From Dactylellina haptotyla (taxonomy: Eukaryota > Ascomycota > Orbiliomycetes > Orbiliales > Orbiliaceae): a DNA stretch of 64,000 nucleotides. Each line of letters opens with the position of its first letter. Within the stretch, counting starts at the first letter, position 1. Below the pieces are notes generated by a model. It searched no databases. It saw nothing but the letters and a program-made list of their open reading frames with translations, and was not told the origin of the DNA. A program made the position numbers and the translations under genes. Location: positions 2,728,001 to 2,792,000 of the forward strand of contig CM062381.1 in assembly GCA_031310005.1 (NCBI GenBank). Direction: 5' to 3'. Of this stretch, positions 1-64,000 are shown piece by piece.

Positions 1-2566
1 CTCGTATGTACGTACGAATAAGATGTGCACCCTGGCCGGTCACGATAAGTTGCGGAAGAAAATACATGTGCTTGGTTCTCTCTTGATTTCAGGGCGTGCA
101 CATGTTCAGACAGAACCCCTCAATCGATGCAATGGCCCTGCTAACTTCCAAGGCTAAGAACTGAGGGGCCGGAGGCGAGCATCGATCAATGATCGTGATC
201 ATGCGCCGGAGTCGAATTAGGTTACAGAAGGCCGTAGACGGCATCCATCGGGCGCTTGCCAACATGAAAACGATTGACAGGATGGAAAGCTGCTTCAAAA
301 GCATGGAATTCATTTTGCAGGCTGACGCGCATAAAAACAACGAGCTAGCAGATATTGGATTGCCCAATAAAACGTGACGGCTGACAGTATCTAGCTCCAA
401 ATGTCTGGGGTGTAGCGTAGCATGGAACATGTCTACCCACAATAGGGACACCCCATTTTGACCGAACTCTTCTTAGAAACAGGCACGCAGATAGTAGGTG
501 CCTCCGGCCGGGCTACTCCTCTCCTCCACCATGTAAGAACAGCGCACGGCTTTATAGCTGATGGCTGGTCACAAATTAATTTTTTTTCGAAATCGGACGA
601 GTTCACCTGTTTTGATGGAGCTCCCCCCACGTAGTCTTCGGTGGTTAGGTCATTCTTCTACGAGATCACCGAATCACCGAGGTTCTGCTTACGAGAGACC
701 GCGGACTCTACCTCTCGGGCACTTTAACACCAAATACCTGCCTTGGCCATTTTTCTGATGCTTCAATATTTACAATCAATAGCAGTGCTATGAAATATGG
801 ATTGGGACTAGGCGTGAAGGGGACCGCGACCTCTCAGACGAGCAGCACCAAATGGGCTATAAGTTGTGCGGGTCGGCCATGCTCTGGGCCAGTTATTAAT
901 TTCTTCGAGTCTGCTTTCTAAGACAAAGAGATCGTCCGGGTAAATTTGGGAGGTAATGGGAGGAGGAATCCGGCACCGTACCGACATGCCCGTCCTGCAG
1001 TATATGGTGTACTTATGGACTGGTCTGAGATCCCTGGCGGCATTGACACCGGCTTATCGATAAGACTGATGCCCCTCCTGTCGCCAATCAAACATGCAAA
1101 CGTCTGCTCCAACACCAGCCAGTTCCGGTGCCCTATCCACACACCTTTCTCACTAAGCAGATTTAAAGCGTTGCGAAATAGGGCTTTGTTGATTATCAAT
1201 ACTTCACGGTGTCGAGTAATCAGCGTTCAAGACGCCAGTCCCCGGTCCTTGGCTCGTCGCCAGAGAAATAGAGCAGAGCTGCCTATCAGTCCCGCCAACC
1301 TTTTTTTTTTCCGGCGATGAGATGGCTTGGAAACAGAGGAGCTGGGCAAGTACGACGTCAGTCCTTGTTCATCCTCACCCTCCGCTTCCTCAACCGTCCG
1401 ATTCCGCCGAACGCGAGGGTGAGCAACTGTTATAATTATCACATCCCTTTCACCCCCAGCATATAGAGTACAATAAGCCAGTCTCCTCCCAACTGCTAGA
1501 GCTGTTCGACTTCCTCGTACCAGGCCTAACACCCCCCGTTTTCTACGTGCCTTGATTCTCGGTCCCTCTCGTAAGCTAGATAGTCTTAGATTAGTGAACA
1601 TTGACTAAACTGGGAACATCTCGGGGTCTCTCTCCTTCGTAGCGAGAAAGCAAAAAAAGGGCCAAAGCCAAAAAAGGGTATAAAGTAGTAGATATCTATC
1701 CAATATGATTTCGCCCTGTCCTCTCGGGAAGAAAGACATATAGACAGACCGGCTATATTGTATCACAAAAGCTTATTGCTCAGATCGAAAATCCGCAAGC
1801 AAATGCCCGATTGTCGCTCGTCGTGAGGCCAAATCCAATTGCAATTGCACCTCTAGTCTTCCCAAACTCCAGAACCCTCCAGCCTCTCACGGGTGTGAAT
1901 ACTGCTTCAGCTTTGTCGACACGACGCCAGTGGGAGCGGCTAACCCTCCAGGAAACTATAAACCAAGATACGGTAAGCTCGCAGCAAGCCAGTGCGTCCA
2001 AGCCCGTGCCTTTCTGTGTCTCTCTGCCCGTCTGGTGCAGCGCTGCAGCGCTTTGCCTCTCCGCTGGATCCGTTGAATCGGCCGGGCTCCAGTTCCCCAC
2101 CAACACCCACCCAGAATACCTTATCCGGTATGCGTTACAGCGTCAAGGGCCTTTAAGCTGGCCAGCCGGCTGGCTCGCTGATTGATTGACTGCTAGCGAA
2201 AGCGAGGACTGCCTGCTTGCTCCTCCATGTCCGGGCACCCCTCGTTAAGGCCATCCCTAATCCTTTTTCCCACCGCCTAATATATTCTCCGTCTCTTCCC
2301 CTCCAGAGCAACCCCCATCGATCTCACCTTCTTCCTTCAATCCCTCACCTCTTCCTTCACCATATCTGACAGCGGTTCCCGACGGCTTCCAGGTGCAATT
2401 GTCCGGCTACCCAACGGAAACCAACAGCTTGCTGAGCAGTAGTGGGGTATATCATTATCAACGCATAACCGCCGCAACCAGCAGCAGCTACGCGAGGCAC
2501 GCACACCCACACACACCTGAACGTTACGTTATCCCTCCCAAGATATAATTTCGTCATACCGAAGCC
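1..2566. other. intergenic / upstream region of G6PD
   Basis: I see no supportable gene here. Open frames of up to about 124 codons exist on both strands (for example 946-1320, 1227-1601 and 1811-2185) but none shows recognisable protein features, consistent splice sites or homology. The last 300 bases (about 2270-2350) are pyrimidine-rich, a typical fungal promoter/leader feature ahead of the G6PD start at 2567. Confidence 0.5.
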
Positions 2567-4799
<2,233 letters not shown>

Positions 4800-5749
4800 G
4801 CTGGTTCCTCTTTCTGTTGAAATTTAATCACTCCTCTAAAGAGAGAGAAAAACAGTTCCTATGTACAGCCACGGCATTGGTTGCCCTGTTGAGTGTTTTT
4901 CTTATGAATATGTTTCTACATAAAAAGTACCACAGTTTTTTGAGCCAAACCGAAACCGAAACCAAAAAAAAAAACAGTCTGGGAGATAGGTGTAGGGCAT
5001 ATTGGAGAAAAATAAAAAGGTTGACTACCAAGCTTGCTGATATCGTTCTCTGCTATGGTACGGCAAGACCAACAAAAACAATTCGTCCTTTTTTCCACCT
5101 TCTCAGAATCTCCAAAGTCTCAAACCTGTTGAAATGTTTGACTTGTATCTCAGAATACAAAATGCAAATGCAACCCTCCAAATGAATCAAAGTTGTTATA
5201 TTTTAAGCAATCTACACGTGCATGTGCCTGTGATATATCTCCCGCGGGCCGTAGAAAATGGCGCTGCCATGCCGGCAAAGTTGAGTAATGTTACGCGGCC
5301 AAAGGCTGTGGTCCCGTCTTATTCGGGAGCCGAAACGCAGCTCGTCCCTTCCCAATAGATTTCCGGCCGGCTTTGGTGGTTGAATTAAATTTCGCTTAGC
5401 CAAAAGATAAGCAACGAGCTGCGACGAATCGTCTGCCGGATCCCCTGACCAGGGATAAGGCAGCATTGTTCTTATGGTGCAACCAAAGCTGGTTTTGTGG
5501 ATAAAATGACATAAGGAGTTTGGAACCTCACTCGCTCTCATTTGGTGTCCTTTCCCTTTCGCGACATAATACTACGCATAGGCTCCCTCACACGGAACTC
5601 CTCCCTTCTACTCGAACCACTGGATCTGGCCTAGAACTGCGTCAAGCAGTGGTACGACAGTTCTCGGACGACATATACTGTAGCTGCCTTTTAGCTTCAA
5701 ACTTGGTTTTCTGTTATTGTTTGTTCATATCGAAGCTGGATGAGCTTTG
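4800..5749. other. intergenic, G6PD 3' end to transporter promoter
   Basis: No gene recognised. The first part is presumably the G6PD 3' UTR (A-rich tracts near 4960-4975). The remainder is the promoter/5' leader of the transporter starting at 5750. Confidence 0.5.
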
Positions 5750-8198
5750 ATGGCCTCGGCAACATGGGTGGGCACGCCGTCGATACGCGGGTCCAGCAAT
5801 GCGGCGCGCATGGCGCTGCTGACTGTCTGTCTCGCTGGCGTACAGTATGTTTCCACCGTCTTCTTCTTGGCTATTTTTCGGATGTCATGGTACCTTTTGG
5901 ATGCTGATGTTCGGTTTCGCGAATGTGTCTAGGTTCACATGGGGAATTGAGATGGCCTGTACGTTTTCCGCTCCAAGCTCGCGCACGACTATTCAACATT
6001 GAACGCATCTGGTTGCTAACTGCGAACTGGGGAACAAACAGACTGCACGCCGTATCTTCTATCTCTCGGAGTGTCGAAAAGTAAGACGTCACTGGTCTGG
6101 ATTGCCGGTCCGCTATCAGGACTTATCACGCAGCCGATCGTTGGAGCGCTCGCCGACAGGTCGCGGTTAAAATGGGGCCGGCGGCGACCTTTTATGGTTG
6201 CGGGGACGGCGATGGTGTTTCTGAGCTTGTTGATGCTCGGGTGGACATCTGAGATCGTGGGCATCTTTGTGAAGGATAATGAGGAAAAGGTACGTTTGAG
6301 GTCTTTGCGTTCCAGTCGGAGCCTACATGCTAACGGATAAATTCTCATATTACAGCATAAGACGGCCACGATAGTTATGGCGGTACTTTCTATATACGTT
6401 CTAGACTTTGCGGTAAATGCTGGTATGTGGTACAAATGGTCCTTCATGCGATGAAGAACGAGACTGAGATGAATGGATCAGTACAGGCAAGCTGTAGAGC
6501 TGTTATAGTAGACACGTTATCGATACGGCGGCAGCAGGCGGGTAGCGCTTGGGGTATGGATTAATGTCTCCTGTGGATATTATGAGGGTGAGGTGCTAAC
6601 TTGGAGCTTATAGCAAGCCGTATGATTGCTGCTGGAAACGTGATCAGTTATCTTGCGTAAGCTACTGGAACTTATGTCTACTGATGATGGGCTTAGCTAA
6701 CACTATCTTGAAGTGGGTCTATAGATTTAGTCGGCATTTTCGGACATTGGTTTCTAGGGAACACCCAATTCAAGAAACTCTGTCTTATATCATCTGTAAT
6801 TTTAGCCGGAACGGTCGGTCTCACATGCTGGGCTGTCTCCGAGAGAGTACTCCTCTCCAGAAGGTTTGTTGCTTACCCGCAAAGGTTATCCGCGAAGCCT
6901 GGTTCAAGGCGCTAACGTTATCACAGAGAATCCGAAACTAAAGAAGGCATCTTCCATATCTTCGTCGTAATATACCAAACCCTGTTCAACCTTCCCAACA
7001 GAATCCGTGCTATCTGCTTCATTCAATTCTTTGCTTGGCTCGGCTGGTTCCCCTTCCTATTCTTCTCGAGTACATGGGTTGGTGAAGTCTACCAGCGCTA
7101 CGACCAAACGAAGCAACCGAAAACGGATGATGGACCTAAGGATGCTGTGGCTGATATCGCGCGCGTTGGAAGTATGGCGCTCGTCATTTTCGCCATCGTT
7201 TCATTGTTGGGATCCATCACGCTTCCATGGATAGTGCAATCTCCAAAATCGGATACGGTGTATAAGCAGAAACCGCATGAGGTGGACCTTTTGACAAAAT
7301 TTATAGTAGCGGTGAAGCCCGTGCTGGAGTATATCAAACCGTACAAGCCGACTCTTTCAACCGCCTGGATGGTTTCACACGTTATATTTGCTATCGCAAT
7401 GTCGCTTGCAGTATTCGCAGACTCGTTGAAGTTTGCGACAGTGCTGGTTGTCCTCTGTGGGATGTGAGTACTATTTATCTCTCTATATCTGCTCAGAGTT
7501 CGAGCCGGTTTGATCGATTACTTACAAACAATGAAACGGGCAGACCATGGGCGATAACATGCTGGGCACCATTTGCCATGCTCGGGGAAGAGATCAACCG
7601 CATAAGCCACGGTTCCGATGCGGACAACCTGATGAGCCAATCCGGGGAAGTTTATAACCGTCTCCAACAACTCGCAGATGAAGAAGGCGACGAAGACCAC
7701 GAGGAACGCCAACGCCTGAACAAAGAAGATGACAGATCTGACAGCTCCGACAACGAGGAAGAACTTGACCTCAGCGGCATCGGCCGCCGTGGGAGTACCA
7801 GATCCGATGTTGAAGCCGGCAACCTTGCACCCCCACCTCGTAGCGAACGAGAGAGCGAGGACGGAACGATGTCGCCTACGCTACATATCGTACAGACACC
7901 AGAGTTACGCACTGAAGAGGGGCAGAATTCGTCGACGGGCGAACTGGCGGGGATATACCTTGGCATACTGAATTTATTCATCACGTTACCGCAGTTCGTG
8001 GGCAGTTTTATGAGTTTCATCGTGTTTGCAATATTAGAGCCCGGAAAGAGCCCCGAACTCGCCGAAGGAGGAGGCGACCAACAGACACCACAGGAGCCGC
8101 ATAAAGGCGTTAATGCTATCGCAGTTACAATGTTAATCGGCGGGTTGGGGAGCATCGTTGCCGCGTGGAGAACGTTCAAGTTACCTCATGTTAGGTAA
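5750..8198 (+). CDS. GPH/SUT-family sugar (sucrose/alpha-glucoside) transporter
   Basis: Polytopic membrane protein of the major facilitator superfamily, glycoside-pentoside-hexuronide:cation symporter branch, resembling fission yeast Sut1 and fungal alpha-glucoside permeases. It probably imports sucrose or maltose with protons at the plasma membrane; the substrate is inferred from family. Nine exons: 5750-5844, 5933-5958, 6042-6289, 6356-6422, 6482-6553, 6614-6656, 6714-6863, 6927-7463 and 7544-8198, giving 630 residues. Family signatures are FTWGIEM in TM1, GPLSGLITQPIVGALADRS, WGRRRPFM (the RxGRR-type loop 2-3 motif), and VQASCRA..VDT. About 12 hydrophobic segments are visible, with a long acidic, Ser-rich cytosolic loop encoded by exon 9 (roughly residues 435-550). 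Exon 2 is a 26-nt microexon supported by homology and phase. The loop could be phosphorylated, but that is speculative. A second ATG at 5740 is out of frame with the protein. Confidence 0.93.
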
Positions 8199-8950
8199 AT
8201 TCTGATGGATATTCGGTGTTTCTCATTCTTGGATATATTATTATCGCATTACATTACATATTTGGCGACGGATTAGTTAGCGTATGAAGTGATATTTATT
8301 TGTAAAGGTTTGATTTGTTAGACGGATTCTTTTCGTGAAATCCTATGTAGTGTCGGATTAATTCGATTGTTGATAGTATTACTGAAATGTTTTTCTTGTT
8401 ACATTTGCATATACATTTGTTGGCACTGAAATGATAAAGTATATTTAATAGCCAGCACTACCACCAGAATGGGGATAACATCTTGCATCCACAAGATATG
8501 TGCTTAAGCAAGAAAAGAAAGAAAAAAAGAAAAAAAAAAGTCCCACAGATATGCCGTCATCTCTTCATTATCATATATAGCCGCTGAGAAAAAAGACACA
8601 GTCCTCCTTGCTAAATTACAATGGTGGTGGTGGTGGTGGTGGTGGTATTATGGTTGTGGAATGTTCAAAGCAAACAGTAAAGTAATAGGTATGTTTAATG
8701 GGATTCATTATTATGTTCGAGAGAGCGAGCGAGCACCAGCAAAACAAGGAAACTTTAAACAAAGGAACGAAAGAAAGCTTTTTTTAGTTTGATTTTATAA
8801 CTTTTAGTTCGTCTATTCAGGTTGCATCCATCCTGGCTTAGATTTCCTGGGTCGTATTCGCTTCCTTTTCGATTGCGTCCTTGTAAAGAACGTGGTTATG
8901 CTGCGGTAAAGTCTTAACCCGGTGGTTTTAGCGCTGAAGAGACTGGGCTC
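8199..8950. other. convergent 3' flanks of transporter and PhoD-like gene
   Basis: Both flanking genes end here (+ strand stop at 8198, - strand stop at 8951). The interval is AT-rich, with A-tracts around 8518-8540 and the TGG microsatellite at 8622-8646. No gene seen. Confidence 0.6.
8622..8646. repeat. (TGG)8 microsatellite
   Basis: Eight tandem TGG units lie in the 3' intergenic space between two convergent genes. They are not in a supported coding frame. Confidence 0.9.
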
Positions 8951-11900
8951 CTATACCTCTGCCTCAGCAGGCTTTTGTAAAATCGGCGTTGTGAGACCGT
9001 ACGGCTTCGTGAAACCGTTAGGGTCGTTTTGGTCGACTTCAAAGTTGATGACTAGATCTAGGCCACCTCTGAAATCGATGTTTGTATCCCCGTCTGATCC
9101 CTCTGGCTTATCGACGTTGTCGTATTCGCCACAATGCGTGCCTGTATGGTTTTCGCTGATTCGACAGTAATTTCTAGCCGGAAGGGTGGTATGGTTAGCG
9201 CGTTTCTGGCCTTTCGGATCGGTGAAGAATATCTTGATCTGTTCTTCGTATGTGTCGCGTTGCAGTTTATGTATCTGGGGAATCAGAGTCAGCTAGGTCA
9301 TTCGGAAAGATTCTAAAAAGAGAGATCAACCTTGTTCCTCTTGTTAAGCAAATCTGCAAGTGTGTTTGGCGGCGGCTATTTCTCCATGTTAGATTCTTCT
9401 CTTACAGTACTCTATCCCCACATGATAACTCACAGTGTTGACAATGGCGGAGGATACAACGTTGACCATATATCTGAAATCGTTGATCTTGGGTATCTTT
9501 AACCTCGATCTCGAGAAGAAGTGGCCAAATGTACCTAGATGAACATCACCACTGTAGATAACTAGTCAGTATTCGTTTTGCATGAAACGTTTGCAATGGC
9601 TTAATTTACCCGAGGAAGGTTACCCGGCAGTCTTTCCTTGCTGCCAGTTTCTGGAGTTCCAGAATAAGCCAGTTTCTCTCCCGTTTGTGGCCGCGAGCAG
9701 TCCAATGATCCATCATATCTAACAAACATTTAGCTCTAAGTCTTCTAGAATCGATCAAAATATTTCTTACCGTCAAGTAACTCCACGCCGCCATCAAACT
9801 TATTGAGGAAACCGTTCATGGTACCATCACCTCGTTTGCTTGCAATATACCTGATCGGGGTCATCAATGAAGATGTGAGGATATTTTCCAACCAAACCAA
9901 TCTTGGGTATGCAATAGGGACGCCAAGCAATACAATGAGATGCTTAGTTTCTCCTGCTACAATTTCTTGTTCTAATCTTTGGAATACTCGACCATAGGTC
10001 TCATTACTCAGCAGGAGATCGCGGGTCCGCTCCGTTCGGCAGTCAAGGGCCATAAATGCAACTCGCCTGCCAAGGAACATGAAGGTGCTGCGCGACGGTT
10101 CCTTGATGAAGGGCCCAGGCTGTGCACCGAGAAGCCAACTGGGTTCCGTGGGTTCACCTTCTGACAACGGCGAGTGATGTTGGAACAGCATGTAGTACTT
10201 GAACGCTACAGTGCCCAACCCAGCGAAGACTGGACAGCCATTGAAGTCCTCTGGATACGACCCGAAACCGTCAATAATGTCGTGGTCGTCAAAACAGTTC
10301 GTTGACGGAATCTGAGAACCCGCAACACCGAATAAACCTTGGGAGAACCAAAGACAATAGCGATTCAAGTAGAATTGCTCTAGCTCGTCTTGAAACTCCT
10401 GATCGAAAGGAGTGGTAGTCTTTATGCTTTGGTCCTTGATCGCAAGCCAGTCCTTGAACTTCTGGGCCTGCACTGAAACACAATCGTTGTAGAGCTGATC
10501 GCCGCCGCCTAACATAACATGGAACGGCTTGTTGAAGTGCTTGCGAAGAACGTCCCTCCACAGGGGATCCGGACCGCAAAAGTTGTTTGGATCCACGGCC
10601 ATACTGAATCCATTACAGCTATGAAACATTATATTCATGGTTTCATTTGCGCCGGGTACAAAAAAACTGACGGCACCTCCGTTATTGATACGGTATCCGA
10701 TACGCTGCTCATGATCGCCTAGCTCGATCTCAATGTTGAATCGCCAGAATGTAACACCTCTTTCCTGGTGGATTTTCTCCGCTGGGAAGTCCTTCGCCTT
10801 GCCTTGCCTTTCTCCATCCTTTCGAAAACGTCCACTACCGGATTTAGGTATATTCTTTGCGGGCGCAAAGTTATATCTGAGGGACGCAGGCAGGCTGAGG
10901 TCTCCGGCCCTATCTTCATGGGACATATCTTTCCCTTCGGGAAGATCGCTAGCGGGACGAAGTTCTTGGGTCTCTCCTGTGGAGCTGACCGCCGGTATCG
11001 CGGTAATGTCATCGGAGACATCACCCTCGGCAGGCAATTCACCGCCTTGGCCGAAGAGGCGGATAGAAGGAGCGGGTTCATATGACGATTCAGAGTCTTG
11101 GGTAACAATCAAGATGGAGCCGCGCCATATTTCCAGGCCGTGCTCTTTCCGCAATCCGGTGTAGCGGAGTAGAGGGCCGCACTTAACTTTCAGTGGGGGC
11201 TGGAAGCCAGATGAGACTAAAAGGGTGATATTAGCACCAAAAAACCATACTATGAATCGTGTTTTATCGACATCGAATTGTCTGGACAGGGAATTTACAT
11301 ACTCGGCACTGCAGGAATGTCACCTTCCTCCTCGACAAGCTCCAAATCGGTGAGACAGAGGTGGGCGCAAGTGCGAGGATAAGTTGGTTGTTGGCCGACA
11401 TCAAGATAGATACCCTCCCGGTGGGGTGCAGTCTGGGCAGCATCCTCATGATGACGGTGGAGGTGGAATCGACCGTGGCGAGTAACGTCCTTCGGCTCGA
11501 TGTGTGCGGGTTCTGCGTGGGACGAGGGCCCCGCAGGTTGGCCATTGATACTCCTGTTAGAGACAGGAGTATGGTTCCCAGAACGAGGGGGGGGAAGGGT
11601 CTCCATTAGAGTAAATCCCACTTGGTCACGGGGTTTTCTGACTGTTCCTTGCTCTTGTTCTTGTCTGGCTCTTTCAGCAAAAGAGGCAGAATAGCGACGC
11701 CTGTTTTCAGAGTGCTGGGCGGGTTTCGATAAGGAAGAGGACCTTGCGGTGTGTTTTGGTTTGAAGGCGGAAGGAGGAGTGGCGCTGGTGCTGTTACCGT
11801 TGCCGTTGCTGCTCTCAAAGGGTAATGCGGATGGGGGATCGATGGGTGAAGCAATTGCAGTTTGTTTTGAGGGAACCTCGGTGCTCCGAAGGAGACGTTG

Positions 11901-12795
11901 GGCTTGCTTCCTGGATAGGGTCCGTGATACGCCGGAGCTCGAGGATGCTTCCGGACCAATCAGACCTTCTTCTTTGCCAATGCGGTGAAGCTCTCGTTCC
12001 AATTTCTGGAGAGGGCCTTGGTCGTCGGCTCTGGTTACGAGATGCAAACGATCAGACTGGGGGACAACCCGGGTACAATTGACAAAAGAGGGACGAAAAG
12101 GGCAGGAACAGGATTCGGAATGCGAAAGGGGAAGACAAGATAAGAGAGAGAGAGAGAGAAATTGGATGAGCGGCATACCTGGTGAACGCGGGTTTGGCAG
12201 CAGCAGCGTTCAGGGAGCTTTTGCGCGGCTCGATGTGCAGCTGCTTCGCGTTGGGGCTCCGGGGCCGTGGCTTGGCAGTCTCGCCCAGCTGTGGCGCCGC
12301 GGTGGTTGGCGGTGGCGAGGGCGACGAGGGCGACGAGGACGAGGACGAGGAGGTTGGTTCGACTACGCGACCTTTCCCTTTTCGCACACGTAGCGACGAG
12401 GGACCGCTTTCTGCTGTCTCAGCCGGGGCAGCTACGACGGGCTGGACTGCTGCCACTGGATCTGGCGCTGGATCAGGCACTGAAACTGGCACTGACACTG
12501 GAGCTGGCACTGGAGCCGGAGCTGGTACAGCAGCCGTCGAGCGCTGGCGCCGATGCTCTCGCGAGGAGGAATGCTGCTTATGCTTCTTCTTCTCCTTCTC
12601 CTGCCAGGGCGGCGGCGGCGGTGATGGCTGGACTGCGAGCGGGGAGACGGCGGTGGCACCTCCAATGCTCGCGTCTCGCTCAGGAATGCGAATGTCCGGC
12701 TGGCGCGAGTGACGGCGGTGGTGGTGCTGGTGCTGGTGCTGGTGATGAGGGTGCTGGTGGTGATGACGCTGTTGCTGGGAGGCAGACGACTCCAT
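8951..12795 (-). CDS. PhoD-like phosphatase / metallophosphatase with long disordered N-terminus
   Basis: Large fungal member of the PhoD-like phosphatase family (type found in PF19050), a putative metal-dependent phosphodiesterase/alkaline phosphatase of unknown substrate. Seven exons on the minus strand: 12795-12179, 12030-11303, 11216-9771, 9718-9610, 9551-9434, 9375-9331 and 9274-8951, giving 1128 residues. Residues 1 to about 450 are low complexity: a His/Gln-rich start, Pro-rich and Ser-rich blocks and basic patches. From about residue 460 the sequence is globular, with FHSCNGFS, MLGGGDQLYND (about 685), CFDDHDIIDGFGSYP (about 760) and, after several introns, FLGGDVHLG (about 967), which look like the metal-ligand motifs of PhoD enzymes. 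DHWTARGHKRERN and the PPPNTLADLLNKRN segment are further family hallmarks. No signal peptide is evident, so a cytosolic location is likely. The first acceptor was set at 12031 because the nearer AG at 12057 breaks the frame. Confidence 0.9.
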
Positions 12796-15604
12796 TCCGG
12801 CGTCCGAGAGCGATCCAGCGCTCTATTTGAACCCCGTCGCCAGACTAATCGGCAATGAACAAGAGACGTAAAATGGGCCCTTGCACCGGAGGCCAGGTGA
12901 GATATGCACCGTCGTTACGTCGATGGTAGCGCTGCTCTCAGCTTAGCAGCAGCCGGTGTGGAATTCCCTGATTTCCTCCGGCTGGGATTGGTTCGGTATT
13001 CGGGTGAGGAAAGAATCGTGGTTCACCCTTCTCGATTCGTTTTAGATTGCAGCACCAGACCAAATCACTCGGCGCTGGCAAACCGTGCAGCGACTTGCAA
13101 GCTTGCTCTGCACGGTGATGTGATCTCCCATCCCAGCCTCTCCCTTCGTGTCGTCTCCGTCCTGTCCAGCGGTGTTTCTGCACCGTTCTTGCCATTCGGT
13201 AATCTCGGCTTGCAATGAGGCTGGTGCGCCCAAGCTGAAGATCCACGAACGCTCCTTCCTGCAGCTCGCTCTCTTAAGATCTTGGCTCCTACGTAAGCTT
13301 TCGCGCTATCGCCCGTCGCCTTCAGCTCGCCGGGACCTTGTCCGTCGATGCAAGCTCGACATACATAGGAAACCAAGCCAGTGACGGTGTTCGAACCACG
13401 TTCGCTGTTGGCGGTTCCAGTCGCACAACAGCACCTGCCACATTTTCGCCCGCCCGCATCCCGCTCCCTGCACCAAAGCCTGCAGCGAGGCGCAAACGAG
13501 AAACTTCGCTATCACGCGGGTTCGAGCCGGGGTAGCTCAACCGTCCCCAGAGAACGAATCCACCAGGAACGTTTTCCCATTACATATCACATATCGTACC
13601 TACGTGTGTGTGCTAATGCGGCTGAAAGACTGCCCCGCTGCGTGACGTGACGACGTAAACATATCTGCACATCCAGATGCATCTGCACCTCTAACTCCGA
13701 AAGTGCTATAAAGACTCGATATCTCCACCCAACTCCTGCAGTCTAGTTCCACATCAGTTCGCCTACAAGGCATACCGTGCTGCTGAATATCCCTCACCAA
13801 CACTCAATTGCGCAATTCTGGTTTCTCAGCTTATATCAATCGATTTCCACGATATACCGATGCCATACTATATACGCATATACTATCCTCGTCAGCGCTG
13901 TTCCCTTGGTATCTTGCCGAACGACCTGTCTGCCTACTTTTAGCTAGCCACCCGACAACAATGAGAAGTATTCGAATGCTCGCATGATTATATCTCTCTG
14001 TAGATTACCTGGACACCAATACACAGACTACATGGGTCGGTTCAATATGGCGTGTTCGTTGATGCTTGTAGCATAGGATATAACTTTGCGTTCCCGCCCG
14101 GATCTAACAAGCAAATGGCGATATCGGTCTTCACGGTCCCAACAGTCCTCTGTCAAAGATTTATATATCAGTAGTATTTATGCTCTGTCCGTATTTTAGA
14201 TTCGTGATACAATAGATACTTTTTTTTAGATATATATATTTCTAATTTGTTAGCCCAAACATTTGGGTCTAGGAATCTCGTTTTTAGTTCCAGATAATTA
14301 TATAACCCAAGGAATTCAAGAAGCTCCTCGTTCGCGTGCGTTTCAACACTTGAAAGCATTGTTACTAAATAGAGAAGATCCCTCTTTCCGGCAGAGCTTC
14401 CGGAATCATTCGCTAGGACATCGGGTGCGGAGGCCGCATACGGTTCCCCACACATGAAATCCGCACCAAATGGCGCAAGGACTGACGAGATGTGGTTAAT
14501 CGTCTGTCCACTACGTAAAGCATTAGATATTGCAAACAATAGAATACTGTTACCTTCAACTTGATCTATGACTACGCTAGGTCCACCTGCCACTGGCAAG
14601 CCCTCTAGGATTCGGCATCTTGCAAATTCACCCGCCAAAACCGGGGCGTGTTGTGTGCGGAAAAATCCAACCAACAGGATAAGCTGACAGGACACCCACG
14701 AAATCCATGTCCCCAATACTTTTGCTCTCGCATGTAAAAAGCGGCAGGGCAAGGGTTAAAACAGGCGCGAAGCAGAAAACGCTGATTAGTCAAAAAATGC
14801 CCGGTCAGATATCTCAGGATCGCGGTATCTGGTCAGTTGAGTACACAGTAGCATATTCGTATTCAATTATCGGCACTCCTCTCGACGGGCATCGAGAAAA
14901 TTTTTCTCGCAATTAAATTATCGGGCAGTGCGAAGAAGGCCTGAGCCTACACGGCAGTCGTCAGTCGATGGTTTTCAGCGTATATACATAATATAAATAC
15001 TTATATATTGTGGTGTAGTAACGTTATAATTGCTGGAACCCGCCGTGTATTCCCGAGAACAAACGAGCCACGAGTCTCCCTCTGTCCCCTTCTGCTTCTT
15101 ACCCCCCCTGCTGAAACGGCGGCGAATAATCTGAAAACTGTGCCCAAATTCGGCAAGGGCAGCTCCCGCTAAAACCCAATTGCGAGCACAAGCTCAGTCC
15201 GGTCCAGTGGAGTTCAGGGGACACGCAACGAAACCACCAACCTTTCTTAAAAGGTTACCACGGCGAAACCTCTCCTCCGGAGTCGATATCGTTATCTGTC
15301 CATTCTCTCCCAGCTGGAAAGCCCGTACTGGTACCTCCAGCTCTCCTTCCCCTTCTCTATTGTCTTCTCGTTGGCTGAAGCAGATTCGGATTTGCAGGAA
15401 CGTGTGTTGGAATTGGATCAGCTATCACCAGCTGGCAACACATGCTGGGCATCTAACGGTAAACATCGCCACTTCTTCGCTTCAACCGGGAAACCTCCCA
15501 TCAGCTGCCCTTCTCCCTCCGAAATACTCCCCAAGCTCCCCTCGACCAGCCCCGCCAGTCTCTGTGTCTCCTTCTCAGTAGGCGGCTTGACGTCTCTCTC
15601 AATC
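12796..15604. other. 2.8-kb gene-free interval upstream of kexin
   Basis: This interval separates the divergent PhoD-like and kexin genes. I find no convincing gene. The only sizeable open frame (14752-14168, minus) is described separately. The last 400 bases are C/T-rich and are probably kexin promoter and 5' UTR. Confidence 0.5.
14168..14752 (-). pseudogene. possible decayed ankyrin-like fragment
   Basis: A 194-codon open frame with no early ATG (it opens at a TTG, and the first Met is over 90 codons in). Segments such as EGNSILLFAI, VLAPFGAD and LLYLVTMLSS..NEELLEFL resemble the spacing of ankyrin repeats (G-x-T/S-x-L-x-x-A and L-x-x-x-G-A-D). The flanks show no continuation, and no splice sites add exons. 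I infer either a decayed ankyrin gene remnant or a fortuitous open frame, and am not confident of either. Confidence 0.2.
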
Positions 15605-18465
15605 ATGAAGTCTCTTCCCTGGCTGCTCGCTGCAGCAGCCCTTGTCCACCCGACACTCGCCCATTTCACACCTCGCGACTACGACCATTACGACTACTAC
15701 GCCCTGCACCTACGATCCACCTCCTCGCCGCACAACATCGCTAAACGCCTAGGTCTCGAGTACATCGAACCTCTCGGTCAGCTTGAAGACCACCATCTCT
15801 TCCGAATTAGGAAACGGGATGAAGATGTCGTCGAAACACAGCTGCAGCGCCTTCGATTACGCAAACGCGACGAGCTATCCGCTGCTGAAGCGGAGCTCAC
15901 CCAAGCTATCAGATTCTCGGAGAAGCAGAAGCTGAAGAGATTGACGAAGCGTATTCCACCTGAGTACAAGCCGAGATCTCCCGACGAAGGCTCGTCGTCA
16001 GCTACGGGCACCGATACCAGCAAGTTCGGCGCTGTGAACGACGAAAGCAGTGCACAGAGCTTCTTCAAGACGCTCGTCAGCAAATTGGAGATCAATGATC
16101 CGATATTCAAGGATCAGTGGCACTTGGTAGGTCTTCTAAGCGTTCATAATGGCGGTTGCAACTGCTAATATGGGTGTCATACAGTTTAACACACGAGAAA
16201 TTGGACATGATGTCAACGTTGGACAGCTTTGGCTGGATGGTAGAAACTCACCGATCCCATTTCGTATGCATAAAATGGCTGCTTATCTTAGGAACAGGCG
16301 TTCTCGGTGAAAATGCAACTGTGGCTATCGTCGATGATGGCCTCGACTTCCACAGCCATGATCTTATTGGCAATTATGTAGGGCTCCTCTCTAATTAACG
16401 GATCCATTCGGATGCTTCATCTAACGCTTGAATAGTTCAAAGAAGGATCTTGGGATTTCAACGACCCCGGCCCGGATCCACTTCCCCGTCTCTCGGACGA
16501 CAGACACGGGACAAGGTGCGCTGGTGAAGTCGCAGCGGTCAGAAACGATGTGTGTGGTGTAGGTGTTGCCTGGAAGTCAAAGGTTGCCGGTATCCGTATC
16601 CTCTCCAAGTCGATATCCGATGCCGACGAAGCTGTCGCCTTGAATTACGCGTACGACAAGAATCACATTTACTCATGCAGCTGGGGACCGCCTGATGACG
16701 GCGTTGCCATGGACGCCCCTGGAATTCTTATCAAGAAGGCAATCCAGCAAGGTGTTCAAAAAGGCCGCGATGGTAGAGGATCGATATTTGTCTTCGCATC
16801 CGGCAACGGTGCTGCGAATGGTGACAATTGCAATTTCGACGGATATACCAATAGTATTTACAGTATTACCGTCGGCGCTATCGATCGCGCGGGCGCTCAT
16901 CCTTACTACTCTGAGGAGTGCTCTGCCAACTTGGTAGTTACTTATAGCAGCGGCGCCGGTACCGATGCTATTCACACCACCGACGTCGGTGTCAACTCTT
17001 GCTATACTATGCACGGTGGAACGTCCGCCGCTGCACCGCTGGCGGCTGGTATCTTCGCTCTCGTCATCTCCGTCAGACCCGATTTGACTTGGCGAGATAT
17101 GCAATACCTTTGTGTTGAGGCTGCTGTTCCAGTCAACGAGAACGATGCCGATTGGGAAACTACGAGTATCGGCAAGAAATTCAACCACAAGTACGGATAT
17201 GGCAAGATTGATGCGGTCAAATTAGTCAAAGCTGCTAGGGATTGGAAGCTCGTCAAGCCGCAAGCCTGGTTCCACTCGCCAATTCTCCACGTTGACCATG
17301 CAATCCCAAATGGAAACAAGGGATTGTCGACAACTATCGAAATTACAAAAGAGCAACTTGAGAACGCCAACCTCCAAAGGCTAGAGCACGTTACAGTCAC
17401 CATCGACCTCGCGCATACCCGCCGTGGCGATTTGGACGTGGACCTAATCAGCCCAAAGGGGATCAAATCAAGAATTGCGGTTCAGCGTCCCAAGGATCAA
17501 AGCACCGATGGTTACAAGCAATGGACGTTTATGACGGTTAAGCACTGGTAAGAATCATCATGATCTGGTCGATAATGGACCTGTTGGCTAAATATTAATA
17601 TAGGGGTGATGACGGCATCGGAAAATGGACGATCATCGTGAAAGATACCGTACACCCGGAGAACAAGGGTACTCTGAACTGGTGGAGACTCAATCTATGG
17701 GGCGAAGCTATCGATGCTGCCAAGCAAAAGCTCCACCCACTACCCGGTGATGAGCATGACGAGAACGACCCAACCAAGGCCGTTCATTCAACTTCCACCG
17801 TCGGAGCCGTCACCACAAGTGTTGAGGCGGTCACAAGATCTTCCGTATCAGGCAACCCATCAGGGCATCCTGAAAGACCTGTTAACTCGAAGACTGGTGG
17901 CGCTGCTACCGTTGAGCCTTCCCCGACCACGGGTTCTACGACATCCGCATCCGCAGCAGAGGCCACCACCTCTTCTACGGAGACCTCAACCTCTACGGCA
18001 GAGCCGGAAAGAGCTGGCTTCATCCCATCGTTCTTCCCTACTTTTGGTGTTAGTGCGGCCACTCAAGCCTGGATTTACGGCGCTATCGGCCTCATCATTG
18101 TGTTCGCTGGTGCTCTTGGAGGGTTCTTATTCTGGCAACGGAAGAAAAATCAAGCGAACAAAGGTGCCATGGACGACTACGAGTTTGCCAGGCTTACCGG
18201 TTCAGGCGATGATGAGGCTGCGGAAGGTCTTACGAGCGGTGGCAGAAAGGGAAAGAAACAGAAGGGCCGAGATCTCTATGATGCCTTTGGCGAGAGTGAT
18301 GATGAAGATTTGGGAACCGGAAGAGCTTTTACAGACGAAGATGACGACGATGAGAAGCATCATGTTATTGGTGACGACAGCGACGAAGAGGAGAGTGGAG
18401 AATCGTATGAGGATGTTCCATCGGTGAAGCCACACGTGGGGGGGTCGGGAAGACGGGTACTGTAA
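15605..18465 (+). CDS. kexB: kexin (Kex2/KexB-type proprotein convertase)
   Basis: Late-Golgi membrane serine endoprotease that cleaves secretory proproteins after Lys-Arg/Arg-Arg. Five exons: 15605-16126, 16185-16239, 16298-16377, 16436-17547 and 17604-18465, giving 876 residues. Order of parts: signal peptide (about 1-20), prodomain with several KR/RKR sites for autoprocessing, subtilisin domain, P domain (about 440-600), Ser/Thr-rich stalk, one TM segment (about 745-767) and an acidic cytosolic tail. The catalytic triad is visible as Asp205 (VAIVDDGLD), His243 (DRHGTRC) and Ser416 (GGTSAAAP), with the oxyanion Asn343 in FASGNG. SCSWGPPDDG is typical of kexins. It would process secreted proproteins that carry dibasic sites. 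The ATG at 15605 is chosen because it is followed directly by a good signal peptide; the upstream in-frame extension has no such sense. Confidence 0.97.
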
Positions 18466-19398
18466 AATTGACCTTTTAGTGACGAATATGCTCTTTTTCT
18501 TTGGTTGTCGTTCCATTTTCTAGATGTGTGGGTCTCATCGAATGAGAGTTAAAAAGGTATCTTGTCCTTTGTTTATTTGGGATTAAGGCTTACCCTTGGG
18601 CATTTCCTTTTTTTGTCAATCGGGTTGGTTCTTCTTTGCTTCCTTGTTAGTCTTTTTCTTAAAGGCCTTTCTGCGTGTATAGCTTCTATTCCTGCACCCT
18701 GGCGGGCTTTGAATTTGATGGTTCGATGATGCATACCTTTTCTAACAGATGGCTATCCTAGACGGAAGAGAAAAGTGGATTGAAAAAAAAACGAGGGGAG
18801 AGGTACAAAGCGAAGTTTATATAATTCTAGGCTGATGACGTCTTTTTTGAATTATTATATTTGTGTACAGTTCATTTATGATTTCATGTTGCTATGCTTT
18901 TTATCGCTTATTTAATGTAACATAAGAATATATTGATCTCAAGATATTTACAATTACTTTTTTCGTTATTTTTTCGTATGTTGAAATACAAGAAGTTGTT
19001 CCTTCTCCTCAAACCCCCCTTGGTATCATTAGTAATTACAAGCTGTTGAATAAGTAAGTATTGTGATAGTCGATCGTCAGTTTTTGAGCCGTTTTCCTTC
19101 CCACGTACCCCCCCCTGAGTATATACCTCCTTTTCTGTTTTTCACAAACCAAATGGCGCTTCCAAAAAAAAAAAAAAAGGTCGAGCAAAATGAATGATAC
19201 AGTAGAAAGCAAAAGTAATAATAAAACTATAGTATGCCACAAAACACGAAAAAAAAAGAAGAAAAATGTTGAATGTAAGTTTGACTCGTTTTGTAGAATT
19301 GACTCCAAAGAAGCCATGTATGCAGTATCCTCCCCGTAACGTCCAGTTATTCTCAACCTCCGATCTTCAGTCCTGGCTCGCCGACACTTTAGAATATG
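18466..19398. other. convergent 3' flanks of kexin and phosphotransferase
   Basis: AT-rich interval with long A and T runs (for example 18783-18793, 19165-19178 and 19249-19258), as expected for two 3' UTR/polyadenylation regions. No gene seen. Confidence 0.6.
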
Positions 19399-20932
19399 CT
19401 AAGCTGTCTTCGCGTGGCCGTTCTGGTGACCTTTCTTCTTGTACGGAATAGTGAGACATTTGATGCCCAGGTACCCGCAAATCATGTTGATAGTTTTAAT
19501 CGCCCAGTTGAAATACACAACCAGCGCGAAGACGAAGTATCCCCGGAGATACCAGAGCTCAGTCGCCGCATCGACCGCGTCGTATCCGAGTAGCGGTGGG
19601 GCGTTGACGAGGATAGCGCCACCGATGAGGGGTACTAGCATTACGGTCCAATATGGGAACGGCTGTCGGAGGAGATGCGCGAGAATGACTTTTGTGGTCA
19701 TGCGGCCGAAAGCGAAGGAGAGGGTGAGGCAGAATAGGACCAGATGGTTTTCCTTGCGGAGGGTTGTGTAGGGTGAGAAGGCCCAGGCACAACCCGCGGC
19801 GGTGAAGGTTAGTATCGGTGTCCATTCGAGGAAGACGGGGAGGATGGGCAGGTTTTGGGCGCGGCGAGCGGATACGACGTTTTTAACACTACATTTCTGT
19901 TAGTTGTCTGTTTTCTTATATTTCTCAGTTTAGTAGAAGGGATTTCGAGAGAGGCGTACCAGAATGGAAGATGGATGAACACGAATGTGCTGAAGATGAC
20001 TGGGAACCAGAGATCTTTGAGAGTATAGTCGTAGAACACATCTTCGTGGCCGATGAAATCAGCGATTCGCTGATGCCACATCTCCGGGCCGTAGACCCCG
20101 GATAACGCCATACACAGACAGGCGATGATCAGGCCTTCGGTAGGCCCGTTGAAGTACCCGAGGTAGAGGGTGTGCGTGTGGTAGGTTTCCCAGGTAGAGA
20201 ACCACATGGGAAGGATGGGGATCAGGGCGGTGAACCAGCCGGTCTTGGTGTTTCCGAGGCCCATTGCTGCGGTTTCACACAAGCTTGCGAGTGTGCAGTT
20301 CAAGCTATCGATTCCGTGACTATCCTTGAGAGTTAGCAAAGTTGTTGTAGGATAAGGGTTAGATAGTTAGTTGTAACGCACTCGAAAAGTTCACCCAACG
20401 GTGACGAAGATCCCGTTCTCCTGGCTTGCTTGCCGTCGATATTGTCCATGGTTGAGTACATCCATAGTCCTGCTGCGAAGCTGAAGTACAGCAGAGGAGG
20501 TCCCGGTCCGACGAGGTCAGGAACGAATATAACGAGACAGAGGACGTTGAATAGGATTGCTCCGAAGCCAATCAAGGTGACGAGGTTGGGTGCCATCCAT
20601 TTCGGCAGCAGTTCGACGGCCCAGTTCCACTGCGGCTCTTGTATCAGTACCTTATCTACTATTGTTTGGTACGCATATTTTCTGGGGACACACGTACGTA
20701 ATGCCTCAAGATGTAGAATGAAATCAACGACTTGTCGACGGACTGGTATTTATACTGTTTTAGCGGTGCTAGCGGGTGGTCATCTTTGTGGTCTTTCTCG
20801 TTGGCGCCTGTGGGTGCGTGCGTGGTTACGGGAAATTAGCACATATATCGCGGGAAAAGCAAGGACGGGAGCTCAGGAGAGCAGCTCGGATAGCTCCGTA
20901 CCATTGGACACCAGGACCGTTTGCGCGGCCAT
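19399..20932 (-). CDS. ept1: CDP-alcohol phosphotransferase (ethanolamine/cholinephosphotransferase), apparent N-terminal frameshift
   Basis: ER membrane enzyme transferring phosphoethanolamine or phosphocholine from the CDP-alcohol to diacylglycerol, the last step of the Kennedy pathway. Exons: 20932-20902, 20807-20699, 20629-20382, 20319-19960 and 19888-19399, giving about 412 residues if one base is missing in exon 2. The catalytic signature DG(x2)AR(x8)G(x3)D(x3)D is complete: DGKQAR, then GELFD after the exon 3/4 junction, then the final Asp of HGID. About eight to ten TM segments follow. The exon 1-2 intron has a good donor, a TGCTAAT branch site and a CAG acceptor, and reads cleanly to ..HPLAPL. 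The conserved YKYQSVDKSLIS then continues in a different frame, and the three-A run at 20759-20761 needs one more A. Alternatives are a sequencing error, a real frameshift allele, or another acceptor (20768 or 20755) joined to a poor donor. Choline versus ethanolamine preference cannot be told. Confidence 0.85.
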
Positions 20933-22882
20933 CCGTTCGTTGAATCTGATTACGTCGTGCTAGTTGGTGGTGAATGTGGAGTGAAACCGGAAAAGTTGGG
21001 GTGGGATATCGAATATCGATCGATCTGGTGTGTGAAGCCCGCCAGGCCAGATCTTGGTAAAGAGAGGAACAAGAGAGGGAGAGACAGCGGGTAACCCTCC
21101 TCGTTTGCAGGGACTCCTTTTCCCGTCTAGCGGTTGGTGGGACGGCTATAATTAGGGGGGTATCTCGAGCGAGGAATGCCACTACGCTCTTCCTCCTTCC
21201 CGGACGGTATGCTGTTGGGATAAATAAGTCGCCAGGTGGTCTACGCAAGCCCGCACACGATCACATGCGCTGTTGGGAAGTCGTCTCGAGGTTGCGTTGC
21301 GTTGCCGGTTGGCCTGAAGCCGAGTTCAACTTGGGCGGCGATGGGTTTAGCACGATGATTAATGGTTAATGGGAGGTTGAGATCGAGGGCAGAGCATGCA
21401 GCTATCGGGCAGGCCAGCTTTTATCAGATCCCCTGAACGGGAGCTTGCCAATTGCCATAATGCATTACTGGCGTCTCGGTGATGGAAACAGGGGCAGGCA
21501 AAATTGGCCTCTCTCTCTTCCTTTCGCGTTCAGCTTCTGGAAGCATTCACCGTGCAGGTTTGTGGTCCCGGAGATTTTGGCAAGCCTGCATGCACGTCGC
21601 CCATTTAATTTTAGACGGCCTCACCTCACAGCGTGTGGCCGTTCTATTGGCCGCCGCGATCCCATCTCGCATCTCTCCCGACTGACGTCGAGGCGTCCGG
21701 CCTGTGAACCATCTGGCCACTGTGTTTCGTGGATCCGGCCAACCTATCGCGTCCCCTTTCAGACGTCATGACGTTGGTGTTCAGATCACGGCCATCCACG
21801 GCCGGGTGGCGGCAACACCTCCGTCATCCAAAATACAACAGACGTTGATTTCGGTGTCTGCCACCAGATGTCGCTCAGACCGAAAGGTCCTTGGAATATA
21901 TTAATCATATTATTATGCGTCTATAATATTGTTCCGTTGTTGCGTATATAACCAATTCTCGGAGTCCGCCGCTGAAACGCCAATGCGAGGCTATTCCGAG
22001 TGCCTACATAGCTGCATTTTAGCTGTAGATACACGCGCGACAAATTTATGCATGGATTCGGACTTGAAACTCAAAACTAGATAGCACTTCGAACTTATAT
22101 AAATACTTTAAAGTGGTCTCAATATATTTCTGGACTACAGAATGCCTTTGAAACATCGCTAAATCGAACAAGCGGATTTCAGCAGAATGCGCACATCGAC
22201 ATATAAAAACGTGCGACAACACATTTTGAAAAATTCTGCTGGTAGGTCCGGCATACATGTTAATCCATGTTCTTCTTCAATACCCCGAGCTAGAGACTCA
22301 TTGACCCGAAGGAATATATTGTACTGATAAAACTCAAGACCTTCTAGAACTTTGACCCTCTTTCGGTGGAAATATGGTCCACGGCAACCTATTTGTCGTA
22401 AAATGCCACTTCGTACCCTTTTCTCTTATTGAATTCAGCTATATACCGAACATCACGGCGGGAGTCGCCACTGACTCGTTGAGAGTTAATTCCAATAAGA
22501 CATCGTGATAAAATTTACATATTAATCTAGATCCCTCTCACTCTGCGAGGCGTTGGGAAATATTGAAGGGTGTATCTATATACGATAACAATATTTGTTG
22601 ATAAAACTCTTTAAGCCTCGCAGCTGACTTGGTATTACTCAACAATCCGTAAAGTCGCTACAAAATAAAACTATAGTCTAAAATTATCGCCAAAAAGGTT
22701 CAGACGCTTCAGCATATATTCTTGTACCCATAAGGAGGGCTTTCCTCGTTAGATCATTTTCATTTCTGCAACTTTTGAAAACCTGAATGGCAATTTCAAC
22801 ACCGAATACTAAAACCTAGGGAATATAGCGATGAACCCGAATAAAAGTCTCCCATACCAACTTTCTTTATATCACAAATAGA
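20933..22882. other. 1.95-kb gene-free interval, AT-rich in its second half
   Basis: No supported gene. An open frame at 21248-20826 (minus, 140 codons) overlaps the phosphotransferase 5' end and looks fortuitous. From about 21890 to 22880 the sequence becomes clearly richer in A+T, with stops in all frames. It could be old, mutated repeat DNA, but I recognise no element. Confidence 0.45.
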
Positions 22883-24190
22883 TCATCTCAATGCCACGGT
22901 ATGCACCGCGTTTCCAATCTTCACCTTCAGAGTGTCACACCTCATCTTTAGCTCCTGGAGATCGGCTCGAACCTCAGAAATAGCAGCGGAGATCTCCTGA
23001 CCCATCTCCTTCGTCGGCTCCGTCAGGCTCCAGCCAATGGATACGTGGAATCCATCACGAATGTTCCCTCGACTGTCCCTCAAATATAACTCGGGTTGAT
23101 GGTGCCTTCTCACGACCTGATTACACGCCGCAAGCAGCGTAGAAAGCTAACGGACCGAATGACTATCAGTTAGCGATCAATTACAGACCCTAGAGTAACT
23201 GAGAGATGTGGCACACACCGACTGCTGCCTTTGCCCACTCACGACGGGACTAGAGGCTCTCATGACCCAGAACCAGCGGGTGCGGTCCTGATTAGGCACC
23301 CACTCCAAGGTGGTAAAGTCTACATCGAACCTATAGTTCACAAAACCCGGTTAACCTGCGATTCCTCTATAATCCGCTATAATATCGCACTCCCTAGTGC
23401 ATTTCGATATTGCCACTAAAAGAGAGAGAGAGAGAGAGAGGCCTACGGTTCAATACCGACTCTCTGGACACCCCTTTCAAGTGATGTCATGAATCCGTCC
23501 CGTTCTTCGGTCCGAAGCACGATCGGCCGCGACATGCTAATATGCAGGGGTAGCTGCGTTCCTAGATCGCTATAGAGAGAGGACTCGACTTTGAACGCTT
23601 CATCGTTCCTGTGAAATTGCTCATACTTGCTAATTACGCCTTTTGCAGTCTCGAGTAGGCTGCCGATTCGCGTGATCTCTGTAGCAGTTAGATGCCCTCG
23701 AATACGTTAGCTTTGAGGATCTGATTATCATATTATTTTGTTAATGAATCCGATTCTTTACTTGCAATTGCATGTTGCGAGGAGGCAAGATGTAAATTTC
23801 AACGGAGCAAATTACATAGGTTCATTTTGGAGGGGTTCAAAGGAAAGAAACGGGTATAGTATAGTATAGCATACACTCAAAGTAGATGTGTGTGGGCCAG
23901 TTCCCTTCAATGTGAGGAATGGCGCGGTGCCGGCCTCCGTGCGCGGAGGGGTCATCCTCCTTTGTTAATCTTGGGGCGGTGGTGTAGAGATCATGGAACT
24001 TGGACGGCAATGGTGGCAGGCCACTGCTTCTGCTGTTGCTGCTAGTCGGGGACTTGGAGGCCTGTGAGGTATCTATTTTCGCATCCCTTGATGCAATACT
24101 ACTCGCAGGTTGGGAGGAGGAGTCTTCATCGGAATCGGAATAGTCGACGAGCGCCAGGGAGAGCTTCCTGGCGGGAGATTGGCTGGCCAT
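22883..24190 (-). CDS. usb1: U6 snRNA phosphodiesterase Usb1
   Basis: Nuclear 2H-family 3'-5' exonuclease that trims the oligo(U) tail of U6 snRNA and so stabilises it for splicing. Four exons: 24190-23875, 23696-23447, 23330-23243 and 23146-22883, giving 305 residues. After a Ser-rich disordered start (LVDYSDSDED) come the family hallmark LPPLPSKFHDLY, a PHIEGNWPTHIYFEWHL block, and the two catalytic HxS motifs: LHISMSR (exon 2) and FHVSIGW (exon 4). FDVDFTTLEWVPNQDRTRWF lies between them, as in other Usb1 proteins. The first donor (23874) was chosen because GAGT|gtatgc keeps the frame into WHL; the neighbouring gtgtat donor does not. Intron 1 is 178 nt. Intron 2 carries a CT tract just after its donor. 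Confidence 0.93.
23420..23440. repeat. (AG)n tract inside usb1 intron 2
   Basis: About ten AG units on the plus strand, read as a CT tract within the intron on the coding (minus) strand. It lies immediately downstream of the 5' splice site. Confidence 0.85.
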
Positions 24191-25950
24191 TTCCCTTAGT
24201 TGACTCTCTTTGGAAGCTCCAGACAGAATGTGACGTTACAGCTTCTGGATTGTGGATCGGGATCCCTAGTATATGGAATCGTGAAGCAACTTCAGCATCG
24301 TACATTTGCATGAGCATGAGGTTTCGGAGAATGGACCGCGCAGCTGCGACATGCAACCAACATCAGCCAAACAGCAACACAAACGGACAGGCACGCAGGG
24401 CTGGCACCAATTGGCGCTCAGATTTTTGTTGTGTTGTCTGGCCTGCGAGACCAGCTACGAACGCCAAAACCTGGGCCAGGTAGCTAATTAGCTTCTCCAC
24501 AACACCTTTCCGCCAGGCTTGCAGCTAGCTCCCTTGACAGCTTGAGGGACTCAGCGGCCAAATGCGTCTGGGTGATTGGCTACCACTGGTGGCTGTAGCT
24601 GCGCACATATGCAGGCCGCTGGGTGCCAGGCGTGTGTTTCTGCCCCTTGCATTGCAGCAAGCATGGTGAGGTTAGAGCTATGGCTGTCCATCCACGTCAG
24701 GAAAGGAAAAAGGAAACAGGGACGCCACCTGCCACTCTATTTCGACCTGAATATGACCTCTCAAGAGTAGATGAAGCCGTCCGCAAACGGTAAACCTATT
24801 AAACTTGCTAGGCGTCCGTATATGAGGAATATTCGACGTAGGAAAAGATAATGCTATCGCGATTGCGCTTTGTGGTTATATTTCGGCCTCGATACGACGG
24901 GAAATATCCACACTAGGTGCGATGCTCAATGAAACCGACATTTCTACAATATGATAATAAAATGAAATCTCGGAAAACGTACAGAAATCGCGAGAAACTA
25001 GAACTCGAAAATGCTGGGCTACAACGGTTCGCTGTCATAGAGTAGCGTATCCCCCCCTCGTATTTCGTGCTTGCAATTAATAGTGGAATGAGGGTGGAGA
25101 TCAACCCTTTCGGAAACGTGCGAAGTAGACATGAGACGAACGCAAGGGGGCTCGCCTTCACGAATGTTCCGGGAATTTCTCCTGTAGTAGTAAAAACAAC
25201 AGAAAATAGTAAACGGTTGCAAGGGAAAATATATCACCCGATTCCCTATTCCGAGCTAGTAATTGCGTGAGATTGGATTTACCATTTGCGGTTATCCTAC
25301 ATATTTTCAAGCGACATTTCGCAGGGATTTCCACCACGTACATGAGCATCTGTATATTTACACGGCGTTGAAATTAATATCGGAGAATTCCAAGGCTAGA
25401 CCGGACTATATACCAAGCTTTTTTGGGGCCTGATACCCTGAAGCGCATGGGATGAGTATGTGATGCTATGCTGGTAGGGTGTAAATATGTGGGTGATCGG
25501 GTTGGAATGCGGTGAGCATGAGGTGCCTCCTGGCCAGGAACGACAAATTTTTGACAGTCAACCATGACGGCGCTCGAGAGGTCTCAGTATCACCAACTGT
25601 GTAAACTGGACTACCAATACTCTAACCATTGCAAGGCCTCCAATTCAATATCGAAAAGAATGGACGAGGTTAGTCCTAAAACGAGTCAATGGCTTCAGTA
25701 TGAAGGGTTCTCAAAGGGTATTTCCTATATCGCGAATTTGTATATAAGGGCATTTGACCACCTCTGGAATATCTCTTCTCCCTCATCATCACCATCAATC
25801 ACCATCTCCTTCATTCTCTCTAATAACCACAGATCTTACTGATCACCACATTCGCTCTACAGTCTACAGCAGTAGCAATTATACGCTCACTAAACAACAC
25901 TCTTTTCACAATAAATACCTCGATATAATATCTAATACCATCTATTCAAA
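24191..25950. other. divergent intergenic region between usb1 and the Gly-rich protein gene
   Basis: Contains the promoters of both flanking genes and no recognised gene. Open frames of 60-140 codons occur but show no protein-like features. Around 25785-25900 it becomes rich in C/A and C/T, typical of a strongly transcribed fungal 5' leader. Confidence 0.5.
25741..25747 (+). promoter_or_regulatory. TATA box of the Gly-rich protein gene
   Basis: TATATAA lies 204 bases before the ATG at 25951 and is followed by a CT/CA-rich leader. This arrangement is common in highly expressed fungal genes for secreted proteins. Position and motif are seen; function is inferred. Confidence 0.45.
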
Positions 25951-27628
25951 ATGAAGGTTTCCAGAATCGCCTCTGTTGCTTTCAACATCGCCCTCGCCCT
26001 CTCAGCTCCTGCTGGTACTCCCGGCCTCACTGGAGGACTCACCGGTGGAATCACTGGAGGCCAAAGTGGAGGACTCACCGGTGGAATCACTGGAGGTCAA
26101 ACTGGAGGACTCACCGGTGGGATCATTGGAGGCCAAACTGGAGGCCAAACTGGAGGAATTGTCGGTGGAATCACTGGAGGCCAAAGTGGAGGACTTACCG
26201 GTGGAATCATTGGAGGTCAAACTGGTGGTACTACCACTGGCGCCACTGATGTCAATGTGAGCCTGGGTGGCAGCACCAGCACTTCTAATACCGGTACTGG
26301 CGGACTTACTGGCGGACTTACTGGGGGTGGCGCTGGTGGACTCACCGATGGAATCACTGGCGGCCTCACTGGAGGTGGTGCCGGTGGCCTTACTGATGGA
26401 ATCACTGGTGGCCTCACTGGGGGTGGAGCTGGTGGGCTTACTGACGGAATCACTGGCGGCCTCACTGGGGGTGGAGCTGGTGGGCTTACTGACGGAATCA
26501 CTGGCGGCCTCACTGGAGGTGGCGCTGGTGGCCTTACTGATGGAATCACTGGCGGCCTCACTGGAGGCGGCGCCGGTGGCCTTACTGATGGAATCACTGG
26601 CGGGCTGACCGGAGGCGGCGCTGGAGGCATCACTGATGGAATCACTGCTTCCCTCCTTTCAGGCGGTGGCGGTAGCGGTGATCTCACTGGTGGACTCACT
26701 GGAGGTATCCTTGGAGGCGACGGCGGTAGTGGTGGAATCACTGCAGGTCTCCTTGGAGGTGAAGGCGGTAGTGGTGGAATCCTCAGTATTCTTGGCGGCG
26801 GTGAGTCCGGTAGCAGCACCGGTGGTAGCGCGATCTCTGGAGCTACCGACATCCTTGGAGGTGGCACACTTGTCTCCGGTGGCAGCGGCAGCGGGCTTAC
26901 GACCCTCGCCGGCGGCATTTTCGACACCAACTCTCTTCTCGATCTTCAATCTGCCTTCAGCGGTATGGGTGTCGGAAGCTCTACGAACACAGGGGGTAGT
27001 GTAAAGGGTGGATTCGGTGGTGTTGGTGCCATCTTCTCCGTCATCGCTGGATCCCGCAATGGATTCTTCCTGTTCCGCAAGGCTGTCGACATCCTCAGTG
27101 AGAAGGCTTGCGACTTTGCTTTGAACGAAGCCGGTCGATTCGCTGACTTCTGGGTCCTTGTCCCAGTTCAATCCGTTCAGGTACGTTTATTAACACACTG
27201 ATATCAAAATGAGCATACTAACGCTACGGTTAAAATAGGAACTACTTACTGCTTGGGCCGAGCTTGCCTCTGTTGGTGCTGTCGAGGGTGTCTCCGCTGC
27301 TGAGTTCAAGCAGACCCGTGAGCGCGCTGAACTTGCCCGTTCCGTCCTCTTCTTCATCCACAAGGGTACTTTCGAGGGAGTCCAGCCAGGTGAATTCATG
27401 ACCACCACTTCCTACTTGCGATGCAGACAGCTCTCCGACACTCGAGGAATCGATTTTGTCAATGTTGGAGAGGAGAACCCAAAGGAATTGGGAACAAACG
27501 GTCCCATCCTCAACCCATTGAAGACTGAGAAGGCCGAGAAGACTGAGAAGACCGACAAGGCCGAGAAGACCGACAAGGCCGCCAAGCCAGCCAGGAAGGC
27601 CAGGAAGGCCAGGAAGATGAAGCACTAG
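25951..27628 (+). CDS. secreted Gly/Thr-rich repeat protein with Lys-rich tail, function unknown
   Basis: Two exons, 25951-27180 and 27239-27628, give 539 residues. A signal peptide (about residues 1-18, ending ALALSAPAG) is followed by irregular GG(L/I)TGG(Q/I)(S/T)GG repeats (about 28-95). Next come seven near-identical 16-residue units, GGLTGGGAGGLTDGIT (residues 121-232), then looser GG-rich repeats to about 345. A globular C-terminal part (about 355-510) contains FGGVGAIFSVIAGSRNGFFL and ELLTAWAELASVG, with Cys in EKACDF and LRCRQL; I do not recognise the domain. The last 37 residues are Lys/Ala-rich (EKTEKTDKAEKTDKAAKPAR). Predicted secreted, perhaps wall-associated or self-assembling; this is inference. 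Other long open frames over the repeats arise because the 48-bp unit lacks stops in several frames. Confidence 0.85.
26311..26646 (+). repeat. seven tandem 48-bp coding repeats
   Basis: Seven consecutive 48-bp units encode the 16-residue motif GGLTGGGAGGLTDGIT, the last unit having Ile for Leu at position 11. The units differ mainly at third codon positions; the third and fourth are the most alike, suggesting recent duplication within the array. Confidence 0.9.
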
Positions 27629-30187
27629 AATGGTGCTTCGAGCATTGGCGCCTCTAAGACAATATATGCGGAATCTCAATAGAATAACCGCCTAATACCC
27701 TAATATATACATGTTTAATGTTTGTAATTTATCAAGTTTACAATGAAATGGAGATGGTGATTCCAAACGTTCCTTTCCCTACCTTGTTGTATATTTCGCG
27801 TTGTGACCATGCAATCAACACCATTTCCTAGTTTGTCAAGGGAACCAAGCAGCGAATTGCGACCTTCACCGGTGTACTGGCTAGAATCCCTCGGTCAGGC
27901 CATGTGAACACAAATGTGCAAGCCAGAGCAACCTAATTGAGCGGATTATGCACAAAAATCAAAAAGCACTCGGCCCCGCGAAACGTTCGCCCACCGGAAA
28001 ATCACCCATGTTCTTTTAAGGGTCCAAGACTGCCAGGTCCCCAGCCTTCAGGTCTACCGGCTGATTTAGTCTGCAATCAGAAACTCAAAGTCTTGTGTGG
28101 AGTCGTCTCTGGGAGGATGAGCAGTCGGAAAACCAGGCTTGCCGCGTAAACCACCGGCATTCCACTGATGTCGATGTAATGGTGATGCTGCGTACCCTGG
28201 CAACATTCATTTGGCAGGGTCCAGAGATCGGACAAACCAAAAATAAGTGAAATAAGTACAGCAATAAAATACGTGAAAATTTATATTTATACTTATAGGG
28301 TAGCATGGCCCGCAAGGGAAACCCTTGGGAACTGATCGTCGCCCATGACTTCAGCATGTTGACATAGTGGTGCACACACATTGCTGTTTTTCAATCTCAT
28401 CCGAAGCAGGCTCTGTAATTGAACAACTTGGGCCACACCATGCTCTCATTCGTGTTTTTTTGCCCGCCCCCCTGCTCAGTGCCAGCCCCACAGCCGTCAG
28501 AATGCTGAGGGATAACCACCCATGTCTAGCGGCTTTCCATTTGCCGCATCATCCAGGATTTGGGAATCTTGGTTTTGTGTGGTTGTCGCACAAAGCTGAA
28601 TGGATGCAAAAGCAAGAAATACGAGAAAAAACATTGAGAGGTATCTGGATGAGCACAATTAAAAGAAAATACCACAGACTCGCCGGGTCTAGATGGTTTC
28701 TTTTCTGTATGAGAGATTGTATCTCTCTCACAGCTTGGACGCCCCCATCCTTGCGGCTCACTTAGGGACAACGGACCGGATGAGGTAAGTTAACGCAGGA
28801 TGGTATCTTGTTGGCACTTGTTGGTAAGAAAGAAAGAAAAAAATGCCCCTCTATCGGGGGACAAAAATATTAGTGAATAAATTCTCCCTAGATACGGAGG
28901 GGGGAAACCTGATATGTTGTTAGATGAAATGGTAAGTTTAAGGTTCCGGATATCGGGCTGCGTTCAGAAAATTCGCTTGACATGACCCAAAACTCAAGGT
29001 TTTTAAATGTTTGACGCCCGTCCGGAGTCGTGGCTTTCGACCTGATGACCAGGAAACGGAAGCTCCAAGGAAAATGAGGTCAGGTGTACACATGGAAGAC
29101 ACCACAGGCAAGCACAAAGAGCAGCAGTGGTTCCTTGTGCCTGTGGAAGGGTGCTTGGTACGGAGGAGTGCAGACAGAGCACACACTAGCTACCCTGGTT
29201 GTTACCTGTGTTCGAGTTAGATATCAGCTCATGCCAGAGCGAGCACCGAAGCATATATGTCGTTAATTAATTGTGTAGTCAGTGACCGAGTCCCTTGGCA
29301 GCTCAGTCAGCTCAGTGTGCCAGGCCAACAGGTATGTTCCTGGTCTGCGTCCCCGGCGGCAGGCGACCACATTTTTCTTTTTGCCCGTCGACGCCGAAGG
29401 GAAAGGGATGGATGGATAGCTCGAAGGGCGATGGATGGTCCGGGATAGGCGGCCTCCTGGCGTCAGAATAAGCAACCAGCCGGGTGGATAGACAGAGCCT
29501 GAAGAGACGGTGGGGCCCCTATCCGTCGTCGCTGTCGTCGTCAGGCTGTGGTCACCAGCGGAAGGAGAGGAAGAGGTCGAGAGGGAGCGGTACCTTTTTG
29601 GCGGGCAGGCGTCGAGATAGTCGACAGGATAAAACCGACGGCGTCTGCCCACCGTTTTCGGACCCCTTTTGACCTTTTCTCTTCTTTTCCATTTTTCTTT
29701 TATGTTTCTGTTTTATTCGGTTTACTATTGCATTTAAATATTTATTATTATTATTATTATTATTGCTATTATTGTTATTACTATAACTATTCTATCCGCC
29801 AACGGGGATAGTTCGATAACGTATAATAAATAGAGCCGTGGCTACCGACGTCAACGGCCTCTCTTCTTCTCTTCCTCCTTCTCTCCTTGACTTCATCGCC
29901 GGAATCTGACCACTAATAACACCCAACGACCGCCTCGCTCTCCTCGCCCTTCGTCCCTGTTCTCACTCGTCTGAACTCGACTGGACGACGGTCGTAGCAA
30001 CACCAATAGCACCCTGCAGGGTCTGTCGGCCCTTTCGAGCAGTTGTTTGTCCCGCTTCCCCAGAAAACGGGACCCTCCCACGAGCACCCTGCCCCAACTT
30101 ATCAAACCTCGACCAACGCCGCCGCTGACGACAAACCGCCTGTTGCTGTCGTCCGAGCTGGAGACGACGACGACACCGTAGCTGATC
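27629..30187. other. 2.6-kb gene-free interval upstream of pal1
   Basis: No supported gene. A 129-codon open frame (29652-29263, minus) and others are probably chance. The region ends with a CT-rich stretch (about 29860-29890) and the presumed 5' UTR of pal1. Confidence 0.5.
29741..29779. repeat. (TTA)n-rich microsatellite
   Basis: About eight TTA/TAT units followed by interrupted TTG/TTA units in the pal1 upstream region. Confidence 0.85.
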
Positions 30188-32144
30188 ATGATGGCCTTCA
30201 ACAGCACCCCGCCTCGCAAGGAGGGGGACACACGCTGGGTAGGCCCTCTCTCTCTCTTTCTCATTTCTTTTTTTCTCCATTTTTTTGTCTAAAACCCCTC
30301 TCTTGTGTCCTTCCTTCTTTCCTCCCTTCATTCCTCCCCAGCTATGTTTTCTTTTTCGCCTAGCTTCATGTGCAATCCGGGCTTCCATAGCAGCCAGCAG
30401 CTGTTGCCTATCAGAACCGGACCTTCTTTGTGTGCGGATTGTGTCGGACGGTATCCGGATCGAAGGGCTCAAGTGAGCTCACGCAATCGCCATTGCCCCA
30501 TTCTCTGTTTCCCTTCTGTCCCGGTCACGCTGACTAGGTGCCTGAATCCGTGAATGACTGATTGAGTGACTGGACTGACCCGCTTTGCTGCAGGCGCAAG
30601 AGTACCTGCTGGACCCTTTGAATGCCGTCGAGGCGTACCAAACGGCTCAGACCGGCGGCCAGTACAACAACGACATCCCAACACAACACAAGACTCTTTC
30701 CACCCAAGAGTACCTGGCGACTTCCTCCTCTGGTTCCGCTGGGTTAAGCCGCTCCCGTTCCCTGCTCTCGCGGAGCGGGTCTAAGAAGCACAAGGAAGGT
30801 GGCCGTTCGCAAGACAAAGACAAAGACATTGTCCCAAACACTGCGGCCGCTGGTGGGTTGCGAAGAAACACTTCCCTCCGTGACAAACTCATGCGTCGTT
30901 TCACCGATGACGGCAAGGATCCTGACCGCCGACAGAGGCCGTTGCGCCCGCTTAACGAGGTTTCAAACAAGGAAATTTCTCGCATGGGAAATACTGCTCC
31001 GCCACGAGCACCACGAATCCTAACTCCTGTCACCCCACCAGAGAAATTTCCGGACCTTCAAAATCAGCAGGACCAGAATGATTTTCAGAATCAAGAAAAC
31101 AGACCCGTGGTTAAAAAGGCAGAGGATAGATGGTCCAACAACCCTTACCGTGAAGCTTTGATCGATGCGGAAAATCGAGAGAACAGAAGCCCCCCGATGA
31201 GCCCAATGCATAATATTTCGCGGTCACCGACGAACCCTTTCCGGGCTTCATATGAGCCATCTACCCCACCGCCTGTCCAGCGAGAGCACAGGCAACCTCA
31301 CCACCATCACCGCCCGCAGCACTCTCAGCGAAGTATGCCACGCAACAACGGTCCCCGTGCTCCTCCACCAAAACGGCATTCGAGAACGGAAAGTCGACAG
31401 AAGCCAGTCCAGCGCGTGCTCGCAGCTGATACCATTGATTCTCTGGATACCAGCTTTGGACTTTTTACTTTCCATCACGAAGGACCTTATGACGCAACTT
31501 TGTCACACCGGAACCGCAATCCGCACAGATCTCCAGTTCAGGCCACTAGATATGGCAATGAAATGGCGTTGAAGGCGACGGCTCCTCAAGATATTCAAAA
31601 TAGTTTACAGTTCGGGCGTCCTCTTGATGCGGTTGCTCTTTTCCCTCCAGGAACTCAGATCTATGGGGGTGACGCTCTGGAATATGAGGGTATGTGCCCT
31701 TTCTTTTTTAGAAGTATTGATATATAGATTGAAATGAGTTGCTGATATTTTCCCGTAGAATATGATGTCAACCGTAAAGATGGGAACTTCCGCCGCTATC
31801 CTGGTGAGGTAAGATATAATTTATGCTTACAAACTTTAAAGGCTAGGGCTTTTGAATACTAACAAGAATATTAGCAATACCGGGATGAAGACTTGAAGGG
31901 GAAAGGAATTGAAGGCTATGATGGTGATCTTGCGGAAAAGAGGCGAAAGGAAGCGAAGCACCGACGCGGCAAGAGCTTGGATAATTCCAATAACAAAGCT
32001 GGGGATGTGACCTTTGCCGAGCCGGAAACCATTACCACTGTCCGTCGAAACGGTAGCACCGCTGGACGACTTGAAGGTGCCGCAGCCCGCATCAAGCGCA
32101 CCTTCTCTATCAAACGAAAGGAAAGGAAACCGGAGGATGCCTAG
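30188..32144 (+). CDS. pal1: Pal1 cell morphology protein
   Basis: Homologue of fission yeast Pal1, a membrane-associated factor at growing cell tips and division sites, linked to endocytic/eisosomal scaffolds and cylindrical growth. Four exons, 30188-30238, 30594-31689, 31759-31808 and 31875-32144, give 488 residues. Exon 1 encodes only 17 residues and is separated by a 355-nt intron, the longest in the window, whose phase-0 junction joins RW to AQEYLLDPLNAVEAY. The protein is mostly disordered, basic and Ser/Pro-rich with a His-rich patch. The Pal1 family hallmark is near residue 290 (DTIDSLDTSFGLFTFHHEGP, followed by YDAT), and GRPLDAVALFPPGT follows. The C-terminus is basic (RIKRTFSIKRKERK). 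Many S/T-P sites suggest kinase control, which is inference. Confidence 0.92.
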
Positions 32145-33112
32145 ACGCCATCACTCTCTGGGTCGAAATCTTTCCCCAAAGTTCGAGACTTCATTACCAG
32201 ATGCAGGTCTATCAGCCTGCACAAAAGATTGGGATGAAACTACAACATTCACTGATCCTAAAGTACCGATAATGAGTTGTTCGATTTCGAGAGTTCTAGC
32301 GCTTTCTTCTTGAACGATTCTGGGTTTTTATTGGTCTGATACTATTAGAAAAGTACGGTTGCTTGGTTGCTTGATTATTATTGCTTGAGGGTACTTTTTT
32401 TCCTTTCTGCTTCTTTATTGGTTTTACCAACGGATACAAACATCTCCTTTCCTCATGACTGGTCGTTTTGGAATTTATATGCAGGAGTTAACACCGGAAA
32501 CCCACGTCTCATCTTCTTACATGATTTTCGCAGCCTCTCCTTTCTTCCTCTTTTCATTCCTTTCTCGAGATCTTTCCTCTCTCTTCTCAACCTTTTCATG
32601 ATGTCTAGCTTTGTGAGAGCATATAAAACGACTGATTGTGGCGACTAAGTCCTCTTTTTACAGATAGACTTAGTCTCAAAGCTTATGGAATAAAACGAGC
32701 GTGAATTAACTGATCGGTTGCTAACTTCACATGGCTGGATCTTATGACTTTCCTTTGTTGTCTTTTTTTCTTTCTTGTTTGGTTTATGCTCCTTGTCTGA
32801 CTTCTGATACTGATACAAATGATCGGATACAAAAGCGAGTTCTTGACTTTTTCTTTCCGATTTATTACATTTCCTTTGTTTTATATTAATGATTTGATGT
32901 TTTTGCAATGTTTGTTGATGAGGTTTTTTTTATGGGATGGGAGGGTTTAAAGCTGTACACTATATTATACGAATTGACTTATATTTTTATTATGCATATA
33001 CTTCTATTCTCTCGGACGATTAGTTGGACGATTTTCACCGTCGTGAGTGATAATATACATATCGGGAAGCCTTCGAAACCAAAATTTACATAAGTGTCAC
33101 AAATATATTCTC
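32145..33112. other. 3' flank of pal1 and convergent small gene
   Basis: AT- and T-rich DNA with no protein-like open frame, presumably the 3' UTRs of pal1 (+) and of the small gene ending at 33113 (-). Confidence 0.55.
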
Positions 33113-33447
33113 TTATATAGAAGTCCCCGGCAAGGTCTTCACCGTTCCTCCCTCCATGACTGGTTTTGTCGTGCTTTCCGGTTCTTCAAACCCCTTTGTT
33201 TCCGGTAGTATATCTTGTCCTTTCGGAATATTTTCCGAGTCACCGATGAGATGACTAGGAGTGTCACGGTCATTGAGGGCTTTTTGGACGGCGTTCTTGG
33301 TGTCTTCAGAGGGTAGTGGCAGCGGGGAGCTCGGAGGGGGCATTTTGGCGCCGACTATATAAATTTTGTTAATTTAGGAGAGAAATGGGTTTAAAATTGC
33401 TGCTACGTACTCGGATTGCTGGATCCGCAGGGGATATTTATCGACAT
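33113..33447 (-). CDS. small two-exon protein, function unknown
   Basis: Exons 33447-33411 and 33354-33113 give 92 residues. The intron (56 nt) has a GTACGT donor and an ATATAG acceptor and joins in phase 1 (AATCCGA|TC). This in-frame splicing is the main reason to believe in the gene. An ATG at the start of the main block (33343) is a possible alternative start. The product has no signal peptide or TM segment. It is hydrophilic and Pro/acid-rich, with a short helical-looking segment (SEDTKNAVQKALNDRD) and a C-terminal VKTLPGTSI. I do not recognise the family. Confidence 0.55.
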
Positions 33448-34636
33448 TGTAGCACGTTCTTGTAATTTAAATTGTACGTAGAGAATGGTTTTGGCTAGGA
33501 ACGTTGATAATAATCTATTTCGGTTTGTTGGTGTTGTTGCTACCGATCCCGGTTGCAAATTTGGAAAAGCTTAGAATTGATACTTTAGGCAGTATTCAAG
33601 ATCGATGATGAGGTTTATGATCGAAGAAATTTTAGGGCGGTAGATGTGGGATATAAAATTTTGGGGTTTAATATATTTGGAGGCGAAAAAGGAATGTTAA
33701 ATTTGATCGGTTCACCTTATGACGTCGTAACGACGTTTCGACGATCGAAAATGGGACCGAAAGTCTTGTTGGGGTTCTGTCGCTGGTTCGGAACTCGCCT
33801 TCACGATCAGCGGTAGGCGTACCCGGTATCCTGGTACTATCATCCCACCACGCGACACCGATTGGACGCACATGTGCACTATCCCTGGCCGGGTTTCTCG
33901 ATTATCAAAAAACTGGAGGGGTTATCGCAGCGTTCAGTAGATTTTTCGCTCATACTGTACAGGAGGTGGTGAATAAAACAGATATACTTTAGTAAACGGA
34001 AATAAAAATAAATAAATTTAAAGTAAAACCTGGAGAGTGGAAAAAAAGAAAAGGGAAAAAAGGGCCAAAGTCTCGGAAATCTTTTTGCGCCTGTTTATGC
34101 ATGCACCTTTGAAGTTGAGAAAGAAAAAAAGGAAGAAAAAACCAGGAAGTATTTTGAAGCCTCCCATTCGAAATTTCCCCTGTAAAAACGAATATATAGG
34201 TTAAGGGGGAAAGACAGAGACGCAAAAAGCCGTAGACAATAGAGCGACAAGGAAATAGACGAAAACGCACAGAGAAAGAAAACAGAAAAAAAAGAAAAAC
34301 TTGGTTCCCACGGGTTTACACAAAAAGATATTTAGTTACATAGTTGGCTTGGTCTTCGTTTCAATTGGTTAAAGAGTCTATCATTGTCTTCATGTTTATT
34401 CAAACGTTGAGGGTGGTCGTGAGAGTGACTACATCATGATCTGGAGAAGATAACGAGATTTGATGGCTAGAGAATATAATATTAAGCGTTAGGGCGGCTA
34501 AGGAAAAAAGAATATAGTCTGTAGACTTAGAAGCTGGCAGATCCTGAGCTCGAGCAGGATTAGAGGCAAGTTTGGAGCTCTCGTTGGAGATTTAAAGCTG
34601 AGCAAGCAGTATAAAGTGATTAGGAAGAAGGGGTAT
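33448..34636. other. intergenic between small gene and CK2 alpha
   Basis: Promoter of the small gene on one side and 3' UTR of the CK2 gene on the other. Purine-rich A-tracts occur around 34040-34140 and 34270-34300. No gene seen. Confidence 0.55.
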
Positions 34637-36078
34637 CTAGGCGGTTGAGGTTGATGGTGTCGCATTATTTTGGGCCACTGCGACCGCTTGTTGTTGGGCA
34701 GCCTGTTGACGGACAGGAGCGAAGTATGGATGTGCCATTGCTTCCTTAGCAGTCAATCGTTCCTATAAGATAGTGGGTTAGTGCTCAGGTTACATTCTTG
34801 AAGAATGGTGTCTTAACAACATACTTGATGATCGTATCTGAGGAGCTTATCAAGGAAGTCCAATGCTTCGTTCGAGACGAATCTTTGGTTCTCTGAATTC
34901 ACAAAATGATGCCAGCTCTTTTTGGGGAACCTGGAGAGAATGTCATCGTATTGAGCATCGAGCTCGATATCGTACTTGTCGAGGTAGTCGAACAACTCCT
35001 CGGTGCCAAGAACTTTAGCAATTTTCACGAGCTGATCAGAGTTAGAATTGCCATGGAAGAAGGGTTCTTTTCGGAATATCATAGACGCGAACATTGCACC
35101 GAGTGACCACATGTCGAGCGAGTAATCATATTCCTGGAAATCAACAAGCAGCTCGGGGCCCTTGAAATAACGAGAGGCCACCCGTACGTTGTACTCCGTA
35201 CCAGGGTGATAGAACTCGGCAAGACCCCAGTCAATTAGTCGCAACTGCAGACGACTGTTAGCGAGAGGATTTCGAATGAAATAATGAGTAGGGAGCATTC
35301 CTCACCTTTCGCTTCTCATGATCGATCATAACGTTATGAGGCTTGACATCCCGATGCATTATCCCTTTACTGTGGCAGAAGTCCAAAGCCTATATTTTTT
35401 CGAATCAGTACCTTGTGATGAATTGTCAAACATGAGGAGCGGTTATTGATTGATGGCATACCTTCAACAGCTCAAATATGTAGAATCTCACATCGAAATC
35501 AGTGAATTTAGGATAGAGGGTCCTAAAATCGGTATTGTTGACAAATTCGAATACTAAGGAAGGAGTCTTGCTCTAGCATAACGGCGTCAGCATTGGAGAC
35601 TTCAAATTGAAATGTGGAAAGGCGGGGAAAAGTAGGGCCTACCTGGGAGTCCCTGACAACATCCAATAGCGCAACAATATTCGGTCCACCAGAGAGATTC
35701 TGAAGAATCTTGATCTCTCTTTTTATCTTCTTCTTCTTAACAGGCTTTAGGACCTTTATGACGCACTGCTGGTGATTGACAATGTTAATGCCCTCGAAGA
35801 CCTCGGAGTATTTGCCGCGACCTGAACGAAAGAAAACCAATTAGTGGGCTGAGCTACCGTGGTATGCATTGCTTTGACGGCGTGTTCGGCAACGGTGTGG
35901 TGAGATGTGAACACAACAGAAAAAAGCGAGAAAGAGCGAGAGAGTTCCCCTCCGTACCTATCTTCCGAACAATTTCATAATTCTCGAGCACACCCCAGGA
36001 GATGTTAACGGCGTCATAATCCCAGTAACTTCTTGGCATGTTCGAGTTGACATCTGCGTAGACTCGTGCTTGCGACAT
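34637..36078 (-). CDS. cka1: casein kinase 2, catalytic subunit alpha
   Basis: Constitutively active acidophilic Ser/Thr kinase, normally in an alpha2beta2 holoenzyme, acting in nucleus and cytosol. Six exons: 36078-35958, 35821-35643, 35572-35462, 35389-35306, 35244-34825 and 34762-34637, giving 346 residues, the expected size. Signatures: glycine loop [12 protein letters not shown], the CK2-specific basic cluster [12 protein letters not shown], catalytic loop [13 protein letters not shown] (Asp151), DWG in place of DFG ([13 protein letters not shown], about Asp170), and [15 protein letters not shown]. The C-terminus is a short Gln/Ala-rich tail. All exon junctions close in phase, and the conserved start [11 protein letters not shown] supports the ATG at 36078. 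Confidence 0.97.
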
Positions 36079-36725
36079 CTTGACGGGTGGGTGAGGTGGC
36101 CTCGTCGTCGTTCGTTTTGATTCTTCGAATGTGGATAGCTGCAAGAAGGGACCTCGGATCAGACGAAAACGATCTCAAACGGATATTGTATATGGGGACA
36201 AGGAAAAAGGGAAGAAAGTAGAAGAAGAAGAAGAAACCAAAAAAAAGCAAAGACAAGAGTCGTGTGATGGATGGTAAGATCGTGCTAATACCTCTGAGGA
36301 TTCTGGACCTAGGAAGAGACCCTTGACATATGAGAAGAGGTCTCGAGCGGGTTGACAAGGAAATCTACGGCGGGAGAGCAGAGGCCGAGTCGGACGGAGG
36401 CCTGAGGTAAGGGGCCGTCGGAGGAGAAGGGCCGCGAGCGATGAAGGTGTGAAGGGGGTCGTGATGGGATGGATATGGGTGACAGAGACTGGGGGTGTGG
36501 AGGAGGATCGCGCGGGGTTGGGCGTTATCGAATGGTGGTCAAAATGTCAAATCCTGCGGAGGGGGACTCGCGGCTTGTTGAATGACTAAGCTAGCGAGAC
36601 AGGGCCTCGTCCAGGGCGGAATCCGATGGGGGCGGAGGGGATGAAGATGGAGAGAGCGAGAGGCAGATGGGAGGAAGGGAAGGGAAGGGAAGTTGAAGAG
36701 CCTTCCTCGGTACGTGTATACAATA

Positions 36726-36752
36726 TGTATGTGTATGTGTATGTGTATGTGT
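36726..36752. repeat. (GTGTAT)n microsatellite
   Basis: Four to five tandem GTGTAT-like units in intergenic DNA upstream of cka1. Confidence 0.85.
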
Positions 36753-37466
36753 GCAGCTAGCTCTGATGTGTGTGCGGGTGCGAGTAGAGTAGTTGGCGAG
36801 GAGGAGCCAATGAGGAGGAGTGTTGGCGGTGTCGTCCAGGGGGCGATGCACCACAAAAGTTGGTTTGGGAGCCCGAGGACACCGCAGGAGAGGAACAGCC
36901 GAAGGGGGCTAGTAGCTCAGCCAGATCATGACCACCGAACAGAAGATATCCAAGATTGATATATCTGTACGTGTCATGCTGTGTACACTGCCGGTGGCCG
37001 TTCGCTATGGCTAATGGCGGTGGTGCATGCGAGCCCAACGGCGGGAAAGACCCGGATGCCTGGTTCCCGGCAGAGCCCCGTCAATTGATGCAACGGACAA
37101 TCGATCAATCCACGGCAATCCGATCAATCGCCAGTGCCCGTCCACCCTGCTCAGCTCGCCCGGGTGCCTTATAATTATCCCACAGGTTGGCGATATCTTT
37201 ATACCATTGATAGCTGGGAGAGTGCGTGTGTTGCGGGTGCGGTTGGAGGGCAGCGATCAATCAAGTGATGGCCGCGGATGTGTTGTGCGACGGTCACTCG
37301 CGCAGGCCCGCCGACGTAATGCCGCCTCCGCCTGTTGCCATCACCGTCAATTGCTCGCCTGCTCGCCTGCCACCATCGACAGCCCTCCGCAGGATGACAT
37401 GACGACCCCCCGGATTCACTCAGCTACGCAGACCCCGCGTCGCACGAGATCGCTCCCTCAGAGTCT

Positions 37467-37473
37467 TATATAG
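37467..37473 (+). promoter_or_regulatory. TATA box of the FAS1-like gene
   Basis: TATATAG lies 50 bases before the ATG at 37523 and is followed by a C-rich leader. The very short implied 5' UTR is plausible for a small secreted-protein gene. Confidence 0.4.
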
Positions 37474-37522
37474 TCCCCGCCCTTGCATCCCAAAACCCCT
37501 CTCTCGAACCCTCTCCTCTACC

Positions 37523-38265
37523 ATGAAGTGCTGCCTCTACTCCCCGGCACTGCTCGCGTTCTTCCTCTCCTCCTGCTTCTTCTTCTCCTCCCTTGCTGCT
37601 GCCATCCTGCCCGTCACCGGCTGGGGCTCTCCAGATAGCCCCCAAGAACCCTTCCAAGACATGGCCTCCGCGCACAAGTCCGCCGCTGGGCCCCAGGATG
37701 CCCCCATCGTCTCCGACGCTCTCTCCGTCCAGCGGGACGTCTCCATTTTCTCTGACATTGTTCGCGGCGCCGCCTCCGTCTACGAGAGATTGGAAGATTT
37801 CGGCCTCAATACTACCGTCCTAGGTGTGTTTAACAATCACTCTTGTGCATTTTTTTGCAATATTTGATAAACAAAAACCCGCCTTCCAATGATAGCAAGA
37901 TGGAATATCTAATGAGATTATACATATTTATAGCGCCCTTGAACTCGGCCATGCGGGCACTTCCAAGGAAGCCCTGGGAAGATCCCAACCCGGACAACAA
38001 CGTCCAAGGTGCCTTTGTTGGTCTCCCCGGCGAGAAGAAGGCCGCTGAGAACCTGGAACGTTTCGTCAAGGCGCACATGGTTCCCGTATCTCCCTTCCCT
38101 GAAAACGAGAAGGTCCAGACCCTCGAAGGTGTAACCGTCTGGTGGTCCACCGAGAACGGGATCACCAAGATCTTCCCAGGCGGTATCGAAGTCAAGGAGG
38201 TCAAGGGCTCCGTTCCGAATGGTCAGATTTGGACCCTGACCGGAGTGATCAATTACGCTGCTTGA
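37523..38265 (+). CDS. secreted FAS1-domain-like protein
   Basis: Two exons, 37523-37823 and 37934-38265, give 210 residues. A strong signal peptide (about 1-27, with the Phe/Ser-rich core FFLSSCFFFSSLAAA) is followed by a single fasciclin-like domain. The tell-tale segment is TVLAPLNSAMRALPRKPWED (the FAS1 H1 region, split by the intron), then LERFVKAHMVPVSP and, near the end, EVKGSVPNGQIWTLTGVI (the H2-like region). FAS1 domains mediate cell-surface adhesion. No GPI signal or TM segment is seen at the C-terminus, so it is probably fully secreted or wall-bound. The single domain is close to the small fungal FAS1 proteins in size. Confidence 0.85.
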
Positions 38266-39546
38266 ATGTTTTTAATTGGTTATGCCATCCATTTTTGGGT
38301 TATTATAAAAACATCTCATTTCTAGGACTTAAAGGGTAGAAACCTACTCCCGACGTTGGGATTAATATGACTTATTTATTTAATAATCGACGATGTGGCT
38401 CGGTTCCGCTGGATAGCATCATCCTCTAGTTGGGCACACCTCTAAAGGAGAAGCGCCATTTTATGAATAAGTACGCAGACTATCCGGTCTGTATTTCTTA
38501 CTAGTAATTGAGAAATAAAGCACGCGAAATGAACAGAATCATATGTAAAAATAGACTAAACCCACCGTTGTAAGAATAATAAGTTTCCTAGTAAAGAAGT
38601 GGTATTATAGTAGTAAGCTGCCTGCTTAGCGGTTCTCCGCCAAGCGGGTACTTGAATCGAGCGAGGGTGGGCTGATCTCCCCTCACGATGCATGCCTACA
38701 TGCCCCCGGCATGGTCTCTTGCATACATGCAGTTGCATTGGAGGTTCAGCTCTAGATCCCATTCCTTCGCCACCAAAACCCAATAGATGCGTCTTTTTTC
38801 TCTAGCTTCCGACCTCAATAATCCATGCACTCTCTAGCTTTATCGTTGGGGTTTCTCTCTCTCTCTCTCTTCAATCCAGATTCCCTCGCTCGAATTATTG
38901 AATCTTTTTTTGGGTGCGTTTGCCATTTAGACGAGTCGGGTGGTTTAATTTTTGATTTTTTTCTGCACCCCAAACGGGCAAAGAATTAAATTGGCTGCTC
39001 TGGATTTCCGAAAGCCCAAATTCTGCTGCAACCTGGCTTGACGACCTTACAAAAAGTTACCCGGAATTATCGGCCTGTGGAAAATGAATAACGTTCTATG
39101 ATGGGCATGGACACCGCAGTAGACGCAGCGGAGGAATTATCGTCAACAAGCCTTCTTCCGTTTTGTCAATAATATCCTTATTTCTTCACGAATTCACTTG
39201 CAACAATACATTTTTAGTTTGTTGGAATCGGCTGGCGGGAAAGTGGGCGAAAAACTGTCGGCTCAGGTGAGTGTGTTTCCGTGGTCTCCCCTCCTCATCG
39301 CTGAAACGGGAGGAGGTGGACTGTGCTCTACCTCCTCCCCGATTACAACTGTAAATTTTATCTTGTAGATTGAATGATAAAAAATATTTCCAGCAGTCAG
39401 CCAAGGTACTAACAGGTATTCATTGGCTTAGTTCCAGTAGTAAACTCACCCGCCTAAAACTGCTCACATCTAAATCGTCGCTCTCCGAAAGTAGCAACTG
39501 TCTAGATCTAGGGTCCCATTGAGGCCGTATATTCCACAACTCAAGC
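38266..39546. other. intergenic between FAS1-like and LSD1-like genes
   Basis: 3' flank of the FAS1-like gene and promoter of the demethylase gene. It contains a CT tract at 38852-38871 and no supported gene. Confidence 0.55.
38852..38871. repeat. (CT)n tract
   Basis: About nine CT units in the upstream region of the demethylase gene. This may be an ordinary fungal promoter pyrimidine tract. Confidence 0.7.
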
Positions 39547-42500
39547 ATGCTAACGGTTGGCAGGCCTCAAAAGGTCCGCAAGCCGTCTGGCAGCAGCTCT
39601 CCACTAGACCATTCGGATGCGGAGGAGAAATACAAACCAAATGAACATGTCGGTGCATTCACCGATAGACTGGTCGAGAGGAGGTGTCTCGGACCAACCA
39701 CGAAGGAGGACATGTGCGTAGATACGAGAAAGGCCTATTCATTCGAGCGCCGCCTGCGAATGAACTCCGAGGACGATGGATCAACCTGTAGCACAAGCTC
39801 GTCGAGGACGGGGAGAAGTGAGGGGACATCGCATACTAGTTTCGAACTCTCTGAGGATCCGTATTCTCCACCCGTTACCGTATTGTTTCGTGATAAGACC
39901 GCTTCTACCTCTTCGTACCCTACACCGCAACCCATCTCGAAACCCGAGACGCCCGTTCGCGATCACAAAATGCAACGCTTCCCGAGTCTCTCGGGTGTTG
40001 ATTTGTCGGCCCTCCCGCCGACGCCGGTATCATTGCGGACGACTCCGACGTTCGGGGTCGAGATGAGTAGGAAACGAAGGTTACCGTCACCTGAGATTTT
40101 GAGTGCTACAGAGGAGGAGCGGAGAAAAGCCGTAGATGTGGATGTAGGAGGTTTTATAGAAGGAGATGAGTGGGAAGATGTAGAGGACGAGGACGAGGGA
40201 GGTATGGAAGCAACAAGTACCGCCTACGACGAGGATGTTGAATCCGATGGGACCGCCTCTGATTTATATGAGGAGATTGAGGAAAATCGAATGGGTAGCA
40301 ATGACGATGTCGATATCAACAACAATACGGACGAAGCGCTGAGTGATCCCTTTTATACACCAAAACTCCGTGCGAAATACGAAGCGTCACCCGATATATC
40401 TCCAATCCTCGAGCCATCAAGTTTACCACCTCTTTCTGAACCTTTGACCTACCCACTCATCGATCTAACCCCTAATGAACCTACTTCCCACACTTCTAAT
40501 AAATCATCTCTGGTGAACGAATTTCTCACTACATCTAACCAGGCTCTTCATGAATTTCCTTTACAAGAAGATCTATCAATCAAAGGTATCAAAACAGAAA
40601 TGCCCCCCTTCTTGAGGATATCTCAGTCAGGTTCCGGCCCTCTCCTCGAAATGTCAAATGAGAGGAAACTCCCAACTATTGAACGGCCAGCCCGAAATTT
40701 TTACAAAGCTGCTTGCTCAATTCCTACATATATACCTCTCTCGCAGTACGCGGATGAGTGCCTTAAGGCTGCATTCAACAGCAGACTTTCTCCCTATCAG
40801 CTCCAAGATGGCGAGTCCTCGCTTCTCGGATATCATTTAAACCACCTCCATGTTACTACATATTTGAACATCCGAAACGGAATTCTGCGTCTCTGGCACA
40901 AAAATCCGCGAGTTCGGGTATCAAGATATGAAGCAGCCGGTTGTGCTAAAGATGCAAGATTTTTTAGTCTCGCGGACGTTGCATACGACTGGTTAAACAG
41001 AAATGGGTACATCAACCACGGCTGTATCGCTCTACCGCCTCGAGACGAAGCAAAGAAGAAACCTGCAACTCGTCGAAAGAAAGTGATTGCAATCATCGGC
41101 GCAGGAATATCGGGTTTAGCGACAGCTCGTCAGTTAGAAAGTTTGCTAGCTCAATATGGCGAGAAAACGAACGGACCCGATACACCTGATGTCGTTATAT
41201 TTGAGGGAAGACACAGACTTGGGGGCCGTGTGTATACTCAAACGCTCAGTACAGGCGACAACAATCTCCCCGAAGACCTCAAACCTGGTATCGATCTCGG
41301 TGGCCAGATCGTAATGGGGTACGAAGGCGGAAACCCTCTCGCTGCATTGATACAATCGCAGCTGAAAATCCCCTTTCACGCTATTGATAATACGACAGCT
41401 TTCCCATTGTACGATTATGACGGCACTATAATCAAAGACGGCCGTGATGAAGTTCTACAAAACGTTCACGACGATATTCTTGATCGCCTGGCCATATTCA
41501 AGGCGAAACACCCGCCGGTGGTGGTGGTTGAAGGAAACCATGGACAGATTGATACCTGCAAAGACCCTTGGGGAGCGGGTGGTCTTCCTTTCGCAGTTGT
41601 CCAGAAGCTACAAGACAACAGGGCATCAACGGAAACACCTTACACCGTATCCACGAATATAAACCAGGAACTCCCGTCCTCAAAAACAGTTCGCAAGAGG
41701 ATCGGGAAGCGAAAGTCTTCCGCCCCAGCGAACACGGGCCTACCCGCAACCAAAAAGATCAAACTTGTTTCAAAAAAGATAGATAAAGATGCACTGCAAT
41801 CTCTCCCAATCGATCCACAAAAGGTATCTGACGAGAATGGATTCTCTAGTCTCGGGAAATCCATGGACAAAATGTTCCCAGGATACTCCGAGATTCTCAA
41901 ACCCGACGCCCGAGATCTCCGGATATACAACTGGTTCCACGCCAACCTTGAATACTGCAATGCATCAGCAATCAACAAACCTAGCCTGGAGCACTGGGAT
42001 CAGGACGACGGCAACGAGTTTTCCGGTGCGCATAGTATGATCGTTGGGGGCTACTCGCAATTGGCTAAGGGTCTTTTCCAGTCGCCTACCAAGCTCGACG
42101 TGCGCATGGGGTATGAAGTCGTCAAGATTAAGCACGATCCTGGGAATAAAGATAAGGGAGTTACGCTTAAATTCCGAGACGGTAGTGAGTTCACCGCCGA
42201 TAAAGTCATCGTTACCCTCCCGCTCGGTGTTCTCAAGAAACATAATGTACAGTTCGATCCGCCGTTGTTAATCTCGAAGCAATCTGCGATTGACCGATTG
42301 GGATTTGGGCTTCTGAACAAAGTCATCATGGTCTACGATCAACCGTTCTGGGATACGACGAAGGATGGATTCGGATGTTTGAGAAAAGCAGAGGGAGATG
42401 AGGATTTGTTATCCAGTTACGAAGCTAAACGGGGTAGATTCTACATGTGGTGGAATGCAACTAATGCCGCAGGTCGTCCTACCCTTGTGGGCTTGATGGT

Positions 42501-43515
42501 TGGTGATGCCGCAGAGAATATCGAAGATGAAGCAGATGAAGAATTAATCACGGAGGCTACGTCGATATTGAAAAGGTGCTGGGGGGAGCATAAAGTTCCA
42601 AACGAACCGCAGGAGGCTATAGTTACGAGATGGCGACAGGACCGCTTTGCTTGCGGGACATATTCCTACATTGTTGCAGGCTCGACAGGTGATGATTACG
42701 ATCTTATCGCTGAGCCGGTCGACGATCAGATTTTCTTTGCTGGGGAGCACACGAATCGACACCATCCGGCAACCGTTCACGGGGCGTATATCAGTGGGTT
42801 AAGAGTTGCCAGCGAGGTCTTGAATTCAGTTTTAGGGCCCATTCGCGTTCCGAAGCCACTGATCAAACCGCGAATCATAAAGAATAAAATTGTGGATGCC
42901 GTCGAATCCGTTGTTTCGAATTCTAGCATCATAACGTCGCATCAAACATTCATCGCAGATATTTTGCCCAAGACAAAGAAGCGAACAGCACCTGATGAAA
43001 TCAAACGGGAAAGTCCTAAAAGATCGAGATTCTTGACTCCAAGATCGGAGTTGCAACAAGAACGAGAGGGGCAGCAAAATGTGCACTCGGAGAGCTCAAG
43101 GCCCAAAGAGCCCGTCAAGGGCACTACGAATCCATTTTTAATCTATCAGAAAACATACTTCCCCATTGCCAAAGCCAAGGCTGATCTCCTTAAGCAAGGA
43201 GAAACCGAGAACCCAAATGCTAAAGCGGATAGAGACGAAGTTAGGGTTGTTCTCGGGAAGATGTGGCGGGACGAGCCAGATGAGCGGAAGAGGCCGTATA
43301 AAGACCAAGTGGACCGTAACAAGGTGGAGTACCACCAGGCTTTGGTTAAATACAAGCAGGAGATGGAAGAGTGGCAGAGGAGATGCCACGGCATTGGGAG
43401 TAAGATAAAAATCAAGGAGAAGAAAGCCCCGGAGGCACCCGTAAAAGCCTCTGCCGAGCTGACTCATGCCGCCACTACGGGCCTACTAGCCGAGGGCGAG
43501 CCTATGGAACTATAG
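39547..43515 (+). CDS. hdmA: LSD1-type histone demethylase (SWIRM, amine oxidase, HMG box)
   Basis: FAD-dependent nuclear amine oxidase, homologous to Aspergillus HdmA and fission yeast Lsd1/2, that removes methyl groups from histone H3 lysines and shapes gene expression. A single uninterrupted frame of 1322 codons. Domains: disordered acidic N-terminus (1 to about 375); SWIRM (about 379-500, RPARNFYKAACSIP to DWLNRNGYINHGCI); amine oxidase with the dinucleotide motif IIGAGISGLATARQ (about 514) and GRHRLGGRVYT; the conserved catalytic-pocket Lys in LLNKVIMVYDQPFW; the FAD-binding end FFAGEHTNRHHPATVHGAY; and a C-terminal HMG box (about 1190-1275, TNPFLIYQKTYFP to EEWQRRC). Where metazoan LSD1 has the tower coiled coil there is a disordered basic insert (RKRIGKRKSSAP). 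The HMG box probably gives DNA binding, as in fission yeast Lsd1/2. Confidence 0.95.
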   Translation: MLTVGRPQKVRKPSGSSSPLDHSDAEEKYKPNEHVGAFTDRLVERRCLGPTTKEDMCVDTRKAYSFERRLRMNSEDDGSTCSTSSSRTGRSEGTSHTSFELSEDPYSPPVTVLFRDKTASTSSYPTPQPISKPETPVRDHKMQRFPSLSGVDLSALPPTPVSLRTTPTFGVEMSRKRRLPSPEILSATEEERRKAVDVDVGGFIEGDEWEDVEDEDEGGMEATSTAYDEDVESDGTASDLYEEIEENRMGSNDDVDINNNTDEALSDPFYTPKLRAKYEASPDISPILEPSSLPPLSEPLTYPLIDLTPNEPTSHTSNKSSLVNEFLTTSNQALHEFPLQEDLSIKGIKTEMPPFLRISQSGSGPLLEMSNERKLPTIERPARNFYKAACSIPTYIPLSQYADECLKAAFNSRLSPYQLQDGESSLLGYHLNHLHVTTYLNIRNGILRLWHKNPRVRVSRYEAAGCAKDARFFSLADVAYDWLNRNGYINHGCIALPPRDEAKKKPATRRKKVIAIIGAGISGLATARQLESLLAQYGEKTNGPDTPDVVIFEGRHRLGGRVYTQTLSTGDNNLPEDLKPGIDLGGQIVMGYEGGNPLAALIQSQLKIPFHAIDNTTAFPLYDYDGTIIKDGRDEVLQNVHDDILDRLAIFKAKHPPVVVVEGNHGQIDTCKDPWGAGGLPFAVVQKLQDNRASTETPYTVSTNINQELPSSKTVRKRIGKRKSSAPANTGLPATKKIKLVSKKIDKDALQSLPIDPQKVSDENGFSSLGKSMDKMFPGYSEILKPDARDLRIYNWFHANLEYCNASAINKPSLEHWDQDDGNEFSGAHSMIVGGYSQLAKGLFQSPTKLDVRMGYEVVKIKHDPGNKDKGVTLKFRDGSEFTADKVIVTLPLGVLKKHNVQFDPPLLISKQSAIDRLGFGLLNKVIMVYDQPFWDTTKDGFGCLRKAEGDEDLLSSYEAKRGRFYMWWNATNAAGRPTLVGLMVGDAAENIEDEADEELITEATSILKRCWGEHKVPNEPQEAIVTRWRQDRFACGTYSYIVAGSTGDDYDLIAEPVDDQIFFAGEHTNRHHPATVHGAYISGLRVASEVLNSVLGPIRVPKPLIKPRIIKNKIVDAVESVVSNSSIITSHQTFIADILPKTKKRTAPDEIKRESPKRSRFLTPRSELQQEREGQQNVHSESSRPKEPVKGTTNPFLIYQKTYFPIAKAKADLLKQGETENPNAKADRDEVRVVLGKMWRDEPDERKRPYKDQVDRNKVEYHQALVKYKQEMEEWQRRCHGIGSKIKIKEKKAPEAPVKASAELTHAATTGLLAEGEPMEL

Positions 43516-44808
43516 AGGGATACAGTGGGCCTTTAATCCATTAAAAGCGGCAGAAATGAGGATGCAGAAGGCATATCTTTGGGTGCAATTACTAAAGGGA
43601 GCGACGTTACCTTCGTACGGATCGGAAGTATCACTCATGTTTTTCTTTACTTTGAAGTTCTAGTTTCTTTATATCATGAGATATGATTTTTCTTTATGTA
43701 CCTCTTCTGCTTTTATGGAGTCGGTGCGTTAATTCGGTGGGTGTTATGCACACCATTTTTGCGGATCTTTATGTTTTAATGCCAGATACCAGGGACGGCT
43801 TTTACTTATTTGTGTCTTTCTTTTTTTCGTTTCTACTATATGATGCCTCTACGACTACCTATTTATATGGAGTGGAGAAGTGACGAATTTACTTTTTTGT
43901 TCAATTTAATTTTGTTCGTCTGTTCTATCTACCTTCACGACGATTCGATGGCCGTACACAGAAATCCAGGATAGGTATCAAATTCGACCTACGGAGACGC
44001 TGGATTTTTCTTCTTCCTTTAATTAGCTACTGAAACCAATATCTTAAAGACGAAAATACACGATTTTAAAATTCAGAGTATTGTTCCCAGTACATACGTA
44101 TAAAGGATAATACACGCGTGATATGTATGTTTCAGAGAGAAGATTAATATACCCTTTTCGTCAATGCGAAAATGTCATGTAGAGGGGAAGAGAGTGATAC
44201 ACCGCCAGACGGCTCATATATCACCCGTTTCTTCCTCTCTTGCTTTTCGCTACGTCTAAGGATGACGATAGGCGTTTCTCATCATTTGGGAAGGGTTGAG
44301 GTGGGAAACGTGGGAGGTAAGAATGTATGCTTTGAACTTACACTGAAAGCATCCCAAGTGTCTTGTTGACGCGAGGTTTCGCGCCAGTCTCAAGTGACGG
44401 TAAAAGTAACAAGATTTCCAGGTGATACAGTGACTCTAAGCGTATACGTTTGTATATCACACAAGGCACAGCAATCTGATTTCGAAGGGCGTCGAGTTAG
44501 TCGCTTTGGAAGTCGTGGCCAGACGATGTGATGGTGAAGAATAGAACGAGCAAATGGTTCGAAAACTCGCGTGGCTGCTGCCCGTTAAATAACACGAGAT
44601 GTGCGTTGACCGTGCCGGGCGCCACTGTTGGCGGCTGACACACCAAACGAGTTGTTGTGGCTGATGCGCAATGTGCTAGCTTTAAGTTACCTCACCTCGC
44701 AGGTTGCGAAACCAACATTTCCAGAGCTTCGATTCGCAATCCAGATAAACGAGAACCACAGCCCCCGACGGATAGATCAACCTATCGGCCTCGGACGACT
44801 CAATCACA
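43516..44808. other. intergenic between demethylase and srp14
   Basis: No gene recognised. T-rich 3' flank of the demethylase gene, then srp14 promoter. Open frames are under 70 codons and look random. Confidence 0.55.
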
Positions 44809-45506
44809 ATGCCGCAGGAACCGCTGAGTAACGATGAGGTATGCATCCCTCGTTGGTGCATTCACAGGCGCACCCAGCAGCGACCTGGTGCTAACAGCCT
44901 CGATAGTTCTTCGGCAAGCTCTCGGACCTATTAGCGTCCAAGAAGGATCACGGATCAGTGTTCCTTACCCAGAAGAGATGTGCGCTTTCAATCATCAGAC
45001 CTTTTTTTCATCTCCTTCTTCGCCTGCTCTTCCAAAGCTCCGGTAGCTAATGAGATTCTTCCACAATCGCAGTGTCATACGACCCCTCCAATCCACCCCC
45101 CACCAAGACCTTAACACGCCCCGCCAAAGTAACCAAACCGTCTGCTGCCGGCGGAAAGAAGAAGGCCGCATCATCGAAATTCACAAAAACCGCGTATCCC
45201 CCGCCCACAGAGGAAGACCTCAAAGCCGACCTATTATCCCTGCTCTCCCCTTCAGACCCCACGACATCGACAGCATCAGCAGATGGCGCGGAACCATCCT
45301 CTTTACCGATATTAATCAGAGCCACGAACGGCAAGTCGAATGACCCGCGGCACGAGGGGAAGCGTATCAAGTTTAGCACTGTAGTCGAGGCGGAGCAGTT
45401 GGAGGCTTTCTTCACAAAGTACGCGGAGACGTGCAAGCAAGGACTGACGGGGTTGAAGAAGAAGGTCAGAAAGAGCAAGAAGAGCAAGAAGACGAAGAAG
45501 AAATGA
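44809..45506 (+). CDS. srp14: signal recognition particle subunit SRP14
   Basis: Component of the SRP Alu domain that, with its partner on the SRP RNA, delays translation elongation during targeting of secretory proteins to the ER. Three exons, 44809-44838, 44907-44979 and 45073-45506, give 178 residues. Exons 1-2 give MPQEPLSNDEFFGKLSDLLA followed by GSVFLTQKRL, matching the SRP14 N-terminal alpha/beta pattern. After a Ser/Ala-rich, poorly conserved insert come LPILIRATNGKS, KRIKFSTVVEAEQLEAFFTK and YAETCKQGLTGLKKK, typical of the domain's second half. The Lys-rich tail (KSKKSKKTKKK) should contact RNA. Without exons 1-2 the third exon alone would lack the first strand and helix. Confidence 0.9.
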
Positions 45507-46125
45507 GCTTGCGGCGTCTGGAGGAGTAGAAGGTAGAGGGTTCTGTTATGGCGTAGGGGTCAATAGACGGTGTCCTCATTACTCATTCATCCGATTTTGC
45601 CGGAAATGTATCGTTCATTGGATATGCGAATGATCAATCATGTAGAAGTCTAGAAATCAGAATAACCGAACGGTGAAAAGTACTGCGGTTGTATATTGCG
45701 TCTCTATACAGGCAAAGCTTACATACAATCAAAAGCAACCGCCACAAGCGGGAAAAACACGAATACTTTCTTTTGACCTCAAAACTCAAATAGAGGGTGC
45801 TAGGATCAGCTGTGCATAGGAGGCTTGTGTCTTGAAGATAATGGTAAAGGGCAAGTAAATACTAGATGTTGTACACGTTTGGAGACAGAAGGAGGGAAAA
45901 AAAACTAAATGACAACGCCTATATGGAACGCCAACGACCTGTAGAAACCACTTGATCCCTTCCCGTCCGCTATATATGTTGAAAAAACAAAAGTTGACTT
46001 GAAATAGAACTACTAGATATCGATATTCCGGATATACAAGAGATCCAACTGGGCGAACTGTGATATATAGTAAAGCCAAAACTAGTTAGTGTTAAAATGT
46101 CACAGGGCAATAGCGCATTATGGTT
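45507..46125. other. convergent 3' flanks of srp14 and DUF1746 gene
   Basis: AT-rich interval between two convergent stops (45506 and 46126). No gene seen. Confidence 0.6.
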
Positions 46126-47301
46126 TTATCTGCGGAACAACATCCGTAACCTGGCGTTTGCCAAGTTTGCAGCCATGGCGGCGGACGCGGATTGCCCAAG
46201 TTGAGTATTGTTGTTGTTAGAGTTCCACTGTGACCGAACGGTCTCCACGACTCGTAGGTCTGCGATTATGATTTCACCAGAATATAGGTTTACATCTGGG
46301 GATTGTCGTCGCCGGCGGAATCCTTCGTTCTCAGGGTCGTCTGCGGATGGCCCAAAGTCGCTATCGTCGTCCGTCTCAATTTCTTCACCAGCGGCCATCC
46401 CTCTCTCTTCGTCGTCGATATCTTGGGCGGGGGCTGTCCGACCTGGGGCAGAGTTCTCGAGAAGGTCTTGCTTGGAGACTTTGACGGTGAGCATGATGAG
46501 TTGGAGGGCTAGTATTGCGAGGTCTAGGAATATTAGGCGGAGGCGGGATATTGGTCCTTCTGCAGATTGTGTGAGTACAAAGCACGATTCGTCAAAATGA
46601 TGCAATGGGGCTCGCAAAGTAACACAAACCTTGTCCGACGAAATCAATAACCATGCCGCCGTGAAGGTAGCCACCCGTGGCCTCGGAGGCCGAGGGGGGC
46701 TCTGAGAAAAGATGGAAGAGGAAACATATTAGGGTGGAGCCGAATATCGAGACGACTGCGGAGCGTTTTTGGGTTCTCTGAGGGGTGGGAAAGTTCGGTG
46801 GTCGTTGAGCGAAGAGGTTCTACACGGGAAACTAGGTTAATCTGAGAAGCTCTAAAAGGCGAATAGTAGAACATTAGATAATACTAACGATTTGTACAAT
46901 CGCCCGTATCAAGAAACGGATGAAGCTTATGCTAGAGGGCGCAAAGAAAGGAGTGTTAGCATTGCGCGGCCGGGCCACAATCAAAATCGCAAAGCACAGG
47001 GTGTCCGAGGCTCCACGTACTCTAGAAAGTATAGGTACGAGAAGTGGCAGTAGGTGACTATATCCAAGTTGCGGAGCATATGGTCGAGCCACTCCGACTT
47101 CTTGGTGGTGAGCTGGTCCCGGGCGCGGACGGTGGAGTGCAGCGCGGATGAGGCGGTGGCATTGGTGTCATCATCTGGGGAACCGGCGGGCATGGTGGGC
47201 CGGCCAGCGGACGGAGGAGGCGGAGGCGGCGGGCGTAGAAGAGGGAGAAGGGAGGGGGAGGATGGGTCTCCGGGCCCGGCGGAGGGGCTGGCATTGTTCA
47301 T
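46126..47301 (-). CDS. dsc4: DUF1746 membrane protein, Dsc4-like
   Basis: Fungal membrane protein of the DUF1746 family, the family of fission yeast Dsc4, a subunit of the Golgi Dsc E3 ubiquitin ligase that activates SREBP. Four exons, 47301-47021, 46931-46889, 46819-46630 and 46559-46126, give 315 residues. The N-terminus is Pro/Ser-rich. The family core runs from KSEWLDHMLRNLDIVTYCHF through SFIRFLIRAIVQI, VSIFGSTLICFLFHLFSE and GGYLHGGMVIDFVGQEGPIS to LRLIFLDLAILALQLIMLTV, with about four hydrophobic segments. The tail is acidic and Ser/Asp-rich. Exon 2 is 43 nt. The start at 47301 gives the longest frame; Met at residue 37 is possible. It is divergent from rfc2 across 405 bp. The Dsc4 assignment rests on family memory. 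Confidence 0.82.
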
Positions 47302-47706
47302 TGATCATGAAGAGGCGGCGTGGAGGGGCATTTGGCGATGGTGTTTTCCGTCGAAGGAGAAGGCGGTGAAGCGGTTCACGTTGGGCGGACGAAGCTGTGC
47401 GCCGTTGGCAAACGACCGAACGAACGACATCCAACACGACGACGACGACGACGACGAAAACCACAAAGACCACCACTCATTCCATCGCCCCGACAAGAGC
47501 GCACCGGATGTGCCAGATGTGCGATTGCAGGCGCTGACGGATACCCCGACTTCCTCCCGTATCGAGCACCGACGTCTGATCCGTCCGCTGTATTGGACCC
47601 AGCAGCTAGCTTGCCTGCCGCTGGTGGCTGCCTCGCGTGTCGTTCGCTTCCCAAACCACAATTTACGCGACTTCAACCAGCTTGAAATCTCAAACGGAGA
47701 TACAAC
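47302..47706. promoter_or_regulatory. shared divergent promoter of the DUF1746 gene and rfc2
   Basis: Only 405 bp separate the two start codons. The interval is GC-rich and contains the GAC repeat at 47437-47456. Open frames across it (47054-47890 and others) are not supported. Confidence 0.5.
47437..47456. repeat. (GAC)n microsatellite
   Basis: About seven CGA/GAC units in the divergent promoter between the DUF1746 gene and rfc2. Confidence 0.85.
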
Positions 47707-49144
47707 ATGGCCAGCAACTTCTTCGACCTCAAGAAGCGCAAAGAGGCGGCAGCTTCGGGCTCGTCCTCGAAGCAGAAGACTGCCCAGGCAGCTGCGGACA
47801 GGCCCGTACCCTGGGTTGAAAAATAGTCGGTACTTTCCTACGCTGAACATTCATTCATATTGTACACGCACAAATATAGAGCAAAACTGAAGCTGATTGC
47901 TGTTATTGTCAAGCCGTCCAAAGACGTTGAGCGATGTCACCGCCCAAGATCACACGATATCCGTCCTTCGAAGGACCCTCCAGTCCTCCAATGTGAGCTT
48001 GTAATGCTCTCTGAACAATATGACAACAATAGCTAAAATGTATCGTCATCTAGCTACCTCACATGCTCTTCTACGGTCCGCCCGGCACGGGTAAAACATC
48101 CACAATTCTAGCTCTAGCAAAGGAATTATACGGGTCAGTCAGAACCACACTTCCACGCGGCTCATACACCAATTAACCCAATTCCGTAGTCCGGAGCTTA
48201 TCAAAACCCGCGTCCTCGAACTGAACGCCTCTGACGAACGTGGTATCTCCATCGTCCGCGAGAAGGTCAAGAATTTTGCCAAAATCGCAATCTCAACCAC
48301 AACCTCCGCGAATGCCTCGAAATACCCCTGCCCTCCTTACAAAATTATCATCCTCGACGAAGCCGATTCTATGACACAAGACGCGCAGTCAGCGCTCAGA
48401 AGAACCATGGAGACATATTCGAAAATCACCCGATTCTGCTTAATCTGTAACTACGTCACCAGAATCATCGACCCCCTAGCCAGCAGATGCTCCAAATTCA
48501 GATTCAAGCCACTAGACGAAGGGAACGCAAAGATCCGTTTGACCAGCATAGCTCAATCCGAGAACGTCAAGTACCAGGAAGGTGTCATCGACGCATTGAT
48601 TAAAGTGGCGGATGGCGATTTGAGAAAGGCAATCACATTCCTACAGTCCGCTGCCAAATTGCACGGCGCAGTTAAGGGGAAAGGCTCTGGAGAGGGCGAT
48701 GATATGGAAGTAGACGGGGGCGGTAAAGGAGGCGAAATCACTGTCAGGTCGATAGAGGAGATTGCCGGTGTGATACCGGAGAAAACGATTGATTCGTTGA
48801 TGCAGAGTATGGAGCCTCGACCGCATGGCCAGGCGGTGTATACCCCTGTCGCGACAGTGGTACAGGATATTGTCGCGGATGGGTGGAGTGCCGCACAAGT
48901 TCTTCTGCAGGTACAGAAATCCCACCCCCCGAACGGAAGGTCTTACCGTGGTCATCAGCTGACTCTCTTCTAGTTATATCACCGCTTAGTGTTCAGCGAT
49001 ATGCTCAACGGGGACCAGAAGAATAAAATCGTGGGTATCTTTTCGGAGATTGACAAGAGACTAGTCGATGGTGCTGATGAGCACCTAGTCATATTGGACA
49101 TGTCGTTACGGGTTGCCGCGGTACTTGGAAATCCGAGCTCTTAG
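47707..49144 (+). CDS. rfc2: replication factor C subunit 2 (clamp loader)
   Basis: Small AAA+ subunit of the pentameric clamp loader that places PCNA on primed DNA. Five exons, 47707-47825, 47914-47992, 48054-48133, 48190-48910 and 48974-49144, give 389 residues. Closest in features to yeast Rfc2 (human RFC4): [38 protein letters not shown] (Walker A Lys at about 80), [40 protein letters not shown] (Walker B), and [18 protein letters not shown] with the SRC arginine-finger motif. The C-terminal helical collar carries an extra Gly/acidic insert ([19 protein letters not shown]). The first donor is the unusual gtcggt. It is needed because the next GT lies beyond an in-frame TAG, and the junction restores EKYRPK exactly. 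Confidence 0.96.
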
Positions 49145-49486
49145 ATCTGTAAGCATAAACGAACATCAGAAGCATATTTGCTGTGTGTAGACATATCAAT
49201 TTACCAGGAGTTCAATGGTGTCCAAAATATAATGGCGTTCCTTGCAATTCTTTTCAAAGGTTCATGTGTATCAAATCATACACGGAATCCGACTTGACAA
49301 TATACTCTATAGGAAATAGTTACAAACAAAGGAAACAACAACCGCTGAGAGAGACATAACACGTGAAATTCAAAAGACAAATGCTAAACAGTTCTGTGAT
49401 ATCGAAAACAAAACTCCGGCGCTGAACATTTTTTTGGTTTTTTGTTTAAAGAAAATACTGCAACCCCAAGGTTTTCATAATAACAA
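49145..49486. other. convergent 3' flanks of rfc2 and unknown gene
   Basis: AT-rich, with no gene seen; presumed 3' UTRs of both neighbours. Confidence 0.55.
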
Positions 49487-50287
49487 CTACGAGGCAACTT
49501 TGGTCTCAGCTGGGTATTCTGCGTATTCTGGCTGGAATTTTGATCCTTCGTGCGTCTTTGCAACTTCAAAATCTTCTGCTGATGGTGTTTGTGGTAGCTG
49601 GTATCAAAATAGTCAAATTAGTAAACAAAACACCAAGTTTATATAGGAAAAAGATTTTCTGAAAGGACTCACAGTAGCGACAATGGCTGGGTCGTTTTTC
49701 CTTGCTGCAAGGTTTGCTTGGGAAAAGTAATCTTGCGGTTGTGAATGTTCCACCTTCGCATCCAGAGTCGACTCTTCAATCTTCAGATTCGAAACACCTT
49801 CGCTTATTTCTTCACCGAGGATGCTATCTCCGCGCCGTCTCAGAGCGACCTGCTGGTCGAACTCTGTTCCGGGCAGTTCTGCGAATGGAGTCGACGTTCC
49901 TGTCTCATCGAGTTGCGGCAGGGGGGTAGTTTGAACTAGCATATCTTCTGAAGTCGGGTCCGGTGAGACCAATTCTTCCGCACCTGCTGGGATTATTCGT
50001 TCGGATACTGGCGGGAGCGGGAATTCGTGCTTTTGTGCAGCCGAAAGAGGAGACAATATAGACGATGCTGGGAGGGGTAATGTCTTAGGGAAGCTGTCGG
50101 TTCTGTTTATGAGTGCTGGTGCTGATGTATCTAGAGATAATGGTATGCTCTCTGAATCTTGATCTTGGACCTTGGGTGGGGCGGCGACAGCGCTGGTTTT
50201 ATCCTCCTTGGGGGTTGCGGTAGAGTCGTCCGTGTAAACCACGAACTCCTCGGCCGGCTTGACGGTGGTATCAGTCAAGGTGCTCAT
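49487..50287 (-). CDS. disordered protein of unknown function
   Basis: Two exons, 50287-49673 and 49597-49487, give 241 residues. The intron (75 nt) has a GTGAGT donor and a CAG acceptor and joins in phase 0, so the model is well supported. The start at 50287 is preferred over an upstream open extension with no ATG context. The product is hydrophilic, Pro/Ser/Glu-rich and largely disordered, with no signal peptide or TM segment. Segments that look conserved-like are EEFVVYTDDSTATPKED at the start, FDQQVALRRRGDSILGEEI, SQPQDYFSQANLAARKNDPA and the end FEVAKTHEGSKFQPEYAEYP. I do not recognise the family. It is convergent with rfc2. Confidence 0.7.
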
Positions 50288-51773
50288 GATTTTTGCTTTA
50301 TTTCTTTCTTGACTTTCTCGGTTTTCTTCTGAAAAAATGAATTTCTCTCTTTTGGTTGTCGGTATTCGGCTTCGGGACTTCCGTATGGCTATGGGGGCGG
50401 CGGATGATATCACAGCGCGGGGCTGAGTCGGGACGAAGGTGACCTGGAGATCCGAAATCTGGCTTCGGGCGGCAAGGTCAACGATTTCGCCGGCGGGCAA
50501 CGAAAGGGCTTGGAAAGTCTAGGCGAGCGACGAAAGCGGAGTCTAGGACGTACCTGAGGGCAGAGAGAATGTATTTTATCTGTCGTTCACGATGGAACCG
50601 TGGAGAGGTTGAGAGAAAGAATACCTCCGTCGTCGAGGGCACCGCCCGGCAGCTGTGACGAATGGCGGGGTTTCAGATGATGCGTTGCGTTGCAGTCGAG
50701 TGCCACCGGCGTGCGCTTGTGCTCCTCCTGCTCGCTTTGGGCGATGTCCGGGCGATGTCCACAGGATGTGTATTACTTGTCTATCTTTAACAGGCGGAAG
50801 AAGAAGATATTACTCTTATTTGATCCCGTGGGAGTAATCAATTACACCAGTCCCATCAGACGGGCGTCGTATCTGAGGGGATGGCCGTGGTCCAAATCGC
50901 AGGATTCCCTCCACCAGTCCGTCCATGGCTTCCACGCCTTACCCAACAAGTGCTCTTCGACGGCATCAACTGATACAAGGAATATCGCCAAGCGGTGGTC
51001 AAAGCGGGTAATTCTGACCGCACAATCCTGTGGTTACTTAAGTTACTCACGACCGGACCCTTTGTGTACTACCTGCCAGGGCATTTTATCAAGCTCGTTG
51101 TCCAGGTTTTAAGCTCTGTGTGATGCATACCTTATTCGCTCCAAAAGGAATGTTTAGCCGTGCCCTGCTCCGGATGACCTCTAGCCACTGCGATTAGGTT
51201 CGAAAGCTTGAAGCGAGGTTCTATTTCTGGCGGGTGTCTTGAAGATTCCAGAGGAGGGCGTACGTGGAAAGGACCCTGAGGTCGAGAGTATGTCGTCATA
51301 GGTGGAGCCCCCGAAATACATGATTTGCACCGCCATTACTCCCAACGGAATGATACATCACGGAAATCGCTAATGGGGTTTCCCTGTTCCATTACCGCTG
51401 CTTCGGGAAGAATTTTTTCACAGATTTCTATTCTCGAATTAAAATTGAAAACTTGAATCTAGACTACAGGTGAACATTCTCTTGAGGTTTCGGGGCTGTG
51501 TAACCACGTACGAGCCTCAACACACAGGAATGTCTCGGTTTGAATTTGGTAACAAGCGCTTGCATGCAACCGCTGGTAGGTTAAAATGTCGTAGATTGGA
51601 CTTTATATGGTCTCCAGGCCTATTATACCGATGTTTTAAACCAAATATTCGGCTCTCAGCTCTGCTTCGTGGAGGTTGGGAACGAGGCCATGCCTAAGAC
51701 CAAAGATTAAATTCCTCAAATTTTTCAAGCCGACGATATTAAACTAAAAGGCAAAAACCAATTGTGCGAAAAT
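50288..51773. other. 1.5-kb gene-free interval bordering the tandem paralogue block
   Basis: Promoter of the disordered-protein gene near 50288-50600. Beyond that no gene is supported; open frames of 60-140 codons show no protein features. From about 51400 the base composition becomes more AT-rich, continuing through the paralogue cluster. Confidence 0.5.
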
Positions 51774-52907
51774 TCACACGTTGTTTGTCATACTGATCCT
51801 GTCGTCAAAATCCGGGAGGTCTTTAAGCGCAATGTCACCGTCTTTGTTTTTGATTGTCCCAAAATCATTATTCTTTTCTTGTGGAAAATACGAAACATAG
51901 TCCGGTGTTCGAAAGAACCAGGGGTGAGGTGTCCAGTTTGTATTCTCGTCCGCCCAGCAACCAAAGTAAACCGGCTTCCCGCGACCTAGCGATGCAATCC
52001 CCCGCCATCGATAAACAGGTTTCGTTTTTTGGAAGGGTTTTGACTTTTGGTACTGGATGTCTTGTGAACAGACAGGCCACATGTGTGTATGATAAACAGG
52101 CAGTATCCTGTATGAACCTGGTGCGTTAGCATATTTTATAGGTCTTGGGAGTACAATTCTGGGGACAACTGAGCCAAATCTGGATACAGATCCGTCACTT
52201 ACTTAGTAGTGGGATGGCCGGCGTATACCCAGGCCATCCAATACTGATACCGATTGTTCAAATCACATTTCATCATCCCAACTTGACCGATTCTTCCAGG
52301 CGTGTCTGAGGTTTTTGAAGGGAGGATAGGAAATTCTGCATCAGGACTATAAGTTAAGCACAGGCCGGAATATGCGTTCTCAATGGTTCCTTTCCAATAA
52401 GATGGCATACCGCCTTCTTTGCGGAACATTTTGACCACACCATTGAAATTCCATTGCCACTGAGGCTTCGGGAAATTGATAAAATAGTCCTGACACCCTG
52501 AACGTGGTTTACACTGGCATTCATCGACCATCAGGTTCTTCTCGAAGTTCACTTCTGTTGTGTTATGACGGAGACACAATGGAGCTGTTTTACCATTCCC
52601 CACTCCGTATTCTGCCTCCCGGTATAGATTTAATTTAGCACTTAATCATTTCCGATGCATTTATAAGCTTAAAAATTCCTTATGTTTTATAAAAAAGAAA
52701 AGAAATCGTAGCGAGCTTACCTAAAGCTCCAGACCAGATATATTCCATTGGATGGTTGCGGTTTGTGTACTCGGCATATAGTGCCTTTGGATAATTGAAT
52801 GGTATGAAATCTTTGTTTGTATCATATTCATAATAATCGGGAGGATTAAAATATGAGACCACCAGAACTGGGAAACCAAGATATACCGCAGTATGTAGAA
52901 ATAGCAT
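51774..52907 (-). CDS. secreted tandem-family protein A (possible beta-trefoil), unknown function
   Basis: Three exons, 52907-52721, 52611-52203 and 52107-51774, give 309 residues, joined in phases 1 and 2. A signal peptide is likely (about 1-18, MLFLHTAVYLGFPVLVVS). A Tyr/Asp-rich N-terminal part (YFNPPDYYEYDTNKDF) is followed in exon 2 by ECQCKPRSGC, FPKPQWQWNFNGVV, GLCLTYSP and CDLNNRYQYW, and in exon 3 by MWPVC, VYFGCWADE and HPWFFRTPDY. These align in order with gene B next door (WNFRGVV, GRCLTYDP, CDHDNNGQLW, VYYGC, HPWMY). The CLTY..CD..NQ-W spacing resembles ricin-B-type beta-trefoil repeats, but this is only a resemblance. It is the last (downstream) of three same-strand paralogues, in AT-richer DNA. 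The second acceptor at 52108 was chosen because it opens the frame into exon 3. Confidence 0.78.
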
Positions 52908-53440
52908 TGAAGGTCCTTATAAGAAACTATCCTTGGTCTATGGAAATCTCGCTTGGGTGTGATTAAACAATCTTTTTCGCTAGGGATTTTTTTTTTTTAA
53001 AAAAAAGGACGGGTTTACGTGTAGGCAATTATTTGATATATATAAAATATCTTTCAACTTGAATTCAACATAAGTGTTTATAACGGAATCATTAAGTTAC
53101 CTCTGTATACGATTGCTCTGCCTCTGGCAGACCTGTTTTACTGAACTAGGATAGTATCTGGTTTACGAGAAAAACAATTCCCCTAAAAACTCATCTAACA
53201 TCATGCGTTTTACGCCCCCAACAATCAAAGTGCTGTGCTATGTCAAAAGTTATATCTGCGGTATTTATAGAAATTTTGTATGTTGCAAGCTGCAACTAAC
53301 AAAATAAGAGCAAGCCGGCAAAATATAGGGCCGAGCACCAGTCTTCATGCCATGGCGTAGTTCCATCTACTATAAACCATTAATACCCTATTCCAACTGA
53401 GCTTTTGTCTCCTATTATAGGAGCGACGTAACTCCTAGGG
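52908..53440. other. spacer between tandem genes A and B
   Basis: AT-rich, with long A/T runs around 52991-53008; no gene seen. It holds the promoter of gene A and the 3' end of gene B. Confidence 0.55.
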
Positions 53441-54682
53441 CTACTGTTTGCCAAGATTACTAGGCTTAGGAGGTACAGTAGGTCGAGGTTTCTTGGTTTG
53501 CGGCGGTGGGGGTGGGGGCTTTTTCTTGACTTCCTTAAGTCTAGGTTGATAATCCACAATATCTAGGTCAAGAATAAACTGATCCATCCTATTCCTGTCA
53601 GGAAAGAAATCATCATCTTCATAGATTCTGTACATCCAGGGATGGTGATCGAATAGTGCGTGTTCATGAACTCCAATACAGCCGTAGTAAACCGCTTGAT
53701 TGTCTAAAGCGATTAAACCCCGCCGAAGACTCTCTCCCATAGGATTAGTACACCCTGGCCAACGGTGGGTTATATGCGGGATAATGCTAAATATCGAAGT
53801 TAGCGTATGCCATGATTCGGGATTTTTGAAATACAAGTCTGATTGTACAAAGCTAAGGCATTTAAATCGTACCTCGTCGGACCGTCTTTACTAAATAACC
53901 ATACAATCCAAAGCTGCCCGTTGTTGTCATGATCGCAGGTGTCTAATTTCACCTCTCCGATTTTTCCCTGTTGATTACCCTCGGTATCGAAATCTGGAGC
54001 AACTTTAGGGGGGTCGTATGTTAAGCAGCGCCCGTTTTCTGCGTTTGAAATAAACCCCTGCCAAAAGGTGGGAAGGTCTAGATCTGGAAGTGCCCAGCTA
54101 GTGACATCTGAGATTTTTACCACTCCCCTGAAATTCCATCGAAATGGCGGTTTTGGGTGGTTTATATTGTCATCTTTGCAATTCCCCGGATCGCATTCGC
54201 ACGTTTGGGCCAACACCTTTTTTTTTTCTGGATCGGGTCGAAGACATTTAACATCGGGCTTCTTCAACTTATTCCTCGACTGGATTTTGAAAGTCAATTC
54301 TGTATATTTAAGCGAATCACGGTGTTAGACACATAGTAACTCTTACTATTAGATTGGTTTATTTATCTTTTGAATTTGGCTGGAGACGCAGAGAATGAAT
54401 TTAGTTATACTTACCTATAGACCCGGACCATCCAAAGTCAACCTGGGTTCGCGCTTCGTATTTAAAAAGGTAAGGAATCATATATCCGGATTCTCGCAGC
54501 AAGCCCTCATCGTCGTCATCGTCATCTTCATCTCCAAACATTCGTTTGGAGAATTCCGAAATTCCTCCGCTTTCAGGGTTTGATGTCTTGATGGCTGACG
54601 TTATCCCGCGTGTAAAATTAAAAAACATATACCACAGGATAATAAATCTAGACAAAGTGTTTAGCCTGGTAGATTGCCTCAT
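53441..54682 (-). CDS. secreted tandem-family protein B (possible beta-trefoil), unknown function
   Basis: Three exons, 54682-54415, 54299-53873 and 53786-53441, give 346 residues, with intron phases 1 and 2 as in genes A and C. An N-terminal hydrophobic segment (about residues 12-30, FIILWYMFFNF) suggests a signal peptide or anchor. It is followed by an acidic run (GDEDDDDDDEG) and DFGWSGSI at the exon 1 end. Exon 2 holds QTCECDPGNCKDD, HPKPPFRWNFRGVV, FWQGFISNAENGRCLTYDPP and LDTCDHDNNGQLWIVW. Exon 3 holds THRWPGC, ALDNQAVYYGCIG and HHPWMYRIYEDDD. The C-terminus is a Lys/Pro-rich tail (KKKPPPPPPQTKKPRPTVPP) not present in A or C. It is closest to A. Function is unknown; a carbohydrate-binding fold is only a guess. 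Confidence 0.78.
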
Positions 54683-55272
54683 CGATGCTTCATCTAAATT
54701 GGCCGCGATAAGAGCCGAGCAGAAAACTTTCTTCGATTTCTATGTACCAGAAATGCCGACAGAATATTCCTTGAGGGGAGTAGTTAAAAAATAAGATTGT
54801 AGATTCACTCAAATCGACAGCCGACAGTTGATTACAGTTTACTGTCAGGCATTTCAGCATCTGGCTAGCCATGGCTGTACCAGACACCAACTATTATGTT
54901 ACTGCAATTGCGCAATGCACCACCCCAAACAGACCTGCTGGCGATGTACCCGAAACACATTGATGTTAGAGTCTCCCCAGTGCATATACCGAGTTAACAC
55001 GCCACAACTCCAAATTTATTACGCATCGGTAACAATTCGGCCCAACTGTATGTTGGCGAGGGGTTAAGTCTTGCCATCCTAGATCCGATGGAGTGAAACT
55101 CATCGAATTTCCAAAATGTTGGATCATATTTTTTATTTGGTACTCTTAAATTCGGTATTATATTATTGGATCATAACAAGATGATATCTATGCATATTTA
55201 ACAAACCCGCCATACATATAATACCTGAATGTGACACACAATACAAATTTATCGCACAGGGACACTTCTATT
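54683..55272. other. spacer between tandem genes B and C
   Basis: AT-rich, with no supported gene; promoter of B and 3' flank of C. Confidence 0.55.
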
Positions 55273-56309
55273 TTACAATGACTCCTGTACCCCAGGCCGA
55301 CTTGCATCATATTCTCTATAATTAGAAAACATGCTTCCACACACATCACCCCACCACTGGGCCATCGGCTGAGTGTTCCCATCCGCGGAATAAGTTTCTT
55401 TACAAAAGTTTTCTTTCTTACCTGCATTATCCCGCTTGCAGCAAGTTGCTTTACTGAAAATACTCCAGTCTACAGCGATCTGCCAAAGGTTTGTGGTGAT
55501 ATTCTGATACGGCCATCCCCACTCTGCTGATACGGGAAGCCTGAACCATTTACCCTTTCCGCAGCCGTACGCAATGAGGGATGGCAGCGGACCGCCAATG
55601 ATAGTTGGCTCCATACCATCCGGGCATTTATGGTTCCATTTTTTTGGAATGATACTATAATATTAAGATAGTATTTAGTAAAGAACTTTGTAGATAGCTG
55701 CGATTAATCAAAATCCAACTCACCCATGCGTCAGGTGCGGATCCATGTAACTCCTCAAACTGAAATGCTGATACTCGTTCGCCTCGTTACACACTTCGGA
55801 GGTCAATGTGCCCCATGTAATAGCTTCTTTCTGAGATGCGTGCGGAAAACTCTTGGCGGGTCGTGGGCGCCACTGCATACACCGCCCTGATGCTTGGTTA
55901 CCTACCAAACCCAGGAAATCGCCTTTCTTTGTAGCCATATTTTTACTTTTGCTCAACAGCCAGTACTCTCCCTGATCCGCTACTTGCCCTGCTTCAGTAC
56001 AATTACGGGTTCCGAACGGCTGCCAGGTGGTATCTGGTGCGGACCAATCAATCAAACACATCGGCCGCTCGTTCGGCTCGCTCCATACTATAGAAGAGGG
56101 AACAAAGGAATTAGAGTTAGACATTATTTTCCAGTCATATCGTGTATATCGTGTATAATTGATGACTTACCAAACCGTTGTACAAAATCGCCCCCGAAAA
56201 GTTCAATGGGCGGGAATGTCGGCGATCTTATTCCGTAGTACCCGTCATCGCCTGCCCTGCAGCCATTAATTAATGAAACGACAATAACGAATAATAAACT
56301 TCCAGACAT
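55273..56309 (-). CDS. secreted tandem-family protein C, divergent paralogue, unknown function
   Basis: Three exons, 56309-56171, 56087-55724 and 55654-55273, give 294 residues, joined in phases 1 and 2 exactly as in genes A and B. A clear signal peptide (about 1-19, LLFVIVVSLINGCRA) starts the protein. Exon 2 contains WSEPNERPMCLIDWSAP, DQGEYWLLSKSKN, ASGRCMQWRPRP, WGTLTSEVCNEANEYQHF and ends THG. Exon 3 contains WNHKCPDGMEP, LPSLIAYGCGKGKWFRLP and a Cys-rich end (CCKRDN, NFCKET, WGDVCG). The GRCxxW/Y..C..x..F pattern and the YGC element match A and B, although overall similarity is low. It is the most upstream of the three genes. It probably arose by an older duplication. Confidence 0.75.
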
Positions 56310-56984
56310 GGCAGTCGTCGATCAGAGGGCCATGGCTATGTCGATAACTTACAGAATAAAAGGGGATCTGGTTCTCGAAGATGCACTTTAGGAGATACTG
56401 TGCCTTGTTTTAAGTAACATTGTGCATCGGTCGGAACACATACCGTGCCCATTCGCCCATTCGTTAAGAGGCATGGTAGCTTGAGGTCTCGATATAACCT
56501 GTAGATGATTATCGATATCCACGATACATGCATATCCTCATAATTCCTCACGGAACACTTCAGAATTCCAAGTGTTGCACGTTGCATTTCCTGTTTCGTC
56601 AACGTCGTTTCGCAACAGCGCCGACTGAGACGATATGTTAGAACTGACCTGAAACTCCACAAAGAAACCAACAGTTATAGGGCCACAGTTAGAATAATAG
56701 ATTTAAGGATAGCATCACGGCGGTTCAGTCCATACTTTTCTTGCTTTAGAAATACAAGGAAGGTAAAGGTTCTATTTTCTGAACTAAAGAAAAAAACAGG
56801 TAGGGTATCGTTGTCGTGGCACGACATAACGGAATCAAGAACCAATACGCCAGAATCAGAAATGATATTGAAACATCGTCGGGCGATGTTCGCCATATGT
56901 TTCTTTGCAATAAGAAGATTCCAACACCCCAAACTCCCACTTTGCTAAGCCTTGCTAATTAAAGATCACAACATTCTCCAGCCA
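56310..56984. other. interval between tandem gene C and mph1
   Basis: No supported gene. An open frame of 111 codons (56671-56336, minus) has no signal peptide, family features or splice support. AT-rich. Confidence 0.5.
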
Positions 56985-59900
56985 TCATCGACTTTTCCCT
57001 GGCTGTACCCTCTTGGCCTGTTTGGTTGGCTTTAAATCCGACTTCCTCTTCCTTGACGGTATGTTTTCTTTCAACAGCTGTGCCTCCGCCTTCTTCTCCT
57101 TTTTTTCCTTTAGTAATTGCGAAAGCGAAGGCATATCATCATCAGAGGACATGCCGTAGTTATCACCGGCGCTTCCACTTGGCGAAGTTGGCGGCGAAGA
57201 AGCCTGTATCGGAGGCGAAGAAACTACCATGGTGACGGAGTTTCTGTGGCTTGTAGACGAACCTGATTTTGCACTCGAAGTGGCATTTTTAAGTTTGCTA
57301 CTTCGTGGGGCAATCTTGGCTTTGCCAAAAACTTTGGTGGGTGGCTTAAACGGCTTGAGGTTGCTCATGGAGGCTTGTGGTAGTTGCGATGGATAATAGA
57401 AGGTCGCTGCAGTAGGCTCAGGAGTCGGTTCGGGACTGTATTTGAGATTTGGCTCTGGAGTTGGTTCTGTTGGGCTAGAGGTAGGCGCTTTCTCCAGAGC
57501 ATGTGGGTGAGTTGAAACGTCATCAATGTCTAGACTGTCTTTTAGCTTCTCGATCAGATGATCAATATTCTGCATCTTCTGTAGGAGCGACACCATGGAT
57601 TTTGTAGCTCGGCTGTGTCCGACATGTTTTGTAGACTGCAGTTTCCTTTGGGCTTCTGGAAACACATCGTTTTGCGGTAACGATATTACTTCATCCTGGT
57701 CACCGTAAAAACATTGGTATCTCATCTTAAGCTCCCGCTCTTGTCGTTCTGAAAGAAGATAGGCGGATTCCGGTATAACGTCCGGGAAGGGCTCTTCCTC
57801 AACCTCTTCTAGCGTATCCAAATCTTCTTCGTCATCAGTTGGTAACCGAGGCTCCTCGACAGCCGCTTTTGCTTTCTTTTGTTTCGTTTTCTTAGAACCA
57901 GAAGCGGGGGCGAAGCCACCAAGCACCGCGGCAGACGTAAATCCAGTCTCGACACCGTCTGGCATGAACCATTTCTTCGGCGGCGCCTTCTTCTTGCCTC
58001 TTCGTTTTCCAGGCGGGGACGTTTCCCCGCTCTCAGGTGTAATCTCGATCACCTTCTGGACACACTCCGTTTCAATATCCTGGGGAAGGATTCTGGGAGA
58101 GATATCTCTATCGTATGTGAATGTATTCCCCTGAGAAATGGCGTTCTGCATCCAGCGATAATTGTCTTGGGCTCGTTCCCATTTAGCCTCTTCTTTGCCC
58201 TCCGTGACTAAGACGACAACACCACCGGCTCTTTTTCGACCCGTTCTGCCCATACGTTGTAACTAGAGTATATATTAGTTCGGTAAATAGAAAAGGAGGA
58301 TTTTAGACCAGTGTGCCACCTACCATGCGGATCGGAGAAGCGGACGCATCGAAACAAACGATAAAATCCACTTCACCAATGTCCAAACCTTCTTCACCGA
58401 TACTTGTCGCAATTAGGACATTGAACTCGCCTTTCTTGAAGCGCTCAACAGTCTCCTGTTGTGCTTTCTGAGACATACCCTCACCAGTTGTCCCAGAGCT
58501 CTGACCAACGAAGATTCGGGGCATAACGATTGGCTCATGTCGTTTCAAAACCCTCAAGATCTCCTCACCACTTTTCCGGTAGTTCGAGAAGACCATGACC
58601 TTCGTATCAGTCTCACCTCGCTCTGCAGCCTCTGTGAAATGTCTAAGTATAGTACCACAGAGGTAGTCGAGCTTGGGATGGCCTAGAAACTCTTGCTCAT
58701 TCATCAATGCGCGACATCTATTCATCATGGATAGGAACTGCTTGTCTTGGAAGAATGCAGATATGGCTTTGCCTCCGCCACTACCCTTTGACGTTCTCTC
58801 ACTCTGGAACTCTTTAATGTAATCAAAAAAGGGCTTGATGCCATGGTACAAGAGCAGCTCATATCCATAAGCAAGGGAGCTAAGAGTCGCGAAGGTGCTT
58901 AAAATCGAGCCCTTCAGTGCTGGCGGTGCAGCTCTCGCGGCAGGGCTTACAAAGTACTTTTTGCGAGCTTCCGTTAACGCAAAGGCTGTCAGATTCGCGG
59001 GATCAGTGATATAGCAAACTTTCATATCATTCAGCTTCTTAAGCATCGGTTTGAGCGCTTTGCTGAACTGATCTCTGATCATTGTAATCTCATCTGTCAA
59101 CGGGAATTTCTCGAGCTGTATCTCACGTTGGTGAATATATTGCCTGATATCCAGCGATTCTTCGGTTCGGATTTCGGTTCTAGCGATCCCGAGAGAAGTT
59201 ATGACTGATTGAACTGATTCGACTTTAGATCCAGGTGTAGCAGTCAGGGCCATAACCCGAAAGCTATTATTGAATCGCCGTATCTGACGAATCACTTTGC
59301 AGTAGGCATATTCTCCAGTCGCACGATGGGCTTCGTCGACCACTATCAGAACAATCTTTTTGGGGTCGCATCGTCCAGATGTAAGATCGGTCTCCAATGT
59401 TTGAGGAGTTAAGAAGAATAACCTCTTCTCGTTCCAATAATCTGCTCGATGTCCTGGAGATACATGACCGGTGAGCAGACAGGTTTCGCGTTTCGGTATA
59501 CCTACGATCTTATGGCAGGCATCGACTTGCTGCGCTACTAACGGTTTCGTGGGGGCCATGAAGATGATTTGGGATTCCGGCGCCCACCTGTACCAGTTGT
59601 ACATGACGGTAGCCGCGATGAATGTTTTCCCGAGACCGGTGGGCAGAGCTACTAGGACATTGGTGAAGAGTGCTCTTTTGGTGATGTTGAACTGGTAGTC
59701 TCTGTGTGACACATTGTTTGGATATATCCATGTCTTCGCAGCTTCCCGATCGATCTTGTGGTGTGTCGGCGGCTCATTGTGGTTCATCAGCCGCCAGGCT
59801 CGATTGGTGGTTTCCGTTTCCTGTTCTCCATCGACCACATCTCCAAAGAGGGTACGTTGCCTGAGATTACCCTGTGGTTTATTGGCAGCTGCAGCCGGCC

Positions 59901-60159
59901 TGATATCATGTTCCTCATCTATAATATCGGATGAAAATATGTCATCATCAAGCAGATCGCCATAATCTTCTTGCTGGATGGTTGTAGCGGTAGTAGCTCT
60001 TGGAATGGGTAGCTTGTCCGTCCGGTTGACCGGAGAACGCGGTTTGTTCGCTGGGGTTCGCTGTTTGTTTGCTTCCTCGAACTGTCGGGTGGCCGCTATC
60101 AGAAGGGCATCGTCCAAATCATCGTCGCCATAATCATCATCGTCGTCTTGAAATGACAT
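56985..60159 (-). CDS. mph1: ATP-dependent DNA helicase Mph1 (FANCM family)
   Basis: Nuclear 3'-5' DNA helicase/translocase that acts on D-loops and stalled forks to limit crossovers and promote error-free repair. Two exons, 60159-58324 and 58262-56985, give 1037 residues, the usual size for filamentous fungi. Signatures: acidic start (DDDDDYGDDDLDDA); DYQFNITKRALFTNVLVALP; Walker A PTGLGKTFIA (about 170); LIVVDEAHRATGEYAY (DEAH, about 275); ALTATPGSK; the Mph1-specific helical insert (LKPMLKKLNDMKVCY); EEGLDIGEVDFIVCFDASAS and, across the intron, IRMLQRMGRTGRKRAG (motif VI). A disordered C-terminus with Ser/Pro-rich blocks and basic KRKSDLKPTKQAKR follows. It is divergent from the parvulin gene across 474 bp. 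Confidence 0.97.
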
Positions 60160-60633
60160 CCTTTCGAGTGCGGATCCGTTGCCTTGCGGGTGTGGGTGTT
60201 TACCAGGTCATTTGGAGCTCACACTAAGGTATGTGTATTTCTGTGGAGAAAAGCTTGGTTCGAAAAGGAAGGAATGGGCGATGCTGTTAAGATGCGATAT
60301 CTACGGAGGACTCATTCGCGATGCGGACGTTGTGTACCGGGGACTGAGGTTGAAATGAAGATGCACTTGCATATATGCGCACTTGCAGAGAGGTGCCCGG
60401 GTCTTGGGTGTTGTGAGCGGCAGGAAGACGCGTTGAGAGCGAGCATCAAACAACGCGCAGGTGTGGCCTGTTCTGTGCTCCGCCAAGCCCATCCAATCGG
60501 CGCTTCTTCATGTCCGGTGCTCTGCGGGGAGCGTACAGCTGCGGGCGCCAAAATACAATTTTCTTCGCTGGATCCAAAAAAGCTACGATCTGGCAATCTC
60601 GCTGCACACCTCGAACATCACGTCTAGCTAGAC
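60160..60633. promoter_or_regulatory. shared divergent promoter of mph1 and the parvulin gene
   Basis: Separates the start codons of two head-to-head genes. An open frame of 147 codons (60184-60627, +) crosses it but has no protein features and is rejected as a gene. Confidence 0.5.
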
Positions 60634-61202
60634 ATGGGCAAGAATAAGGGCAAAGAGGCCGGGGATTCTAAGGGCAAGGGGAAGGGAAAGGCTGACGCTG
60701 GAGAGGGGAGCAGCAAAGGCGCGGGGAAGCTGAAGGCGGCCAACTCGATCAATGTACAGGAGGACATCTCATATCTCTCCTTTTGTCTATCCCTTCGCTA
60801 ACGTCATCTAGGTCAGGCATATCCTGTGCGAGAAACATTCAAAAGCACTTGAAGCGATCGAGAAGCTGAACGAAGGGGGCAAGTTTGATGCTGTGGCTCG
60901 GGAATACAGTGAAGACAAGGCTCGGCAAGGGGGGAGTCTTGGCTGGAAGACCCGAGGGTCTCTCGTCCAAGAATTCGAGGTCGCGGCATATGCCCTCGAG
61001 CCATCGACCTCTGATAAGCCCGTGTGGGCAGGGCCCGTGAAGACGGCACACGGATATCACATTATCATGGTAAGCCTTTTTCTCTAGCAGTCGATGTTTA
61101 CCTAACTCCAAACAAAACACACCAACTATGCATCAACAAAAATAAATTTTTAAGATCGAGCTAATACGCTTTCGGGTGTGACAGGTTGAGGGGCGAAAGT
61201 AA
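60634..61202 (+). CDS. pin4: parvulin-type peptidyl-prolyl isomerase, Par14/PIN4 type
   Basis: Small cis-trans prolyl isomerase of the Par14 (human PIN4) type, associated with ribosome biogenesis and the nucleus in other organisms. Three exons, 60634-60753, 60812-61069 and 61185-61202, give 131 residues, matching human Par14. The basic Gly/Lys-rich N-terminus ([19 protein letters not shown]) is typical of the type. The domain runs from [19 protein letters not shown] through [20 protein letters not shown] and [11 protein letters not shown] to [18 protein letters not shown]. The last exon is only 18 nt, and the first intron ends in a CTAG acceptor. No WW domain, so it is not a Pin1/Ess1 orthologue. 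Confidence 0.94.
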
Positions 61203-62482
61203 GGTAGAGAGGTACAGAGGGAAAGAGCTATTGTATCCACAAGGGCTTGGATTGTTTCTGCTTAAGGATTATGCATAATGAAATGTCATATTTTGTATTG
61301 GAGGTCGAGCAGCGCACGAGGCTGTTGCATTGCATGGAAGGTTCCACCAGCTGGAAAGGCCGAGAACCCGCGAAAAACGCCAGCCTAGAGAGCTTAGCCT
61401 TTCGGTGGAAGTGGGTGTCGTGGATTGGGCTTGATACAATAGTTGTTTCCCAAAACCGCCGGGCTATGGGATCGAAGTGGATCGTGAATCAAACCCGGAT
61501 CCAGAAGAGTGCAATTAGTCTAGTTTGTTGGGTATGAGCACGGAAGGAGGGAGTGAAATGTGTGTGTAATGGTGTGTGCCAAGCCGGTGTGGATGCGGTT
61601 AAAAATGCAGGTACCGAAGGACCTTCACATTTCGCTTAATGCCCCATTCTCGCAGGAGGCCGTGGGTTCTTTTTTTGCATCTGCCTCAGCTTGATTGAGG
61701 GCTTAATCCGGGGTCAGGGGAAACAAAGAAAACCAGAGGTTTATGACGACACTACCCTCAAAAGGCCTCAGAGCACGAAAAATCCTTTTCGTGATGCGTG
61801 CTACCCAATGCCAGAACCTCAACGGAGCGTAGACGCTGCGGGGCGCCAGATGGAAGCGGTGATTGTTTGGTTCCAGCTCGAAATTCCCCGCAATAGAACG
61901 GCGCGCGACGACTGGGAATGATTGGGAATGTGCATTTTGTCGCCTGTCTCATTTCGCCGTAGCGCCATGGCAATCTCAGCACCCGACTGGCTGGCCGCAA
62001 TGCTGCGCCCTATTCTCTCCATCGTGCTCGCCCGTGATGCTGCTGTGTGCATGTATGTGCATACAATGTAACCAACGGTGTTATTTGTGTATTTGTGTAT
62101 GCCGGAGATTGTGAAATGAGGTAAAACAATACCGAATGGGTGGAGAGAATACCACGGCACTGTACATGCGACGGGATCGGACAGGGAACAAAGCGCACTA
62201 AGCCAACTAGCTGGCCGTCTGTTGGACGGAGGCTTCCATTCGATCGGCTGCCCTTAAAAGGATCGAGCCCCCGCCTGCTCCTTCTTCCTCTTCCTTCTTT
62301 CTCTACCCATCGACGCTCTCTTCTTCTTTCGTGTTCCAACAAATACCAAAAGTTATCGATAACGTCTGTCGTTCTTTCCAACCTTCGTCACACTCTTTCG
62401 GTCCCAATTGCCCTTCAGCAGATAATACATTCTCTACAGTAACTGTAATTTTTTATATTTATTATATAACCCAACCGCAGAA
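61203..62482. other. 1.3-kb interval upstream of the CX3C protein gene
   Basis: No supported gene. The end (about 62275-62345) is CT-rich, consistent with promoter/5' leader of the gene starting at 62483; CTTAAAAGG at 62254-62262 may serve as a TATA-like element. Both are inference. Confidence 0.5.
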
Positions 62483-63302
62483 ATGAAGTTCTCCACCTTG
62501 ACCACCGTCGCCGGCCTCACCGCCATGGTTGCCGCCATCCCCCAGGCCAGCATCACCGCTGCCCCGTCCGGCGCCCCAGCCGGCTACGACGCTGCTTATT
62601 CCAGCACTCTCTCCTGCATCAACTCCTGCGGACCCGGTAACGTCTACTGCCAGGCCGAGTGCCAGGGTCTCCCAACGTATGTTCAACATCACCGTACCCC
62701 AAAATGGGTTGTTTCACAGATGTCCTGATATCAAACCTTGTGAATAGTCCCGATGCAGGTGCCTTGAACGCCACCCACGACTGTGTCGCCGCCTGCCCAC
62801 CAGGAGGCAGCGCTGAGGCGAACGCGTAAGTCAATTGCGATCTCTTCCAATTCCACGTTGGACATTGACATTAACATCTCGTTTGTAGTGCTTGGGCCAA
62901 GTGCCAACAGGCCTGCGTTGCTTCCTTCTACTGGAGCGCCTCTGGCACCTACTCCAGCTATGTGGTCCCAACCCCAGCTGGCTTCACCAACAACCAGGTC
63001 CCAGCCCAGGCCACCAACACTGACGCCGCCGCTGCTTCCGGTACTTGTAAGTTCCAAATTCTTCTGATATCTTGAAACCGAACGAGGGAACAATTTATTA
63101 ACCCCTCACGATAATGTCTACAGCTGCCGTTTCTGGTGCTGTCTCCGGTGCTACTTCCTCCGGCTCCAAGGCCTCCAAGACCTCTGGCGCTCCATCCTCG
63201 TCCAGCACCACCAAGCCAACCGAGTCTCCTAATGCTGGTGCCGTCGTCTCCGCGCCAATGCTCAGCGTTTTCGGTCTCATCCTTGCTGCCTTTGCTTTGT
63301 AA
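62483..63302 (+). CDS. GPI-anchored secreted protein with four CX3C motifs
   Basis: Four exons, 62483-62676, 62748-62825, 62889-63046 and 63124-63302, give 202 residues. A signal peptide (about 1-18, MKFSTLTTVAGLTAMVAA) leads to a compact region with four CX3C pairs: CINSC, CQAEC, CVAAC and CQQAC (about residues 48-100), ending in VASFYWSASGTYSSY. A Ser/Thr/Ala-rich stalk (about 120-180) follows, then a C-terminal hydrophobic tail (APMLSVFGLILAAFAL) preceded by small residues (SPNAG), typical of a GPI-attachment signal. All introns fall in phase. Likely at the outer plasma membrane or cell wall. I do not recognise a named family. CX3C pairs suggest helix hairpins held by disulfides, which is inference. 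Confidence 0.85.
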
Positions 63303-64000
63303 ATTCCCCTACAGCTCGCAGCATAGATGCCCAGCACAGGGATCTGTATACACTCACGGGGCCTGGTGCAAAGGCTCCGTTCTCATGAACTCACGTACAT
63401 CTTTGGCCGTGTTTCCATATTCTTATAATTCTTGTTAATAACTTTTTTTTCACTTTTTATTTTGTTCTACACACGATCGATTGGGGGACGCTTCAGATAT
63501 GGATTCACGTCAATAGTACCTTAAATTCTAAAAATAACCAAATTCTTAATGGTCATGATGAATTCTTCATAATTCGATCCTAAAAAAGTAATTTCCGTGA
63601 AAATTCTAGATGTCGTGAATTTTTAATCTACTTTCCCTTCCACTAGCACCAAAACAGCTCGTGAAATTTCGTCATATCCGTCGCCAGTCGTAAATGAGGT
63701 GGGCCGTTGGTTCTCGGGTATTTCAGATGAGAGGTTCGAATTTATCTGGAATTCTTAATAATTCATTCACCTAAGTTCGGGGCTCCACTCGCGCCCCACC
63801 ACGCGGCCTAGTCCGGGAGCGACCATGAACGGGATCAAATGTGCAGGAAAAATAAAAGTTTTCTGAAGCGCTCACAACGCCCAAGGAGGGAAGCCCGGCG
63901 CCAGGTCGCCGTTAACCACCCTGCATCGATATCACAGGCCAAGCGCGAGCTGGGCTCCATTCCAAGCCTGAGACCTCGCCCGCCCATATCATGACATCAA
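63303..64000. other. 3' flank of the CX3C protein gene
   Basis: No gene seen to the window end. AT-rich, with several AATTCTTAAT-like repeats around 63538-63760, then a GC-richer segment after 63780. Confidence 0.5.

What the first reader, a model, noticed from the sequence alone, without database searches (positions are those of the whole stretch)
51774..56309. Tandem cluster of three secreted paralogues with conserved intron phases and a possible beta-trefoil core
Three adjacent same-strand genes each have a short exon encoding a signal peptide, a phase-1 intron, a central exon, a phase-2 intron and a last exon. Central exons share C-x-C or Cys-rich starts, KP..WNF-GVV (A, B), G-x-C-(L/M)-(T/Q)-(Y/W) and CD/CN..N..Q-(Y/L/H)-(W/F). 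Last exons share Y(F/Y/-)GC and HPW-type motifs. The identical intron phases show common descent even though gene C is very divergent. The block is AT-richer than its housekeeping neighbours, as expected for fast-evolving accessory genes. The Q-x-W-like pattern hints at a ricin-B-type lectin fold. I know of no described family with this layout.
Basis: partly seen in the sequence, partly recalled or inferred. Interest (0 to 1): 0.72.

Follow-up and report, generated by a model that had tools for sequence, protein, structure and literature searches.

The report
Secreted cysteine-rich gene family, nematode-trapping fungus
Three neighbouring genes, with a fourth copy on another chromosome, appear to encode related secreted proteins in a worm-trapping fungus; one segment looks like part of a lectin-type fold, but neither fold nor function is shown.

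Summary
Three intact three-exon genes (A, B, C) lie on the minus strand at exactly 51774-56309, each with a hydrophobic N-terminus, a phase-1 and a phase-2 intron. The genome search found one more copy, D, on contig C1, with the same phases. A, B and D are clear homologues (E 1e-30 to 2e-43) and share all eight cysteines. C is divergent (best E 8e-5, to D).

Contig C1 has exactly the length published for the longest sequence of Dactylellina haptotyla YMF1.03409, a nematode-trapping fungus.

The beta-trefoil idea is half supported. The middle of three putative units hits only ricin-type trefoils in the PDB (5 of 5; 3 of 3 without C; E 0.047-2.5) and only Ricin_B_lectin in Pfam (2 of 4 copies, below cut-off). 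The outer units hit none (0 of 11), internal repeats are not significant, and both AlphaFold models failed (pLDDT 37, 40). The usual sugar-contact Asp (recalled) is missing.

Verdict: a real secreted paralogue family without a Pfam family, of a kind already described in this species.

The parts
51774..52907 (-). Gene A: exons 52907-52721, 52611-52203, 52107-51774; 309 aa, hydrophobic N-terminus, 8 Cys after it
53441..54682 (-). Gene B: exons 54682-54415, 54299-53873, 53786-53441; 346 aa; acidic stretch (DEDDDDDDE) and Pro-rich C-terminal tail; 8 Cys
55273..56309 (-). Gene C, divergent: exons 56309-56171, 56087-55724, 55654-55273; 294 aa; six Cys in the core (four align with invariant family Cys) and four in its own C-terminal extension
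52612..52720 (-). Gene A intron 1, 109 nt, phase 1
52108..52202 (-). Gene A intron 2, 95 nt, phase 2 (acceptor chosen among three in-frame AGs)
54300..54414 (-). Gene B intron 1, 115 nt, phase 1
53787..53872 (-). Gene B intron 2, 86 nt, phase 2
56088..56170 (-). Gene C intron 1, 83 nt, phase 1
55655..55723 (-). Gene C intron 2, 69 nt, phase 2
52205..52399 (-). Unit R2 of gene A (3' half of exon 2, limits set by me): G-T-I-E-N-A-Y-S-G-L-C-L-T-Y ... C-D-L-N-N-R-Y-Q-Y-W, the ricin-type-like segment

Best explanation
The cluster is a small, anciently duplicated family of secreted, cysteine-rich proteins of a nematode-trapping fungus: three in tandem, one dispersed. The mature protein is most likely one all-beta domain of about 160-210 residues made of three units, mostly of about 60-75 residues, each with a cysteine pair; units 1 and 2 are in exon 2 and unit 3 in exon 3. 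The middle unit is a divergent ricin-type (QxW) beta-trefoil repeat. Shown here: gene structure, paralogy, the conserved 8-Cys pattern of A, B and D, and consistent though sub-threshold trefoil matches of unit 2. Inferred: that units 1 and 3 complete a trefoil, that the cysteines pair within units, that the protein is secreted, and that it works outside the cell as a binding protein, acting through variable loops on glycans or proteins of nematodes, competitors or the fungus's own surface. Because the usual sugar-contact Asp is missing, a classical galactose lectin is unlikely.
For: Gene models and phases. Fourth paralogue D with the same architecture. All 8 Cys of A, B and D conserved, with none besides. 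R2 profile: 5 of 5 PDB hits are ricin-type trefoils (actinohivin x2, mannose-receptor cysteine-rich domain x2, an agglutinin B chain; E 0.22-2.5), and 3 of 3 without C (the same two actinohivins and GALNT4 residues 537-574; E 0.047-0.21), in all six distinct sequences; profiles of R1 and R3 (A, B, D) give 0 of 11. That these entries are trefoils is recalled. Pfam with R2 alone: Ricin_B_lectin is the only family, B 0.017 and A 0.067. hhalign against this genome's own ricin-B domains: A+B+D 28.6 (probability 24%), with C added 25.2 (10%); 0 of 100 column shuffles reach either. Purifying selection: dN 0.70-0.83 with saturated dS among A, B, D. Host: contig C1 has exactly the published length.
Against: No hit reaches a curated threshold or E < 0.01. 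A full-length A+B+D profile finds nothing in the PDB and a whole-core profile only unrelated chains. Singly, against the ricin-B set, A, C and D score 18.2-18.9; 2, 4 and 2 of 119 other open frames score higher (one of these frames is D's own exon 2, at 18.5); only B (24.5) beats all (best 22.4). R1-R2-R3 similarity is not clearly above shuffles (11 of 94, 4 of 97 and 67 of 100 reach it). AlphaFold models have pLDDT 37 and 40 and no useful fold match. No expression data. C joins the family on thin evidence.
Confidence: 0.6

Rival explanations
1. An orphan cysteine-rich secreted family with an unrelated fold; the GxIxNAxSGxCL and CDxxNxxQxW motifs of unit 2 resemble a QxW repeat by convergence or chance.
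For: Sub-threshold scores throughout; units 1 and 3 find no trefoils; whole-core profile finds only unrelated chains; structure models failed; internal repeat not significant; three of four paralogues score singly within the range of other frames.
Against: All hits of the two R2 profile searches (5 of 5 and 3 of 3) and the only Pfam family hit by R2 are ricin-type trefoils; 0 of 100 shuffles reach the hhalign score.
Confidence: 0.3
2. A trefoil protease inhibitor or structural wall protein rather than a carbohydrate-binding protein.
For: The Asp that contacts sugar in ricin-type repeats is not kept in R2 (T, T, Q, T) or in R1 of A, B, D; units of about 60 residues or more are longer than ricin's (recalled).
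Against: No inhibitor family hit in Pfam; a ricin-B domain of this genome over the Pfam cut-off (L002) also lacks the Asp; no functional data of either kind.
Confidence: 0.25
3. C is not a member: an unrelated secreted gene that sits beside A and B and shares intron phases by chance.
For: A-C E 0.10; a whole-genome search with C finds only C and two weak stretches taken as chance (E 0.04 and 0.11); C has its own C-terminal extension; no HPW motif; only four of its six core Cys align with invariant family Cys.
Against: C-D 8e-5 and B-C 0.004; exon 2 C-D 1.2e-5; same two phases; I-I-P directly after intron 2, with only one in-frame acceptor; adjacent and on the same strand.
Confidence: 0.1

Closest known systems
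Ricin_B_lectin (PF00652) / RicinB_lectin_2 (PF14200), QxW beta-trefoil lectins
   Same: Unit 2 has G-x-I-x-N-x-x-S-G-x-C-L and C-x-x-x-N-x-x-Q-x-W (with variation among the copies) in the same order, with the C...C pair; its weak hits in PDB and Pfam belong here.
   Different: Below the curated cut-off (13.8 and 15.7 against 29 bits), units longer than ricin's (recalled), units 1 and 3 not recognisable, sugar-contact Asp (recalled) absent from unit 2, two extra Cys in unit 1 of A, B, D.
Lineage- and species-specific small secreted proteins of Monacrosporium (Dactylellina) haptotylum (PMC3828140; passages read)
   Same: Same species; secreted-looking, no Pfam domain, tandem duplication, conserved cysteines with strong divergence elsewhere; that paper reports 147 tandem pairs and a five-member orphan family with 12 conserved Cys.
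   Different: Eight rather than 12 Cys; A (309 aa) and B (346 aa) exceed that paper's 300-aa limit; no RIP signature seen in the genes. Whether these genes are in that paper's tables was not checked.
Secreted virulence proteins of nematode-trapping fungi: CyrA (PMC8568293) and TrsA/Egh16-like (PMC12377627); search listing and start of abstract only
   Same: Proteins of Orbiliomycetes reported as virulence factors against nematodes.
   Different: No sequence comparison was made; the present family has no Egh16 (PF11327) hit.

Membership tests
Ricin_B_lectin PF00652 | Score over the curated cut-off (29 bits) | tested here: not met
   No hit full length; R2 alone 15.7 bits (B), 13.8 (A), none for C and D
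Ricin_B_lectin PF00652 | QxW-type repeats with CL...C pair (recalled definition) | tested here: inconclusive
   Unit 2: 4 of 4 copies have C-(L/M)...C-(D/N)-x-x-N-x-x-Q-x-(W/F); units 1 and 3 of A, B, D have a Cys pair and a later Trp but no recognisable QxW
Ricin_B_lectin PF00652 | Three-fold internal repeat / beta-trefoil fold | tested here: inconclusive
   Repeats not clearly above shuffles; models pLDDT 37 and 40; fold searches of them uninformative
Ricin_B_lectin PF00652 | Sugar-contact Asp in C-x-D (recalled; a mark of sugar-binding repeats, not of all members) | tested here: not met
   R2: CLT, CLT, CMQ, CLT; R1: CLR, CLR, CLID (C), CLK. Of this genome's four ricin-B-like proteins read, L001 and L003 keep C-x-D in all three repeats; L002 and L004 do not
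Orphan secreted proteins of D. haptotyla | Secretion signal | tested here: inconclusive
   In 4 of 4 the best 11-mer within the first 45 residues (1.81-3.11) is more hydrophobic than any beyond residue 60 of the same protein (0.65-1.65); no SignalP available
Orphan secreted proteins of D. haptotyla | No Pfam domain over cut-off | tested here: met
Orphan secreted proteins of D. haptotyla | No homologue in other species | not testable with these tools
   No fungal genomes other than the window's own can be searched; exon-2 profile found none in bacterial/archaeal genome contigs or viral contigs
Orphan secreted proteins of D. haptotyla | Length under 300 aa (small secreted protein) | tested here: inconclusive
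   C 294 and D 250 meet it; A 309 and B 346 do not

The most novel reading that the evidence does not exclude
A new branch of the QxW beta-trefoil superfamily: three long units, a conserved eight-cysteine scaffold and no canonical sugar site, used by nematode-trapping fungi as a variable extracellular binding scaffold facing the prey.
Probability: 0.35. Interest if true: 0.5.

Novelty: new member of a known kind. Interest (0 to 1): 0.35.

Why it matters
In the 2013 study of this species, 71% of species-specific genes were orphans and the species-specific set was enriched for secreted proteins (PMC3828140, passages). A four-member family with fixed introns and cysteines gives a handle: it ties an orphan tandem cluster to a candidate fold and says which residues to test. 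If confirmed, it would suggest that some orphan secreted proteins of these fungi are strongly diverged lectin-fold proteins rather than new folds.
Full report
What is there. On the minus strand, 51774-56309 holds three intact genes of three exons each. Each starts with a hydrophobic N-terminus, has a phase-1 intron after exon 1 and a phase-2 intron after exon 2; all six introns are GT...AG, 69-115 nt.

The family is real. A and B align at E 6e-32. Searching the whole genome with A, B (without its last 26 residues), C and D finds one further member, D, at C1:3034462-3035438 (minus), with the same two phases; A-D E 2e-43 and B-D 1e-30. The tool calls such counts lower bounds. A, B and D have exactly eight cysteines each, aligned with each other except for one that shifts by a residue or so. 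Among these three, third codon positions are 28-32% identical against 50-58% at positions 1 and 2, with saturated dS, so these are old duplicates under purifying selection. C is the weak case: its best match is D (8e-5), then B (0.004), and the signal sits in one stretch of exon 2. It nevertheless shares both phases and the I-I-P start of exon 3, and it is adjacent on the same strand. It has six cysteines in the core, four of which align with invariant family ones.

The host. Contig C1 of this genome is 7,783,607 bases long, exactly the longest sequence reported for Dactylellina haptotyla YMF1.03409 (PMC10580851, passages read), whose assembly is 39.56 Mb with 11 contigs anchored into 10 scaffolds. 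G000 is 39.81 Mb in 11 contigs; the extra 0.25 Mb is unexplained. Fifty-five stretches match Egh16-like/DUF3129; a paper reports over 20 such genes in several nematode-trapping fungi and fewer than 5 in about 99% of species scanned (PMC10662756, passages read). Stretches are not genes, and some genes are split over two stretches.

Fold. No full-length protein reaches a Pfam cut-off. By sequence the PDB gives nothing credible for A alone, the C core or the A+B+D profile. I split the core into three units by the position of the cysteine pairs. Unit 2 as a profile of four paralogues hits five PDB sequences, all ricin-type trefoils (E 0.22-2.5); without C it hits three, again all trefoils (E 0.047-0.21), two of them the same actinohivins. 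The same kind of profile (A, B, D) of unit 1 gives 7 hits, all methylated-DNA-protein-cysteine methyltransferases, and of unit 3 gives 4 hits, none a trefoil as far as I know. In Pfam, unit 2 hits only Ricin_B_lectin, for 2 of 4 copies, best E 0.017. A profile of A, B and D aligned to this genome's own ricin-B domains scores 28.6, with C 25.2; 0 of 100 column shuffles reach either. Of 119 other open frames of 120 codons or more, one of which turned out to be D's own exon 2, the best scores 22.4; but those are single sequences, and singly only B (24.5) beats them, while 2, 4 and 2 of them score above A (18.7), C (18.2) and D (18.9). As a yardstick, L004, a secreted-looking protein of this genome whose PF00652 match is also below cut-off, finds ricin-type chains in the PDB only at E 0.035-1.1 (3 of 3 hits), so weak E-values are not unusual for such domains. 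That the named PDB entries are trefoils is recalled.

Against this, units 1 and 3 are not recognisable, the three units do not clearly resemble each other beyond shuffles, the whole-core profile finds no trefoil, and the two structure predictions (exon 2 of A; gene C with its intron read through) are too poor to use. Unit 2 as a ricin-type repeat is therefore likely; the full trefoil is an inference.

Function. The residue that contacts sugar in ricin-type repeats (Asp in C-x-D, recalled) is T, T, Q, T in unit 2 of A, B, C, D, and R, R, I (then D), K in unit 1. Two of four ricin-B-like proteins of this genome keep it (L001, L003) and two do not (L002, L004), so its loss speaks against a classical sugar site but not against the fold. 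An extracellular binding protein or inhibitor is the likeliest role; the link to predation rests only on the host's lifestyle and on published trends for its secreted proteins (PMC3828140 and PMC4237727, passages read).

Composition. GC of the cluster with flanks is 0.434 against 0.487 for the window median, but close to the published genome mean of 45.4%. The genes show no RIP signature by customary limits; the A-B gap does.

What is known. The 2013 study of this species describes tandem duplicated, fast diverging secreted orphans, the largest orphan family having five members with 12 conserved cysteines. The present family fits that kind; by its cysteine number it is another one. Six searches of the open-access library showed no paper on such a family among the rows listed (15 of 146; 49: 3 of 3; 50: 12 of 18; 60: 11 of 11; 70: 15 of 1,859; 111: 12 of 1,866); they did not search for gene identifiers, and supplementary tables were not read.

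Noticed in passing
window 25951-27201 (+): Open frame of 416 aa with a hydrophobic N-terminus and many GGLTGG/GGITGG-type repeats (tandem repeats 26026-26800, periods 12-84).
   Followed up: no
L004 (C3:3566070-3569339): Open frame of 433 codons, secreted-looking, with a sub-threshold ricin-B-like domain (GCLNYDP, close to RCLTYDP of gene B) and a tail of TEGFSTIPAPT-type repeats.
   Followed up: partly
whole genome: 55 stretches match Egh16-like PF11327, a strong expansion reported for nematode-trapping fungi.
   Followed up: partly
window 51774-54682 and C1:3034462-3035438: D, the dispersed paralogue on C1, is closer to A (36% identity) than B is (30%), so the dispersed copy does not look like an outgroup of the A-B pair; no tree was made.
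   Followed up: no
whole genome: G000 is about 0.25 Mb longer than the published chromosome-level assembly; 5.8S rRNA was not found in it.
   Followed up: no
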